A stretch of 52,270 nt of DNA from a virus: positions 1 to 52,270 of the IMG/VR virus record IMGVR_UViG_3300032173_000009. One strand, 5' to 3'. Under the pieces are notes generated by a model. It had not been told where the DNA came from and did no database searches. It saw only the letters and a list, made by a program, of their open reading frames with translations. A program made the translations under genes and the position numbers. The stretch's first letter is position 1. Each line of letters starts with the position of its first letter. Below are positions 1 through 52,270 of this stretch, piece by piece.

Positions 1-360
1 AAGGTCGTGCGCTGCTTCAGCCCACTACAGTCTATGACCAAGGCGCAAGCCGTGAGGAAGTACCTGAAGTCTGGTGGTAGTCCTGAGCTACTTCTCTCTA
101 GCGTTAGCTGCTACGACGGCTCGGTTGTAACTCAGTGCGGTCGCTGCATGAGTTGCTTTCGTCGCTGGGTGGCGCTAGAGAGCAATGGCCTAGTTGACTC
201 CTTCGACTACCCACCCTGGCGGTGGATATGGAAGGGAAGGAGCTCCGTTGGCGAGCTAAGCAAGCTGCCCACGGCTGAGATACCTTCCTTCCTGAGAGCG
301 CAATTGGACGTGGTGAGGGCGTATGCCCACTTGCTGCGTAGAAGCACCCTCCGAAACTAA
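1..360 (+). CDS. queC: QueC, 7-cyano-7-deazaguanine synthase, C-terminal part (cut at window edge)
   Basis: QueC converts 7-carboxy-7-deazaguanine to preQ0 with ATP and ammonia. The frame is open from base 1, so only the last 119 residues are present; the PP-loop ATP site would lie upstream, outside the window. Diagnostic are a TKAQAV segment and the C-terminal zinc site SCY...CGRCMSCFRR, with four cysteines spaced C-x8-C-x2-C-x2-C as in QueC. The next gene starts inside its last 38 bases. Together with QueD, QueE and FolE at 14972-17221 it completes preQ0 synthesis. The tail beyond the zinc site is about 60 residues and is not recognised. QueC identity is strong; whether the missing part carries an extra domain cannot be seen. 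Confidence 0.85.
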   Translation, partial: KVVRCFSPLQSMTKAQAVRKYLKSGGSPELLLSSVSCYDGSVVTQCGRCMSCFRRWVALESNGLVDSFDYPPWRWIWKGRSSVGELSKLPTAEIPSFLRAQLDVVRAYAHLLRRSTLRN

Positions 361-1756
361 ACTCTTCCCCTACCAGCGAGAGGCTGTGACGAAGCTCCTC
401 AAACTTGGTGGTAGCGGTGGCATCTTTATGGAGATGGGCACGGGGAAGACCCGGGTGGCACTGGAAGTAGCCAGCCAACTGGGCTGTAAGCGTATCCTCG
501 TCGTAACTCCCCTCTCGGTCGTTAGCGTGTGGAAAAGGGAAGTTGCTTCATATTGGAGTGACCGGCCAAATCTCGTCTTAGACTGCACAGCAGGCAGCAT
601 CCCTGTCAGGAGTGCACTACTAAGAAAAAACGGTCAGAATCTAGTCGTAGGGGAAAGTGAGGGCAGTTGCGTCGCCATTGTGGGCTATGAGTCCTACTGG
701 AGAGAGCCCCTCAGGTCTGCGATACTATCCTATGCTCCCGACGTGGTCATCTTCGACGAAGCTCACCGCCTGAAGAGCGGGCGTACTCGGCAGTCTCGCT
801 TCGCTCACTTCCTCTCCACGAGGGTACCGTTTCGCCTGGCTCTGACGGGGACGCCAATGCCAAACGGGCCAGAGGACCTGTTCTCGCTGTACAAAGCCAT
901 CCGTCCAGAAGTCTTTGGCACACGTTGGCAGGACTTCGAGTGGCGCTATATCAACCGTGGTGGCTACCTTGGCTACCAGATAGTGGGCTACCGGAACATG
1001 GAGGAGCTGGAGGCCAAGGTCGCGGCGACGTCCTTCCGGGTCACGAAGGCTGAGGCTCTGGACCTGCCAGAGCAGGTTGACGTGGTAGTACCAGTGCAGT
1101 TGAGCGACCGTAGGGTCTATGAGGCCCTGCGCCGGCAGGCCATTGCCGAGGTGGAGGGAGTACTAGCTAGTGGGAAGCCCGCTTCGGGAGTAGCTCTGGC
1201 GCAGACTGCCCTCGTCAACATCCTCCGCCTCCAACAGGTGACCTCTGGCTTCGTTAGGACGACCGACGGTGAGCTAGTCAGCGTTGGCACTGAGAAGTAC
1301 GAGACCCTGAAAGACCTGCTGGAGGACATGCTCCCACAAGGGAGGGTCGTCGTCTTCTGTCGCTTCACCTACGACGTGGACCAAGCCGTCAAAGCTGCTG
1401 GAGCTGACGCCCTCGTTCTAGACGGGCGAGTCCCGCCGGCGGAGAGAGAGAAGGCTATAGCTAAGTTTATGGAGACCCCACACTCCGTACTGGTAGCCCA
1501 GGTCGCGGTAGGCTCGCTAGGCATCGACCTCTCCTGTGCCCACAATGCGGTCTTCTTCTCCCTGGACTACTCCTATGCCAATTACGTCCAGAGCCGAGAC
1601 CGCCTCCACCGACTGGGCCAGGGCAGCAAGGTCACTTACTACCACCTGGTGGCTGACCACACCATAGACGAGAAGGTTCTAAGGATACTTCAGCGCAAGC
1701 AGGACATCTCCAAGCAGGTGCTGGACGCGGCGAGGGTGCGGGAATTATTTTCTTGA
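323..1756 (+). CDS. SNF2-like superfamily 2 helicase/ATPase
   Basis: Likely a DNA-dependent ATPase acting in phage replication or recombination. N-terminal lobe: FPYQREAV Q-motif near residue 15, Walker A MGTGKT near 38-43, DEAH at 145-148, LTGTP at 174-178. C-terminal lobe: VVVFCRF, then the arginine-finger region DRLHRLGQG near 430, which is typical of SNF2 enzymes. At 477 residues it is a compact two-lobe protein of the kind common in phages, without chromatin-type accessory domains. The ATG at 323 overlaps the end of queC; a slightly later start is possible because no strong ribosome site precedes it. It ends just upstream of an operator-bearing promoter. Confidence 0.85.
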   Translation: MPTCCVEAPSETKLFPYQREAVTKLLKLGGSGGIFMEMGTGKTRVALEVASQLGCKRILVVTPLSVVSVWKREVASYWSDRPNLVLDCTAGSIPVRSALLRKNGQNLVVGESEGSCVAIVGYESYWREPLRSAILSYAPDVVIFDEAHRLKSGRTRQSRFAHFLSTRVPFRLALTGTPMPNGPEDLFSLYKAIRPEVFGTRWQDFEWRYINRGGYLGYQIVGYRNMEELEAKVAATSFRVTKAEALDLPEQVDVVVPVQLSDRRVYEALRRQAIAEVEGVLASGKPASGVALAQTALVNILRLQQVTSGFVRTTDGELVSVGTEKYETLKDLLEDMLPQGRVVVFCRFTYDVDQAVKAAGADALVLDGRVPPAEREKAIAKFMETPHSVLVAQVAVGSLGIDLSCAHNAVFFSLDYSYANYVQSRDRLHRLGQGSKVTYYHLVADHTIDEKVLRILQRKQDISKQVLDAARVRELFS

Positions 1757-1773
1757 AGACTGCCTGAAAGGGC

Positions 1774-1802
1774 TTGACAAGTGATTAAACAACCCTTATG
1801 CT
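1774..1802 (+). promoter_or_regulatory. Promoter with palindromic operator
   Basis: TTGACA (1774-1779), a 17-base spacer, then TATGCT (1797-1802). The spacer holds GTGATTAAACAA (1781-1792), one base off the palindrome GTGWTTAAWCAC seen in two other promoters here (17223 and 19519). It drives the DUF932 gene. The -10 covers the upstream ATG at 1798, which argues that the gene really starts at 1846. Confidence 0.7.
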
Positions 1803-1845
1803 TGGGGTGTCGAAGAAGGAGTGGAGCCAAGAAAGGAGAACAAGG

Positions 1846-2832
1846 ATGGCCCACGAGATAGAGATCGTCGATGGAGTGGCCCGTATGTTCTACGCGGGTG
1901 AGGTCCCCTGGCATGGGCTAGGGACGAGAGTGGAGCACGCCCTCACCAGTGAGGAGGCCATCGTAGCGGCCGGCCTCGACTGGGAGGTTGAGCTCCGCCC
2001 CCTGTATAGCGGCCGGACCTTGAGGACAGCGAAGCGAGTGGACCGCTTCCTGGCCATCAGCCGGACGTCCGACAACAAGGTGCTCGGTGTTGCCACTGAG
2101 CGGTACACTCCCCTCCAGAACAAGGAGGCATTCACGTTCACTGATAGCTTGGTGAAGGACGGAGTCATGCGGTACGTGACCGCAGGCTCGCTCATGGGTG
2201 GGCGGAAGGTCTGGCTATTGGGCCAAATGGAGGGCGATTGGAGGATCAACGGCGAGCAGTACTGCCAGTACATTCTGCTTACGGCTGGGCACGACGCCAG
2301 TACGGTCGTTGACATACTGCCCACAAACGAGCGCGTAGTCTGCCACAATACGCTCCAGTGGGCTCTGGCAGCGGGACCTGCAGCAGCTAGGGAGTTCCGG
2401 ATTATCCACAATCCAGCACTCCCGACCAAGCTGGAGGCGGCGCGTAAGGCCCTGGAGATCACGACAGAGGCTTTCAGGAACTTGCAGGAGCTCCTAGAGG
2501 TAGCCCAGCAGCACACACTGGAGGCTGAGCAGGTGAAGGTGGTCACGGAGGGCCTGTTTGGAAGCCTGGACGAGGCCACTAAAGGCCAGCGTGCCAAGGC
2601 CATCGAGACCTTCCAAGCCATCTACGCAGCAGAGTCAGCACTGAACGGAGAGACGGCCTACGCGATGGTGAACGCCATCGCGGGCTATGCCGACCACTCG
2701 AAGCGCTACCATGGAGACTCAGAGCAGCGGGCCGAGAGCCGCCTGCTAAGCACCATAGTGTCAACTGGTGGTGCCTACCGCTTCAAGGCCAAGGGCATCG
2801 ACCTGGTCAAGAAGGTAGCACAGATCTCCTAG
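1846..2832 (+). CDS. DUF932 phage/plasmid-like protein
   Basis: 328 residues matching the DUF932 (phage/plasmid-like TIGR03299) pattern: an N-terminal GEVPWHGLGTRVE segment, a central VVCHNTLQWAL segment, and a C-terminal helical part ending in an arginine-rich stretch. The family is common in phages and plasmids; its biochemical role is unsettled. ATG 1846 is chosen because AAAGGAGAA lies just upstream and the longer ATG at 1798 sits in the -10 box. It is a single gene behind an operator-bearing promoter and is followed by a strong hairpin, so it is probably a separately controlled early transcript. Confidence 0.8.
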   Translation: MAHEIEIVDGVARMFYAGEVPWHGLGTRVEHALTSEEAIVAAGLDWEVELRPLYSGRTLRTAKRVDRFLAISRTSDNKVLGVATERYTPLQNKEAFTFTDSLVKDGVMRYVTAGSLMGGRKVWLLGQMEGDWRINGEQYCQYILLTAGHDASTVVDILPTNERVVCHNTLQWALAAGPAAAREFRIIHNPALPTKLEAARKALEITTEAFRNLQELLEVAQQHTLEAEQVKVVTEGLFGSLDEATKGQRAKAIETFQAIYAAESALNGETAYAMVNAIAGYADHSKRYHGDSEQRAESRLLSTIVSTGGAYRFKAKGIDLVKKVAQIS

Positions 2833-2843
2833 GGCTTTCCAGC

Positions 2844-2891
2844 CCCCGCGCTACGCCCCCACTCTCCCCGCCAGAGTGTGGGGGCGCGGGG
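2844..2891 (+). other. Long GC-rich hairpin
   Basis: An outer stem of 7 bp (CCCCGCG with CGCGGGG), then an inner stem of CCCCCACTCT with AGAGT-GT-GGGGG carrying small bulges, and a loop of about 7 bases. It lies between the DUF932 gene and the next ORF. No T-tract follows, so it is not a classic intrinsic terminator. It could slow transcription or protect an mRNA end. The ribosome site of the next gene (GGAGG, 2893-2897) begins right after it. Confidence 0.55.
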
Positions 2892-2905
2892 CGGAGGTTC
2901 GAGAA

Positions 2906-3160
2906 ATGAGCAAAGCACCTTGGGACCCCTACTCAGAGCAAATGGAGTCCCTTGAGCGGGCTGAGGACGCAGAGATGCTCAAGCATGCTCACGGGGTCGT
3001 CAGGGGCATCCTAGCCAGGGACGGAGACAGGCGCAAGGCAGCCAAGGCCCTACTTGAGCTAGTGCACTCTGAGCGTCTGCATGGAAACCTAGCAGTCCAG
3101 GTGGCGATGTACTACGGTCTAGCGGACGAGCTACAAGCCATCTCGTTGCGTGGAGGGTAA
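2906..3160 (+). CDS. Small hypothetical protein
   Basis: 84 residues, predicted mostly helical, with charged heptad-like runs (LERAEDAEMLKHAH) and no recognised domain. Start ATG 2906 is preferred over an earlier in-frame GTG because GGAGG lies 8 bases upstream of it. The stop codon overlaps the first degenerate repeat of the 18-bp array that follows. It lies between the DUF932 gene and the TIGR-like locus; any link to either is a guess from position. Confidence 0.55.
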   Translation: MSKAPWDPYSEQMESLERAEDAEMLKHAHGVVRGILARDGDRRKAAKALLELVHSERLHGNLAVQVAMYYGLADELQAISLRGG

Positions 3161-3450
3161 GTGGGATTCTTGTGGAGAACGGGTGGTCGATGGCGAGCGG
3201 CGATTGCATGGAGATCGGCACAATGATGACGAGCCGCTACTAACTGGAGAACGGACACGCTGTGGCGAGTGGCTAGCGTTTGAAGAATGGCAATGAGTTG
3301 GCGAGCGGCCGTAGGCTGGAGAACGGTCTTCGAGTGGCGAGCGGTCTTCTCTTGGAGAATGGGGCGAATGTGGTGAGCGAGTCAAGGGTGGAGAACGGTT
3401 TCATACTGGCGAGCGGTGAACGATTGTAGAATGGCGGCTAAGTGGCGACC
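3155..3450 (+). repeat. TIGR-like guide array 1
   Basis: A strict 18-bp period: 10-bp repeats separated by 8-bp variable spacers. Two repeat types alternate: A = TGGAGAACGG (at 3173, 3209, 3245, 3281, 3317, 3353, 3389, 3425) and B = TGGCGAGCGG (at 3191, 3227, 3263, 3299, 3335, 3371, 3407, 3443). A degenerate copy lies at 3155 over the preceding stop codon, and the last copy is truncated. That makes 15 spacers between clear repeats, or about 8 composite units of 36 bp. Repeats carry point changes; spacers look unrelated apart from GTGGTCGA (3183-3190), which recurs in array 2. The alternating two-repeat, two-spacer 36-bp unit matches the published description of TIGR arrays, whose transcripts become dual-spacer guide RNAs. 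The transcribed strand is not proven; plus is assumed from the neighbouring gene. Confidence 0.85.
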
Positions 3451-3488
3451 TTCGTTAAGAAGGCGCGAAGAAAGGAGTCCAGAAAGTT

Positions 3489-4313
3489 ATGGTCACGGAC
3501 GTAAAGGTCAGGGAAGTCTCACCTTTGAGGCACCTGCACGACACGCAGGTCTCCCTGGAGAAGTTCCGAATAGCCCTTGGCAATAGGTGCTCAGCTCTGA
3601 GTCGTGGAGTAGATGAAGCTGCTAGGCCGGTGCCAGAAGTCTACGAGCGCCTTCACCAAATGGCGACAGACATGGAGAAGGAAATCGACGTAGCTATAGC
3701 CGCTGAGCTGGACAAGTGGCCAGTCTACCGCTCCTGGCTTTCACACGTCAAAGGCATAGGGCCTTCTCTCGCAGGCCAGATGCTGGCCCTCCTCCTCCCG
3801 CCTATCCCCAGCAAAGGACCGTCCTCCTGGTATAAGGCAGCAGGACTTGCTCCCGAGTTGCGGCCCGACGGTCTGACTAGGCTGCCTCGGCCTTCTCGGG
3901 TCCGCTGTCCAGAGTGCTCTAGTACTACCTTCCAGCAGAAGCAGGGAGAGAAGACCTGTACCGAATGTGGGCGCCCCTTAGCCAAAGGCGAGGGCAAAGT
4001 CTCCTACCACCCCTGGCTCCGGCGCTGCCTCTACAATGTGGGCACGTCCTTTGTCCGCAACGGTGGCTACTACAGAGTCATCTATGAGCAGACAAAGGAG
4101 CGGCTACAGCATCTCCACGAAGGTGACAAGGACTGGCCACCAATACGAGTAGACCGGACGGCCCGTTGGAAAATGGTCAAGGTCTTCCTAGCTCACCTAT
4201 GGGAGGCTTGGAGCGAAGTCGAGGGCATTCCTGCTCGTCTGCCCTATGTCGTAGAGACGTATGGGCACCAGTACATTCCACGGCCTCTGCCCACGGGAGA
4301 CGGCAAGATATAG
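3489..4313 (+). CDS. Tas-like Nop/IS110-C-terminal domain protein with zinc ribbon
   Basis: 274 residues. Residues 15-80 are predicted helical (coiled-coil-like). Residues 86-97 (HVKGIGPSLAGQ) form a helix-hairpin-helix as in the C-terminal half of IS110 transposases; WYKAAGL follows at 114-120 and YHPWLRRCLY at 173-182, again IS110-like. Between them is an inserted zinc ribbon with cysteines at 140, 143, 157 and 160. There is no IS110 N-terminal DEDD nuclease domain and no HNH or RuvC motif. The Nop fold of box C/D snoRNPs, IS110 and TIGR-associated (Tas) proteins is related, and this gene sits between two dual-repeat arrays, so a nuclease-less Tas that binds tandem-spacer guide RNAs is the best reading. 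AAAGGAG (3472-3478) precedes ATG 3489. The alternative, a truncated IS110 transposase, does not explain the arrays. Confidence 0.75.
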   Translation: MVTDVKVREVSPLRHLHDTQVSLEKFRIALGNRCSALSRGVDEAARPVPEVYERLHQMATDMEKEIDVAIAAELDKWPVYRSWLSHVKGIGPSLAGQMLALLLPPIPSKGPSSWYKAAGLAPELRPDGLTRLPRPSRVRCPECSSTTFQQKQGEKTCTECGRPLAKGEGKVSYHPWLRRCLYNVGTSFVRNGGYYRVIYEQTKERLQHLHEGDKDWPPIRVDRTARWKMVKVFLAHLWEAWSEVEGIPARLPYVVETYGHQYIPRPLPTGDGKI

Positions 4314-4748
4314 CGGTCCGTCATTGGAGAACGGGAGCTAAGTGACGAGCGGTTTGCTGGTGGAGAACGGGTGGTCGATGGCGAGTGGCGTCATGGTGGA
4401 GAATGGTCTAGCCTTGGCGAGCGGCGACTTCATGGAGGACAGCGGATTGGTGGCGAGTGGATGAATGCTGGAGAACGAGGCGCCGGTGGCGAGCGGTGAG
4501 AAAATGGAGAACGGTGTCAAGCTGGCGAGCGGTCGCTGAGTGGAGAACCAGATAATATTGGCAAGCGGAAGCGCGCTGAAGAATGGAATGAATGTGGCGA
4601 GCGGTGAATAGTTGGAGAACGGGCGGGGTCTGGTGAGCGACGAAGCGGTGGAGAACGGGAGCTTCATGGCGAGCGGTGGCCGTTTGGAGAACGGTACAGA
4701 GATGGTGAGCGGAGGCTCTCTGAAGAATGGCAAACGGTTGGTGAGTTA
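4307..4748 (+). repeat. TIGR-like guide array 2
   Basis: Same 18-bp period and same repeat orientation as array 1. There are 24 clear repeats from 4325 to 4748: A type (TGGAGAACGG) at 4325 and every 36 bp, B type (TGGCGAGCGG) at 4343 and every 36 bp. A half-degenerate copy lies at 4307 over the stop codon of the Tas-like gene. There are 23 spacers of 8 bp between clear repeats. The phase never slips over 24 units, although single bases vary inside repeats (TGACGAGCGG, TGGAGAACCA, TGGCAAGCGG and others). Variants are most frequent near both ends; the last copy is TGGTGAGTTA. It runs to one base before the next ATG. The spacer GTGGTCGA (4371-4378) is shared with array 1. Confidence 0.87.
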
Positions 4749-4749
4749 G

Positions 4750-7188
4750 ATGATCTGCTCCCGCTGTCTCCTAGGCAAAACGACCACTCCTGTCCCTGGT
4801 GAGGGACCTGTGCCCTGCGACCTGCTGCTTGTGGGTGAGGCACCAGGTGCGGTGGAGGAAAGAGAGCTGAGGCCGTTCGTAGGGGACGCAGGGCGTGTTC
4901 TCAACGGCCTGCTCAAGGACGTGGGCCTCAGTCGGGAGCAGGTCCGCATTACCAATATCGTCCACTGCCGACCACCTGGGAACAGGAAGCCGGAGGACGA
5001 GGAGCTGCTAGCCTGCGCTGTCCACATGGCAGCCGAGCTAGGTCAGGTCAAGCCCAAGCTCGTCGTGGCACTAGGGGGCACGGCAGCTAAGGCTCTGACG
5101 GGGAAGGAGAAGATCGGGGCGGGTCGAGGGCGCGTCCTTGCGCTCAAACCTGAGTACCGTAGCTCTATCCCAGTAGTCGTCACCTACCACCCAGCCTACT
5201 ACCTACACCGGAACGGTGACAAGAGCATCCTGGACGGCATAGCTACGGACTTCAGGTTTGCGCTGAAGGTAGCCGATGCTCTTGTCACCGTTCCGGTGAA
5301 GGGCGCTGCAGCCAAGCAAGACATCCTAGTGACTGAGAATGAGGTAGAGATCGCCTCCGCTCTCCGTCAGCTTGCGTCCTGCGACCTGCTGGCCTGCGAC
5401 TGCGAGTGGGAAGTCCTGCCCAACGGCCGCTTCCAGCCCTGGAGTAGGTGTGAGGGCAAGGCGCCCAGGTTAGTCAGCATCGCCTTGGCTGGTAGGCTAG
5501 CAGACGGTCCACTAGCTGTAGCCGTCAAAGCCGATAGCAAGGCATTCCCGGTCGTCGTCAAGATACTGAGCAAAGTACCGACGATCTACCACAATGCGCC
5601 GGCGGACTTGGCCTGGCTCCTGTCCTTGGGTGCCAAGCCTATACTAGCTGGCGACACCTTGCTCCTAGCCTCGCTGCTAAACTTGCAGCACTCACTTGGC
5701 CTTAAGGTCCTAGCCGCCGTGCTCACGGAAGTACCAGCAGGCTGGGACACTGAGGTGCAGGAGGGCATCCTGGGCACGCTCCCCGCCACCAAAGCTGCTT
5801 GGGATGCCCTCCTCAAGTATAACGGGCAGGATGCCCTCGCCACCCTCTTACTCAACGAGCGCCTACTGCAGATGGTGAGGGAGCAGCAGCGTGAGGCGGT
5901 TCTTCCCCTCTACCGGAAGCTCCTGGGAGCGAGCTATGCCTTGGTCAAAGCCGCCCTAAGAGGTGCGCCCCTTGATGGGAAGATGCTCTCTGAGCTGAAA
6001 GAGCAAGCAGACTACCGGATCGTCTCACTACGAAAAGCAGTTGCAGCGGAGTTTGGCATGCCTGGGTTCGTCAAGAAGGAGGCACACTCCTCCGACCTCG
6101 TGGCTGCTGAGCTTGAGCATCGTGGAGTGAAGCTGCCCAAGACGCCAAAGCTGCAGCGCGCCTCGCTCAACGCCGCCGCTCTCCTGCCTTATGCTAGCCG
6201 GCCCGACGTAAAGCCACTCATAGCGCTAGCCAAGGTAGTGAAGCTGGAGAACACCTACCTTGGCCCCTGGACGGAGCTGCTCAAGGAGCAGGGAGAGGCA
6301 CGGCTCCATACTGGGTATAAGTTGTGGGTTGCTAGGACGGGGCGCTCTTCGACGGAGGGCGAGGCAGGAGGCACTATCCAGCAGTTCCCACGTGACTCCC
6401 AAATGCGCCGCCTCGTTCGCGCACCCGACGGCTACGTTATAGTCTCTGCTGACCAGTCGCAGGTTGAGCTACGAATCGCTGCCTGGCTAGCTGACGAGAC
6501 GACGATGAAGCGCTTCTTCCGGGAAGGCATCGACATTCACACTGCTACTGCCGCCTGGCTGAAGGCCAGCTCTAGAGGCATCCCCCTAATCTCCTACCTG
6601 GCTCACCAGCGGGAGTATATGGAGGAGGTGACGAAAGAGGAGAGGCAGGGAGCTAAGCCTATCAACTTCGGCCTACTCTACGGTGGGCAAGAGGAGGTGC
6701 TAGTTGGTGTGGCTCTGAGGGACTATGGTATTACTCTGACCAAAGAGCAGGCTACGGTGGCAAAGAGCGGCTTCTTCGAGCTCTACCCGAAGCTAGTGGA
6801 CTGGCACAAGTCGGCCTGGCACTGGGTCAACAAGGGAGCTGTGCCTACCCCACTGGGGCGCTGGCGCAACCTGCCCTCAGAGGACGGAGAGGACGGGCTG
6901 GCTAAGCAGAGGAAGGCGATCAACACTCCAGTCCAGGCTACGGCCTCAGACCTCTGCCTCATTTCTCTGGCTGAGATCGACAGGCTGCTGGACGGGCTGG
7001 ACTCGTATATTATAGGGTTCGTCCACGACTCAGTACTGTTGGAAGCCAGCGAGAGGCACTTGGCCCAGGTCGTCGAAGTAGTCAGGCGCTGCATGGAGAA
7101 CCCAGACCTCAGCGAGTTTGGGCTCACCCTTCCAGTGCCCTTGGTAGCGGACATAAAGGTCGGGAAAACATGGGGAGATTGTGCCTGA
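4750..7188 (+). CDS. polA: Fusion of family 4 uracil-DNA glycosylase-like domain and family A DNA polymerase
   Basis: 812 residues in three parts. Residues 1-185 resemble a family 4 Fe-S uracil-DNA glycosylase: CSRC near the N-terminus, VGEAPG, FVGDAGR, CRPPGNR and a TYHPA motif. About 190-385 is a DEDDy 3'-5' exonuclease with CDCEWE near 216, HNAPADLAWLL and YNGQDA near 357. About 390-812 is a PolA palm and fingers: SADQSQVELR near 566, O-helix KPINFGLLYG, and VHDSVLLE near 757. It is probably the replicative polymerase. The glycosylase part may be structural rather than active, as suggested for other phage polymerases with this fusion. It starts one base after array 2; no standard ribosome site is present, but GGTGAG in the last repeat could serve. 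A new promoter follows the gene. Confidence 0.92.
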   Translation: MICSRCLLGKTTTPVPGEGPVPCDLLLVGEAPGAVEERELRPFVGDAGRVLNGLLKDVGLSREQVRITNIVHCRPPGNRKPEDEELLACAVHMAAELGQVKPKLVVALGGTAAKALTGKEKIGAGRGRVLALKPEYRSSIPVVVTYHPAYYLHRNGDKSILDGIATDFRFALKVADALVTVPVKGAAAKQDILVTENEVEIASALRQLASCDLLACDCEWEVLPNGRFQPWSRCEGKAPRLVSIALAGRLADGPLAVAVKADSKAFPVVVKILSKVPTIYHNAPADLAWLLSLGAKPILAGDTLLLASLLNLQHSLGLKVLAAVLTEVPAGWDTEVQEGILGTLPATKAAWDALLKYNGQDALATLLLNERLLQMVREQQREAVLPLYRKLLGASYALVKAALRGAPLDGKMLSELKEQADYRIVSLRKAVAAEFGMPGFVKKEAHSSDLVAAELEHRGVKLPKTPKLQRASLNAAALLPYASRPDVKPLIALAKVVKLENTYLGPWTELLKEQGEARLHTGYKLWVARTGRSSTEGEAGGTIQQFPRDSQMRRLVRAPDGYVIVSADQSQVELRIAAWLADETTMKRFFREGIDIHTATAAWLKASSRGIPLISYLAHQREYMEEVTKEERQGAKPINFGLLYGGQEEVLVGVALRDYGITLTKEQATVAKSGFFELYPKLVDWHKSAWHWVNKGAVPTPLGRWRNLPSEDGEDGLAKQRKAINTPVQATASDLCLISLAEIDRLLDGLDSYIIGFVHDSVLLEASERHLAQVVEVVRRCMENPDLSEFGLTLPVPLVADIKVGKTWGDCA

Positions 7189-7194
7189 AACCCC

Positions 7195-7223
7195 TTGACA
7201 TAGCCAGCGAGGATGATTAATAT
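7195..7223 (+). promoter_or_regulatory. Consensus sigma70-type promoter
   Basis: TTGACA (7195-7200), exactly 17 bases, then TAATAT (7218-7223), five of six bases matching the -10 consensus. ATGATTAATAT overlaps the -10 and resembles half of the operator found at 1781, 17229 and 19526, but is not a full palindrome. It drives the recombination operon that starts at 7261. Confidence 0.75.
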
Positions 7224-7260
7224 CTCCATGTCAGAAGTTTGGGAAAGGACCCCTTCATAA

Positions 7261-8304
7261 TTGAATACATCCCTCTCAGCAATAGGCTCGTGGCGTGAGT
7301 GCCAGCAGAAGTACTGGTACCGGTATGTCGAAGGGCTAAAGCCCAAGCTAGAGCGCCCAGCCCCCCTCCTAGGCTCCATCCTACACCGACTCCTAGAGCG
7401 CTTCTACCTATTCATTCCTGGTGACCCAGACGACGCTCTGAGGCAAGCTATCGAGTTCACCTGCGGAGAGTTCCAGCCAAAGATAGACGGCCTCGTCTTT
7501 GCTGCCCAGACTGCTGGGGAGGATCAGCTCGGCCTGGACTTGCAGGACCTCCTGCCAAGAGCACTGCGCATCTTCGAGCGCTACTTCCTCGTCAGAGGCA
7601 GACCCGACTTCGAGCAGCTCTGGCCAGTACTGGTTGAGTACCGCTACACGCTGGAACTCGACCGAGGACTCCAGCTAGTTGGCATTGCCGACCTGGTAGC
7701 TGAGCAGGACGGACAGCGTCTCTTGTGGGAGCACAAGACGACTGGGTCCGTGCCTGGGCAAGGCAGAAGGCTCCGAGACTTGCAGACCACGCTAATGAGT
7801 GCAGCTCTGGAAGAGCTCGGTCATGGGCCGATCAACGGTGTGGTCTGGAACTACATAAGGACGAAGGAGCCAACGGTCCCGGCCTTGCTCAAGAACGGCA
7901 TGCTCACTACTCGGGCAGACCTAGACTCTACTTGGGCGGTCTACCAAGCGGAGATACAGAAGCACGGCCTGAGGGAAGAAGACTACCTGCCGGTCAAGGA
8001 GAGACTGGAAGGCAGGGAGGAGGCAGTCTTCTTCCCTCGGGTCGTCCTTCCGCTCATGCAGGCTGAGCATATCCTACTAAGGGACTTTATTGCCACGGCT
8101 CGCACCGTCCAAGCGATCCGTGAGTCTGGTGGGAACTACATTCCGGTTAGGAGCGTGGGCTTCGGCTGTGACTTCTGCGAGTATAACAAGCTGTGCGAAG
8201 CAGTGATCTTGGGAGGAGACGAGGAGGAAGTGGTTCAGCGTCTATTCGTCAGGAAGGAAAGCAAGGAGGTGGCAAGTGACAACGGCGACACGAGTAGCCC
8301 CTAG
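7261..8304 (+). CDS. PD-(D/E)XK exonuclease, Cas4/RecB-like with Fe-S cysteines
   Basis: 347 residues. The N-terminus has the RecB/AddB-type opening (GSWRECQQKYWYRYVEGL) followed by GSILHRLLERF. The nuclease core is GIADLVAEQ then LLWEHKTTGS, giving the D...E-x-K triad near residues 140-158. A C-terminal CDFCEYNKLC and the early cysteine match the four-cysteine iron-sulphur cluster of Cas4/AddB-type nucleases. It probably resects DNA ends together with the Sak4-like ATPase whose start overlaps it by 29 bases. The start is TTG 7261, with GAAAGGA (7242-7248) upstream. Confidence 0.82.
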   Translation: MNTSLSAIGSWRECQQKYWYRYVEGLKPKLERPAPLLGSILHRLLERFYLFIPGDPDDALRQAIEFTCGEFQPKIDGLVFAAQTAGEDQLGLDLQDLLPRALRIFERYFLVRGRPDFEQLWPVLVEYRYTLELDRGLQLVGIADLVAEQDGQRLLWEHKTTGSVPGQGRRLRDLQTTLMSAALEELGHGPINGVVWNYIRTKEPTVPALLKNGMLTTRADLDSTWAVYQAEIQKHGLREEDYLPVKERLEGREEAVFFPRVVLPLMQAEHILLRDFIATARTVQAIRESGGNYIPVRSVGFGCDFCEYNKLCEAVILGGDEEEVVQRLFVRKESKEVASDNGDTSSP

Positions 8305-9085
8305 CATAGCAGCCCGAATTAGGAAGCCGAGTACCAAGGTCGTCCGGCTGGCCTCCTGCATCTATGGTCGAGGCGGTGTCGGTAAGACGACTCTCTTAGC
8401 CACCATGCCTGGGAAGGGCTTAGTCATCGACGTGCCAGTTATCGAAGGTGGCACGATGGTTCTGTCGGACCATGCCGACCGGATCGACGTCCTCCCAGTC
8501 ACGCGGTGGGAGGAGCTGGACGAGGTCTGGCACTACCTTATGGAGGACAAGCATGAGTACAAGTGGGTCGGTCTGGACACGATCTCCGCCATCCAGGAGC
8601 TAGCCAAGAGGAAGGCTGTCAAGGAGCGAGACCTAGCTGCCGACCCGCATAGCTTGTCCATGCAGGACTGGGGCAAGATTGGTATGCTTGGCGCTGAGCT
8701 CTACTACCGCTTCAAGCAGCTCCCTCTCCACGTTATCTACCTAGCCCAGGAGCAACTCAGGGGCGGTGGTGAGGACGGGACGCTTGAGTATCAGCCTGGG
8801 GTCTCCCCTGCCTCCCTCTCCGCTCTGCTACCAGCCATGTTCCTCGTGGGCAGGCTCTTCACTAGGGAGGTCGAGGACCCAGAGACGAAAGCCATGGTTG
8901 TTGAGCGCTGGCTACGGGTCGGGCCGCATGCTAGTACGGTCACCAAGGTGCGAGCGCTGCCTAGCAGGCCACTACCTCCCATCATCAAAAACCCGAACCT
9001 AGGTGGGATCTTCGCCTGGCTCCTGGGTGTGGACGTTCCGGCACCAGATGCCGCACAAGAAGAGGCTTTAGTAGCAATAGGCTAA
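8276..9085 (+). CDS. RecA-like ATPase, Sak4/AAA_24-type recombination protein
   Basis: 269 residues. Walker A is GRGGVGKTTL near residue 33 and Walker B-like WVGLDTIS near residue 97, with a RecA-like core of the size seen in phage Sak4 single-strand annealing or recombination proteins (AAA_24). It usually works with a phage single-strand-binding protein and nuclease, and both lie next to it (7261 and 9098). GTG 8276 overlaps the upstream gene; AAGGAGG (8263-8269) supports this start. The assignment to AAA_24 is by motif and context. Confidence 0.78.
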   Translation: MTTATRVAPSIAARIRKPSTKVVRLASCIYGRGGVGKTTLLATMPGKGLVIDVPVIEGGTMVLSDHADRIDVLPVTRWEELDEVWHYLMEDKHEYKWVGLDTISAIQELAKRKAVKERDLAADPHSLSMQDWGKIGMLGAELYYRFKQLPLHVIYLAQEQLRGGGEDGTLEYQPGVSPASLSALLPAMFLVGRLFTREVEDPETKAMVVERWLRVGPHASTVTKVRALPSRPLPPIIKNPNLGGIFAWLLGVDVPAPDAAQEEALVAIG

Positions 9086-9097
9086 GGAGGACAAGGA

Positions 9098-9682
9098 ATG
9101 CCCAACTACATCGTCCTGGACTTCGCTCAGGCCCCGCCGGCACAAGGCGGATTAGCATCAGACCACATACCGCCAGCTACCTATGCCCTTGTCGTTGACA
9201 AGGCTGAGGCGCAGACTGCTAGGACTGGCCGGCAGATGGTCGTCGTTACGCTGAAGGTAGCTGAAGGCGAGTACGCCGGTAAGCGCCTCGTTGAGCGGTT
9301 TGTCGTGCCCGGGCAGCCAGAGGATAGCCACTTCGGCTTGCAGCGCTTCCATGCGTTCCTCGTTGGCGTTGGCTTCTCAGAGCAGAAAGGAAAGGCCAAG
9401 GTCAACCTGGACGGGCTCCGTGGGAAGAAACTGCTAGCTGACGTTGACGACGAGGAGGTTCCAGCCACGGGCAGCTACCCAGCTAGGGTGGCTAGCCGAC
9501 CGTTCTCATTCTACCCACTGCAACCTAAGGCTGAGCAACCCACTCCCGCGCAGGCCCCAACTCCCATTCGTAAGGTTGAGCAGCCACCACTACCTGAGCC
9601 TGACGTTGAGGCAATGGAGCCAGTTGAGGCTCTAGAGGAGCAAGCCACGGCAGCCCTCGACGAGCTCATGGAGGAGCTCTAG
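9098..9682 (+). CDS. DUF669-like single-strand DNA-binding partner protein
   Basis: 194 residues: a beta-rich first half (PPATYALVVDKAE, GRQMVVVTLKVAEGEY, GKRLVERFVV) followed by a proline- and glutamate-rich acidic tail. This layout, next to a Sak4-like ATPase, is typical of phage DUF669 proteins, which behave as single-strand-binding or recombination accessory proteins. The acidic C-terminal tail resembles that of SSB proteins, which recruits partners. AAGGAGG stands just upstream of ATG 9098. Confidence 0.7.
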   Translation: MPNYIVLDFAQAPPAQGGLASDHIPPATYALVVDKAEAQTARTGRQMVVVTLKVAEGEYAGKRLVERFVVPGQPEDSHFGLQRFHAFLVGVGFSEQKGKAKVNLDGLRGKKLLADVDDEEVPATGSYPARVASRPFSFYPLQPKAEQPTPAQAPTPIRKVEQPPLPEPDVEAMEPVEALEEQATAALDELMEEL

Positions 9683-10036
9683 ATGCTAGAGTCTGCTCTC
9701 GTCGCGCAGATGCAGCAAGAGCTGCGGATATATGGTGCGTACGTCCAGAAGAACCACGGCTCTCCATTCCAGCGTGTTGGTCGTCCAGACCTAGAGGGCT
9801 GCCTTTGGGGCATGTTCTTTGCCATCGAGGTCAAGCTACCAGGTAAGAAGCCCACGGCAGCGCAAAAGCGCATGCTGGAGGAGGTCTACCAAGCGGGAGG
9901 ATACTCGGGAGTGCTAAGGAGCATCGAGGAGCTCAAGGCCTTCCTCAGACTCTTCCCGACTAGGAGCTGCCGGCGCTGTCTTAAGAGAGTGGCCAAGCCA
10001 CTGGCGGCCCTCTGTGAAGAGTGTGAGCCAAAGTAG
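9683..10036 (+). CDS. VRR-NUC domain nuclease with C-terminal zinc cysteines
   Basis: 117 residues. A compact VRR-NUC fold of the PD-(D/E)XK type: VQKNHGSPFQRVGRPDLEG supplies the aspartate, AIEVKLPG the E-x-K, and PTAAQKRML the conserved following helix. The last 30 residues add CRRC and CEEC, a probable zinc ribbon. Such small nucleases sit in phage replication clusters and are thought to cut branched DNA. The ATG directly follows the stop of the DUF669 gene, so they are co-translated. Confidence 0.82.
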   Translation: MLESALVAQMQQELRIYGAYVQKNHGSPFQRVGRPDLEGCLWGMFFAIEVKLPGKKPTAAQKRMLEEVYQAGGYSGVLRSIEELKAFLRLFPTRSCRRCLKRVAKPLAALCEECEPK

Positions 10037-10065
10037 CCGGTTCGTGTCTGCGCTCGCGCCGGGCG

Positions 10066-10124
10066 CGGGCTGGAGGTTCTCACCTCCTTCTTCCCTCCAG
10101 CCCGTCGCCGGAATGAGCGCCGGC
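10066..10124 (+). other. Two strong hairpins between operons
   Basis: The first stem is 11 bp and perfect (CGGGCTGGAGG with CCTCCAGCCCG; 10066-10076 and 10094-10104) with a 17-base pyrimidine-rich loop. The second is GCCGG with CCGGC (10107-10111 and 10120-10124). They follow the VRR-NUC gene and precede a tRNA-like sequence. No T-tract follows. They may be an RNA processing or partial termination site. Confidence 0.5.
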
Positions 10125-10126
10125 CT

Positions 10127-10199
10127 GCGGGGAGTCGTCTAAGGGAGGACAGGCAGCACGGGCTGCAAGACGTAGGTCAGAACCCTACCACCCGCGCCA
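10127..10199 (+). tRNA. tRNA-like element, degenerate; anticodon not readable
   Basis: 73 bases ending in CCA. The 5' GCGGG pairs with CCCGC before GCCA. A D-arm-like GTCTAAGGGAGGAC follows, then GCAGC/GCTGC as a central stem with a loop too short for a normal anticodon, and a T-arm-like GTAGG/CCTAC stem with a 7-base loop TCAGAAC that lacks the usual TTC. The total length and arm order fit a tRNA, but two acceptor mismatches, the short anticodon loop and the odd T-loop suggest a decayed tRNA or a tRNA mimic. The ribosome site of the next gene begins right after CCA. Confidence 0.4.
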
Positions 10200-10214
10200 G
10201 AAGGAGGTGAAGAC

Positions 10215-10466
10215 GTGGAAGGCGAGGACGAGGAGATCCAGATCAAGCCCGAGCGCAGAGAGCGGGCTGAGCACGTCTGCTCAGCCTATATAGCGAAGCT
10301 CACCGAGGACGAGTACTTCCAAGTCGTTAATAACCTCGGCTGGGTAGACCAAGTCCAGTACTCAGAGGAGGGTAGGCTACAAATAGGACTTACTGACCTT
10401 CAGACGGTTGCACTAGCTGCTGCCCTCCTCGCTTATGAGGAGGCGAAGCTTGCGGGTGTGGCATGA
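10215..10466 (+). CDS. Small acidic hypothetical protein
   Basis: 83 residues, acidic N-terminus (EGEDEEIQ), then a helical body (AEHVCSAYIAKLTEDEYFQVVNN) with no recognised domain. The start is GTG 10215 behind an excellent AAGGAGGTGA (10201-10210). It overlaps the primase-polymerase gene by four bases (ATGA), so the two are probably translated together. Confidence 0.6.
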   Translation: MEGEDEEIQIKPERRERAEHVCSAYIAKLTEDEYFQVVNNLGWVDQVQYSEEGRLQIGLTDLQTVALAAALLAYEEAKLAGVA

Positions 10467-13240
10467 CTGTCGAAGCCGCCCTCACTTACGCTGCGGCAGG
10501 CTGGCCCGTCCTAGCTCTCTACACGGTAGAGAATGGCTGCTGCACCTGCGGCAAGCCGGACTGTAAGAGCCCTGGTAAGCACCCACGACCTGACCTCTGT
10601 CCTCACGGCGTCAAGGACGCCACCACTGACGCTCATAGGATTTCTAGCTGGCCTCAGGGAATAAATATTGGTGTGGCCTTAGGAGCTGCTGCTGGCAGTG
10701 CTCTCGCCTTCGACGTTGACGACCGCGAGATTGCTGCCCGACTCGTACACCCTAACTTGGGCCTCTCTGACCACACCGGCGTTGTCTTCACTGGCAGAGC
10801 TGGTGCTCACATTTGGTTCAGGACGACGGGAGGGACAAAGACCTTCCACGTCAAGGACGTGAACGGTCACCGCATAGGTGAAGTCAGGGGCGACGATACT
10901 TATGTGGTCGTACCGCCGTCCACGTCGATTACGGGGCGGCTCTACAAGTGGTTGGGGCGCAGGCGTGAGGACCCGCCGCCACAGCTAGGAATGGTCTCAG
11001 ACCCAGTTGAGTACGTCCGCTCCCTCCTCGGAGCAGTTGACGTGGTAATGGGAGACGTCGCTCCAGCGTCAGAAGTGCAAGGAGAGCCCAGCGAGAAGAT
11101 TAAGGCCTGCAGCATTCCAACGGAGATAGCCGCAGACGCTGCTCTCACTCAGTACCGACAAGTGCTGGCTTCTGGTCTGAAAGTCGTAGAACCTGACCGG
11201 TCTAAGCGCTTAATGGCTTTGGCCCACGACTTAGTTGAGGCTGCTGAGCGTAAGCAGTATGACCTGTCGCCTGAGACCCTAGCTGGAGTCCTGCGGGACT
11301 TCGACGAGAAGGCCTTTGCCATTCCTAAGTACGCTGGCCGCGAGGACTCAGACCGGCGGTACTGGGAGCTAGCTCAGAAGGTCCTTGCTGACGTGCAGGC
11401 AGCCCAACCCGTCCAGCTACACCCTGACTATACGTGGGACGAGGCAGACGGTGCTTTATACTACCACCCGACGCCCAAGGTAGTCAGGAAGGTCTGCAAC
11501 TTCCGGCCACAAATCCTGGAAGACTTACTCATCGACGACGGAGGGCAGCGTGAGCATAAGAGGAGGTGTTGGCCAGTACGCTGCACCTTGAAGGGTGGGA
11601 CCTCCGAGACTATCGTCCTAGACAGCGACGACGTGGGCTCCACCACTGCTTTCCAAGCAGCTATCAACCGAGAGCTCCCTGTCAGGTACCACGTCTGCCC
11701 AGGTATGTACGAGACGCTGAGAACAGCCATGCGCGCCCTCTCAGGAGATGCTCCCCAAGGGCGCATCTTCGAGACAACTGGCTGGGTTGAGTATGGTGGT
11801 GAGTGGTTATACCTGCTGCCCTCGGCGGCGGGTGCTATTGGCAGTCATGGGCTGGACACGAGCGTCAGAATTGAGAAGGAGCGGCTCCCTCGTGAGTCGC
11901 CCGTCACCTTCGAGGCGCTAGAGCCCTACGGTCGAGGAGTACGACCTGCCACTAATGCAGCGGAGCTAGAGAGGGCCTGGTTGGCGTTCCAAAAGCTGCT
12001 GGAAGTGGGACCGGCAGCGTCCCTCGTCCCTATCGTCCTACAAGTCCTGGCTGGGCCGCTAACGACGGCTGGAGTTGGTGCCGTCCCTCCACTGATTCAC
12101 GTCATGGGCAGGACGGGCACACTAAAGACTGCCTACTGCCTTGCCGCCCTCAGCTTATTTGGGACCTTCACTGACCAGAGCCCCGTGCCAGCCAACTGGG
12201 GCTCAACACCCACGTCCCTGCGAATAATGATGTACGTCACTAAGGACTTGACGCTGCTCGTAGACGACTACAAGCGCTCCACGGTTGGCAGGAAGAGTGA
12301 GATGCTCTCCCTGATCCAGAGCTATGCTGAGAAGTCCTTCCGCGGCCGTGGCTCTCCCTCTCAGAAGCTCCAGGTGGCGCAGCCCTCACGAGGACTCTTG
12401 CTAAGTAACGGAGAGGACCGCTGGGAGAGAGAAGCTAGTGCTGAGGCCAGGACGATAACGGTAACCTTCCGCAAGGGTGACCTAGACCTCCACAAGCTGT
12501 CCCAGGTGCAGGCTGCCATTGCTGACGGCACGCTCCAGGTCTTCGGAGGCACCTACCTTAGCTGGCTAGCGCGCCAGCAGGCCCTCCTTGACGGCCTCAC
12601 CTTCGCTGAGCACAAGGCCCGCATTTACCGCATTCTGCTCAAGGCGAAGGAGAAGGAGGTCGTGCACCTGCGGGTGCTGGCCTCGCTGGCCTCGCTGTTC
12701 TCCGTGTCGAGCATAGTAGGCACGTTCCTAGAGGAGATGGTGAGCAAGGAGGCTCACTTGTGGTTCAAGGGGAAGGTGAAGCAGGGACTGGACGCACAGC
12801 TAGCAGGAGTGACTGAGAAGGCCCTAGAAGTGGAGGAGTCCGCTGCCTTCCGCCTACTCATTACCGCCCTGGCCGAGCAGCTTTCGGCCAGAGAAGTCTG
12901 CCTCTACCCAGCGAAAGGCATTTCCGAGGAGGCCAGGACTATTCCACAGAAGCCAGGAGCGAAGGTCGTCGCCTACTACTGGCTAAAGGACGGCCAGCCT
13001 GACTGGGTCCTTCTCACCCACGACACGACCTTCGCCTGGTACGAGGGCGAGCTGCGCTCCAGAGGGCAGGAAGCGTCCTTCTCCTGGTCACAGTTCCTCA
13101 AGGACGCAGAGGACCGAGGCTGTCCACGGGTGGCAAAAGTGCGGGTGAAGGCGGAAGGAGAGCGGGTCACTCAGCTCTCGGGTGTGAGTATACCAGCAGC
13201 TCTGCTTATTGCTGACGGGGGGTGTGAGACAAGTGTGTGA
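10463..13240 (+). CDS. Primase-polymerase fused to DUF927-like helicase
   Basis: 925 residues. The N-terminus is a bifunctional primase/polymerase (AEP) domain: AAAGWPVLALY, then zinc-knuckle cysteines (CCTCGKPDC) and the SPGKHPRP segment, INIGVALG, and the catalytic FDVDD near 85-90; VVVPPS follows. A linker region leads to a C-terminal DUF927-like ATPase with Walker A GRTGTLKTA near residue 550 and a Walker B-like LTLLVDDYKR near 595. It would prime and unwind at the phage replication origin. The AT-rich repeat region directly downstream is an origin candidate. Confidence 0.85.
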   Translation: MTVEAALTYAAAGWPVLALYTVENGCCTCGKPDCKSPGKHPRPDLCPHGVKDATTDAHRISSWPQGINIGVALGAAAGSALAFDVDDREIAARLVHPNLGLSDHTGVVFTGRAGAHIWFRTTGGTKTFHVKDVNGHRIGEVRGDDTYVVVPPSTSITGRLYKWLGRRREDPPPQLGMVSDPVEYVRSLLGAVDVVMGDVAPASEVQGEPSEKIKACSIPTEIAADAALTQYRQVLASGLKVVEPDRSKRLMALAHDLVEAAERKQYDLSPETLAGVLRDFDEKAFAIPKYAGREDSDRRYWELAQKVLADVQAAQPVQLHPDYTWDEADGALYYHPTPKVVRKVCNFRPQILEDLLIDDGGQREHKRRCWPVRCTLKGGTSETIVLDSDDVGSTTAFQAAINRELPVRYHVCPGMYETLRTAMRALSGDAPQGRIFETTGWVEYGGEWLYLLPSAAGAIGSHGLDTSVRIEKERLPRESPVTFEALEPYGRGVRPATNAAELERAWLAFQKLLEVGPAASLVPIVLQVLAGPLTTAGVGAVPPLIHVMGRTGTLKTAYCLAALSLFGTFTDQSPVPANWGSTPTSLRIMMYVTKDLTLLVDDYKRSTVGRKSEMLSLIQSYAEKSFRGRGSPSQKLQVAQPSRGLLLSNGEDRWEREASAEARTITVTFRKGDLDLHKLSQVQAAIADGTLQVFGGTYLSWLARQQALLDGLTFAEHKARIYRILLKAKEKEVVHLRVLASLASLFSVSSIVGTFLEEMVSKEAHLWFKGKVKQGLDAQLAGVTEKALEVEESAAFRLLITALAEQLSAREVCLYPAKGISEEARTIPQKPGAKVVAYYWLKDGQPDWVLLTHDTTFAWYEGELRSRGQEASFSWSQFLKDAEDRGCPRVAKVRVKAEGERVTQLSGVSIPAALLIADGGCETSV

Positions 13241-13449
13241 GCATGTGAGTGTCACATTTGTGTTTCACAACATGGCGGACCGCCTCTCTTTGTGAATGAT
13301 GTGAATGTAACTTGTATTTGATGTGAGATGTGAGTGTCTGTGTTAGGTACTAATGTAAGAGAAGAGAGAGGGGGAAATTGTATAAGCAAATTAGAAAACC
13401 CATTATATATGCCTATGTAACACAAGGGTCTCACACTCACAATCTCACA
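13223..13449 (+). repeat. AT-rich iteron-like region, possible replication origin or operator cluster
   Basis: The 228-base gap between the primase-helicase and the methyltransferase genes is far more AT-rich than its surroundings. It holds many copies of a TGTGAG word (13223, 13236, 13244, 13322, 13329), related ATGTGAATG (13299), and inverted CTCACA copies at 13430, 13436 and 13444. TGTGAGATGTGAGTG (13322-13336) and CACTCACAATCTCACA (13434-13449) form a near-perfect inverted repeat about 97 bases apart. Between them is an AT-rich stretch with TTATATAT. Iterons, dyad and AT-rich DNA next to the primase-helicase suggest an origin. The alternative is an operator set for the methyltransferase gene. 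Confidence 0.5.
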
Positions 13450-13468
13450 GGCTAGGAAAGGAAACATT

Positions 13469-14518
13469 ATGACAAGTAGTGACCTCGTTCCGCTAGAGGG
13501 TATAGTTGTCGAAGTCCGAAGCCCGGAAGAGTGGGCAGGCATCATCCGCGCCGACCTCAGCCAGGCTGTCCTGGGCTTCATCATGGCAGGCCAGCACCTA
13601 CGGGATGCCCGACAGCAGATAGAGTATGGAAAGTGGGAGATCTGGCTGCGCGAGGATGTGGGCATTAGCCGGTCAACAGCATACAGCCTGATGGCTATCT
13701 CAGAGCATCCTATGTTGGCAGATGTTCAATGCATTGAACATCTGCCTCCCTCCTGGGGCACCCTCTACGAGCTTTCCCGCCTTGAGCCGCCGCTACTGGA
13801 GGCAGCCATCGATGCTGGCGACGTGCACCCTGATCTTGAGCGTGAGCAAGCAAGAAAAGTGGTCGCTGAGTATAAGATGCGGGCTGCTGGCGTACACTTT
13901 GACCTGCGGCACGGCGACTTTCAAACCGTCTTAGAGGACTTAGAGCCAGGCACGGTAGATGTCATAATCACAGACCCTCCCTACTCGGAGGAGTATCTTC
14001 CTCTCTATGAGGCGCTGTCTGCTAAAGCAGCGATCTGGCTGAAGCCTGGTGGCCTGTGCGCTGTAATGAGTGGGCAGACGTACCTTCCACAGGTCTTCCA
14101 AGCGCTCGTAAGCCACCTTGACTACCACTGGACGATGGCCTACCTGACACCCGGTGGTCAGGCTGTACAGGTATTCCCACGTAAGGTTATCACATTCTGG
14201 AAGCCTATCATCCTCTGTCGGAATGGAGAGGGAGCAAGTCCAGAGTGGTTTGGTGATGTGCCTAAGAGCGATGTGAACGACAACGACAAGCGCTTCCACG
14301 AGTGGGGGCAGAGCGAGTCCGGTATGGCAGATGTCGTAAGTAGGCTAACCCAGGTTGGTGAGCTCGTCCTCGATCCCTTTATGGGAGCGGGCACTACAGG
14401 AGTCGCAGCCCTGGCTCGGGGGCGGTCCTTTATTGGCTGCGACTTAGATGCTGAGAATGTAGAAACGGCGCGAACACGTTTGGAGGCGATTGCTATTGAG
14501 AGGCTCCGACTACCGTAG
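13469..14518 (+). CDS. DNA methyltransferase (DPPY type) with N-terminal DUF3102-like region
   Basis: 349 residues. The C-terminal part is a beta-class amino-methyltransferase: catalytic TDPPYSEEY near residue 170 comes before the SAM-binding LDPFMGAGTTG near 303, the order found in beta-class enzymes such as CcrM (adenine-N6 or cytosine-N4). The first 130 residues (AGQHLRDARQQI, GISRSTAYSLMAISEHP) resemble DUF3102/ParB-associated helix-turn-helix regions of phage proteins and may bind DNA. No restriction partner is next to it, so it is probably an anti-restriction or regulatory orphan enzyme. AAAGGAAA precedes ATG 13469. Confidence 0.85.
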   Translation: MTSSDLVPLEGIVVEVRSPEEWAGIIRADLSQAVLGFIMAGQHLRDARQQIEYGKWEIWLREDVGISRSTAYSLMAISEHPMLADVQCIEHLPPSWGTLYELSRLEPPLLEAAIDAGDVHPDLEREQARKVVAEYKMRAAGVHFDLRHGDFQTVLEDLEPGTVDVIITDPPYSEEYLPLYEALSAKAAIWLKPGGLCAVMSGQTYLPQVFQALVSHLDYHWTMAYLTPGGQAVQVFPRKVITFWKPIILCRNGEGASPEWFGDVPKSDVNDNDKRFHEWGQSESGMADVVSRLTQVGELVLDPFMGAGTTGVAALARGRSFIGCDLDAENVETARTRLEAIAIERLRLP

Positions 14519-14981
14519 ACCTGATGGCGTTTTAGGTGAGCGCTCTGGCTGGCGGGACAGGCGGCCTAGTGAGTGGCATAGGGCCTGGGGGTTTGACTGT
14601 CCTTATACGGACATAGACGGCCTCGAGTACGACGAGGGCATTCCTGTCTGCCTTATCGACTTTAAGTATTGGCAGGGCTTCCTGCCTCCACTTGATGATG
14701 CCAATCGTAGTGCCCTTACTGCTCTAGCAGACAACTACGCACCTCCTAGTGGTGACAGAGGCCTTCCATTCTTCTATGTTTTCTACTGGGATAACAAGGC
14801 CTTCCGAGTATATCCCGCCAACGATAAGGCTAGGGAGTGGCTTCTTCCTAAGGCGAATGACTTCAGCGAGCAAGAGTATGTTAGGTTCCTGTATAAACTG
14901 CGCGGGCGCGAGATCCCTCGTGATATCTGGAATAGGCTCAACCACGAAAAGCCACCGCCAGCACCCGCTGGTTGGCCATAG
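14490..14981 (+). CDS. Small protein, possible PD-(D/E)XK-like nuclease
   Basis: 163 residues. RPSEWHRAWG, CPYTDIDGLEYDEG and PVCLIDFKYW resemble a D...(D/E)-x-K arrangement, with D in DIDGLEYD and IDFK as the acid-x-lysine. This pattern is seen in phage hypothetical proteins suspected to be nuclease-fold, but no family name is certain. The start is TTG 14490 inside the methyltransferase gene (29-base overlap); TTG 14496 is also possible. The link to the methyltransferase is by position only; a restriction partner is conceivable but unproven. Confidence 0.5.
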   Translation: MLLRGSDYRRPDGVLGERSGWRDRRPSEWHRAWGFDCPYTDIDGLEYDEGIPVCLIDFKYWQGFLPPLDDANRSALTALADNYAPPSGDRGLPFFYVFYWDNKAFRVYPANDKAREWLLPKANDFSEQEYVRFLYKLRGREIPRDIWNRLNHEKPPPAPAGWP

Positions 14982-15358
14982 TCAAGCAAGGAGGTGCTGC
15001 TACGTACAGAGTAGGAAAAGTCTTCAGCTTCGAGGCAGGGCACCAGCTCGTGGGGCACGACGGCAAGTGTGCTAGGGAGCATGGGCACAGCTACAAGGTC
15101 GAGGTCGTCCTGGAGCGGAACAGCCTCATTATGCAAGGCCCGAAGACGGGCATGGTGCTCGACTTCGGCGACCTCTCAGTCATCGTCAAGTCACTCATCG
15201 ACGAGCAGCTTGACCACCACAAGCTGAAGTGTACGGCTGAGCAGCTAGCCAGCTACATCTTCGACCGCGTGCAGGCTGAGCTACACCAGTCCCGCGCCGT
15301 CGTGGGCCGGGTGAGAGTCTGGGAGACGGCCGACTCCTGGGCAGAGTACGAGCTATGA
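14972..15358 (+). CDS. queD: QueD, 6-carboxytetrahydropterin synthase
   Basis: Second step of 7-deazaguanine synthesis: dihydroneopterin triphosphate to 6-carboxytetrahydropterin. Visible are FSFEAGH with the first zinc histidine, KCAREHGHSY (catalytic cysteine followed by the HGH zinc ligands), DFGDL, LDHHKL and VRVWET with the catalytic glutamate. The zinc ligands and catalytic residues expected of QueD are present. The listed start is TTG 14972, giving 128 residues. A stronger ribosome site, AAGGAGGT (14988-14995), lies inside it and would fit an ACG codon at 15002, which gives the usual QueD N-terminus; see findings. It ends in an ATGA overlap with the next ORF. Confidence 0.9.
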   Translation: MAIVKQGGAATYRVGKVFSFEAGHQLVGHDGKCAREHGHSYKVEVVLERNSLIMQGPKTGMVLDFGDLSVIVKSLIDEQLDHHKLKCTAEQLASYIFDRVQAELHQSRAVVGRVRVWETADSWAEYEL

Positions 15359-15543
15359 GGAGGAGAAAAGTGAGCCCGCTACGTCGCTACAAGCCAGTGC
15401 TTTGCGAGGAGTGTGAGCAACCACTATCACACCACCAGCCTAGCAAGGAGTGTCCCACAATCTACGACATCATCAAGCAATTCTGTGGGAAGGAGTATGC
15501 CGACCAAGTCGTTGAGAAAGGGCTGCTAAGGGTGTCATGCTAG
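15355..15543 (+). CDS. Small zinc-finger-like protein between queD and queE
   Basis: 62 residues. A CEEC pair, two histidines (LSHHQ) and a further cysteine (KECP) suggest a metal site; the basic N-terminus (RRRKVSPLRRYK) suggests nucleic-acid contact. Start ATG 15355 overlaps the queD stop (ATGA), and the end overlaps queE by 7 bases, so it is translated with the pathway genes. No family is recognised. Confidence 0.6.
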   Translation: MRRRKVSPLRRYKPVLCEECEQPLSHHQPSKECPTIYDIIKQFCGKEYADQVVEKGLLRVSC

Positions 15544-16298
15544 AAGTGGTGGAATACTACATAGCGCCCCAGGGGGAAGGCCCTAACCTTGGCCGCTCCT
15601 CCCTGTTCCTGCGACTTGCCCTCTGCAACCTGCGTTGCTCCTGGTGCGACTCTAAGTTCACCTGGAGCAAGAATAACCCAGGCTATAACCAGTTTCAGTT
15701 CTACGAGCCGGACGAGCTAGTAGGCGTGCTCGTACAGTACGTCAGGGAGCAGCCCGTTGTCCCTCGTGGTTTAGTCGTGACAGGTGGTGAGCCCTTGCTA
15801 TACCAGCGGGAGCTGCCCTACGTGATTGGCAAGTACTGGAGCACCCTGGACCAGCTCAGTTTGGTTGAGCTTGTGGCAGACGCTGAGGTCGAGACAAACG
15901 GCACAATAGTGCCGTCCCAGGGTATGCTAGAGCTTTGCGACTTCAACGTCTCGCCTAAGCTGGCTACAGCAGGAAACGCCAAAGTGCCTCTGAAGGTACT
16001 CTGGAACGAAGCGGCAACCAAGGCCTTCTTGAAGAACGGTGCGACCTTTAAGCTTGTAGTCCGCCCTGACGATGAAGTAGTCCTAATGGCCTACCTCAAG
16101 TTCCTCCGGGAAGTCGCAAATGAGCTTGAGCTGAAGTGGGCGTCAGTCCTAGACAGCATTTACCTCATGCCTGAGGCCACGACTCAGGACGAGCTCGTGG
16201 CTAGACAGGGCTACGTTATTGAGCTAGCTCAGAAACTGGGCGTCAGAGTGACGACGAGGCTGCAAGTCCTAGCCTTTGGAAAGGAGCGCCGACGGTGA
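15537..16298 (+). CDS. queE: QueE, 7-carboxy-7-deazaguanine synthase (radical SAM)
   Basis: Third step: radical SAM ring contraction of carboxytetrahydropterin to CDG. The [4Fe-4S] site is CNLRCSWCD (C-x3-C-x2-C) near residues 32-39, preceded by the QueE signature [20 protein letters not shown] near 83 and VETNGT near 122 are the usual SAM-binding segments. 253 residues is normal for the family. It overlaps the small zinc protein upstream and the FolE fusion downstream (GTGA), confirming one transcript. Confidence 0.92.
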
Positions 16299-17221
16299 GA
16301 AAGTTAAGCATGGAGGAAGTTCAGCACCTGGCCGTGCTCTGCGCTAGACAGATCGCGGACGAGGTAGCTCCGCACCCGTTGCTAGTTGCTATCCCACGGG
16401 GTGGTATACCTGCGGCAGCACTCATTGCTGCCGCATCGTCTCCCTCGCCAGTTATCGTCTCTTCTACTGAGCCTGTCCGGTTGAGAGCGCCACGGGTCTT
16501 GGTAGACGACATTAGGGTGACGGGCCGTACGGTTGAGCTAGCTCGTGAGAAGTGGGACCCAGACATGGTGGTGACGCTAGTCGCCAAGGGTACAGGTGCA
16601 AGAGACGATGCCTACGCCGCGCTGGAGGTACCAGAGGGAGAATGGGTGCAGTTTCCCTGGGAGGTCGCCGACCAGGACGCTGGCACACCCGAGGACGCAG
16701 TGCGCCGGCTGATAGAGTGGCTAGGTGACGACCCAAACCGCGAAGACCTCCTGGACACTCCTGCCCGGGTGCTGCGCTTCCTGTCGGAGTTCCAGGCTCA
16801 GGCTGGAGCTGCAGTCAACGTTAGGTGCTTCCGCGCTGACGGCATAGACGACCTAATGGTCGTCTCAGACATTCCCCTCTACTCCTTATGCGAGCACCAC
16901 CTCATGCCCTACCTTGGCACCTGCCACGTTGGCTACTTGCCCTCAGGCCAAGTACTAGGCCTTTCCAAGGTTGCTCGCCTCGTCGTGCAGCAAGCGTCGA
17001 GGCTCACCATTCAGGAGCGGCTGACAAGGCAGATAGCAGCGGCAGTGTCTGAGGCCTGCGGCTCACCAAGCGTCGCAGTCGTAGTCAAGGCCGTCCATAC
17101 CTGCATGGTTATGCGTGGGGTCAAGGCAGTGGGCTCAGAGACTGTGACTTCAGCCATGCTCGGCTACTTCCGTGAGCAGGCAAGCCTCCGAGCGGAGTTT
17201 CTACGGCTAGTGGGGGCTTGA
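16295..17221 (+). CDS. folE: Phosphoribosyltransferase-like domain fused to GTP cyclohydrolase I (FolE)
   Basis: 308 residues with two domains. Residues 1-120 are phosphoribosyltransferase-like: [12 protein letters not shown], then the PRPP loop [14 protein letters not shown] near 69-82. Residues 128-308 are a complete GTP cyclohydrolase [18 protein letters not shown], zinc ligands in [11 protein letters not shown] and HTCMVMRGV, and SKVARLV. FolE supplies dihydroneopterin triphosphate, the pathway entry substrate. The fused transferase domain is unusual and could feed or channel purine nucleotides, but its substrate cannot be read from sequence. GTG 16295 overlaps the queE stop; AAAGGAG lies just upstream. 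Confidence 0.9.
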
Positions 17222-17222
17222 C

Positions 17223-17252
17223 TTGACAATGATTAAACATTCATGTTACCAT
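17223..17252 (+). promoter_or_regulatory. Promoter with palindromic operator
   Basis: TTGACA (17223-17228), 18 bases, TACCAT (17247-17252). Directly behind the -35 lies the palindrome ATGATTAAACAT (17229-17240), matching the operator of 1781 and 19526. It heads the operon that encodes the HTH protein at 17709, which makes autoregulation plausible. Confidence 0.65.
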
Positions 17253-17271
17253 AGGCCGAAAGGAGGATCCA

Positions 17272-17712
17272 ATGGCGAAAGCACCAGTGAGGGACTTTGA
17301 GGCGGAGAGGATTTGCTCCCAGTGTCTAGGACCACTGGAGGCGGCCGACGGGCACTACCACGAGAAAATGGATGCAAAGTGGTCGGACGTCGTCTGCTGC
17401 ACGTGTGCAGGCTGTGGCGATACTCCCGTAGCAAAAGAGCCCAAGGCCACCAAGGAGCCAGCTAGGGTTGAGGAGGAGGCCGTCAAGGAGAGCAAGCCCG
17501 CCATTCAGCAGTACACTGGTGGAGTGGACAATGGGGAAGCTCTCGAAGCTATCGTGGCGGCAGCGAAGACCCTGAGGAAGGAGAAGTTCTCGGCAGCGGA
17601 TGTCACAGGGCAGCTTCATGGAAGGCTAGAGTGGCAGGACGTCCTTCGCACTATGAAGGAGTCCAGCAGGTTCGAGAGGATCTCCTCCCGGTCTTGGAGG
17701 TTGGTTGATTGA
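17272..17712 (+). CDS. Zinc-finger/winged-helix-like hypothetical protein
   Basis: 146 residues in three visible parts: an N-terminal cysteine-rich segment (CSQC, later CCTCAGC) likely to bind zinc, a charged K/E/P-rich linker near 55-85, and a C-terminal 60 residues (FSAADVTGQL, WQDVLRTMKESSRFE, SSRSWRLVD) that look like a winged helix. AAAGGAGG (17259-17266) precedes ATG 17272. First gene of an operator-controlled operon, overlapping the HTH gene by four bases (TTGA). Confidence 0.65.
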   Translation: MAKAPVRDFEAERICSQCLGPLEAADGHYHEKMDAKWSDVVCCTCAGCGDTPVAKEPKATKEPARVEEEAVKESKPAIQQYTGGVDNGEALEAIVAAAKTLRKEKFSAADVTGQLHGRLEWQDVLRTMKESSRFERISSRSWRLVD

Positions 17713-18242
17713 AGCAAGCATTGGTGGGCGCTAGGATCATGGTTGACGTGGGCGCTCCTCCTGACCGAGTACGGCAGCAGTATAGCTTGTCACCTCGTCA
17801 GATGGCTGGCCTCCTCGCGTCGATGCCACGCAGTGACGCCTCACCGGCAGACCTGGCTCGCTGGCGACAGGAGCTAGGCTTCTCCCAGCAGGACCTTGCG
17901 GTAGAGTTGGGAGTAGGTCTTATGACGGTCTCCCGCTGGGAGCGGGGCCTAACTAGGCCACCAGCTTGGGCTGTTGGCAGGATCCTGGCTATGCGAGGAG
18001 TGCAGAATGAGTCTGACGAGATGGAAATCGGATCGGTAGTTAGGGTTGTTCGCTCGCCCTATTTCCAAGGCAAGCGAAGCGACGTGGGCTACGTTGTGGC
18101 GCGGATAAGGCAGAAGACGCCGCGCGAAATCCTTGTAGTTCAGTTCAAGGATGGGAAGACGTGGGAGTTTTATCCGAGCGAACTGGCCGTGCTCGGCGAG
18201 CAGAATGTGCCCGCTGAAGGCAGGCAGGAGGAGGAGGAGTGA
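17709..18242 (+). CDS. XRE/Cro-type helix-turn-helix regulator
   Basis: 177 residues. A central HTH, LGFSQQDLAVELGVGLMTVS followed by RWERGLTRPP near 57-81, is a clear Cro/C1-type motif. The first 45 residues are helical and the last 75 form a beta-rich SH3-like segment (GSVVRVVRSPYFQG, ILVVQFKDGKTWEFYPSEL). It is encoded behind an operator-bearing promoter and is the main candidate to bind that palindrome. The start is TTG 17709 with TTGGAGG (17694-17700) upstream; ATG 17739 is the alternative. Confidence 0.8.
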   Translation: MKQALVGARIMVDVGAPPDRVRQQYSLSPRQMAGLLASMPRSDASPADLARWRQELGFSQQDLAVELGVGLMTVSRWERGLTRPPAWAVGRILAMRGVQNESDEMEIGSVVRVVRSPYFQGKRSDVGYVVARIRQKTPREILVVQFKDGKTWEFYPSELAVLGEQNVPAEGRQEEEE

Positions 18243-18243
18243 T

Positions 18244-18393
18244 GTGGAGTGGCAGGGGGTCCACGTGCAGCTGGTGCGCCATCTCGTCTGCTCTCATTGT
18301 GGCCGTGACTGGGAGGCGGACAGGGGTCATCCGGAGACCTGTGCCTACTGCGGGGAGATCGATGAGAAGGTTGTTGATCCAACTGGTGTTTAA
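18244..18393 (+). CDS. Small zinc-ribbon protein
   Basis: 49 residues. CSHCGRDWEADRGHP followed by CAYCG gives two C-x2-C knuckles in rubredoxin-like spacing. GTG 18244 follows the previous stop and sits behind an AGGAGGAGGAG ribosome site. Another frame here runs longer but lacks the paired cysteines in sensible spacing, so this short frame is preferred. Function unknown; one of several tiny zinc proteins in this phage. Confidence 0.6.
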   Translation: MEWQGVHVQLVRHLVCSHCGRDWEADRGHPETCAYCGEIDEKVVDPTGV

Positions 18394-18394
18394 T

Positions 18395-18486
18395 GGCCCA
18401 AGACTGCCAGGGCCTATAACACCGTGGCTTGTAGGTCTGGCGCTATGGCGCAAACCACATCGTCAGACGCCCGCTGAGGGCGGGCG
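18395..18486 (+). other. Structured intergenic stretch with three hairpins
   Basis: Three local stems in about 90 bases: GGCCC/GGGCC (18395-18399 and 18410-18414), GCGC/GCGC with a TATG loop (18440-18451), and CGCCCGC/GCGGGCG (18468-18486). A strong ribosome site GGAAGGAGG follows, but only a 10-codon ORF (18500-18532) uses it. It may be a structured leader or small RNA; nothing more can be supported. Confidence 0.35.
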
Positions 18487-18619
18487 GAAGGAGGTCCCGA
18501 TGGGCGGAATTAGCAGGACTGAGAGCCGCTGAGGTGGCTAGGCCCAGGTCTGGCTCAAGGCGTGATCCTGTTCATACTGGCGACCAGCCTGGGCATTGTA
18601 TTGACGAAAGGAATTGCCT

Positions 18620-18745
18620 ATGACGGTTTACATTCTGGCAAGCCTAGTCGGAGCGAGTACGGCCTGGCTGATAGCGAAAGCCTGGCAGCGGTTGAGGAAC
18701 GGTTGCAGCCCACGGAACCCATACCCAAAGTTCAAAAGGAGGTAG
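18620..18745 (+). CDS. Small single-pass membrane protein
   Basis: 41 residues: an N-terminal hydrophobic helix (VYILASLVGASTAWLIA, residues 3-19) followed by a basic tail rich in R, K and P. AAAGGA (18606-18611) sits 8 bases upstream of ATG 18620, and its last codons contain the ribosome site for the next gene, three bases before whose ATG it stops. Likely an inner-membrane peptide; resembles no named family. Confidence 0.55.
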   Translation: MTVYILASLVGASTAWLIAKAWQRLRNGCSPRNPYPKFKRR

Positions 18746-18748
18746 GCG

Positions 18749-19384
18749 ATGGATTCTTTTACCAGGGAAGGGCTAACTGTGCTGATCAAGGATATTTACC
18801 GGAGGGTGTACCGGTTACTGGACCAGCTGGACTCTCTTGCGCCGTCCTCGGCAGGCGAGGAGATGGAATCGAGCCCATTAGAGGTACGGCTGTACAACTT
18901 GGAGCACCAGATCGAGGACTTATACAATCGGATGGGCAACCTGGAGCTCAGGGTGACGGCATTGGAGGCTGGTCCGCAATCGCGACCCACTATGGCAGCG
19001 CCTATGAGGGACAGTTACTCGGATGCGGTGCCATGCGTGTACCCAGCGCCCTGCGACTGCCCGAGATGTATCAGCTTGGGCAGGGAAGTGCCACCGATCT
19101 CTGTCCCGGTGCCGGACTCGCGGCCGGAGTCTACCGAAGCTGTGACCCTCTCATCGTCGCCGTCGGGCCAGCCCACTACGCCGACGTTCCATGTGGAACC
19201 GAGGTGCGGGTGTGTGCCCGTGGACGATCCCCATCAACCGAACATTCATCCGCACGTAATCCCGACAATAGTGCCGTTCGGCTTCGAGATTCACTGCCCG
19301 TTCAACTGCGGTGCGTTGTGGGCTATCGTGCAGATAGCTGCCCCGGCTGCTCCAGCCAGCCCCTCGGAGAGTACATCGACCTAA
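18749..19384 (+). CDS. Coiled-coil protein with cysteine- and proline-rich C-terminal half
   Basis: 211 residues. Residues 10-75 form a clear heptad pattern (LEVRLYNLEHQIEDLYNRM, LELRVTALEAG), so the protein probably oligomerises. The rest is low-complexity and proline-rich with scattered cysteine pairs (CDCPRC, CGC, CPFNC). AAAGGAGG overlaps the end of the upstream ORF. A 298-codon frame covers the same DNA, but only this frame has a coherent coiled coil. A zinc-finger-like sequence continues in the other frame near the end (next entry). Confidence 0.6.
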   Translation: MDSFTREGLTVLIKDIYRRVYRLLDQLDSLAPSSAGEEMESSPLEVRLYNLEHQIEDLYNRMGNLELRVTALEAGPQSRPTMAAPMRDSYSDAVPCVYPAPCDCPRCISLGREVPPISVPVPDSRPESTEAVTLSSSPSGQPTTPTFHVEPRCGCVPVDDPHQPNIHPHVIPTIVPFGFEIHCPFNCGALWAIVQIAAPAAPASPSESTST

Positions 19385-19458
19385 GTGAGGCTGGGCTGTA
19401 CTACCTGTGCGGGGGCGAATGCTCGGTGCTGGAGGCGACGGTGGAGGTGCTGCCTTGA
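19318..19458 (+). CDS. Small zinc-finger-like protein overlapping the previous gene
   Basis: 46 residues from GTG 19318, in the -1 frame relative to the coiled-coil gene. CPGC near the start and LCGGECSVLEA near the end give a C-x2-C...C-x3-C layout with ordinary protein composition after the upstream stop at 19384. No good ribosome site is seen, so it could be translated by coupling or as a frameshifted C-terminus of the preceding protein. Confidence 0.4.
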   Translation: MGYRADSCPGCSSQPLGEYIDLSEAGLYYLCGGECSVLEATVEVLP

Positions 19459-19518
19459 GCTGGGGCGAGCCGTGACCAACAATTTTTAAAAACTTTTTGA
19501 AAATTCCTCGAAAACCAC

Positions 19519-19547
19519 TTGACAAGTGTTTAATCACCCCTTATTAT
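19519..19547 (+). promoter_or_regulatory. Strong promoter with perfect palindromic operator and AT-rich upstream element
   Basis: TTGACA (19519-19524), 17 bases, TATTAT (19542-19547). The spacer contains GTGTTTAATCAC (19526-19537), a perfect 12-bp palindrome. Upstream lies an A/T-tract run (19482-19503) like an UP element. The predicted start of transcription is about 19554, so the leader before ATG 19568 is very short. Confidence 0.8.
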
Positions 19548-19567
19548 GAATGTAGGAGGTGACCGAA

Positions 19568-19765
19568 ATGGAGACAGCAACGGGCAGCAAGTGCGAGGCA
19601 AGCCACGAGTATAACGGCTGGCGGGGCCTGGGTCGCTGGACTGTCTACCAAATAGGGGAGCGGCGCTATACGGTCTGCGCCCACCAGGAGGAGCATGGTT
19701 ATTGCGGGGCACTCATCGACGTGACCGATCTGCCGCAAGTGGTCATCTGCTGCGGCCAACACTAA
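19568..19765 (+). CDS. Small hypothetical protein, cysteine-containing
   Basis: 65 residues with SKCEASHEYNGWRG, YTVCAHQEEHGYCGALIDV and a terminal VICCGQH. The spacing of C and H suggests a metal site, but no family is recognised. ATG 19568 is chosen over GTG 19559 because AGGAGG (19554-19559) overlaps that GTG. First gene behind the strongest operator-bearing promoter in the window. Confidence 0.6.
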   Translation: METATGSKCEASHEYNGWRGLGRWTVYQIGERRYTVCAHQEEHGYCGALIDVTDLPQVVICCGQH

Positions 19766-19810
19766 TGACGAGTCCCAGCGAGGACGAAACCCGAAAGAAG
19801 GAGGAGGACA

Positions 19811-19972
19811 ATGGAGACGACCAGTGAGCTGAATGCGCAGCAGATAAGCAGGATCAACAAGCTGCTGGCCCGGATCGCCCGGCTAGAGAAGCTTGGAGAT
19901 GACAAGACCGCTGCTCAGTGGCAGCAGCTTGACGACGCCAGGGTACAACTGAGAGTCGTGCGCGGGTACTAG
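19811..19972 (+). CDS. Small helical protein
   Basis: 53 residues with leucine-rich heptads (INKLLARIARLEKLGD), so probably a coiled-coil peptide. AAGGAGGAGG (19799-19808) stands right before ATG 19811. Its stop is followed after ten bases by two hairpins. It may dimerise or bind the neighbouring helical protein at 20064; that is inference from composition and position. Confidence 0.55.
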   Translation: METTSELNAQQISRINKLLARIARLEKLGDDKTAAQWQQLDDARVQLRVVRGY

Positions 19973-19982
19973 GAAGGTCGAA

Positions 19983-20023
19983 ACGAGCCTTCGGGCTCGT
20001 CCAGCGAGAATGGCTGCTCGCTG
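19983..20023 (+). other. Two tandem perfect hairpins, the first with a UUCG loop
   Basis: ACGAGCC-TTCG-GGCTCGT (19983-20000) is a perfect 7-bp stem with the very stable UUCG tetraloop. CAGCGAG and CTCGCTG (20002-20008 and 20017-20023) form a second 7-bp stem. There is no T-tract, so RNA stabilisation or processing between 19811 and 20064 is as likely as termination. Confidence 0.6.
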
Positions 20024-20063
20024 CTGATGAGACAGGCCACAAGGAAGAAGGAGGAGCCAGGAA

Positions 20064-20372
20064 ATGAAGCGGGAAGAGTTGAAGGATGTGTCTAAGGTTG
20101 AGCGAGACCTAGCAAGCTTCCGTGAGTGGAGGCTCAAGGCCGATGCTCAGCAGGTCGCGGACCGGTTGGTGAAAGACGCCGAGTCGTTGGCACAGCACCT
20201 GCTGCAAGTAGCAGAGACTGTCAGGCGTGGCAGGATGCCGAACGGGTTGGGTGAGGTTCAGAGCATGGGCAGCCGCATCGATGTGCTCTGTGCTCAGCTC
20301 GTCCAGGCGCGGGAGACCCTTATTGAGTTCGACGCTGTGACAGAGGGCAAGTACATTCTAGAGGAGTCCTAG
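20064..20372 (+). CDS. Helical hypothetical protein
   Basis: 102 residues, almost entirely predicted helix (VERDLASFREWRLKADAQQV, LAQHLLQVAETVRRG), highly charged, with no domain recognised. AAGGAGGAG lies upstream of ATG 20064. It is part of the small-gene operon that starts at 19568 and precedes the metalloprotease-like gene. Confidence 0.6.
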   Translation: MKREELKDVSKVERDLASFREWRLKADAQQVADRLVKDAESLAQHLLQVAETVRRGRMPNGLGEVQSMGSRIDVLCAQLVQARETLIEFDAVTEGKYILEES

Positions 20373-20394
20373 GCAGCAAGAAGGAGGAAGCTTT

Positions 20395-21060
20395 ATGAGG
20401 AGAGAAAGGTATTGGGTCTGCTGGACGTGCAAGCAGATCTGGCATCGGCACAAGGGTGAGCCTAGGAAGTCTTGCCACAAGTGCCACGAGCCTATGGTGG
20501 CGGCCCGCAAGTACCCAATGGCCCTCCGGAAGCAGGTCCAGCGTGAGCGGGAGAGGCAAAGCAAAGAGCGAGCACGGCTGGAGAAGAAGCACAGCGTCTG
20601 CCGGACGGCCTTTGGGAGTCGGCTGGTAGTCTCCAAAGAGACCAAGGCTGCCTGGAAGGCGTTGGTGCAGGCCAAGCAGCACCGGTCGTTTCTCAAGAGG
20701 GCCAACGCCTTCGTAGAGGCTCTGCGGGAGGACATCTGGTCCTGCCCCCACTACCACGGCCGCACCGCAGAGCCTCGGGACTGCAAGTGCTCCGGCGGTG
20801 GTGTGGTCGAAGCCCCAGTAGTCGTGCTCACGGAGGGAGGGTCGCATATCCTTGGCACCTACAATAGGACAATCATGCGAGGCAAGTACATCGAGATCGC
20901 CTGGGGCCAGGGGGACCGCCTAGCGACGCTGATCCACGAGTGTGTCCACTACATCGACGACATGAGCAAAGCCGAGGGTGTCAAAGGTTGTGGCAGCCAC
21001 ACGAGGTCGTTCCTGGCCAGGGAGAAAGACCTGAGCCACCAGTTGCGGTACAGGCTGTAG
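20395..21060 (+). CDS. Zinc-ribbon protein with HExxH metalloprotease-like motif
   Basis: 221 residues. N-terminal CWTC and CHKCH (residues 9-30) form a zinc ribbon. A basic helical segment follows at about 45-110. The C-terminal half has LIHECVHYIDD near 180-190, the HExxH zinc-protease motif, with GSHTRSFLARE after it where a third ligand could lie. This resembles SprT/WLM-type peptidases in layout, but the family is not certain. It may act on proteins attached to DNA or in virion maturation. AAGGAGG precedes ATG 20395. Confidence 0.65.
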   Translation: MRRERYWVCWTCKQIWHRHKGEPRKSCHKCHEPMVAARKYPMALRKQVQRERERQSKERARLEKKHSVCRTAFGSRLVVSKETKAAWKALVQAKQHRSFLKRANAFVEALREDIWSCPHYHGRTAEPRDCKCSGGGVVEAPVVVLTEGGSHILGTYNRTIMRGKYIEIAWGQGDRLATLIHECVHYIDDMSKAEGVKGCGSHTRSFLAREKDLSHQLRYRL

Positions 21061-21078
21061 AGGGGAGGAGATGACCTA

Positions 21079-21168
21079 GTGCGCTGGGATACGGTCCTGA
21101 TTATCCTGATCCTGGGCTACTTCGCAGCCATGATCCTGGACGCTTTCGTCGAGGGGAGGCTACCTTAG
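21079..21168 (+). CDS. Tiny membrane peptide
   Basis: 29 residues with one hydrophobic helix (VLIILILGYFAAMIL, residues 6-20) and short charged ends. GTG 21079 is preceded by GGGGAGGAG (21062-21070). Its stop lies 36 bases before the late promoter. Similar in type to the 41-residue membrane protein at 18620. Function unknown. Confidence 0.5.
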   Translation: MRWDTVLIILILGYFAAMILDAFVEGRLP

Positions 21169-21204
21169 AGCCCAGTGACCCGGTATTGCGGCAGCAAGCC
21201 CAAC

Positions 21205-21233
21205 TTGACAGGGCTAGTTTTTTGCTATATGTT
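21205..21233 (+). promoter_or_regulatory. Promoter of the packaging/structural operon
   Basis: TTGACA (21205-21210), 17 bases, TATGTT (21228-21233). No operator palindrome is present, unlike the early promoters. Transcription would begin near 21240, immediately before GAGGA and GTG 21252, which therefore looks like the true start of the first structural gene. Confidence 0.6.
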
Positions 21234-21251
21234 GCTGTACGAGGATGGCAA

Positions 21252-21755
21252 GTGCCTGAGACCCTGTCGGTGAAGCTTGAAGGCATCCCTGACCTCTTGA
21301 AGCGTCTGGACGTAGCGAAGTATAAGCGCGAGATCGCACGGGGACTCCTCAGAGGTGGCACCCACCTCGAAGCAGCCATCAAGCGGCGCACTCCCGTCGT
21401 TACTGGTCGCCTCCGCTCCTCCTGGACCACCAGGGCCTCCGCTAGTGGGCTGACAGTCACTGTTGGCACCAACGTCGTCTATGCTCCGATGGTGGAGTAT
21501 GGCACCAAGGCCCACGACATCTACCCCAAGGTCAAGCAGGCTCTAGCCTGGCCCATTGCCGGGAAGTCTGCTGCTGGCCTGGGACGTGGACCTCAGGGTA
21601 CGCTAAAGGGTCAAGGCGCTCTCATCGTCAGGAAGTATGTCCATCACCCAGGTACCAAGGGGCGGCATATGGCTGAGCGGGCTATTCAGGAAGAAAGCTC
21701 AACTGTCGTGGGAATGATTAGGGAGAGACTGGAGGCACTCCTTGCCGGACGGTGA
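21252..21755 (+). CDS. HK97 gp10-like head-tail connector/tail completion protein
   Basis: 167 residues. VKLEGIPDLLKRLDVAKY, AAIKRRTPVVTGRLRSSW, VTVGTNVVYAPMVEYGTKAH and the C-terminal alpha segment (AERAIQEESSTVVGMIRERL) match HK97 gp10/phi-type tail completion proteins. In most phages it lies after the head genes; here it leads the operon, ahead of the terminase. GTG 21252 is chosen because the promoter -10 would overlap the longer TTG 21186 form. Confidence 0.78.
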   Translation: MPETLSVKLEGIPDLLKRLDVAKYKREIARGLLRGGTHLEAAIKRRTPVVTGRLRSSWTTRASASGLTVTVGTNVVYAPMVEYGTKAHDIYPKVKQALAWPIAGKSAAGLGRGPQGTLKGQGALIVRKYVHHPGTKGRHMAERAIQEESSTVVGMIRERLEALLAGR

Positions 21756-22251
21756 CGGGCACTCGCCCTATCTGCCTCGACCGCCAGTGGCCTCGAAAGT
21801 CATCAAGCAGAGGTTGACTAGGCAGCACATTACCGCCCTCCTAATGATGGCCGACGGTAGGCCTGACGCTGAGGTGGCGGCCGCAACTGGCTTTACCACG
21901 ACTACCATCACTACCTTCCGCCGGCGGCCAGACGTCCAGGAGTTCCTGTGGCAGATGGGGCAGTTCTACTTGGCTGCTGGCGAGTATGACCTCAAGCGGG
22001 GCTTGAAGTCAGTTATTGAGTCCTTCCGGAAGGTGGCCACTGGCGAGGCCCGCCCACTCGAGGGACAGGTAGCTGCTATCCTCCACTACCTCAACCGAGC
22101 GGGGCTCCTAGACAAGAGCCACGAAGGTGAGGCACCAAGCAGGCCCGCAGTCTTCGTCGATGCCCGTAGTGTACAGGTGACGGATGCCGAGCTCGACGTC
22201 CTCCGGGACATTCTCATTAGCTCAGAGAAGGCTCTTCCGAGGGGCAGCTAG
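21742..22251 (+). CDS. Terminase small subunit-like protein
   Basis: 169 residues. RLTRQHITALLMMADGR and AAATGFTTTTITTFRRRPDV form a helix-turn-helix as expected for a DNA-recognising small terminase; the rest is helical (FLWQMGQFYLAAGEYD, VAAILHYLNRAGLLD). Directly upstream of and overlapping the large terminase. The start is TTG 21742, overlapping the gp10-like gene. Position supports the call more than sequence. Confidence 0.65.
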   Translation: MPDGDGHSPYLPRPPVASKVIKQRLTRQHITALLMMADGRPDAEVAAATGFTTTTITTFRRRPDVQEFLWQMGQFYLAAGEYDLKRGLKSVIESFRKVATGEARPLEGQVAAILHYLNRAGLLDKSHEGEAPSRPAVFVDARSVQVTDAELDVLRDILISSEKALPRGS

Positions 22252-23812
22252 GATAGGTACGGACCTGTTCCAGCTTGAGTACCGAGGCATCCGCCCCTAT
22301 GCCTGTCAGTCCCGGTGGGCGAAGCGATTGGACAACCCCAACATCCTCTACCAAGCCGACTTTGAGCCCCGCGACCATGGCAAGACTGAGCTCTTCTGCA
22401 TCTCCTACCCCCTGAGGCGCATCTGCGAGGACCCTAACGTCCGCATCCTCATCGTCCAGAAGACGGCCTCTGAAGCTGAGAAGACCGTGGGCGTTATCAG
22501 GACGGAGATCGAGTCCAACTTAGATATGCGGGCCTGGTACCGCCAGCACTGGCTAGCTACCGTGGGCTACGACGACATCTGCAACTCGAGTGGCTACTAT
22601 GAGGGGCAGAGCGCCTGGCGGTCAGACTTGTTCTACTGCAAGCGTACCCGGGTGGGCAAGGACCCGACGGTCGAAGGCGTTGGTGTGCTAGGCGCTATCA
22701 CGGGAGGTCACTACGACGTCATCATCTTGGACGACATCGAAGACGACGAGAATACTAGGACGGAGGCGCGCCGGCAGCACATTATCGACTGGTTCACTGG
22801 CACCATCCTCCAGCTGCGGGAGCCTCATACCAAGGTCATCGTCGTGGGTACGTTCAAGTGCGCTTCGGGCGACCTTTACGAGTACGTCCGCAGCAACCCA
22901 CTCTTCTCAACGAACATCGAGTCAGCTATCGTCTCTCCAGCGCTGGAAGACATTAGTTTTGAACCTGTCTATAACGAGGACGGCCTCGTCGTTGATGTCA
23001 AGAACGTCCAACCTGAGGTTGAGGTGCTGTGCCCTAAGAAGTGGAGCATAGAGCAGCTCATCATGGACTACCTGGTGTCGGGCTCAGTGATGTTCCGCCG
23101 TGAGAAGATGAATGACATTGGCGCTTTCAAGGAGGCCATCTTCCGGCGCAACTGGCTCCAGTTCTACGACTACTTGCCGGAGGTGAACTACAAGGTACAG
23201 GTCTGGGACACAGCGGCCAAAGAGGGTGAGCAGCACAGCTACTCAGTAGGTGCTACCTGGGGGCTGGGCAGGCGTGGCCTCTACGTTATCGACGTCTGGC
23301 GTCAGCAGGTTGAGTATACTGACCTCAGGGCTGCTGTCATTGGTCAGTTCAACCTCCACAAGCCAGACTTGATACTCGTGGAGGATGCCTCCTCAGGACA
23401 GGTCTTGGTGCAAGAGCTGAGGCGGGGCACTAACCTGCCCATTGTGCCCGTGCAGACTAAGGGCAGAGACAAGCTAGCCAGGGCGCAGGTCGTGACACCA
23501 CTCATGGAGTCGGGGCTCATCTACCTTCCCCAAGGAGCAGCCTGGGTCGAAGCTTGGATACTGGAGCATGTGGACTTTCCCAATGGTGCCCACGATGACC
23601 AAGTTGACACGACCAGCATGGCTGTCGCACACCTGAAGCCAATGCTTGGCGAGGGAGTGGCTAGGGGGGTGGGGCTGCCGGAGCAGGTGATGCAGCCGAG
23701 CCGGTTGGCTGCATTAGGCCCGTCGTCAGTTAGGGCGACTAGGAGCGTTGTAGCAGGGTTGAGGACTGGCCCTACTTGGGAGGGTGACGATGGTTCTAGA
23801 GACAGATTCTAA
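22184..23812 (+). CDS. terL: Terminase large subunit
   Basis: 542 residues; the DNA packaging motor and nuclease. ATPase: deviant Walker A EPRDHGKTEL near 61-70, Walker B YDVIILDDIEDDEN near 177-190 with the catalytic acidic pair, and a coupling motif GTFKCASGDLYEY. RNase H-like nuclease: WDTAAKEGEQ, ILVEDASSGQ and DDQVDTTSMA, supplying the usual three acidic residues. ATG 22184 overlaps the small subunit by 68 bases; the true start may be later, near the recognisable sequence at 22250. It overlaps the portal by 29 bases. Confidence 0.92.
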   Translation: MPSSTSSGTFSLAQRRLFRGAARIGTDLFQLEYRGIRPYACQSRWAKRLDNPNILYQADFEPRDHGKTELFCISYPLRRICEDPNVRILIVQKTASEAEKTVGVIRTEIESNLDMRAWYRQHWLATVGYDDICNSSGYYEGQSAWRSDLFYCKRTRVGKDPTVEGVGVLGAITGGHYDVIILDDIEDDENTRTEARRQHIIDWFTGTILQLREPHTKVIVVGTFKCASGDLYEYVRSNPLFSTNIESAIVSPALEDISFEPVYNEDGLVVDVKNVQPEVEVLCPKKWSIEQLIMDYLVSGSVMFRREKMNDIGAFKEAIFRRNWLQFYDYLPEVNYKVQVWDTAAKEGEQHSYSVGATWGLGRRGLYVIDVWRQQVEYTDLRAAVIGQFNLHKPDLILVEDASSGQVLVQELRRGTNLPIVPVQTKGRDKLARAQVVTPLMESGLIYLPQGAAWVEAWILEHVDFPNGAHDDQVDTTSMAVAHLKPMLGEGVARGVGLPEQVMQPSRLAALGPSSVRATRSVVAGLRTGPTWEGDDGSRDRF

Positions 23813-25208
23813 GCGAGCTGCCGAAGGTCTCAGGCAGTCCTCCGCTGAGCTGGGCAGCTCGGGCCTTAGGCGCTTCGGTGGACAGATACAGGAGGAGTAT
23901 GAGCCTCAACTGAGGGGAGAGCGCGGTGTTCGAGTCTTCGATGAGATGCGGCGCGTTGACCCTGACGTGGGGGCTATCCTTACCGCTATCACCATGGTCA
24001 TCCTGTCGGCTACCTGGAACGTTCGACCTGGGGGAGAGACACCACAGGACGAGGAGGCAGCTCAGTTCCTTAAGAGCTGCATGGGTGACATGAGCCACTC
24101 CTGGTCTGACTTCATCACTGAGGTCTGCACCATGTTCCCCTTTGGCTGGGCCTACTTCGAGGTCATCTTCAAACAGCGCCTCGGCCCAGACAAAGACCCG
24201 CCCAGCATCTACGACGACGGCCGTATTGGCTGGCGGAAGATCGCCCTCAGAGGTCAGCAGTCCCTCTACCGCTGGGACTTAGACGAGAACGGAGGTATCA
24301 GGGGGATGGTGCAGCGGGCACCTCCTGACTTCCAGGAGCGAGTCATCCCCATAGAGAAGGCAGTGCTCTTCCGCACGAGGCGTGAGAAGAACAACCCAGA
24401 GGGCTACTCCATTCTCCGCAACGCCTACCGTTCCTACTACATTAGGAAGAACCTCGAAGAGATCGAAGTCATCGGCGCTGAGCGCGACCTCACTGGCACG
24501 CTCGTCTTGTATGAGCCTGCTGGTGCTTCTCAGGACGACCACGAGGCGGCTCTAGACATCCTCAGGAAGTATAAGCAGGACGACCAGGCAGGCTTGTTGC
24601 TCAAGCGGCTAGGTGCTACTCCAGAGATGCAGTGGGAGGCCAAGCTTCTCCAGGCAGCCGGTGCCGGCAAGGTAGACATGGACAAGGCCATCCAGCGCTA
24701 CTCTATCAATATCGCTCGCTCCGTCCTGGCTCAGTTCTTGACGCTTGGCCAAGGGCGTGTGGGTTCTTGGGCGCTCTCCAGGGACCAGAAGGACCTCTTC
24801 CACCTAGCTGTCAAGGGCCACATGGACACCATCGAGGACACCGTCAACCGCTTCCTCGTGCGCAAGCTGTTCTCGCTCAACGACTTCGGCCAACTGACTG
24901 AGCTGCCACGGATAGAACACTCCGACATTGGTGACGTTGACCTCAAGACGCTGGGCAGCTACATCCTGGCTCTCAGTCAGGCTGGCGTCATGGTCACAGA
25001 CAAGGATGCTACTGACTGGCTCAGGGACAAAGCAGGGCTGCCGGAGCTCCCAGAGGAGGCTATACCACCAGAGGAAGCACCACCAAAGACTCCGCCAGCA
25101 CCTGTGCCTGGGGAGACACCTCCTTCTGGGGCTGTTGAAAGGAGCGATGGGTGGACCGCGCAGCAGTGGGCACAGTGGTACTTGTCCGGGTCAGACGAGC
25201 TGGAGTAG
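23784..25208 (+). CDS. Portal protein, DUF935/Mu gp29-like
   Basis: 474 residues. DEMRRVDPDVGAILTAITMVILSATW, FPFGWAYFEVIFKQR, RWDLDENGG and EKAVLFRTRREKNNPEGYSI match the Mu gp29/DUF935 portal family. A proline-rich region near 415-455 follows, then an acidic end. It forms the ring through which DNA enters the head. GTG 23784 or ATG 23790, both behind GGGAGGG. It is followed by two small ORFs and the MuF-like protein, the usual order. Confidence 0.9.
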   Translation: MTMVLETDSKRAAEGLRQSSAELGSSGLRRFGGQIQEEYEPQLRGERGVRVFDEMRRVDPDVGAILTAITMVILSATWNVRPGGETPQDEEAAQFLKSCMGDMSHSWSDFITEVCTMFPFGWAYFEVIFKQRLGPDKDPPSIYDDGRIGWRKIALRGQQSLYRWDLDENGGIRGMVQRAPPDFQERVIPIEKAVLFRTRREKNNPEGYSILRNAYRSYYIRKNLEEIEVIGAERDLTGTLVLYEPAGASQDDHEAALDILRKYKQDDQAGLLLKRLGATPEMQWEAKLLQAAGAGKVDMDKAIQRYSINIARSVLAQFLTLGQGRVGSWALSRDQKDLFHLAVKGHMDTIEDTVNRFLVRKLFSLNDFGQLTELPRIEHSDIGDVDLKTLGSYILALSQAGVMVTDKDATDWLRDKAGLPELPEEAIPPEEAPPKTPPAPVPGETPPSGAVERSDGWTAQQWAQWYLSGSDELE

Positions 25209-25375
25209 GAGACTGTCCGAAGTGTGGTGGGCAGCTATTCCCTAGCGACTTCGCAGGAGAGGCTGCCTCGTGTTTGCAGTGTGGACTTATCCGCTGGAGG
25301 TCTGAGCCAATGGGCTTGAGCAAAGAGGTAAAGCGCAAGAGTAAGGTCTACGACTGTTGGAGAAAGGAGTCATAG
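25175..25375 (+). CDS. Small zinc-ribbon protein between portal and MuF genes
   Basis: 66 residues. DCPKCGGQLFPSDF and SCLQCGLIRW supply two C-x2-C knuckles of a zinc ribbon; the rest is basic. The start is uncertain; GTG 25175 lies within the portal gene and has no strong ribosome site. It could be an accessory to head assembly or an unrelated passenger. The four-cysteine pattern is the reason to regard it as real. Confidence 0.55.
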   Translation: MVLVRVRRAGVGDCPKCGGQLFPSDFAGEAASCLQCGLIRWRSEPMGLSKEVKRKSKVYDCWRKES

Positions 25376-25377
25376 TG

Positions 25378-25575
25378 ATGAAGCAAGAGGTAGTGGAGTA
25401 CAAAGGTCAGCGGGCGCTCAATAAGGGCATGGCACGGCGAAAAAAGGCCGGCTGGCGGGTCACTGGTGTCTCCGAAGTCAAGCAGCCAGTAGGGCTGGCA
25501 AGGATTGCTACCATAGGCATCGGTGCCCTTTTTATCAAGCCGAAGCCTCATTTCTACGTCACGTATGAGAGGTAA
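25378..25575 (+). CDS. Small hydrophobic/basic protein
   Basis: 65 residues. MARRKKAGWRVTGVSEVKQP, a hydrophobic middle (RIATIGIGALF) and a terminal HFYVTYER strand resemble a widespread small-protein type with a GWRV strand and a final VTYER strand, of unknown function. AAAGGAG stands before ATG 25378 (GTG 25375 is possible). Its stop abuts the MuF start. Confidence 0.6.
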   Translation: MKQEVVEYKGQRALNKGMARRKKAGWRVTGVSEVKQPVGLARIATIGIGALFIKPKPHFYVTYER

Positions 25576-26355
25576 ATGGCTGAGCCCTGGCACCCGAACG
25601 TAACAGCCCGACCACGAGTCTTGGCCAAACTCAAGGCTGCGGAGCGCTCCCTCCAGCGGGCAATCTCAGCATACTTCGCTCACCAGCGGGCTTGGGTCAA
25701 ACAGGTGTGGCCAGCCATGCTGCCAGCAGACCAGGTACCACCAGACGCCATCACCGACCTGGGCCGGCAGCTTGAGGAGCATAGCCAGGCCTTAGCTCAG
25801 GTGATGGCCAAAGGTAGGAAGGCAGCACTCCTGCTGGGAGGAGAGACAGCCAAGAGGGAGCTGGCAGCCAAGCGAGCCAGTGAGTTCGCTGACCCTGAGC
25901 TTGGGGTGGACTGGTCCCTCGACTCGCCGGAGGCGCAGGAGTTCATCGACCAATACGGCCTCGACTTGGCTAGGGGGCTCAACCGCACTACCGTGACCAA
26001 TGTTCGTGGGGCATTGGTTGGTGGACTCAAAGAGGGACTGGCCAGGGACGACCTGGCTACGCTAGTCTCCGATGCTGCTGGTGGTATGCCTGAGTGGCGA
26101 GCAGGGCTCATCGCCCAGACAGAGACTATCAGGGCCTATACCCAAGGCAGCTTGCAAGTCTACGACCGGGCAGGCGTGGAGGCTAAGCAGTGGCTCGATG
26201 GGCAGGCAGGTGCTTGTGACGAGTGCGAGGCACTTGACGGAGAAGTGGTGCCTCTGGGCGAGACCTTCTCCTCGGGTGACGACGGTCCACCCCTACACCC
26301 AGGCTGCCGCTGCACTGTGGCAGCGGCTGAGGCCGGGGAGGGAGGAGTGAAGTGA
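25576..26355 (+). CDS. Minor head protein, SPP1 gp7/MuF-like
   Basis: 259 residues. The C-terminus has the MuF signature: LIAQTETIRAYTQG, then CDECEALDGEVVPLGE and PPLHPGCRCTV, which bind zinc or stabilise the fold. The N-terminal half is helical. In Mu and SPP1 such proteins sit near the portal and may be injected with DNA. Ends in a GTGA overlap with the next ORF. Confidence 0.85.
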   Translation: MAEPWHPNVTARPRVLAKLKAAERSLQRAISAYFAHQRAWVKQVWPAMLPADQVPPDAITDLGRQLEEHSQALAQVMAKGRKAALLLGGETAKRELAAKRASEFADPELGVDWSLDSPEAQEFIDQYGLDLARGLNRTTVTNVRGALVGGLKEGLARDDLATLVSDAAGGMPEWRAGLIAQTETIRAYTQGSLQVYDRAGVEAKQWLDGQAGACDECEALDGEVVPLGETFSSGDDGPPLHPGCRCTVAAAEAGEGGVK

Positions 26356-26567
26356 CCTGCGTCCACCGCTGGCTGATAGACAACCACAACTATGGCAGGT
26401 GCAAGCTCTGTGGAGCTGAGCGCCAGTTTGAGTCTACCTACGGGCATGATCAGGAGCTTGCCCTGCTCTTGACAAAGTGTCCATATCCTGTTACAAGTGA
26501 AGCAAGGTCAGGCAGCAACAAGGAGGGACTGGACCTGGCTACGAGGCAGTCATGGCCTCGGGTCTAG
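26352..26567 (+). CDS. Small zinc-binding protein
   Basis: 71 residues. TCVHRWLIDNHNYGRCKLCG has C-x2-H and C-x2-C pairs, a common small phage zinc finger. GTG 26352 overlaps the MuF stop. The second half is less conserved in look and partly overlaps the next gene. Probably real from the motif and translational coupling. Confidence 0.55.
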   Translation: MTCVHRWLIDNHNYGRCKLCGAERQFESTYGHDQELALLLTKCPYPVTSEARSGSNKEGLDLATRQSWPRV

Positions 26568-26866
26568 CATACCTCCAGAAGCTGAGAGACCTCCTCAGAG
26601 GCCTACCCTTCCTTTCCTCTACACAGATAGAAAAGATGACCCAGATGGCTCGTGGCCACGCTGGTGGCGTCGCTCGTGGGGCAAAGCTGCGGGAGTTTGA
26701 CTCGAGCTTGACGCCGATAGACGTGCGCCGGCTGTCAGATGCTAGGCTCAGGGCGCTACACTGGAGACTGCACCGCGACGGGAGGGTGGCGTCCGCCGCT
26801 CACCGCTACGCTTTGGCTGAGGTTAAGCGGCGAGGGCTCAAGGTCGCCTGCGAGGAGGAGGCCTAG
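26552..26866 (+). CDS. Hypothetical helical protein upstream of the scaffold/protease
   Basis: 104 residues, basic and helical (LAYLQKLRDLLRGLPFLSS, DVRRLSDARLRALHWRLHRD, AAHRYALAEVKRRGLKV). No family recognised. ATG 26552 overlaps the upstream ORF by 16 bases, while its own end lies ahead of the protease/scaffold gene. Position among head genes suggests a minor virion or assembly role. Confidence 0.6.
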   Translation: MASGLAYLQKLRDLLRGLPFLSSTQIEKMTQMARGHAGGVARGAKLREFDSSLTPIDVRRLSDARLRALHWRLHRDGRVASAAHRYALAEVKRRGLKVACEEEA

Positions 26867-26903
26867 TAGTGGATCAGAAGCAGGGCTAGACGACGAGGAG
26901 ATC

Positions 26904-28724
26904 TTGGACTTGCTGGCTTTGTCCGAGGCGAGGCAGTTTGCTTGGGAAGAGACTGAGAATGAGATCCGCAACCGCATCAAGGACCCAGGAGACTTTCAGC
27001 CGGACTCGTTCAGGCGTATTCAGCTACAGCATACGGGCAAGCCTGTTTTTGCCATCATCGGCAGGCTGAAGGGTGAGACTACGACCACCATCCAAGCCCT
27101 CCGATTCCCCAAAGATCAGTGGTCAGTGGGCGATGCTAAAGCCTGGGCAGCCGCTCATCCTATGAGCGAGCTGCTACCTGGGGAGGTTAGTGGTATGGAG
27201 TTTGCTGCCAAGACGGACAACGGCGAGGAGTACACCAGCGACGACTACCTGGTCGTGCCCGACCCCGACCTGCCGTCAACTTGGAAGCTGCGGATCAGGG
27301 AATATGTAGGAGGCACAAAGCAGATCACTCAGGCACAGTTAGGTAGGGCGGCCGCTGCCTTAAGTCCAGGTGGATTTCGTGGGCAGCCAGTACAGCTTAC
27401 TCCTGAGCAGCGACGCTCAGCTATCTCAAAACTGCGTGGCATGTATGCTGCACAGGGAGTTAAGCCAGAAGACATGCCGGCCCAGATAAGGGCCAGAGAG
27501 GAGGGTCTTATGGGCCTTGCTTCCGCCGCAGGCGAATGCCGCTTGCTGCTTGATCTCGCGCCTTACAAGGCGTCTGAGCCACCCGACTGGATTCAGGTTG
27601 TGCCAGCGCCTGGTACCTGGCAGCATCCGCGCTACGGCGAGATCAAGATCACTTCGCAGATACTAAAGGAGTTCAAGGCAAACTTCGACCGGACGGTTTA
27701 CCAGGAGCACATCCCCATCGACGCTGAGCACGAAACCAAAGCCTCCGGTGCTCTTGGGTACTACAAAGAGGTCAAGGTTGGTGGCCCAGATGGCGAGGGG
27801 GGGCTCTGGGCTCGGGTGGACTGGACGGACCGGGGCGAGGAACTGCTCAAGACCGAGCGCTTCAAGTACTTCTCGCCTGAGTGGTTCGACGAGTGGAAGG
27901 ACCCAGCGACAGGGCAGGTTTTCAAGAACGTCCTTATCGGAGGTGCACTGACAACGCGGCCTTTCTTCAAGGACCAGGCCCTTAAGCCCCTCGTGGCTTC
28001 TGATGGCTTCTTATGGGAGGTGAGCCTAGACGATGGTGGTAATGAAGACTGGGTAGAACTTAAGCAGGGCAGCCTAGACCCTGCTGACGTTCACGAGGAC
28101 AAACTGGTAGTTATTCACCGAAAGCGAGGCAGTCTATTGAGCACTAAGTACACAGAGGACCAGCTCACTGAGTTGGTCGATGAGCGGGTGGCTGAGGCCA
28201 CAAAGACCTTCAAGGATGAGCTGGAGAAAGCCAAGACAGCGGCTGAGACCTATAAGGCTGCGGCTGAAGAGAGCAAGAAGGGGCTAGAGACTGCGACTGG
28301 ACGTATCGCCGAGCTTGAGTCCCAGGCTCTGCACCGTGCCTTCACGGACCTCATCCTGGGCCGCGACCCGTCTGCCGACGGCGCTCCGCCCTTTGTCGGA
28401 GAGCCGAAGTCCCATATGGACATGATGCTCCTTATCGCTGAGGCAAAGGGCATCGGTCCTGAGCTGAAGGCCTACGTGGATCAGCAGCGGGCTCACGCCA
28501 AGCAGCTCAAGGAGGCTGGTCTCTTCAAGGAGATCGGCACGAGTGGCGGCGAGACACCAGCCTCGGTCAAGGAAGAGTTTGAGCAGGCTGCAAAGGCGGC
28601 GATGGAGGCCAACGCGAAGTTGACCTATGCGGAAGCCGTCCAGAAGATCGCAACTGAGCAGCCAGGCCTGTATGACCGGTACGACCGGGAGATCACAGGC
28701 CGCAAGTTTTCGTTTAGCGGCTAG
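26904..28724 (+). CDS. Mu gpI-like prohead protease/scaffold fusion
   Basis: 606 residues from TTG 26904 (a longer frame reaches back to ATG 26739). The middle, about residues 230-380, matches Mu I-type protease: PAPGTWQHPRYGEIKIT, HIPIDAEHET, ARVDWTDRGEELL, FKYFSPEWFDEW and VLIGGALTTRPFF. The N-terminal 200 residues (YTSDDYLVVPD, LTPEQRRSAISKLRGM) look like a separate substrate-type domain. The last 200 residues are helical coiled-coil, as expected for a scaffold. It would shape and mature the prohead before the capsid proteins encoded next. The start is uncertain. Confidence 0.8.
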   Translation: MDLLALSEARQFAWEETENEIRNRIKDPGDFQPDSFRRIQLQHTGKPVFAIIGRLKGETTTTIQALRFPKDQWSVGDAKAWAAAHPMSELLPGEVSGMEFAAKTDNGEEYTSDDYLVVPDPDLPSTWKLRIREYVGGTKQITQAQLGRAAAALSPGGFRGQPVQLTPEQRRSAISKLRGMYAAQGVKPEDMPAQIRAREEGLMGLASAAGECRLLLDLAPYKASEPPDWIQVVPAPGTWQHPRYGEIKITSQILKEFKANFDRTVYQEHIPIDAEHETKASGALGYYKEVKVGGPDGEGGLWARVDWTDRGEELLKTERFKYFSPEWFDEWKDPATGQVFKNVLIGGALTTRPFFKDQALKPLVASDGFLWEVSLDDGGNEDWVELKQGSLDPADVHEDKLVVIHRKRGSLLSTKYTEDQLTELVDERVAEATKTFKDELEKAKTAAETYKAAAEESKKGLETATGRIAELESQALHRAFTDLILGRDPSADGAPPFVGEPKSHMDMMLLIAEAKGIGPELKAYVDQQRAHAKQLKEAGLFKEIGTSGGETPASVKEEFEQAAKAAMEANAKLTYAEAVQKIATEQPGLYDRYDREITGRKFSFSG

Positions 28725-28777
28725 ACCCTCATAGTGGGGAAGGCACCCAGCAATGGGCTGCCAGGAGGTAAAAGACA

Positions 28778-29182
28778 TTGGCGGTTGAGAAGAAAATCAA
28801 CAGTATCACGTTCCCTGCGGCAGGGGACCTGAGCTCCTACCAGTTCCACATCGTCGGAGTCGAGAGCGATGGCCAGATCAACGTCATGGGTTCGGCTACG
28901 GGCTATGGCACTCCTATCCTGGGGGTGCTGCTCAACAAGCCTGCTGCCGCAGACAGGGCAGCCGAGGTGGCCATCGTCGGCAGTCACACCAAGGTCCACG
29001 CTAACTCGGCCATCGACGAGGGCCAGTTGATCACCGTTGGGGTGGTCGGCGCTGTTGGCTGGGGCTCAACCTTCACCGGTGCCGGCACGCAGTGGGTGCT
29101 TGGCATCTGCACCGAGGCCGCTTCCGGCTCCGGTGGCTACGCAGGGGTCGTGGTCAACCCATACTGGCACTGCCAGGCGTAA
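28778..29182 (+). CDS. Capsid decoration protein, DUF2190-like
   Basis: 134 residues, glycine- and alanine-rich with beta pattern: FPAAGDLSSYQFHIVG, PILGVLLNKPAAADRAAEVA, then GTQWVLGICTEAASG and a GVVVNP end. This resembles DUF2190-type capsid cement proteins that trimerise on the capsid surface. Position between scaffold and major capsid supports it. TTG 28778 with AGGAGGT (28763-28769). Confidence 0.72.
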   Translation: MAVEKKINSITFPAAGDLSSYQFHIVGVESDGQINVMGSATGYGTPILGVLLNKPAAADRAAEVAIVGSHTKVHANSAIDEGQLITVGVVGAVGWGSTFTGAGTQWVLGICTEAASGSGGYAGVVVNPYWHCQA

Positions 29183-29211
29183 GAGCCTGAGTAAGTAAAG
29201 GAGGTAGCGAT

Positions 29212-30213
29212 TTGCCGAATCAGCCTGACGTGGGCGATGTGCACGCCAACGCGCTGTTGACACAGATCAGCATCGCCCATATTCAACAGCCCAACGCCTT
29301 TGTGGCGGACAAGGTCTTCCCTCTTGTGGGGGTGGACAAGCAGTCGGACATCTACCTGAAGTACACTCGTGGTGACTTCATGGTAGACCCTGGCGAGCAG
29401 ATGACGCGTGCTCCCAATACCCGCGCAGCCCTCGTGGGCTACGGGGTAGACAAGACCAACACGTACTACTGCCGCAACCAGGCCATCGGTATGGAGATCA
29501 GCGACGAGCTTCGGGGCAACGCCGATGCAGTGTTCCAGCTTGACCAGGAAGTGACAACGCTCCTCAGCCAGATTCACTTGATCCGGCGGGAGCGCCTGCT
29601 CGCTGCTGCGGCCTTCGCTGGTAGCCAGTGGCTTGGTGGGACAGGTGGCACGGATGTGGACGTGACAGATGGGAGTCATGGTGGTGCTCGCTGGCAGGAC
29701 TACGGTGCCTCGGACCCCATCGGCGACATTGAGCTGGAGAAGGACACAGTAGAGCTGGCTTCTGGTGTGCTTTGCAACAAGCTCATCATGGGAGCCATCG
29801 TGTGGCGTCGGCTAAAGCACCACCCGGACTTCATCGACCTGATCAAGTATGGGGCTGCAGCAGCCAACCCGGCCATGATAACGCCGAACCTCCTGGCCCA
29901 GATTCTGGAGCTTGACGAGGTCCTGGTCTCCAGGGCCATCTACAAGACCTCCGTCGAAGGTGTGACTTTGACGCTGGGCCGGGTCATCGACGACGATGCT
30001 CTCCTGTGCTACGTACCCACGGCACCTGGACTCCTCGTGCCGGCGGCAGGGTACACCTTCTTCTGGAGGCCGCTGACAGGAGGCGCTATCCAGTTTGCAC
30101 GAAAGGGCCGGCAGGAGCGAGAGCGCTACGATTGGATCGAGGTCCACAGCTACCTGACCCACGTGCTGACGGAGGCTTACGCCGGAGCGTTCTTCGCCGA
30201 CTGCGTGAACTAG
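29212..30213 (+). CDS. Major capsid protein
   Basis: 333 residues. NALLTQISIAHIQQPNAFVA, KVFPLVGVDKQSD, KYTRGDFMVD and EQMTRAPNTRAALVGY fit the family of Mu/E-type major capsid proteins with an HK97 fold; the late part LGRVIDDDALLCYVPTAPG and a long C-terminal helix region are as expected. It forms the shell. TTG 29212 follows AAGGAGGT (29198-29206). Placement after scaffold and decoration genes is classical. Confidence 0.88.
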   Translation: MPNQPDVGDVHANALLTQISIAHIQQPNAFVADKVFPLVGVDKQSDIYLKYTRGDFMVDPGEQMTRAPNTRAALVGYGVDKTNTYYCRNQAIGMEISDELRGNADAVFQLDQEVTTLLSQIHLIRRERLLAAAAFAGSQWLGGTGGTDVDVTDGSHGGARWQDYGASDPIGDIELEKDTVELASGVLCNKLIMGAIVWRRLKHHPDFIDLIKYGAAAANPAMITPNLLAQILELDEVLVSRAIYKTSVEGVTLTLGRVIDDDALLCYVPTAPGLLVPAAGYTFFWRPLTGGAIQFARKGRQERERYDWIEVHSYLTHVLTEAYAGAFFADCVN

Positions 30214-30232
30214 GCAAGGAGGTAAGGCAGGG

Positions 30233-30697
30233 ATGGGTAAGAAGGTCTGGGCGAGTGACCCGAACCTAAGGGAGTATGGTGGCAAACTGCTGGAGCGCGG
30301 ACAGGTCTTTGAGCTGATAGGCCTCCGCAACGACCAAAAGCTCCTAGGCCAGAATGCGCTCCAGCGGGTGTACTGCGGCCCGGTAGATAAGAGCACGCCC
30401 TTATGGGAGTGTCCGAAGTGCGGGGAGAGCTTCTACGGAGCCGATGTGACGTCTCCATTCCCCTCGCAGCACCTGAAGCGCTCGCACGCTGAGGACGCCG
30501 CTGCCAACTTAACCGGGCCGCAGCTTAAGCAACGCAGGTCCACCAAGGCACTCTCAGATGAGGAGATAGAGAAGAGCGAGGTGGCACCAGACGTCAATCC
30601 CGAAGGGAATCCGCTGGACACCTCACCACTACCAACTCGGATGAGGATGTCGAAGCAGGGCCTAGAAGTACTGGAGCGGGAGAAGACCCCGACTTAG
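30233..30697 (+). CDS. Head-proximal protein with C2H2-like zinc finger
   Basis: 154 residues. WECPKCGESFYG followed by a QHLKRSH segment gives C-x2-C and H-x4-H, a C2H2-like finger near residues 60-85. The N-terminus (KKVWASDPNLREYGGKLLER) and low-complexity C-terminus carry no known domain. AAGGAGG precedes ATG 30233. It lies directly after the capsid gene and may be a head-tail accessory. Confidence 0.65.
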   Translation: MGKKVWASDPNLREYGGKLLERGQVFELIGLRNDQKLLGQNALQRVYCGPVDKSTPLWECPKCGESFYGADVTSPFPSQHLKRSHAEDAAANLTGPQLKQRRSTKALSDEEIEKSEVAPDVNPEGNPLDTSPLPTRMRMSKQGLEVLEREKTPT

Positions 30698-30739
30698 CCT
30701 AGCATGGAGGTGACGAGGCGAGAAAGGTAGGTACAAGGA

Positions 30740-31024
30740 ATGGGTCTTGAGAAAGAACGGCGAGCGTTCCGGGTCAAGGGCAACCTCACCTGCGGCAAGA
30801 CCATTAGCGCCGCTGGCACGGTTGACCAGCACTCCTACGCACTGCGCGTGCCAGTCTCGACGGGCACAGCGAAGCTGACCGCTGCTCAGCTTGGCACTGA
30901 CAGTGGGAAAGTGATGCTTGGGTACCAGCTCGGCACGGTCTATCTGGGTTTCGTGGTCAACGGCACACCATTCTATCTGCAGGCTGTTAATGGAGGCAGT
31001 GCAACCCTTGGTATAGCGACATAG
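30740..31024 (+). CDS. Hypothetical virion protein
   Basis: 94 residues, beta-rich and threonine/glycine-rich (YALRVPVSTGTAKLTAAQLG, VMLGYQLGTVYLGFVVNG). Resembles a small decoration or fibre domain. No family recognised. ATG 30740 follows a long spacer with weak ribosome signal. Confidence 0.55.
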   Translation: MGLEKERRAFRVKGNLTCGKTISAAGTVDQHSYALRVPVSTGTAKLTAAQLGTDSGKVMLGYQLGTVYLGFVVNGTPFYLQAVNGGSATLGIAT

Positions 31025-31034
31025 GGGAGAGCCG

Positions 31035-31361
31035 ATGCTGGACACGTTCGGGACGAATACATTCTCTCAGTCTGTCGTCCAGATTGGGTCCGCTGGCGGC
31101 ACCATTGTCGCTGCCAACGCGAATCGACGCTACCTTGCGATCCAGCACGTGGGTGCCGCTGGGAGTTTGTGGTTGCAGTTTGGTACAGCCTTACCTACAG
31201 CTTTGGAGTCGGTGATAGTAACACCAAGCAACAGCTTCCAGATGACGATGGGAGCAGGAAATGTCTACACTGGGCCGGTGACTGGTAAGGCTACCAACCA
31301 GGGTGCTGGCTCCATCCCCGTGGCTGTAGTGCAAGGTACTGTAAGGATTATGGGCACATGA
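31035..31361 (+). CDS. Hypothetical virion beta-rich protein
   Basis: 108 residues. TIVAANANRRYLAIQHVG, AAGSLWLQFG and a glycine-rich C-terminal segment (MTMGAGNVYTGPVTGKA) look like a small beta-sandwich of the type found in head or fibre accessory proteins. Starts 10 bases after the previous stop behind GGGGAGAG. Function not known. Confidence 0.6.
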   Translation: MLDTFGTNTFSQSVVQIGSAGGTIVAANANRRYLAIQHVGAAGSLWLQFGTALPTALESVIVTPSNSFQMTMGAGNVYTGPVTGKATNQGAGSIPVAVVQGTVRIMGT

Positions 31362-31379
31362 GAAAGGAGTCAAACGAGG

Positions 31380-32213
31380 ATGCCCAAGATAGGATTCATT
31401 CAGGACTTTAGGCTGGCTGCGAGGCCTGGGGGGGCGCAGGAAGTTGCTGAAGAGATATTGCGTCGCTCTCCTTCGGCCACCAGCACGGTCGTTTACTGCC
31501 CGCCAGGGCAGGTGAAAGGGGCGACCTGCGACGGGTATCTTGTAGGCAACTTCCTGCGCTATACTCCTGAGGAGATGGAGGAGGTCCTCTCCAAGCCCTT
31601 TGCCGTTTACGTCTTCGGCTGGTGGGCGGATAGCCACCCACTGCAGGACCGCTACCGGCAGCGCCTCATCGAGGAGGCCGGGCTAGTCGTCTGGGATTCG
31701 CCCTTCCACAAGGACTACTTTCTGAAACTCTGGCCACTGGAGCCCAAGGGCCGGGTGGAGGTCGTTCCCTGTCCAATGGACTACCGGGGTCTGCTTGAGG
31801 TGAATCCTCCACCCCTTGACGTTAGGCCGACGGACTGTCTGTGGTGGGGCGAGTTGCACCCGTTCCAAGGCTTCGATGTCTCGTGCAGATGGGCTGAGAA
31901 CAATGAGCGGCACCTGAACCTTTTCGGTATCGGGCAGTTTCCAGCACCCACTCAGTTTGTCCATCCACAAGGCACGTTTGCCTCTGACCAGCGGACGCGG
32001 ATACTCTACGACCACAGGTGCTTCCCTTACTTCCCACGCCGGCCGAGTGGCTTCTCGCTGGCGATGCTGGAGGCTTACCTAGCAGGGCTGGAGCTGGTCT
32101 ACTCAGGCCGCATTGGTATCTTCTCATTCAAGAAACCGCTGGAAGCGGTGGCTGAGGATTGCTGCCAAGCTGGCGAGCGCCTGTGGCAGCTAGTGGAAGG
32201 AGCCTTATCGTGA
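31380..32213 (+). CDS. Glycosyltransferase-like protein (GT4-type C-terminus)
   Basis: 277 residues. N-terminal KIGFIQDFRLAARPGGAQEV resembles the nucleotide-sugar acceptor half of GT-B enzymes. The later FPRRPSGFSLAMLEAYLAGL carries the P...G-F-S...E pattern of the GT4 donor site. The sequence is short for a full GT-B, so one lobe may be reduced. First of a five-gene sugar/radical-SAM block that interrupts the virion genes. AAAGGAGTC lies before ATG 31380. Confidence 0.65.
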   Translation: MPKIGFIQDFRLAARPGGAQEVAEEILRRSPSATSTVVYCPPGQVKGATCDGYLVGNFLRYTPEEMEEVLSKPFAVYVFGWWADSHPLQDRYRQRLIEEAGLVVWDSPFHKDYFLKLWPLEPKGRVEVVPCPMDYRGLLEVNPPPLDVRPTDCLWWGELHPFQGFDVSCRWAENNERHLNLFGIGQFPAPTQFVHPQGTFASDQRTRILYDHRCFPYFPRRPSGFSLAMLEAYLAGLELVYSGRIGIFSFKKPLEAVAEDCCQAGERLWQLVEGALS

Positions 32214-33541
32214 GAGTCCTTCTCGTTAATCCCTACACACCTTACCTCTGGGCGCCGAGGATGATGCCGATGCTGGGTATTCTTCATATTGCCTCTGCTC
32301 TCAGAACCTGGGCCGGTGTTGAGCCTGAGTTTTGGGACTGTAACTACCACAAAGGCGACCCCCCTGCCTGTGACATTCTCATGGTGACGGCCAACTCAGG
32401 CACCTATGCTGAGGCTGAGCGCCTTGCTCGGAGAATCCCTGCCAGACTCACGGTGGTGGGCGGTCCCCACCCAACGAGTATGCCGGAGCAGTGCCTCACA
32501 AGCAAGTCTCCGTTCGGCGTGGCGGTGATGGGAGAGGGGGAAGAGACAGCCGCTGCCATCGTCAACCGCTGGCGAGTCCACCAAAGCAGGTACGACTTAG
32601 CAGACATAGGGGGACTAGCCCTGCGCTTACCTGACGGACGGGTTAAGCGCAACCCACTCCGCCCCCTGCTAGATATCAACCGCATTCCCTGGCCAGCCTA
32701 CGACCTCTGGCCGGAGCTGGGTGACGTGTCTGTTGTGGATTCTAAGGGGCACCCTGCTGGTCCTGGCTGCTCCTTCTTTACCAGCCGAGGATGTCCGTTC
32801 GACTGCAATTTCTGCGACCTTGAGATGTGGCGGCGGACAGTTAGGTTCCGGGAAGTGAAGGACTGTCTGGCTGAGATTGACTACCTGAGGGAACGTTTTG
32901 GCATAACTCACCTGCGTATCCAGGACGATACCTGCAACTTGAGGAAGGACCGCTGGGCTGAGTTGTGCCAGGGCTTCAAGGAGAGGGGCCTCACCTGGCG
33001 GGCGCACACCCGGACAGACCATGTCAGCCTTGAAGAGTTCAAGATGATAGCCGACTGCGGCTGCGTCGAGATTGGGCTTGGTATCGAGTCAGGTAGCCAG
33101 AAGATGCTCGACCTAATGAACAAGCGTAACACGGTTGAGAATCATGCCAATGCCATTGCTTGGGCCAAGGAGGCAGGGCTACACCCCAGGGCCTACATCA
33201 TCATCGGCTTTCCTGGCGAGACCTGGGAGACCTGTCGAGAGACAGTCGCCTTCCTGAAAGAAACGCGTCCTCACCAAGTGACTTTCTCAACCTTTGTTCC
33301 CTACCCCGGCTGCGCGGTTTGGCGTAGTCCAGAGAAGTTCGGGGTCACTATCCGCAGCCAGGACTGGGACAAGTACTGGTTGATAGGGCTGGAGGAGACA
33401 GAGGAGGGCTTCATCGCTGAGTATCCAGAGATGCCGAGGGAGGAGCTGGTAAAGGCTCGCCGCTGGATGCTGAACGAGTTTGAGAAGGAGTTCGGCTCAC
33501 GTGACCGCAGGTCAGAAATGGAGTGTGCCTGCAGTGAATGA
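32210..33541 (+). CDS. B12-binding-domain radical SAM enzyme
   Basis: 443 residues. The N-terminal 150 residues (RVLLVNPYTPYLWAP, ILMVTANSGTYAEAERLAR, LTVVGGPHPTSMPEQ) form a B12-binding-type domain. The radical SAM core follows: SRGCPFDCNFCDLEM supplies C-x3-C-x2-C near residue 195, then GIESGSQKML and AYIIIGFPGETWE. Such class B enzymes methylate unactivated carbons or remodel sugars, lipids or antibiotics; the substrate is unknown. GTG 32210 overlaps the previous stop (GTGA). Unusual as phage cargo. Confidence 0.85.
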   Translation: MRVLLVNPYTPYLWAPRMMPMLGILHIASALRTWAGVEPEFWDCNYHKGDPPACDILMVTANSGTYAEAERLARRIPARLTVVGGPHPTSMPEQCLTSKSPFGVAVMGEGEETAAAIVNRWRVHQSRYDLADIGGLALRLPDGRVKRNPLRPLLDINRIPWPAYDLWPELGDVSVVDSKGHPAGPGCSFFTSRGCPFDCNFCDLEMWRRTVRFREVKDCLAEIDYLRERFGITHLRIQDDTCNLRKDRWAELCQGFKERGLTWRAHTRTDHVSLEEFKMIADCGCVEIGLGIESGSQKMLDLMNKRNTVENHANAIAWAKEAGLHPRAYIIIGFPGETWETCRETVAFLKETRPHQVTFSTFVPYPGCAVWRSPEKFGVTIRSQDWDKYWLIGLEETEEGFIAEYPEMPREELVKARRWMLNEFEKEFGSRDRRSEMECACSE

Positions 33542-34250
33542 CCGCCTGACTAAGCTGCCGGCTTTGGAGATGCCGGTGCCAATGTGGAATAAGCCGTACG
33601 ACCCTAAAGAGATGCGCTACTTGTGGGAGGAGACCGCACTGCTGCTCTCGGAGACCGAGCTTATGCCAGTGGACGGCAATCGTTTCTGGGAATATGGCCG
33701 GGTACTCAACTTCTGTAGCCACCATTTGGCTTGCCCCTGCCAGGTCTTAGATGTCGGCGGTGCAGGGTCAACGCTGCCTGCTGCCATTACTTGTTTGGGC
33801 CACACTGTCATTGTGCTCGACATCAATCCCGAAGGGGCCAGCAAGGTGGCCGATCTTCGCTCTGCGGGGTACGACCGGGTCTTCTGGCGTTATGGTCGTG
33901 CCGAGGACCTTCCCTTCCCTGACGGGGTCTTCGATTGCGTGGCCTGTATCTCAGTGCTTGAGCACCTATCAGATGACAGGCCAGCGCTCAAGGAGATGGT
34001 GCGAGTGCTAAAGCCGAAAGGCTACCTTGTCCTGAGCTTTGACTTCGTAAAAGAGGCCCGTGCGCCCAGCCGTCACCAGCTCCATCTCTATTCTGAGGCC
34101 GAGGTGCTAGACCTCATCGGGTGGCTGGATATGCAAGGACTGGAGCCGGTCGAGCCCTATGACTACAGCTATGCTGGCGAGCACATCCACTGTTATGGCG
34201 ACCATGATAGCGTCTGCAACGGAGCAATGCTGATATGTCAGAAGAGCTAA
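33501..34250 (+). CDS. Class I SAM-dependent methyltransferase
   Basis: 249 residues. VLDVGGAGSTLPAAI near residue 75 is the SAM-binding motif I, VIVLDINPEGAS motif post-I, and YGRAEDLPFPDGVFDCVACI then SVLEHL complete the family 11-like core. It may methylate a sugar or the product of the radical SAM enzyme. GTG 33501, 12 bases after GAAGGAG, is the preferred start; it overlaps the upstream gene by 41 bases. Ends in overlap with the next glycosyltransferase. Confidence 0.8.
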   Translation: MTAGQKWSVPAVNDRLTKLPALEMPVPMWNKPYDPKEMRYLWEETALLLSETELMPVDGNRFWEYGRVLNFCSHHLACPCQVLDVGGAGSTLPAAITCLGHTVIVLDINPEGASKVADLRSAGYDRVFWRYGRAEDLPFPDGVFDCVACISVLEHLSDDRPALKEMVRVLKPKGYLVLSFDFVKEARAPSRHQLHLYSEAEVLDLIGWLDMQGLEPVEPYDYSYAGEHIHCYGDHDSVCNGAMLICQKS

Positions 34251-35203
34251 GGGTCACCATAGTCAGCTCTTGGGACGAGCGCTGCGGCAATGCGGTCTAT
34301 GCGGAGAACCTCGCCAAGTCGCTCACTCCCTACCCAGTCAAGGTCATAGTCGTGCCAGCCAGCGCCTCTCCTTATGGCTTTGAGGGGCTAGGCATGGACG
34401 TGGCCATCTTCAACTATGCCAGCGGCATGACCATGAACCCGTTGTGGGTTGATGCCTTCCCTCGGTTTTCTGTGAAGAAGGTGCTAATCAAGCAGGAGAC
34501 GACCATCGACAGAAACCGCTCGTCCTTCACGGACGCCTTCAACGCCGTTGTGGTGCACCACAAGGAGGTAGTGCACGAGGCGTCTAACTTCCACTACATC
34601 CCGCATGGCATTCTTGAGGTTGAGGACCTCGCTCCACCGCCAGTTGGACTAGTGGTTGGCACGGCTGGCATTCCTCACCCATGGAAGGGTCACGTTGGTA
34701 TCTGCAAAGCCGTCGCCCTGATCCCTGAGGCCAAGGCCTTCTTCCTCATGCCTGAGAGTCGTCATGGCGACGCTAAGGGAATCGCCGCTGCCTGCCGAGA
34801 AGTTCTACCACCAGAGCGCCTCACCATCGTTCACGACTGGCTGCCGAACACTGAGGTTGTGAGGGTGCTAGCCAGGGAGACGTCAGTCTGCGCTTTCGGT
34901 GACACTTCCTGGTATTGGGCAGCCGGTGTATCAGGCTGCGTTCGGCTGGCTACTGCTGCCCACCGACCTGTCGTAGTGCCTGACATCTGGCACTTCCGAG
35001 ACATCAAGGAGCATGCCTACGTATGTGACACAAGAAACAGCAGTGAGTTAGCTGAGACGCTCAAGCGGGCATACTCCTGGGCGGTGACCACGCAGTTGGA
35101 TACCTGGACTCCGCTGCTACAGGAGATGGGCTGGTCGGTGGTAGGTAGGGAATTCTATGAGCTACTGCTAAGAGTAGCAGAGAAGAAAGGAGTCACAGTT
35201 TGA
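34235..35203 (+). CDS. Glycosyltransferase-like protein
   Basis: 322 residues. LRVTIVSSWDERCGNAVYAENLAKSL is the nucleotide-fold opening typical of GT4 enzymes, and the middle has GTAGIPHPWKGH. The C-terminal half has CAFGDTSWYWAAGVSGCVRL in place of a classical E-x7-E donor site, so the donor-binding residues are atypical. Co-translated with the methyltransferase (16-base overlap) and with the next glycosyltransferase. Confidence 0.65.
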   Translation: MSEELRVTIVSSWDERCGNAVYAENLAKSLTPYPVKVIVVPASASPYGFEGLGMDVAIFNYASGMTMNPLWVDAFPRFSVKKVLIKQETTIDRNRSSFTDAFNAVVVHHKEVVHEASNFHYIPHGILEVEDLAPPPVGLVVGTAGIPHPWKGHVGICKAVALIPEAKAFFLMPESRHGDAKGIAAACREVLPPERLTIVHDWLPNTEVVRVLARETSVCAFGDTSWYWAAGVSGCVRLATAAHRPVVVPDIWHFRDIKEHAYVCDTRNSSELAETLKRAYSWAVTTQLDTWTPLLQEMGWSVVGREFYELLLRVAEKKGVTV

Positions 35204-36459
35204 AGCCTCTGAGAATACTGTACATGGCCAACGCACCCTGGTGCGGGACTGGCTATGGTACGCAGTCGAACAGCCTCTTGCCCCGCCTTAGCCGCCTGGA
35301 CTCCGTGGATGATGCTGCCATGTTCGCTTTCTACGGAGTCCAGGGTGGCATCACGAGGCAGCATATCGGCAACGAGCAGGCTGGGTATATGGACCTGACC
35401 TGCTACCCGCTCAAGGCCGATATGTGGGGCAACGACATCGTGACGACCTGGGCGCATGACTTCAAGGCCGACCTGATTGTGACGCTGGTGGACATCTGGG
35501 TCCTTGATGTGGTTCAGTATGGAGCCAGTGGCTTCTACTGGCTGCCTTGGATGCCTATCGACCATGACCCAGTCCCTCCCGATGTGCTAGAGCACTGCAA
35601 GGCAGCTTACCTACCCCTCACCTACACTCGCTTTGCTGAGAAGGAGCTCTGGCGCAATGGGGTAGAGAATGCTTACATTCCTCACGGTATTGAGAGCCAA
35701 GTCTTCGAGCCTCTGCCACAGGACGAGAGGGAGAAGTGTAAGGAGATGCTGGGCTTTCCTCCTGACTGCTTCCTTGTAGGCTGCGTGGGAGCGAACAAGG
35801 GCTGGCCTGACCGCAAGGGCTTCCAGTGGCTCTTTGAAGCCTTCCAGCGATTCTCCAGCCGTCACGAGAAGGCTCGCCTCTATGTCCATAGCATAGTCGA
35901 GCGCATTTATGGCGGCCCAGACCTTGTGGGCATGGCAAGGGTCTCTGGCATAGCTGAGCAGACGCGCTTCCCTATGCCAAACAAGGTACTCCTCAACTGT
36001 CCGACCGAGTGGATGGTGAGGATGTATAACGCTTTCGACGTGTTCTGCTTGCCGACGATGGGTGAAGGCTTTGGCATCCCCCTCCTGGAAGCACAGGCCT
36101 GCGGCTGTCCGGTTATCACCACTGACTTCGCTGGGGGTGCTGAGTTGGCTCGTGAGACTGGCTGGCTTGTTCCACTAGCAGCGAAGTTTATGACTCCCTT
36201 GCTGAGCTGGCAAGCTGTTCCTTCGGTAGAGGGGCTGGAGATATGCCTGGATGCTGCCTATGACGATGCCAAGAACCCGCTACGCCGGCAGCGAGCACGC
36301 GAGTTCTCCCTACAGTACGACTGGGATGAAGTAGCCCAGAAACAGTGGACACCGCTTCTGGCGGAACTAGCAGAACGTATCGAGCCTAAGACGATTCGGA
36401 GAGAGCCGTGTCTTACTCAGCCTATGAGCTTACAGCCGGAACTAGTTGCCTCAACCTAG
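35200..36459 (+). CDS. GT4-family glycosyltransferase
   Basis: 419 residues. N-terminal KPLRILYMANAPWCGTGYGT, then YIPHGIESQVFEPL and the donor-binding PTMGEGFGIPLLEAQACGCP with ITTDFAGGAELA, the E-x7-E region of GT4 retaining enzymes. Full-length GT-B fold. It probably transfers sugars to virion protein, modified DNA or host glycan; the target cannot be told. TTG 35200 is preceded by AGAAAGGAG. Its last 52 bases overlap the next connector gene. Confidence 0.85.
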   Translation: MKPLRILYMANAPWCGTGYGTQSNSLLPRLSRLDSVDDAAMFAFYGVQGGITRQHIGNEQAGYMDLTCYPLKADMWGNDIVTTWAHDFKADLIVTLVDIWVLDVVQYGASGFYWLPWMPIDHDPVPPDVLEHCKAAYLPLTYTRFAEKELWRNGVENAYIPHGIESQVFEPLPQDEREKCKEMLGFPPDCFLVGCVGANKGWPDRKGFQWLFEAFQRFSSRHEKARLYVHSIVERIYGGPDLVGMARVSGIAEQTRFPMPNKVLLNCPTEWMVRMYNAFDVFCLPTMGEGFGIPLLEAQACGCPVITTDFAGGAELARETGWLVPLAAKFMTPLLSWQAVPSVEGLEICLDAAYDDAKNPLRRQRAREFSLQYDWDEVAQKQWTPLLAELAERIEPKTIRREPCLTQPMSLQPELVAST

Positions 36460-36971
36460 TTGAAGCCTACTGCCGTCACTTGACTGAGGGTGGGAAGTTC
36501 TCAGATACCTCCTCTCCCTCGCTCAGTCAGGTGGAGAGCGTGCTGACGCAAGTCTACTACCGGCTCCAGGCTCACCTTGCCCAGTCCGGCTACGGCACAG
36601 CGCAAACGCTGAGCCCTGTGGTTTCCTACCTTGAGCACCTTAACGCTATTGGTGCTGTTGTCCAGATTGAGCTTATGCACCCGATCTCCAGCGGTGAGCG
36701 AGAGGCCAACCTGCGTTACCGAGAGTTCAAGGCTCAGTGGGAGGCTGACACGGCCTTCCTGGCAACGAGTGGCTTCGCTGACCTTGGAGCTGCCCGTGCT
36801 GGGCAGGCTTCTGGTGATGCCCTTGTGCTTACGGGTGTGAGCTTGGCTGATAAGCAGGGCATCGAGTCCGATAGCGACTACCTTTTGCCTCGGTTCAGAC
36901 GGGGCTTTGGGATGCGGCAGGACCTCGGTGAGGGCCAGGTGGACACGGACAGAGATAGGCCAGGTACTTGA
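36408..36971 (+). CDS. Head-tail connector-like protein
   Basis: 187 residues. The N-terminus (SYSAYELTAGTSCLNLVEAY) and helical body (LTQVYYRLQAHLAQSGYG, LSPVVSYLEHLNAIGAVVQI) resemble adaptor or connector proteins found between capsid and tail genes. GTG 36408 overlaps the glycosyltransferase end. It resumes the virion gene order after the sugar cassette; the call is mainly positional. Confidence 0.55.
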   Translation: MSYSAYELTAGTSCLNLVEAYCRHLTEGGKFSDTSSPSLSQVESVLTQVYYRLQAHLAQSGYGTAQTLSPVVSYLEHLNAIGAVVQIELMHPISSGEREANLRYREFKAQWEADTAFLATSGFADLGAARAGQASGDALVLTGVSLADKQGIESDSDYLLPRFRRGFGMRQDLGEGQVDTDRDRPGT

Positions 36972-36972
36972 G

Positions 36973-37164
36973 ATGCTAGTCTTGACGAGGCACATAGACG
37001 AGTCAATTATCGCCAGTTTTGGCACTGTGGACCTTGAGATCACAGTCTTGGGTGTTTCTGACGGCTGGACCGGCCCGAAAGTGAAGATTGGCCTAGCGGC
37101 TCCAAGTGAAGTGGTCCTGCTGAGGCGGGAGGTGAGGGACAGGCAGTGTCCTACTCCGCAGTAG
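36973..37164 (+). CDS. csrA: CsrA/RsmA-like RNA-binding global regulator
   Basis: 63 residues. MLVLTRHIDESI, VDLEITVLGVSDG, VKIGLAAPSEVVLLRREV reproduce the CsrA fold: the leading LTR strand, the VTVLGV strand, the RIGI/APxEV motif (here KIGLAAPSEV) and the R-E helix. CsrA dimers bind GGA in mRNA leaders. GTG/ATG choice is clear: ATG 36973 gives the exact CsrA N-terminus. It is wedged between connector genes, with overlap into the next ORF. It could reprogram host translation or time late-gene translation. The two extra residues near the centre are a modest insertion. Confidence 0.88.
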   Translation: MLVLTRHIDESIIASFGTVDLEITVLGVSDGWTGPKVKIGLAAPSEVVLLRREVRDRQCPTPQ

Positions 37165-37592
37165 AAGCTGCACTCAAGGGCCAGATCGAGGCTATCACTA
37201 GCCCCAACCTGGCTGGGTGGGTAACCCAGGGTGACTTCCGCGTTCTCAATAAGGGAGCTACTTGGGCCGTGGTTTTAGTCTACGACAGCTTTGAGCATAG
37301 CCGTCTTGACTTCGGTGGCGACCACCAGTACCTTTGGCGGGTTCGCATCTTGCTCTTCGTCAGGTACCAGGACGATGTCCAGGTTCAGACTGACACGGAG
37401 ACAGCTCGGCAGGCTATCTTGGACCGGCTAGCTGAGTACCCGAAGCTGGGAGGAGTCTCAGGAGTTCTGGATGCTCTCGTCGTCTCTGGTACTTCGGAAC
37501 CTGACCGGTTCACAGTCGGGGAGATTAGTTTCTTTGCCGAAAGCCTGGTCTGTGAAGTCACGGAGGACGTAGAAGTGGCTGAGGCAGAGTAG
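37146..37592 (+). CDS. Tail terminator-like protein
   Basis: 148 residues. LKGQIEAITSPNLAGWVTQG, LDFGGDHQYLWRVRILLFVRYQDD and ETARQAILDRLAEYP match the layout of small tail terminator/completion proteins (strand-rich core, helix, strand). It follows the connector gene and precedes the tail tube genes, the usual slot. GTG 37146 overlaps csrA by 19 bases. Confidence 0.65.
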   Translation: MSYSAVEAALKGQIEAITSPNLAGWVTQGDFRVLNKGATWAVVLVYDSFEHSRLDFGGDHQYLWRVRILLFVRYQDDVQVQTDTETARQAILDRLAEYPKLGGVSGVLDALVVSGTSEPDRFTVGEISFFAESLVCEVTEDVEVAEAE

Positions 37593-37601
37593 GAGGGGTC
37601 T

Positions 37602-38303
37602 ATGGCGAAAAAGCACGGCAAGGAAACAGTCGTCCTGGTGGACGGCTACGATGTGACAGGGCAGAGCAGTGCTCTTGACGTGACCAATGCAATGGACACG
37701 CAGGAGGTCACGGCCTTTGGCGACCAGCAGAAGAGTTACGTCGTTGGGGCTGTGGATGGGAAGATCAGTCAGAAGGGCTTCCTGACGGATGGCACTGCGG
37801 AAGCTCACGATGTCCTAAGGCAGCGTATTGGAAGCGCCGTGGTCTTCTTAGCTCACTATGGGACAGTCACCGGTGCCTATGGCTGGGGAGGCAGTGCTGA
37901 GCTGAATACGGCCTATGGAGTCTCAGGCGGGGCTGGTGCTCCAGTGACCTTCTCGGCGGACTACAACTTTGGCCTCTATGGAGGCCAGCCCATCAAGATG
38001 ATGCGCTGCCACGCCGAAGGTGCTGGGACGAGAGGAGCGGGTACAGCCAACGAGACGCCCAGCAACGCCGGTGCCCGAGCCTTTCTCCACATTCTGAGTA
38101 TCAGCTCAGGGACTCCAACGGTAGCTCTCCAGCACGGAACGGCAAGCACTGAGGCAGCCTTCTCGAACCTCGCTTCCTTTGGGGCGGTGGCCGCTGCTCC
38201 TTATGCAGCGGGGACGGAAGTGACCGGAACGGTTAGGCAGTATCTCAGGGCGGTAGTAACAGGCGGGACCTGTACCTACGCCCTGGGTTACAGGAGGTTA
38301 TAA
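37602..38303 (+). CDS. Tail tube-like protein 1
   Basis: 233 residues. VVLVDGYDVTGQSSALDV and EVTAFGDQQKSYVVG, then DGKISQKGFL, followed by a repeated beta region and a glycine/threonine-rich C-terminus that looks like an added domain. The EVT-FGD-QKSY segment is shared with the next gene, so the two are paralogues. Tube or tube-decorating proteins are expected here, before the tape measure. AGGAGGGG precedes ATG 37602. Confidence 0.68.
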   Translation: MAKKHGKETVVLVDGYDVTGQSSALDVTNAMDTQEVTAFGDQQKSYVVGAVDGKISQKGFLTDGTAEAHDVLRQRIGSAVVFLAHYGTVTGAYGWGGSAELNTAYGVSGGAGAPVTFSADYNFGLYGGQPIKMMRCHAEGAGTRGAGTANETPSNAGARAFLHILSISSGTPTVALQHGTASTEAAFSNLASFGAVAAAPYAAGTEVTGTVRQYLRAVVTGGTCTYALGYRRL

Positions 38304-38732
38304 GTGGCAAAGTATCATGGCAGAAGCGTAGTCTTTACCATCGACGACAGTGGTGGGACGGTCAGGAACATCTCCAGCGATGTCGATAGCACCGATGCTC
38401 CCAGCACCATCGATACGGCTGAAGTGACAGGGTTTGGCGACGCGCAGAAGAGCTATGTCACTGGTCAGCAGGACCAGAAGGTGTCTATAAAAGGCAACTT
38501 CAATGACACGGCGCTTACCGGAGCGCACGCCGTCCTGTCGAGCCTTATCGGGGGCACAGCTGGCTATACCTTGCAGTTCATGCCAGCGGGCTCAGTGAGT
38601 GGCAAGCCCAAGCTCTATGGGGAGGTGCTGCTCACCAACTATAGCCTCTCGGCTGGAGTTGGTGGGGCTGTAACCTTCGCGGCTGACTTTGTACCAGTAG
38701 CTGGCGGAAGCATCGTCTGGGGCACGATCTAG
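38304..38732 (+). CDS. Tail tube-like protein 2 (paralogue of the previous gene)
   Basis: 142 residues. VVFTIDDSGGTVRNISSDVD, EVTGFGDAQKSYVTG, QKVSIKGNFND and GAVTFAADFVPVAGG align with the first part of the 37602 protein without its C-terminal extension. This shorter one is probably the major tube subunit and the longer one a variant with an extra domain. GTG 38304 is directly after the previous stop with AGGAGG inside the end of that gene. Confidence 0.7.
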   Translation: MAKYHGRSVVFTIDDSGGTVRNISSDVDSTDAPSTIDTAEVTGFGDAQKSYVTGQQDQKVSIKGNFNDTALTGAHAVLSSLIGGTAGYTLQFMPAGSVSGKPKLYGEVLLTNYSLSAGVGGAVTFAADFVPVAGGSIVWGTI

Positions 38733-38763
38733 CAGGAGCTAGACTGAGGAAAGGAGTCACAAG

Positions 38764-39096
38764 ATGAGTCATGCTGAGCGGCGGATGCCGGTCAAGCAGG
38801 CCAAGGTAGAGCTTGACGGCGAGTTCGGGGGCTGGTGGGCAGTAGTCCGCACCAATCCTCCATTCAAGGTCTGGGAGCAACTTCAGAGTGTAGAGGCGGT
38901 TCAGATCAAGGAGGCGCTGTATGAGCTGATCCTGGACTGGAACTTTGTCGATGAGGAGGGTAAGAAGCTCTCTGCTAAGCGGACCGACACCTACGATCCC
39001 ATTGGCGAAGTTCCCCTGGACCTCCTAACAGCGTTGATCGTGAAGGCAGGTGAGGCAATCTCACAGCCCCCTTTAGGGACCGAGATGACTTCATAG
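38764..39096 (+). CDS. Tail assembly chaperone, short form (gpG-like)
   Basis: 110 residues. It sits between the tube and the tape measure, the place of lambda gpG and its relatives. VELDGEFGGWWAVVRTNPPF and KEALYELILDWNFVDEEGK are a mixed fold; the end reads ISQPPLGTEMTS then stop. A slippery heptamer lies 21 bases before the stop, allowing a longer form (see 39069 and 39075). AAAGGAGTC precedes ATG 38764. Confidence 0.72.
   Translation: MSHAERRMPVKQAKVELDGEFGGWWAVVRTNPPFKVWEQLQSVEAVQIKEALYELILDWNFVDEEGKKLSAKRTDTYDPIGEVPLDLLTALIVKAGEAISQPPLGTEMTS
39069..39075 (+). promoter_or_regulatory. -1 ribosomal frameshift site CCCTTTA
   Basis: C-CCT-TTA in the frame of the chaperone gene is a canonical X-XXY-YYZ heptamer. 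Slipping back one base moves ribosomes into an open frame that continues to 39287 with protein-like sequence and no stop. This is the usual arrangement for the two tail assembly chaperone forms (lambda G and GT). Confidence 0.8.
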
Positions 39097-39287
39097 AGGC
39101 CTTCTGGACTGGAGAGGCCAGTGTGCCACACGGATACCTACGCTACAGGTTGTGCAAGCTCTTCGGACTAGCACCCAGTCAGCTAGACGATGAGCCAGCC
39201 GATGAGCTCTTGCAAGGCTTGTGGTTTGAGTCTGAACTCGACAGGCTGACAGCGGAGAAGTTGAAGGATGGCTCTGGGAACCTCTGA
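39075..39287 (+). CDS. Frameshift extension of the tail assembly chaperone (GT-like C-terminal part)
   Basis: After the -1 slip the frame adds about 70 residues: RDRDDFIEAFWTGEASVPHG, then RLCKLFGLAPSQLDDEPADE and QGLWFESELDRL. The region from 39075 to 39122 has no start codon for independent translation; a GTG at 39123 could give only the last 54 residues. Sense across the shift and the slippery heptamer point to a fused product with the 38764 protein. It overlaps the start of the remnant ORF at 39268. Confidence 0.75.
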   Translation, partial: RDRDDFIEAFWTGEASVPHGYLRYRLCKLFGLAPSQLDDEPADELLQGLWFESELDRLTAEKLKDGSGNL

Positions 39288-39378
39288 AGCTAAGCTGGAG
39301 GTCCTCCTCACTCTGGACGACAAGGCGTCGGCTGGTCTCCAGAAAGTAGTAGCACGTCAGGTCAAGGGGAGCACCTGA
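39268..39378 (+). pseudogene. Short ORF resembling the tape measure N-terminus (probable remnant)
   Basis: 36 residues, EAKLEVLLTLDDKASAGLQK. The full tape measure protein begins AKLTILIQAKDEASKVLGQV, so the two openings match in pattern. The ORF ends where the tape measure starts (TGATG). It looks like the beginning of an older tape measure cut by recombination when the present one was acquired. A functional leader peptide is the alternative. Confidence 0.5.
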
Positions 39379-41489
39379 TGGCCGATACCGCTAAACTCAC
39401 AATCCTCATTCAGGCCAAAGATGAGGCCTCGAAGGTTCTGGGCCAGGTCTCCAAGGAGAGCGGCGGCCTCTCCTCGCAATTGAAGACGCTGGCAGTTGCT
39501 GCCGCCGGTGCCGTCGCTGCCTTCGCCAGTTTCAAAACATTGGAGAGTAGCATCAGCGCTACTCAGGAACTGGGTCTGGCTGTTGCCAAGCTCAGCCGTG
39601 AGACTGGTCTTACGACTGAGGCATCTTCGGAACTACTCTTTGCCTTCAAGCATTTCGGCCTTAGTGCCGACGATGCCAGCCGCTCGATAGGTATCTTCGC
39701 CAAGAAACTCAAGGGCGTCTCGGACGAGGAGACGGGCGTCACGACTGGCGGCAAGAGTATGGCGCAAATCCTTGCCGACATCGGGGTCCAGGCCACGGAT
39801 GCCAACGGCAACATCCTGCCTCTTGACCAGATTCTCGGCCCCCTGGCCGATAAGTTCAAGGCCATGCCCGACGGCATGGAGAAGACCGGCCTTGCCATGC
39901 AGCTCTTTGGCCGTTCTGGCAAGGACATGATTCCGCTACTGAATGCGGGTAGCGCGGGGCTGGAGGAACTGTCCGCCGAAGCCGACAAGCTAGGAGTGAC
40001 CCTGAGCGCTGAAAACGTCGGAGCCATCAAACAGTTCACCTTCGCCCAGCGCGATATGAACGAGGCCATCGCCGGTGTCAAGATTCAGATCGGCATGGCG
40101 CTGATGCCTGTGCTGACGAGGTTCGCCGAGTGGTTTGTCAGCGTCCAGCCGCAGATTCGGGAGTTCGTGAGGGAGGGCATCGAAAAGGTCAAGGCAGCCA
40201 TCGAGGCCTTGAAGCCAGTAATCGAAAAGGCCGGCGAAGCGCTCGATTTTGTCAGTGAGCACAAGGAAATGATCATTGGGGCGCTGGCCGCCATTGGCGT
40301 CGTCGTGGCCGCAACTGTCGTACCTGCCTTTCTTGCCTGGGCCGCTGCCACCATCGCCGCGACCTGGCCGATCATCGCCCTGATTGCGGCCGGCGCCGCC
40401 CTCGGGTTGGCCATCAAAGCACTCATCGACCACTGGGACGAGATCAAAGCCAAGACCTTAGAAGTCTGGGGCACGATCAGCGACTTCCTAAACGAGAAGT
40501 TTGGGTTCCTGCGCGGCCTCTTTGAGACTGCCTTCGGCGCCATCAAGCGGTATGTGGAGTTTGTCTGGACTGACATCAAGGCCATCTTCCAAGCCGCGCT
40601 CGACACCATCAAAAACGCCTTCGGCTTCTGGAAAGATGTCTTCTCCGGGGACTGGGAGGGTGCCTGGGGCCATATCAAGGAGCAGTTCGGCATCATCTGG
40701 GACCTGATCGAGGGTCTCTTTGAGAACCGGCTTGGCCTCATCCGCGATATCGCCGTGTATGCTCTCGGAGTTCTGCAGAACGTATTCAGCGAGGGATTCG
40801 GCAAGGCCAAGGACCTGGTGCTTGGCATCATGGACACGCTGCGCGACCTCCTGGCCGAGCACTGGCAGACGATTGTCCAGGTGGCCCTTGCCGTCCTCTT
40901 CCCGCCCGGTGCTGGCCTGTGGTGGATCGTGACCCACTTCGGCGAGGTCAAAGATGCCGTGCTGGGCTTCATTGGCAACATAGTCGATGCGATAACCGGC
41001 CTCCCGGGCACCGTGGCTGGGTTGGTAGGGAGCTGGTTCGGTGCGGCCCGCGACCTCGGCGATGCCATGTTCCGGGGGTTAATGGAAGGTTTGAGGCAGG
41101 CGCCCGGTATGGTTGAGGCCTTCCTGAGCGGCATTTGGGAGGCTATCAGGGGCCTCATTAACCAGGCCATCGACGCAGTGAACAATGCGATCCCCAACAG
41201 CATCGGCGCCTTCGGGATCGGCATCGATCTGCCCGACAACCCGATTCCTCATCTGGCCGCTGGCATCCGTGACTTCGCAGGCGGCCTAGCCTGGATCGGC
41301 GAGCGCGGCCCGGAATTGCTGGCCCTGCCTCGGGGGAGCAGCGTCTATTCTGCCCGTGAATCCCGCCAGATGGCGGCTGGCGCCACCTACCACTTCCACG
41401 GTGACATCATCCTGCCCGGCGTCCGCGAGCCCGCTGACTTTGCGCAGGGCCTCTACCGCGCTCTCCGCCTCCGAGGTCACATTCCATGA
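39378..41489 (+). CDS. Tape measure protein
   Basis: 703 residues. It sets tail length and enters the host membrane; at about 0.15 nm per residue the tail would be near 105 nm. The N-terminus is helical with AAAGAVAAFASFKTLE, then SRETGLTTEASSELLFAFKH. Hydrophobic segments lie near 295-350 (IGALAAIGVVVAATVVPAFL, IIALIAAGAALGLAIKAL) and near 500-515. Tryptophan- and alanine-rich repeats fill the C-terminus. The first gene of a block with visibly stronger GCC/GGC codon use than the genes before it. ATG overlaps the stop of the remnant ORF. Confidence 0.88.
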   Translation: MADTAKLTILIQAKDEASKVLGQVSKESGGLSSQLKTLAVAAAGAVAAFASFKTLESSISATQELGLAVAKLSRETGLTTEASSELLFAFKHFGLSADDASRSIGIFAKKLKGVSDEETGVTTGGKSMAQILADIGVQATDANGNILPLDQILGPLADKFKAMPDGMEKTGLAMQLFGRSGKDMIPLLNAGSAGLEELSAEADKLGVTLSAENVGAIKQFTFAQRDMNEAIAGVKIQIGMALMPVLTRFAEWFVSVQPQIREFVREGIEKVKAAIEALKPVIEKAGEALDFVSEHKEMIIGALAAIGVVVAATVVPAFLAWAAATIAATWPIIALIAAGAALGLAIKALIDHWDEIKAKTLEVWGTISDFLNEKFGFLRGLFETAFGAIKRYVEFVWTDIKAIFQAALDTIKNAFGFWKDVFSGDWEGAWGHIKEQFGIIWDLIEGLFENRLGLIRDIAVYALGVLQNVFSEGFGKAKDLVLGIMDTLRDLLAEHWQTIVQVALAVLFPPGAGLWWIVTHFGEVKDAVLGFIGNIVDAITGLPGTVAGLVGSWFGAARDLGDAMFRGLMEGLRQAPGMVEAFLSGIWEAIRGLINQAIDAVNNAIPNSIGAFGIGIDLPDNPIPHLAAGIRDFAGGLAWIGERGPELLALPRGSSVYSARESRQMAAGATYHFHGDIILPGVREPADFAQGLYRALRLRGHIP

Positions 41490-42415
41490 GGTCGTTCTAT
41501 CAACTTTCGGACCTGGACGGCAGCAATCCTTATACTCTGTCCTTGGCAGCCTATCGCGAGGACTTCCAAACGCCGAACCGCCTTGCCATGCCGAACCCCA
41601 TCGGTGCGGATGGGGCCTACGATCTGCATGGCGACCGCCGAGCGCCTAAAGATAGGGCCAGTGCCGACCTTGAGTTTTCGCTTATCGCCGCCAGCACCAC
41701 CGCTCTGCAAACGGCCATCAACAGCCTCATGGCGGCCGTGGAGGGCACGACCCGCGATCTAGGCCGGCGCAAGCTATGGCGCCGCGAGGTCTCGGACAGT
41801 AGCGCCGCTCGCTGGACGTATGCGAAGGCAGCGGCGCGGCCAGCCCTCAACTTCGCCGGCCCCTTGTTGGCCAGGGCAACAGTCAGGTTGGAGTTGCCTG
41901 AACCCTTCCTGTATGACTCACTAACGACGGCCTGGCTCACCGCCAACGGCTACACGGCGGAAACGCTGGCCAGCACTGTCGTGGGTGAGCCCATCGCGCC
42001 GGACTACACCTTCGCCGTCTTCACAGTCACCACCACGCCCTTTGCCTTCAACCTCATCAACAACGGCGACTTGGAGTGTCACCGCTGCGTCTTCCGCTTC
42101 GCCAGTCAAGCCGTGAATGGCTTCACGAACCCGAAGATCGAGAACCTGACGAACGGGCAACAGTTCTCAAGCACCACCGATGGCGCGACGGCGGCTACCG
42201 TGCTCTCAGTCAATAGCGCCCCAGGCCTGGGCCGCGCCCGCTTGAGCACAGATGGCGGTGGCACCTGGACCGATGATACGCCGAACGTGACGCCGGGCTC
42301 CTTGCAGGCGGTCTTGATGGAACTCCAGCCAGGCAGCAACTCAATGCGGTACACGGACGGCGGCACGCCCAACCTGAAACTGTATATCTGGTGGCTTCAT
42401 TCGTGGAGGGACTGA
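41486..42415 (+). CDS. Distal tail-like protein
   Basis: 309 residues; an N-terminal SFYQLSDLDGSNPYTLSLAA and a long beta-sandwich of the kind seen in distal tail (Dit) proteins, followed by a GLGRARLSTDGGGTWTDDTP segment and a C-terminal tryptophan-rich end. It follows the tape measure, as Dit proteins do, and overlaps it by four bases (ATGA). Assignment rests on position and size. Confidence 0.65.
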   Translation: MRSFYQLSDLDGSNPYTLSLAAYREDFQTPNRLAMPNPIGADGAYDLHGDRRAPKDRASADLEFSLIAASTTALQTAINSLMAAVEGTTRDLGRRKLWRREVSDSSAARWTYAKAAARPALNFAGPLLARATVRLELPEPFLYDSLTTAWLTANGYTAETLASTVVGEPIAPDYTFAVFTVTTTPFAFNLINNGDLECHRCVFRFASQAVNGFTNPKIENLTNGQQFSSTTDGATAATVLSVNSAPGLGRARLSTDGGGTWTDDTPNVTPGSLQAVLMELQPGSNSMRYTDGGTPNLKLYIWWLHSWRD

Positions 42416-42416
42416 G

Positions 42417-42977
42417 GTGCGACAGGCAGGCCCGAACAGCCCGAGCACCGTCGTTGACGATGCGTCCATAGGCACCGTCGCCTGGTCAAACCCGGCGAAC
42501 GCCCGGGTCAGCGACGACTCCTACGCGCAGGCGATCTTGCCCGTTGGAACGGTTAGCCACTACCTGAAGGCGACGGACTTTGGGCTCCTGCTGCCACCAG
42601 GAGCTACGCCGTTGGGCATCCTCGTAGAGATAGAGCGCCGTAGGATTTACCCCGTCGTCGACTACCGGGTGCGGATCGTGAAGGGCGGCAACATCGGTAG
42701 CGCCGAGAGAGCCAGGGCTGAGATTTGGCCCACCAGCGATGCCTACGCCGTCTATGGCGGGGACTCTGACCTCTGGGATGAGACCTGGACCCCAGGAGAC
42801 ATCGAGACGCTCGGCGTTGCCCTCAGTGCCACGCCGAGCGGCACTGGCGCGAGCCGCTTTGCCCAGGTGGATCACATCCGCATGACCCTCTACTACCGGC
42901 CGCCTAGCGCCCCGCTGCGCCATCGGGCCGTCGTGGCTGACAGCGCGGGGGTTGTGAAGGCACAGATCATAGGATGA
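42417..42977 (+). CDS. Tail-associated beta-rich protein
   Basis: 186 residues. YLKATDFGLLLPPGATPLGI, VEIERRRIYPVVDYRVRIVK, ETWTPGDIETLG and HIRMTLYYRPPS look like a carbohydrate-binding or accessory domain often found in tail proteins. GTG 42417. It overlaps the next gene by four bases. Function is inferred from location only. Confidence 0.55.
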   Translation: MRQAGPNSPSTVVDDASIGTVAWSNPANARVSDDSYAQAILPVGTVSHYLKATDFGLLLPPGATPLGILVEIERRRIYPVVDYRVRIVKGGNIGSAERARAEIWPTSDAYAVYGGDSDLWDETWTPGDIETLGVALSATPSGTGASRFAQVDHIRMTLYYRPPSAPLRHRAVVADSAGVVKAQIIG

Positions 42978-45565
42978 GCATCCTAGGAGCCGAGGTCACG
43001 CAGAAGCTGGATCAGGCGGGCTCTTTCAGGGTTCGGCTCCCGCTCACTGACCCCCGCACGGCCGAGTGCCAGGTCGGGCGCGTCTGGCGTCACTACCGCG
43101 AGGGCGAGGGGTTGGTCTTCGCGGGCCTCATCGAGACCGTCAACAAGCAACCCGAGGATACGCTGGAGATATCCGGCCCGACGCTGCTGGAAGAGCTGCT
43201 CTACAAGAATACGCTCCTGAACCGCCAGTACACGAACCGAGACGTGCGCGACGTGGTCGATGACCTCCTGTCAGGCACGGGCTGGACGCGCTATGAGGCC
43301 GTGCCCACCAGCCGGACCCTTGCTTGGACGCTCTCGGCCGTCAAGAACTGGGCGTTGGCAGGGGTTGGTATCGCCCAGGCCGCCGGCGCTCATTTGTCCC
43401 TGCGCGACGCTTCGACCGCCGCCTGGTGGGGCCAGACCTGGACGCTCTCGCACAACTCATCCGGCACCAACCGCTGCCTCTACGCGGCGGTAGCCATCAA
43501 CCCCTCGACGGCGACGGTTTCTTCCCTGACGTACAACGGCGTGGCCCTCACCTTCTTGGCGGCCATCAGTCAGAGCCCCATGCGAATCGAACTCTGGCGC
43601 ATGGTGAACCCGCCGGCCGGTCTCTACAACCTGTACGTGCAGGTGAGCGGCACCGCCGATGTTGCTGTCGGGGCCATGACGTGGGAGGGCGTGGACCAGA
43701 CCACACCCGAGAGCACACCGAGCACGGCGGGCGGCAACAGCACGAGCCCTTTCCTGGCGGTATCGACACCGAATGCCAGCGACATCGCCCTAGCCTGCCT
43801 TGCTCACGAGAGCGCCGCGACCTATGTCGCCGACAGGGAACAGACCGAGGAGGTACACGACTCGACCGGGGGGACCCGCCTGAGCATCTGCGTGGAGCCC
43901 GTTACCATATCGGCCCGCTTCGATGGCGAGAGCAGGCTCAAGGCCATCCTCTTGGCGGCCCAGCAACAGTCTCAGCACCTACGGGAGAAGGTGACTGAGA
44001 GCGGCGGTGTCCTGAGCAAGCAACTGGAGATCGGCCTGTTTGGGGCAGCGTCAGGGGTCACCCTGATGGGCGGCCAGCCGGATGAGCTTCTGTTCGACGA
44101 TGAGTATCTGGCGGCCGTGGACAGCCTCAGCGTCGAGGACGCGGTGACCGAGGTTTGGAACTGGGTGCTGCCCCTTGGCGGCGGCTCCGGCGTCGACCAG
44201 ATGACGCTTCGCTGGTGTACCCGCAACAGCCCCTACGTCGTCCAGAGTACGACGGGGCCGGATGGTGAACCCGTCTACTACATCGCCGACGCCGCCTCTA
44301 TCGCCGCCTACGGGCAGCGGGAGCGCGCCTTCGTCGCCAAGGACATCGCGCCGTTGTCGAACAGCAGGGCGGCTCTCGAAGTCGGTGCCAACGCCCTGTA
44401 CGACCTGGCCGCGACCCAACTCTCGCGCTGGTGGAAAGATAAGCAGACGGCCTACCGGCTGACCGTGCGCGGCCTAGACCCAGCCGTGAGGCCAGGCGAC
44501 ACCGTGCGCCTTCGCTGGCGCGGCTATGCCCTGCAATCGGGGGTGGGCTACGTCTACCTGGACGTCAACACCGACCTCTATGTCCTGGAGCGGACCCGGC
44601 GCTTCCCGGCAGATGGGACTGAGGTTTCGGACCTCGTGGTGAGTAACCTAGATCGCGCCCTTCAGACGGCCGATGACATCCTGATCGGCAAATTGGAGGA
44701 TACGGCCCGCGCCTTCCGCACCCACGTCCAGACGAATGTCAGCAACTACACGAGCGGGCCGATCTTGGAGGAATTGAACTCGTCGAAGCCGATGCAATTC
44801 GACCTGCTTATCGATGACAACGTGACGCAGCTTCTGCGCTGCCGCTTGCGGCTGAAGCCACGGGCGATTAGGAGCACGGCGACAGGGGCGGCATCAGGCG
44901 GCGGCCAGACCAGTTCGGGCGGCGGCTCCCACAGTCACACTGTGAGTGGCCAGTCAGCCGAAGCGGGTGGTGGGCAGACGAGTTCCTCTGAGTCTTCGCA
45001 CACGCATACCTGCCCTAGTCACCGTCATCATGTGATGGCAATAGGTAACGCTGCCACGTGGGCTGACCCGCCATACCAATGTAATGCGTCCATCTATGAT
45101 CTGTACGGCAACCTGTTTACCTACACACTTGGCAAACCCTTCTCCGAGGGCGGGACTGACCTCTATACGTGGCCGGGTGGCGACGGCCAGACCAGCAGTG
45201 GGGGCGGTGCTGCCCACTCACATACCGTCGCCAACCACACGCACACTGTCTCGGGAGCCACTTCAAGCACCCAGACTGATCATACTCACACCGTGAGCGA
45301 CCACACACACGGCCAAGTTTATGGCATCTACGAAGGGACCTCGGCTGCCGGTCTGACGCTGAAGATTGATGGTGTGGATCGGACCGCCGCGCTGGGTGGT
45401 CCCTGGAATAGCGCTGCCACGCTGGACATCACGCAGTACCTCCAGGACAGCGATGGGGTCGTGGTCCAGGGCATCCACGCTATCGAGATCGGGAGCACGC
45501 AACTGGGCCGCGTCGAGGCCTGGGTGGACTGGACAGTGGCGGTCCAGGCAATCATCGCAGCATAG
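42974..45565 (+). CDS. Tail tip/baseplate protein with histidine-rich HxH region
   Basis: 863 residues. N-terminal residues 1-100 (VFAGLIETVNKQPEDTLEIS, RDVRDVVDDLLSGTGW) match tail-tip hub proteins. An inserted beta domain with LVSIxxx-like repeats lies about 120-310, and the hub fold resumes near 350-560. From about 635 to 790 comes a Ser/Gly/His-rich stretch with repeated HSHTV, HTHT and HTHTVS motifs. HxH pairs in phage needle or fibre tips bind iron and form spikes, so this part is probably the piercing tip. ATG overlaps the previous stop. Confidence 0.75.
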   Translation: MSILGAEVTQKLDQAGSFRVRLPLTDPRTAECQVGRVWRHYREGEGLVFAGLIETVNKQPEDTLEISGPTLLEELLYKNTLLNRQYTNRDVRDVVDDLLSGTGWTRYEAVPTSRTLAWTLSAVKNWALAGVGIAQAAGAHLSLRDASTAAWWGQTWTLSHNSSGTNRCLYAAVAINPSTATVSSLTYNGVALTFLAAISQSPMRIELWRMVNPPAGLYNLYVQVSGTADVAVGAMTWEGVDQTTPESTPSTAGGNSTSPFLAVSTPNASDIALACLAHESAATYVADREQTEEVHDSTGGTRLSICVEPVTISARFDGESRLKAILLAAQQQSQHLREKVTESGGVLSKQLEIGLFGAASGVTLMGGQPDELLFDDEYLAAVDSLSVEDAVTEVWNWVLPLGGGSGVDQMTLRWCTRNSPYVVQSTTGPDGEPVYYIADAASIAAYGQRERAFVAKDIAPLSNSRAALEVGANALYDLAATQLSRWWKDKQTAYRLTVRGLDPAVRPGDTVRLRWRGYALQSGVGYVYLDVNTDLYVLERTRRFPADGTEVSDLVVSNLDRALQTADDILIGKLEDTARAFRTHVQTNVSNYTSGPILEELNSSKPMQFDLLIDDNVTQLLRCRLRLKPRAIRSTATGAASGGGQTSSGGGSHSHTVSGQSAEAGGGQTSSSESSHTHTCPSHRHHVMAIGNAATWADPPYQCNASIYDLYGNLFTYTLGKPFSEGGTDLYTWPGGDGQTSSGGGAAHSHTVANHTHTVSGATSSTQTDHTHTVSDHTHGQVYGIYEGTSAAGLTLKIDGVDRTAALGGPWNSAATLDITQYLQDSDGVVVQGIHAIEIGSTQLGRVEAWVDWTVAVQAIIAA

Positions 45566-45575
45566 GGAGTGGGCG

Positions 45576-45854
45576 ATGAAGTGGGAAATCACAAACGTCG
45601 TGAGCCAAGATGACGGCCAGACACTATGCCACATTCTGATTAGCGAAGAAATGGAGGAGAAAGGCGTAGTCGTCACGACGCCACTCCTCGTCACGCAGGT
45701 GTTGGTGGCCAGCGACAGCGATGAGACGGCCGTTGTCGCTGCCGTGGAGACAAGGGTGCGCGAGTTTGCCGAGAGCCGGGCGCGGGCCGAAGATAGCCGG
45801 CTTCGGGTTCTGGTGGGAAGGAAGGGGCAGATAGATGACTCTAGGAAGCGGTGA
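45576..45854 (+). CDS. Hypothetical tail-region protein
   Basis: 92 residues. MKWEITNVVSQDDGQTLCHI and a helical acidic second half (ETRVREFAESRARAEDSRLR). No family recognised. ATG 45576 follows the tip gene closely; a longer frame upstream is inside that gene. Overlaps the next ORF by 20 bases. Confidence 0.55.
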   Translation: MKWEITNVVSQDDGQTLCHILISEEMEEKGVVVTTPLLVTQVLVASDSDETAVVAAVETRVREFAESRARAEDSRLRVLVGRKGQIDDSRKR

Positions 45855-46023
45855 TAAGCCTGAGACGCAACCCGTGGGCCTGATAGTGGTTCGGGTCTGG
45901 CCGGGTGGTTGGGGGGCTAATTGGCTCGACGTGGATCTCCATGTGACCGAGGCCGTGCTCACTGAGGTGCTAGCGAAGGTCAAGGCACTGCATGAGCACG
46001 AGCACGAGGAGATGAAGGTCTAA
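45835..46023 (+). CDS. Small hypothetical protein
   Basis: 62 residues. GLIVVRVWPGGWGANWLDVD then a charged helix ending in HEHEHEEMKV. No domain known. ATG 45835 overlaps the previous ORF. It could be a small tail accessory; the coding call relies on frame and spacing. Confidence 0.5.
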   Translation: MTLGSGDKPETQPVGLIVVRVWPGGWGANWLDVDLHVTEAVLTEVLAKVKALHEHEHEEMKV

Positions 46024-46032
46024 TCGGCAATC

Positions 46033-46185
46033 GTGCCGACTCTTGATGAGGAGACAGTAGCAGAGGCTTTGAGGAATGAGTTAGTAAGGCTGAACGAGGT
46101 GACGAGGGATGGGCTCACTCAGCGCACAGTCCAGACCCAGGTTCAGTTATTCCCGCTCTTGCAGGGCTGGACATACCGGAGGTAA
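46033..46185 (+). CDS. Small hypothetical protein
   Basis: 50 residues from GTG 46033, helical and charged (EETVAEALRNELVRLNEVTR), ending three bases before the next ATG; its last codons contain the ribosome site GGAGGT of that gene. Too short for family assignment. Confidence 0.45.
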   Translation: MPTLDEETVAEALRNELVRLNEVTRDGLTQRTVQTQVQLFPLLQGWTYRR

Positions 46186-46188
46186 TCT

Positions 46189-46605
46189 ATGGCAGACAAC
46201 CTGAGCGACTACCTGGAGAACAAGCTCCTAGAGCACACGGTAGGCAAGACATCCTACACGATGCCGGGGACAGTCTACGTTGGCCTGGCCACAGCCAGTC
46301 CAGCAGACGACTACAGTGGGTCAGCCTACGAGCTCGGCACGACCGGGAGTGGCTATAGCCGTAAGGCTGCGGTAGGCACCGCCTGGAATAGTGCCTCTGG
46401 CGGGACTATAACGACTGCTGCTGCTATTGATTTTGGCACGGCGACGGCTGACTGGGGCACTGTCACGCATGGCCTGATCTCCGACAGCCCCACGAGAGCT
46501 GCTGGCAACCTGCTGTGGCATGGGGCGCTGGGTACACCTAAGATCGTACAGAGCGGTGACACCTTCCAGATTCCAGCGGGGAGCCTCAAGCTGAGTATGG
46601 CGTAG
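46189..46605 (+). CDS. Tail/fibre structural protein (LSDYLE-type)
   Basis: 138 residues. NLSDYLENKLLEHTVGKTSY, VYVGLATASPADDYSG and GSGYSRKAAVGTAWNSASGG match a common phage tail family whose members start with a LSDYLE...L motif and carry a vgLaTasP strand. Probably part of the fibre or baseplate region. GGAGGT precedes ATG 46189. Confidence 0.7.
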   Translation: MADNLSDYLENKLLEHTVGKTSYTMPGTVYVGLATASPADDYSGSAYELGTTGSGYSRKAAVGTAWNSASGGTITTAAAIDFGTATADWGTVTHGLISDSPTRAAGNLLWHGALGTPKIVQSGDTFQIPAGSLKLSMA

Positions 46606-46613
46606 GAGGTAAG

Positions 46614-47033
46614 ATGGCTGCACGGGTTTGCCGCACGGACGCTGACCTTGATCTCGCCCGCTGGCGTTTGCAGGCGCGGCAGATTGACGTGAGCATTGCT
46701 GACCTGAAGGTAGATCATGCCGTCGTGACGATTGACGACGAGAGCGGCGTCTTCTGGGCGAGGCTGGACGATAACCCCGCCGACGGGTCGCCATGCTGGT
46801 GGGTTCTCTGGCACTTTGAGCAACAGTGGGGGCCTCTCGTTGTGGCCGCCTGCGAGGAGGCTGTGCGGCTGGGCCTAGGTGACATACCGGCGCGCTGGAT
46901 CGTCCCCGCCGGCAACCCCATCGAGGACTGGTACAAGGGGACGCTCAAGGCCAGGGTCTCCACAACGGCCGAGAAGCAGCACAAGTACGAGATCACACCT
47001 GCAAAGGTCATAGCAGCTCTGAAGGTAGCATAA
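46614..47033 (+). CDS. Hypothetical protein upstream of the fibre
   Basis: 139 residues. DLDLARWRLQARQIDVSIAD, AVVTIDDESGVFWARLDDNP and a C-terminal domain (GNPIEDWYKGTLKARVST) suggest a small beta protein with tryptophans. AGGAGGT precedes ATG 46614, and the TAATG overlap couples it to the fibre gene, so a fibre assembly or attachment role is plausible. No family recognised. Confidence 0.55.
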   Translation: MAARVCRTDADLDLARWRLQARQIDVSIADLKVDHAVVTIDDESGVFWARLDDNPADGSPCWWVLWHFEQQWGPLVVAACEEAVRLGLGDIPARWIVPAGNPIEDWYKGTLKARVSTTAEKQHKYEITPAKVIAALKVA

Positions 47034-49579
47034 TGGCGTGGCAGCAGTGGCAGTCCTGCGGCGGAGAGTTCCGAGAGAAGATTGCCTACGTAAACACGAG
47101 CTACACGTCCAATCTTGTGTGGGATGCTACCCGCGTCCAGACTGGCATAGGCGCCATCAAGCTCCCGACGAACACGGCGGGCAACAACTACCTCTATGCA
47201 TTCGCTAATCCTGCCACCTGGGGAACGGCTGCCCTGTGGATGCTCCAGGCTTATGTTGGGCTTAGCGGCACGCCGACCAGCGAAATAGGTCTACTCAGTG
47301 AAAACCCGGCTACAACGGCCGCCCGCTATCTACGTATCGGTACCGACAGGAAGCTGCGGCTTTATGACGACAGTGGCAACCTTATTCTCGGCCCCACAAC
47401 CGGCACGATTCCTACGACAGGGCTGACACACGTAGCCCTTTTCCTCGTTAAAGAAGCCTTCCCTGGGGGCTGGGGCTCGAAGCACGCCTATATCTTCCTA
47501 GGTGGTGTTCAGGACGTGCATGGCGCGGCGGCCTGGGTAGCTTCTTTCCTGTGGTGGGGCGAGGTAACATCTGCCGCACGCGGCGCTGACCTCTATCTCG
47601 ACGACTGTGTCGCGGCCTACACAACGACCGCCGGTGATGCCCCCTGGGTAACCCAGGCCCCGCAGTGTCACGAGTTAGCCCAGTTTCCCGTATCGGCCGG
47701 TTCCTACTCTGAGTGGACCGGCACACCCGAGGCGACGAACAAATACCTAAACTGGGACGGGGACGAACTGCCGGAGGACGATGAGGATACGTCCTACAAC
47801 TACTGCTCGGCGGTGGCGGCCGAGACGCATCATGGGCAGAACAGACTTACGGTTGGTATGCCTTCCAATGCCCTGATTGACAGCTGCATGTTGCTCGGTG
47901 CCCATCGCCTTTCCAGTGGTGGAAAGGGCGTATACACTGGAAGGGTTAGGCGCGTATCTACCGATGGAGACGTTCAGATTCCCGGTCCAGAAAGCACCTA
48001 CACATGGAACCGCAGCCCTGATCGATGCGTGGTTTCCCGACCTGGCGGCGGTTCTTGGATGCCCGCAGACTTGGACGACTTGGAAATGGGCTTCTACTCC
48101 TCGCTGTCCGGCGGGTATTTCTCATCGGTATGGTGCGTGACAGTCGTGGCCCTGACGTGGGTCTATCACACGACGTACCTGGGCCTAGCGACAAGCCCGC
48201 CAGCAGGCAGCTCTATTCAGATGTCGGCGGCTAGCAATTTGTCTGTATTATCTCAGAGGGGGACACAGGTCTCTGAAATACTCACTGCCTCCAGCGTCCA
48301 AACTGCTCTGGCGGAAAAGAGGGCACAGGGTTTCGCAGACTTTGCAAGTTTGGGTGCCCAAGTCGTTGCCACCCAACGGTTGGCACAAGCCAGTGGGACT
48401 TTGTCAGCAGAAGGGGCGCAGTCCATATCAGCTTTGCGTGGTGCTGAGAATAGTCTTAGTCTAGCAGCTTCAAGCGAAGAGATCACTACGGCTCAAATAG
48501 CTCGGTTTGCAACTCTTGGCCAGCAGAGCGAGTCAGACTTCCTTATCGATGCTCTGGTGCAGGCAGCAGGAGGTGCTTCCTACCTCGATACTCTTATTCT
48601 CTCAGCAGAGAGTGCTTTCCAGCTACTGGCCCAAGCGGGGCGGTTATCTTCCTTGTTAGCCTCTAGCCAGTCAGACTTTGCTGCCGGATCACAACGAGGT
48701 CGCTTCTCACAGGTGGCGCTCTCATCGCAGTCCGCTCTCTCTACACTTGCGCTCCGAAGCCTCCTAGAAGGGCTAGACCTAGGAGCTGCTAGCGATTCCA
48801 TGACTGTAACACGGGTCGGGCGGATCTCCCCACTGGCCCTCTCTGGAGACGGCAGCCTCGCAGTAAACGGGATGCGGAGTCTCTTTGTTACCCTTGGCCC
48901 ACAGAGTGAGTCTGACTTCCTCGTCGATGGCCTTGTTGGTGTTCCGGGTGGAGTTTCTCACCTTGATAGCCTTATTCTTTCGGCAGAAAGCACCCTGCTA
49001 CTCTTGGCCTGTGCGGGGCGACTGAGTACTCTCCCGGTCTCTGGACAGTCAATCTTCTCCATTGGAACACAGCGGGGTCGGTTGTCTCAGATTGTGCTGG
49101 GGGGTGAAGGGACGGTAGTCACCCTTAGTGCTACACGAGTGGCTGCTTCTGTCTTTGACCTCCTAGGTCAAAGCGCTATCTCCGTAGCGACCTCTCGCAG
49201 GATTGCTGACGGGCTGGCGCTGGAAGTGGCTAGCGACTTCCTAGCTGCCCTCCAAGTAGGGAGGCTCTCAGCTCTAACTCTTTCGACAGAAAGCAGCTTC
49301 TCAGCGAGCGGAGTACGGGGTCTCCTGGCTCTCCTTGCTCTACTAGCTGAGGCTTTGGTGTCCGTGGAGGCGCTTCGCGGGGCTGCTGCTGTGCTGACCA
49401 TAGAGGGCGAGGGAACACTCCTCATGCTTCCACGGGCAGGCCTCTCCGCTATGCTGCTGTTTGATACCGAGGGAATCTTCTCTCTTGATGCTCTCTTTGC
49501 CCGGAGACCGTTTGTCGGCAAGATTTACCTGCCGGCCTCCTACAAGCCAAGGATAGAAATCGATGCCAGCTACGATTAG
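47033..49579 (+). CDS. Tail fibre/receptor-binding-like protein with internal repeats
   Basis: 848 residues. The first 230 look like a LamG/concanavalin-type beta-sandwich (LWDATRVQTGIGAIKLPTNT, YLYAFANPATWGTAALWMLQ, AYIFLGGVQDVHGAAAWVAS). From about 400 the chain is built of short degenerate beta-solenoid-like turns rich in S, A, L and Q. A module of 126 residues is duplicated: the SESDFLIDALV and SESDFLVDGLV copies start at 48521 and 48899, 378 bases apart. The end carries a LPASY motif that continues in the next ORF. Confidence 0.7.
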   Translation: MAWQQWQSCGGEFREKIAYVNTSYTSNLVWDATRVQTGIGAIKLPTNTAGNNYLYAFANPATWGTAALWMLQAYVGLSGTPTSEIGLLSENPATTAARYLRIGTDRKLRLYDDSGNLILGPTTGTIPTTGLTHVALFLVKEAFPGGWGSKHAYIFLGGVQDVHGAAAWVASFLWWGEVTSAARGADLYLDDCVAAYTTTAGDAPWVTQAPQCHELAQFPVSAGSYSEWTGTPEATNKYLNWDGDELPEDDEDTSYNYCSAVAAETHHGQNRLTVGMPSNALIDSCMLLGAHRLSSGGKGVYTGRVRRVSTDGDVQIPGPESTYTWNRSPDRCVVSRPGGGSWMPADLDDLEMGFYSSLSGGYFSSVWCVTVVALTWVYHTTYLGLATSPPAGSSIQMSAASNLSVLSQRGTQVSEILTASSVQTALAEKRAQGFADFASLGAQVVATQRLAQASGTLSAEGAQSISALRGAENSLSLAASSEEITTAQIARFATLGQQSESDFLIDALVQAAGGASYLDTLILSAESAFQLLAQAGRLSSLLASSQSDFAAGSQRGRFSQVALSSQSALSTLALRSLLEGLDLGAASDSMTVTRVGRISPLALSGDGSLAVNGMRSLFVTLGPQSESDFLVDGLVGVPGGVSHLDSLILSAESTLLLLACAGRLSTLPVSGQSIFSIGTQRGRLSQIVLGGEGTVVTLSATRVAASVFDLLGQSAISVATSRRIADGLALEVASDFLAALQVGRLSALTLSTESSFSASGVRGLLALLALLAEALVSVEALRGAAAVLTIEGEGTLLMLPRAGLSAMLLFDTEGIFSLDALFARRPFVGKIYLPASYKPRIEIDASYD

Positions 49580-49721
49580 CCTGCCCGCGTCCTACAAGGT
49601 CTTACTGAGTCTGCCTGCCTCGTCTATTGTCCGGCTAAGTTTTCCAGCCTCTTACCTGACGCGAGTGGCTCTTCCAGCATCCTATAAGCCAACTTTGAAC
49701 TTAGGAGCATCAGCCGTATGA
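49563..49721 (+). CDS. Decapeptide-repeat LPASY protein
   Basis: 52 residues made of five 10-residue turns: ISLPASYKVL, LSLPASSIVR, LSFPASYLTR, VALPASYKPT, LNLGAS. The same turn ends the upstream fibre protein (IYLPASYKPR) in another frame. ATG 49563 overlaps that gene, and the stop overlaps the next start (ATGA). It is either a separate small fibre piece or the frameshifted end of the fibre. Confidence 0.6.
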   Translation: MPATISLPASYKVLLSLPASSIVRLSFPASYLTRVALPASYKPTLNLGASAV

Positions 49722-50077
49722 GTGAAGAAGCAACCATCTCAGCAGCAGACAACTGGTTCATTGGCGAGGATAAGACCCTACGCTTTACCGTGCTCGACTC
49801 GACGGGAACGGCAGCTCAGAACATCACCGGCTGGGCTCTTGAGTGGATACTGCGGACTCGACCCGACGCTGAAGGCACAGCTATCTACAAGGCAGGAACA
49901 GCAGCCATTACCATCACGGACGGGTCGGCTGGGATTTGTGACGTGGCCATCGCGGATACCGATACTGGAACACTAAGTCCTGGCGAGTACTACCACACAC
50001 TACGGCGGACCGATGAGGGTTCGGAGACCGTGCTCTCCTTTGGTAAGGTCTCGCTCCGACAGGCAGCGAGCAGATAG
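49718..50077 (+). CDS. BppU-like baseplate upper protein domain
   Basis: 119 residues. DNWFIGEDKTLRFTVLDSTG, AAQNITGWALEWILRTRPDA, YKAGTAAITITDGSAG and GTLSPGEYYHTLRRTD match the N-terminal beta-sandwich of lactococcal-type BppU proteins, often used to attach fibres. ATG 49718 overlaps the preceding stop. Confidence 0.7.
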   Translation: MSEEATISAADNWFIGEDKTLRFTVLDSTGTAAQNITGWALEWILRTRPDAEGTAIYKAGTAAITITDGSAGICDVAIADTDTGTLSPGEYYHTLRRTDEGSETVLSFGKVSLRQAASR

Positions 50078-50086
50078 GAGGTAGAG

Positions 50087-50284
50087 GTGAACCAAGTCAT
50101 CCTACGAGTCTGCTTTGCCGGTGTCTTTGCATTGCTGGCACTCGGCGGTGCGATCCTTCTCGAAGCGATCAATGCGGATAGGGGTGGGGCACCAGAGTGG
50201 CTGACCGCCATCGCTGCCCTGGCCGCTGGTTATGCCTTTGGTCACATGCAGGCCAACGGCTTTGGCAATAAGAAGGGCAAGTAG
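50087..50284 (+). CDS. Two-helix membrane protein, holin-like
   Basis: 65 residues. VCFAGVFALLALGGAILLEA and TAIAALAAGYAFGHM are two membrane segments, with a basic C-terminal tail (GNKKGK). GTG 50087 is followed by another small membrane protein gene with a 1-base overlap, which fits holin or holin/antiholin pairs placed before a lysin. Confidence 0.6.
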   Translation: MNQVILRVCFAGVFALLALGGAILLEAINADRGGAPEWLTAIAALAAGYAFGHMQANGFGNKKGK

Positions 50285-50535
50285 TGCCATCCGTCAGCGA
50301 CTTCAAGCATATCTACCTGCTTGCGGGAGGTCTCATCCTGGCCGGCATCATCATAGCTCTGACCGCCGAGGTCATCGCCGCCTGGTTCAATAGGCAGCCA
50401 GGGGACACGATTAGCGAGATCGTCTGGAGCTCCCACGTGCCCGGCTTCCTCCTTATCATAGCGACGGGCATCTGGGTTTCTGTCGGTATCGGCTTGGGAA
50501 TACACTTTATAGCACGAGGAAGAGGAGACCTGTGA
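50284..50535 (+). CDS. Second two-helix membrane protein, holin-like
   Basis: 83 residues. IYLLAGGLILAGIIIALTAE and GFLLIIATGIWVSVGIGLGI are two membrane helices; the C-terminus is basic (ARGRGDL). Together with the previous gene it probably makes the membrane lesion or regulates it. GTG 50284. Confidence 0.6.
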   Translation: MPSVSDFKHIYLLAGGLILAGIIIALTAEVIAAWFNRQPGDTISEIVWSSHVPGFLLIIATGIWVSVGIGLGIHFIARGRGDL

Positions 50536-50783
50536 CGTGGTGTCCTCCGCACCGGAGCACGTCACTAAATGGGGCATTCAGCCCGAAAGGATGGGATGGA
50601 CTAATGAGAGGCAGAGGGTTACCCAGGTACATTCTCAATAGGACGTGGTTTGGCTTGAGAGTCGTCGTCCACGACCGCGAGAACCTGACTGAGCGGTGCA
50701 ACACTGACCAGATCAAGCGGCGGAGCGAGGCTCGTGAGCTCGACCCAAGCTGGAAGAAGTGCAGGTGGTGCTTTGGTTCCTAA
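50532..50783 (+). CDS. Small basic hypothetical protein
   Basis: 83 residues. LPRYILNRTWFGLRVVVHDR, LTERCNTDQIKRRS and a terminal CRWC. Cysteines at both ends (CPPH and CRWC) may bind a metal. An ATG at 50604 is an alternative start. It overlaps the holin-like gene by four bases and the next gene by 50. Location suggests lysis or its regulation. Confidence 0.45.
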   Translation: MTWCPPHRSTSLNGAFSPKGWDGLMRGRGLPRYILNRTWFGLRVVVHDRENLTERCNTDQIKRRSEARELDPSWKKCRWCFGS

Positions 50784-51597
50784 GCTTGCAGGCCGCTGGG
50801 CCTGGTGGAACCAGAACTCCAGCCAGTCTTTCGACCTAGCCAAAATGGTGCAGCGGGCAAAGGACGCTCGGCTGAACGGAGTCATCATCAAGTACGGCTG
50901 GCCCGACGTGGAGCGGGCGTTCACAGCAGCAGGTTTTCCTTTCGCTGTTGAGCGCTATGTTTACCCCACACAGCCTGAGAAGGAAGCCACAATGCTAGCA
51001 AACGCTGTGGATGCTGGTGCTATCGCTGCCGTGATTAATGCGGAGGTAGAGTGGGAGCCACTGGGGCCGGAGCCGATGGAGCGCTTGATAGCCGCCTTCC
51101 GCGCTCGGCACCCGACGGTTGAGCTCTATGCCTCAGTGGACACGAGAGGCAACCGGCTGTCTCTGCCATATCAGAGAGTGCTAGCCCAACACATCGCTGG
51201 CTGGCTCCCGATGGTCTACCCGCTAGCATTCAGGCCGTCCCGTCCAGCAGGCTATGTCGCTAGTGCGTTTGCTGACTGCCTGGACGGTAAGGGCTTCGGC
51301 GGCATCCCCGTGCTGCCTACGATCCAGACTTATGATGGCATCGGTTCCTCTGCGGTGCGCGAGGAGCTGGCTGAGGTCAAGCAGCGGAACCTTCTTGGCT
51401 GTCAGGCCTACACGATCTGCCATGCCACAGACGAGGAGTGGGCCGAGTTCGCTCGGCAGGAGGCGGAGATGAGTGACGCGGACAAAGCAGAGCTGTACGT
51501 CCTGCGCGTGCTGAGGGGTGTGAGTGAAGCTCTCGCTCAGGGTAGGCTCCAGGACGCGGTGAATGCTCTGAAGGTTTACCTAGGCGTGACGGCCTGA
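50734..51597 (+). CDS. Putative lysin / TIM-barrel glycoside hydrolase-like protein
   Basis: 287 residues. WAWWNQNSSQSFDLAKMVQR, RLNGVIIKYGW, GAIAAVINAEVEWEPLGPEP, AGWLPMVYPLAF and LPTIQTYDG have the spacing of a beta/alpha-barrel, with acidic residues at strand ends (NAEVEWE) as in glycoside hydrolases. The C-terminal 50 residues are helical and could bind the cell wall. Its position after holin-like genes supports a lysin; no catalytic family is certain. GTG 50734 has GGAG upstream; TTG 50773 is possible. Confidence 0.55.
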   Translation: MSSTQAGRSAGGALVPKLAGRWAWWNQNSSQSFDLAKMVQRAKDARLNGVIIKYGWPDVERAFTAAGFPFAVERYVYPTQPEKEATMLANAVDAGAIAAVINAEVEWEPLGPEPMERLIAAFRARHPTVELYASVDTRGNRLSLPYQRVLAQHIAGWLPMVYPLAFRPSRPAGYVASAFADCLDGKGFGGIPVLPTIQTYDGIGSSAVREELAEVKQRNLLGCQAYTICHATDEEWAEFARQEAEMSDADKAELYVLRVLRGVSEALAQGRLQDAVNALKVYLGVTA

Positions 51598-51629
51598 GAA
51601 AATTCCTCCAAAATATCTCCTGATAGGTA

Positions 51630-51657
51630 TTGACATATTACTGTCACCTCCTATATC
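51630..51657 (+). promoter_or_regulatory. Promoter of the HTH gene with TGACA/TGTCA inverted repeat
   Basis: TTGACA (51630-51635), 16 bases, TATATC (51652-51657). Within it, TGACA (51631-51635) and TGTCA (51642-51646) form an inverted repeat around TATTAC, a likely operator of the gene it drives. A GAAAATTCCTC-rich A/T stretch just upstream is shared with the promoter at 19519. Transcription would start about 3 bases before ATG 51667, giving almost no leader. Confidence 0.6.
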
Positions 51658-51666
51658 ATTGGGGGC

Positions 51667-51867
51667 ATGGACGACCGGTTCACTTTCACTCCGTACCGAG
51701 TCAAACGCCTTAGGCTAGCGCTGAAGCTTACTCAGGAGCAGTTCGCTGCGAAGCTAGGCTGCACCCTGTTTACCATCACTCGCTGGGAGTCCGGCCACAC
51801 AGCTCCACGTGCTGGTCCACTAGTGGGTAGGCTTCTAGAGTTGGAGCGAGAGGTAAAAATAGAGTGA
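51667..51867 (+). CDS. Small XRE-type repressor-like protein
   Basis: 66 residues: LTQEQFAAKLGCTLFTITRW ESGHTAPR is a Cro/C1-type helix-turn-helix that fills almost the whole protein. A candidate regulator of the shared early operator or of its own promoter. It is followed by GTG of the DpdA-like gene (GTGA overlap), tying regulation to DNA modification. Confidence 0.8.
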   Translation: MDDRFTFTPYRVKRLRLALKLTQEQFAAKLGCTLFTITRWESGHTAPRAGPLVGRLLELEREVKIE

Positions 51868-52270
51868 CTCGCTCCCTACCTGGCCCACCTCTCCCTGACA
51901 GGAGGCTAATAGTCTTCGCTGGTGCTGACTGCGGAAGTGAGGCCCGGAAAGCTCTGCGTGAGTGCCGCGTCGATGCGGTAATGTGTAGTTTTCAGAACTT
52001 CAAAGGTAAACTGCCATCACCCGGGTGGGAGAGTGCACGGAGTGAGTTTGACACTTGGCCACAGTACCGCTACCTGGACTCAGGGGCCTTCAGTTTGCTC
52101 AAGGAGTACGAAGGCTCCCGTATCAAGGTCGCTAACCAACCCAAGGCTCAGGCACGGGCAGGCCTTGCTAGGCAGGCCGCGCGAGGACCTGGCAAGAAGT
52201 TCGTCGCGGTAGAGCTCATCAAAGGACACTTAATGGCCTACATAGCCTTCCTGAAGCACTATCTGGACGA
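51864..52270 (+). CDS. dpdA: DpdA-like tRNA-guanine transglycosylase family protein, N-terminal part (cut at window edge)
   Basis: About 135 residues before the window ends. LIVFAGADCGSEARKALREC, RVDAVMCSFQNF and QYRYLDSGAFSLLKEYE match the phage DpdA pattern: a short alpha/beta start, then the DSGAFS motif that corresponds to the catalytic loop of TGT enzymes. HLMAYIAFLKHYLDE follows. DpdA exchanges guanine in DNA for preQ0 or derivatives. It would complete the FolE-QueD-QueE-QueC pathway. GTG 51864 overlaps the HTH stop. The zinc site of the family would lie beyond the window. Confidence 0.6.
   Translation, partial: MTRSLPGPPLPDRRLIVFAGADCGSEARKALRECRVDAVMCSFQNFKGKLPSPGWESARSEFDTWPQYRYLDSGAFSLLKEYEGSRIKVANQPKAQARAGLARQAARGPGKKFVAVELIKGHLMAYIAFLKHYLD

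What the first reader, a model, noticed from the sequence alone, without database searches (positions are those of the whole stretch)
3155..4748. TIGR-like RNA-guided locus with arrays on both sides of a zinc-ribbon Tas-like protein
Two arrays with a rigid 18-bp period (10-bp repeat, 8-bp spacer) alternate TGGAGAACGG and TGGCGAGCGG and flank a Nop/IS110-C-terminal-like gene. Seen directly: periodicity, alternation, phase-keeping over 24 units, spacer variability. Established knowledge: TIGR-Tas systems reported in 2025 use 36-nt dual-spacer guide RNAs and Nop-domain Tas proteins. Inference: this phage carries a nuclease-less version with about 20 composite units, possibly for programmable DNA binding.
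Basis: partly seen in the sequence, partly recalled or inferred. Interest (0 to 1): 0.97.

Follow-up and report, generated by a model that had tools for sequence, protein, structure and literature searches.

The report
Phage RNA-guided TIGR-TasA locus
This phage carries a two-part RNA-guided DNA-binding system of the recently described TIGR-Tas kind: 20 built-in guide RNAs in two arrays around a gene for a guide-binding protein with no DNA-cutting part, which matters because what this nuclease-free form does in nature is still unknown.

Summary
Two phase-locked arrays, 3155-3448 (8 units) and 4307-4745 (12 units), alternate an edge repeat TGGCGAGCGG and a loop repeat TGGAGAACGG with 8-nt spacers, giving 20 composite 36-nt units. 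They flank a 274-aa protein. That protein passes the curated NCBIfam cut-off for TIGR-Tas (123 bits against 100). Its AlphaFold model (pLDDT 87) matches solved TIGR-TasR (Z 21.6, 2.1 A over 208 residues) better than IS110 (Z 15) or Prp31 (Z 7). It has no RuvC or HNH domain, so it is TasA. Of 42 related loci examined, 37 carry a 36- or 38-nt array next to tas. The locus is a genuine TIGR-TasA system, a new member of a known kind; array position and lack of nuclease are already described. Less ordinary: a zinc ribbon inserted in the Nop domain, shared with one other phage. That phage has 66% identical TasA and identical repeats but no shared spacer and no other shared gene, so the module appears to move between unrelated phages and swap its guides. 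In the published target geometry the guides match neither the phage's own genome nor relatives' genomes above chance. Natural targets and function remain unknown.

The parts
1774..1802 (+). sigma-70-like promoter TTGACA-17-TATGCT, candidate promoter of the operon that holds the TIGR module
   Evidence: consensus scan, 10 of 12 matches; the next promoter-like site lies at 7195-7223, just after the polymerase gene
1798..2832 (+). DUF932 gene, same operon upstream
   Evidence: Pfam PF06067 E 5e-41
2909..3160 (+). small ORF of unknown function whose stop codon overlaps the start of array 1
   Evidence: no family match
3155..3448 (+). TIGR array 1: 8 tigRNA units; 5'-truncated edge 3158-3164, 3'-truncated edge TGGCGA 3443-3448
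3449..3463 (+). hairpin CCTTC-GTTAA-GAAGG directly after the truncated edge, before the tasA ribosome-binding site (AAAGGAG 3471-3477)
   Evidence: sequence and RNA fold; the analogous array end in relative G027 also carries a hairpin
3489..4313 (+). tasA: 274-aa solo Nop-domain Tas protein, no nuclease domain
   Evidence: NCBIfam NF052498 123 bits, cut-off 100; structure Z 21.6 to TasR 9mty
3897..3983 (+). zinc-ribbon insertion in the Nop domain (CPEC...CTEC, residues 137-165)
   Evidence: Pfam zinc-ribbon models, best E 4e-4, below the curated cut-off; the same insert is in the closest relative L100
4307..4745 (+). TIGR array 2: 12 tigRNA units; 5'-truncated edge AGCGG overlaps the tasA stop codon, 3'-truncated edge TGGTGAG 4739-4745
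4750..7188 (+). UDG-domain plus family A DNA polymerase gene, directly downstream of array 2
   Evidence: Pfam PF03167, PF01612, PF00476

Best explanation
A dual-repeat TIGR-TasA system. An operon transcript from the promoter at 1774 would run through DUF932, a small ORF, array 1, tasA, array 2 and the DNA polymerase gene. The arrays would be cut by a host RNase, with TasA's help, in the middle of each edge repeat into twenty 36-nt tigRNAs (half edge - spacer A - loop - spacer B - half edge). A TasA dimer would hold one tigRNA by the matching box motifs of edge and loop (UG...CGG in both) and use the two 8-nt spacers, one on each DNA strand, to find, open and bend a 16-bp site reading 5'-A-(0 to 2 nt)-revcomp(B)-3'. 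With no nuclease, the likely effect is a roadblock to transcription or replication of foreign or host DNA. Shown here: anatomy, family membership, predicted fold, lack of nuclease domain, loop covariation, spacer turnover, no self-targets. Inferred from the family: transcription, processing, binding. The purpose (interference with competing elements or the host) is a guess at about 0.45.
For: TIGR_Tas model above its cut-off. PDB phmmer hit to TasR, E 9e-14. Fold: TasR Z 21.6, TasH about 20, IS110-type 14.9, Prp31 6.8. 37 of 42 related loci have a 36/38-nt array beside tas. Truncated edges at both array ends and a strong terminator-like hairpin after the last array of G027. Loop position 3-8 pair keeps G-C, A-U or G-U in 52 of 57 repeats, with covariation p 1e-4. 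Repeats identical but spacers unshared between window and G027: 0 of 2960 pairs within one mismatch. No self-targets: 0 perfect among about 165 tigRNAs from 11 viral loci, counts equal to a re-paired null. Published biochemistry of TasA, TasR and TasH: PMC12045711.
Against: No RNA or binding data for this locus. Box C reads CGG here, not the CCA of TasR arrays. No natural target was found for any spacer pair, so the DNA-targeting step rests on homology. A rho-independent terminator was not found after either window array. The covariation count may be inflated by copied units (TGAAGAATGG occurs three times in the window).
Confidence: 0.87

Rival explanations
1. An ordinary minisatellite next to an IS110 remnant.
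For: IS110 C-terminal similarity exists (NCBIfam IS110, 13.9 bits) and the arrays are tandem repeats.
Against: IS110 lies far below its cut-off while the Tas model is met; the fold is closer to Tas than IS110; array association across 37 of 42 related loci; spacers vary freely while repeats are fixed; arrays are phased with truncated ends.
Confidence: 0.02
2. TasA here regulates the phage's own genes or packaging by binding its own DNA, guided by tigRNAs.
For: The module sits in the replication operon. One self-match with a single mismatch (unit A2.3 at 17614, 1-nt gap). Spacer A2.6B is the complement of a phage -35 box (GCTTGACA at 1772), but in the wrong order and with 2 mismatches.
Against: Self-matches do not exceed the re-paired null in 11 loci nor in 12 archaeal-virus loci (no self or in-clade match with at most 1 mismatch in either order). 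Site 17614 lies inside an ORF, not a promoter.
Confidence: 0.08
3. TasA supplies targeting or DNA bending to another protein (a nuclease, recombinase or the neighbouring polymerase) that binds the zinc ribbon.
For: Zinc ribbon inserted in the Nop domain and conserved in the closest relative. A PD-(D/E)XK nuclease gene (7261-8304) and a polymerase gene lie nearby. Faure et al. suggest TasA could aid integrases.
Against: The relative G027 shares the zinc ribbon but none of the window's neighbouring genes, so no phage-encoded partner is conserved; a host partner remains possible. Most other TasA proteins lack the ribbon.
Confidence: 0.13

Closest known systems
TIGR-TasA dual-repeat systems (e.g. 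Flavonifractor plautii FpTIGR; Faure et al. 2025, PMC12045711)
   Same: Solo Nop-domain Tas protein, alternating edge/loop repeats, 36-nt unit, arrays upstream and/or downstream, truncated edges at the array ends.
   Different: 8-nt spacers with 10-nt repeats rather than the usual 9-nt spacers; boxes read UG...CGG; zinc-ribbon insertion; hairpin between array 1 and tasA.
TIGR-TasH of Salicola phage CGphi29 (SpTIGR); solved TasH structures 21kl, 9w04
   Same: Phage-borne; 16-nt combined spacer; similar Nop fold to solved TasH (Z about 20).
   Different: TasH has an N-terminal HNH nuclease; this protein does not.
Acidianus tailed spindle virus TasA (KU645528, ATSV_B343)
   Same: Viral TasA with cysteine pairs in the same part of the Nop domain and a downstream array.
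   Different: 38-nt period, 9-nt spacers, different repeats, about 25% identity; the two cysteine pairs are split around the conserved NGK segment.
TasA of IMGVR_UViG_3300031949_001708 (L100/G027)
   Same: 66% identical TasA with the same zinc ribbon, identical edge and loop repeats, arrays on both sides.
   Different: No shared spacer, no other shared gene, a 69-residue extra insertion in TasA, and an additional unlinked mini-array at 28528-28627.
IS110/IS621 bridge-RNA recombinases and Nop5/Prp31
   Same: Nop-type RNA-binding fold.
   Different: IS110 has a DEDD catalytic domain and a single bridge RNA; Nop5/Prp31 (known from the literature) use k-turn RNAs with L7Ae/15.5K.

Membership tests
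TIGR-Tas (dual-repeat) | Tas protein with Nop-type fold closest to TasR/TasH | tested here: met
   NF052498 123.2 bits against cut-off 100; model Z 21.6 to TasR
TIGR-Tas (dual-repeat) | two distinct alternating 8-12-nt repeats with short spacers, 36-nt unit, next to tas | tested here: met
   lag-36 identity 0.55-0.60 against shuffle maximum 0.37
[quoted passage not shown]
   both arrays
TIGR-Tas (dual-repeat) | rho-independent terminator after the array (described as typical, not required) | tested here: not met
   only a hairpin without a T run after array 1; array 2 runs into the polymerase gene. Relative G027 has a strong terminator-like hairpin
TIGR-Tas (dual-repeat) | matching box D (UG) and box C motifs in edge and loop | tested here: met
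   both repeats start TG(G) and end CGG; TasR's CCA is replaced by CGG in both repeats, matching the reported rule that the boxes may diverge but do so together
TIGR-Tas (dual-repeat) | arrays processed to 36-nt RNAs bound by Tas | not testable with these tools
   needs RNA sequencing
TasA subtype | no RuvC or HNH nuclease domain | tested here: met
   no Pfam nuclease match; the model aligns to TasR from its residue 37 onward, with only 11 residues before the first helix
TasA with ParB partner | parB-like gene in operon | tested here: not met
   none of the seven genes scanned around tasA matched ParB in Pfam
IS110 transposase | N-terminal DEDD catalytic domain and IS110 model score | tested here: not met
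   13.9 bits against cut-off 140, no DEDD match

The most novel reading that the evidence does not exclude
A mobile TIGR-TasA module whose zinc ribbon is an effector or DNA-clamping domain in the Nop protein. The module moves between unrelated phages with its repeats but exchanges all its guides, and serves as a cleavage-free, reprogrammable block on host genes or competing phages.
Probability: 0.3. Interest if true: 0.75.

Novelty: new member of a known kind. Interest (0 to 1): 0.52.

Why it matters
The function of nuclease-free TasA and the origin of TIGR spacers are open questions. This locus adds a compact phage example with 20 guides, a zinc-ribbon variant, and a close relative that shares protein and repeats but no guide and no other gene. 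That pair suggests modular transfer with complete guide turnover. The negative target searches argue against self-targeting as the general role. Both points can be tested directly.

Tried and rejected
Self-target scan in the published geometry (derived here from the 8-nt 3' overhang and the C-5 rule as 5'-A-gap-revcomp(B)-3'): nothing above a re-paired null. Cross-target scans among about 30 viral records, G001 and G027: nothing convincing; three perfect hits of one G013 unit fall in related archaeal viruses and amount to one site. About 240 tigRNAs from 12 archaeal-virus loci (two of them with the same array): no self or in-clade match with at most 1 mismatch. A tigRNA conserved in several of these viruses: six viral contigs matched, about the number I would expect by chance; the one read in detail (L135) looks like a bacterial-phage contig; no match in 398 genomes of the phylum (how many are true hosts is unknown). 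Protein-coding reading of the arrays: stops interrupt most frames and the open frames differ between arrays. Rfam: no match. RNA folds of single units: no common structure. More members of the zinc-ribbon clade: only G027 in viral contigs; the genome search of 301 genomes was empty but had no positive control.

Full report
What is there. The window is a 52,270-base virus record with tailed-phage genes: large terminase, portal and tape measure. Two arrays lie at 3155-3448 and 4307-4745. Read on the + strand, every 36 bases hold an edge repeat (TGGCGAGCGG), an 8-nt spacer A, a loop repeat (TGGAGAACGG) and an 8-nt spacer B; there are 8 and 12 such units without any phase break. Identity at lag 36 is 0.55 and 0.60 against a maximum of 0.37 in 2000 shuffles each. 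Spacer columns are close to random while repeat columns are nearly fixed. Each array starts with a truncated edge that overlaps the stop codon of the preceding gene and ends with a truncated edge; array 1 is followed by a small hairpin and then the ribosome-binding site of the 274-aa gene.

Which repeat is which. Array ends use TGGCGAGCGG as the truncated repeat, which by the published rule makes it the edge. The other, with an A-rich centre, is the loop. Across the window and its closest relative, loop positions 3 and 8 are G-C in 44 repeats, A-U in 5 and G-U in 3 (Fisher p 1e-4), in line with the short box C/D pair seen in TasR. Copied units may inflate this count.

The protein. It meets the curated NCBIfam model for TIGR-Tas (123.2 bits, cut-off 100) and falls far short of the IS110 model (13.9, cut-off 140). 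An AlphaFold model from 31 rows (pLDDT 86.8, pTM 0.81) matches TIGR-TasR at Z 21.6 (2.1 A over 208 residues) and TasH at about 20, against about 15 for IS110-type recombinases and 7 for Prp31. It begins almost directly with the coiled coil and has no HNH or RuvC match, so it is of the TasA type. Residues 137-165 form a likely zinc ribbon (CPEC...CTEC). Pfam matches are below their curated cut-offs, but the cysteines are kept in the closest relative. Cysteine pairs also occur in the Nop domains of Acidianus tailed spindle virus, its relatives and L011, in part at other positions. The main text of Faure et al. does not mention zinc (supplements could not be read).

Relatives. Scans of IMG/VR and GTDB contigs gave 42 related loci that were examined; 37 have a 36- or 38-nt periodic array within 1.5 kb of tas: 7 upstream, 26 downstream, 4 on both sides. 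The closest, L100/G027 (IMGVR_UViG_3300031949_001708), has 66% identical TasA with the same zinc ribbon and identical repeats, three arrays around tas and a fourth small one about 16 kb away. Of 36 window proteins searched, only TasA has a match in G027. No spacer is shared within one mismatch in 2960 comparisons, while inside each genome some spacers or whole units are copied between arrays. The module therefore looks horizontally transferred, with guides replaced and arrays reshuffled by copying of units; this is inference from two genomes.

Targets. From the published cuts (8-nt 3' overhangs, C-5 rule) the target must read 5'-A-(0-2 nt)-revcomp(B)-3'. In the window the best self-match is unit A2.3 at 17614 (1 mismatch, 1-nt gap), which the null gives in roughly one re-pairing in five and which lies inside an ORF. 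Over 11 loci (about 165 tigRNAs) there is no perfect self-match and no excess over re-paired spacers in the published order; cross-matches between viruses are likewise at chance. In 12 archaeal-virus loci with longer spacers there is not one self or in-clade match with at most one mismatch. Guides thus do not point at the own genome or at the relatives held here. Where they point remains unknown; host genomes of this phage could not be tested because the host is unknown.

How it most likely works. By homology with TasA, TasR and TasH: read-through transcription of the operon (candidate promoter 1774), processing in the edge repeats, TasA dimer with one tigRNA, pairing of the two spacers with opposite strands, unwinding and bending of a 16-bp site without cutting. 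The effect would be interference with transcription or replication of another element or of host genes. The targeting steps are established in the literature for TasR and TasH, and 36-nt RNA binding for TasA; none is shown for this locus.

Verdict. The locus is a new member of a known kind (TIGR-TasA), with a zinc-ribbon variation and an informative close relative. Its biological role is as open as for TasA in general.

Noticed in passing
window 15537-17221: Radical SAM (QueE-like) gene followed by GTP cyclohydrolase I (PF01227, E 1e-57): looks like part of a 7-deazaguanine (preQ0) pathway, possibly for DNA modification.
   Followed up: no
window 4750-7188: Uracil-DNA glycosylase-superfamily domain fused in front of a family A DNA polymerase with a 3'-5' exonuclease domain.
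   Followed up: no
L115:8528-8628 (G027:28528-28628): Unlinked mini-array of about two tigRNA units about 16 kb from tas in the relative, same repeats, sharing spacer TTCAAGGA with the main array.
   Followed up: partly
G008, G022, G023, W02 (Acidianus tailed spindle virus clade): One tigRNA (TCAGCTATT / TTAATGTAC) is conserved across several viruses and duplicated in W02, hinting at a conserved target; none was found.
   Followed up: partly
G027 arrays: Spacers are rich in purines in both positions A and B (363 of 592 bases), which target-strand bias alone would not explain.
   Followed up: no
window 13469-14518: Apparent N6/N4 DNA methylase.
   Followed up: no
window 17223, 19519, 26469, 51630: Several well-formed TTGACA promoter-like sites on the + strand, some resembling the TTGACAA(G)TGATTAAA motif of the promoter at 1774.
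   Followed up: no
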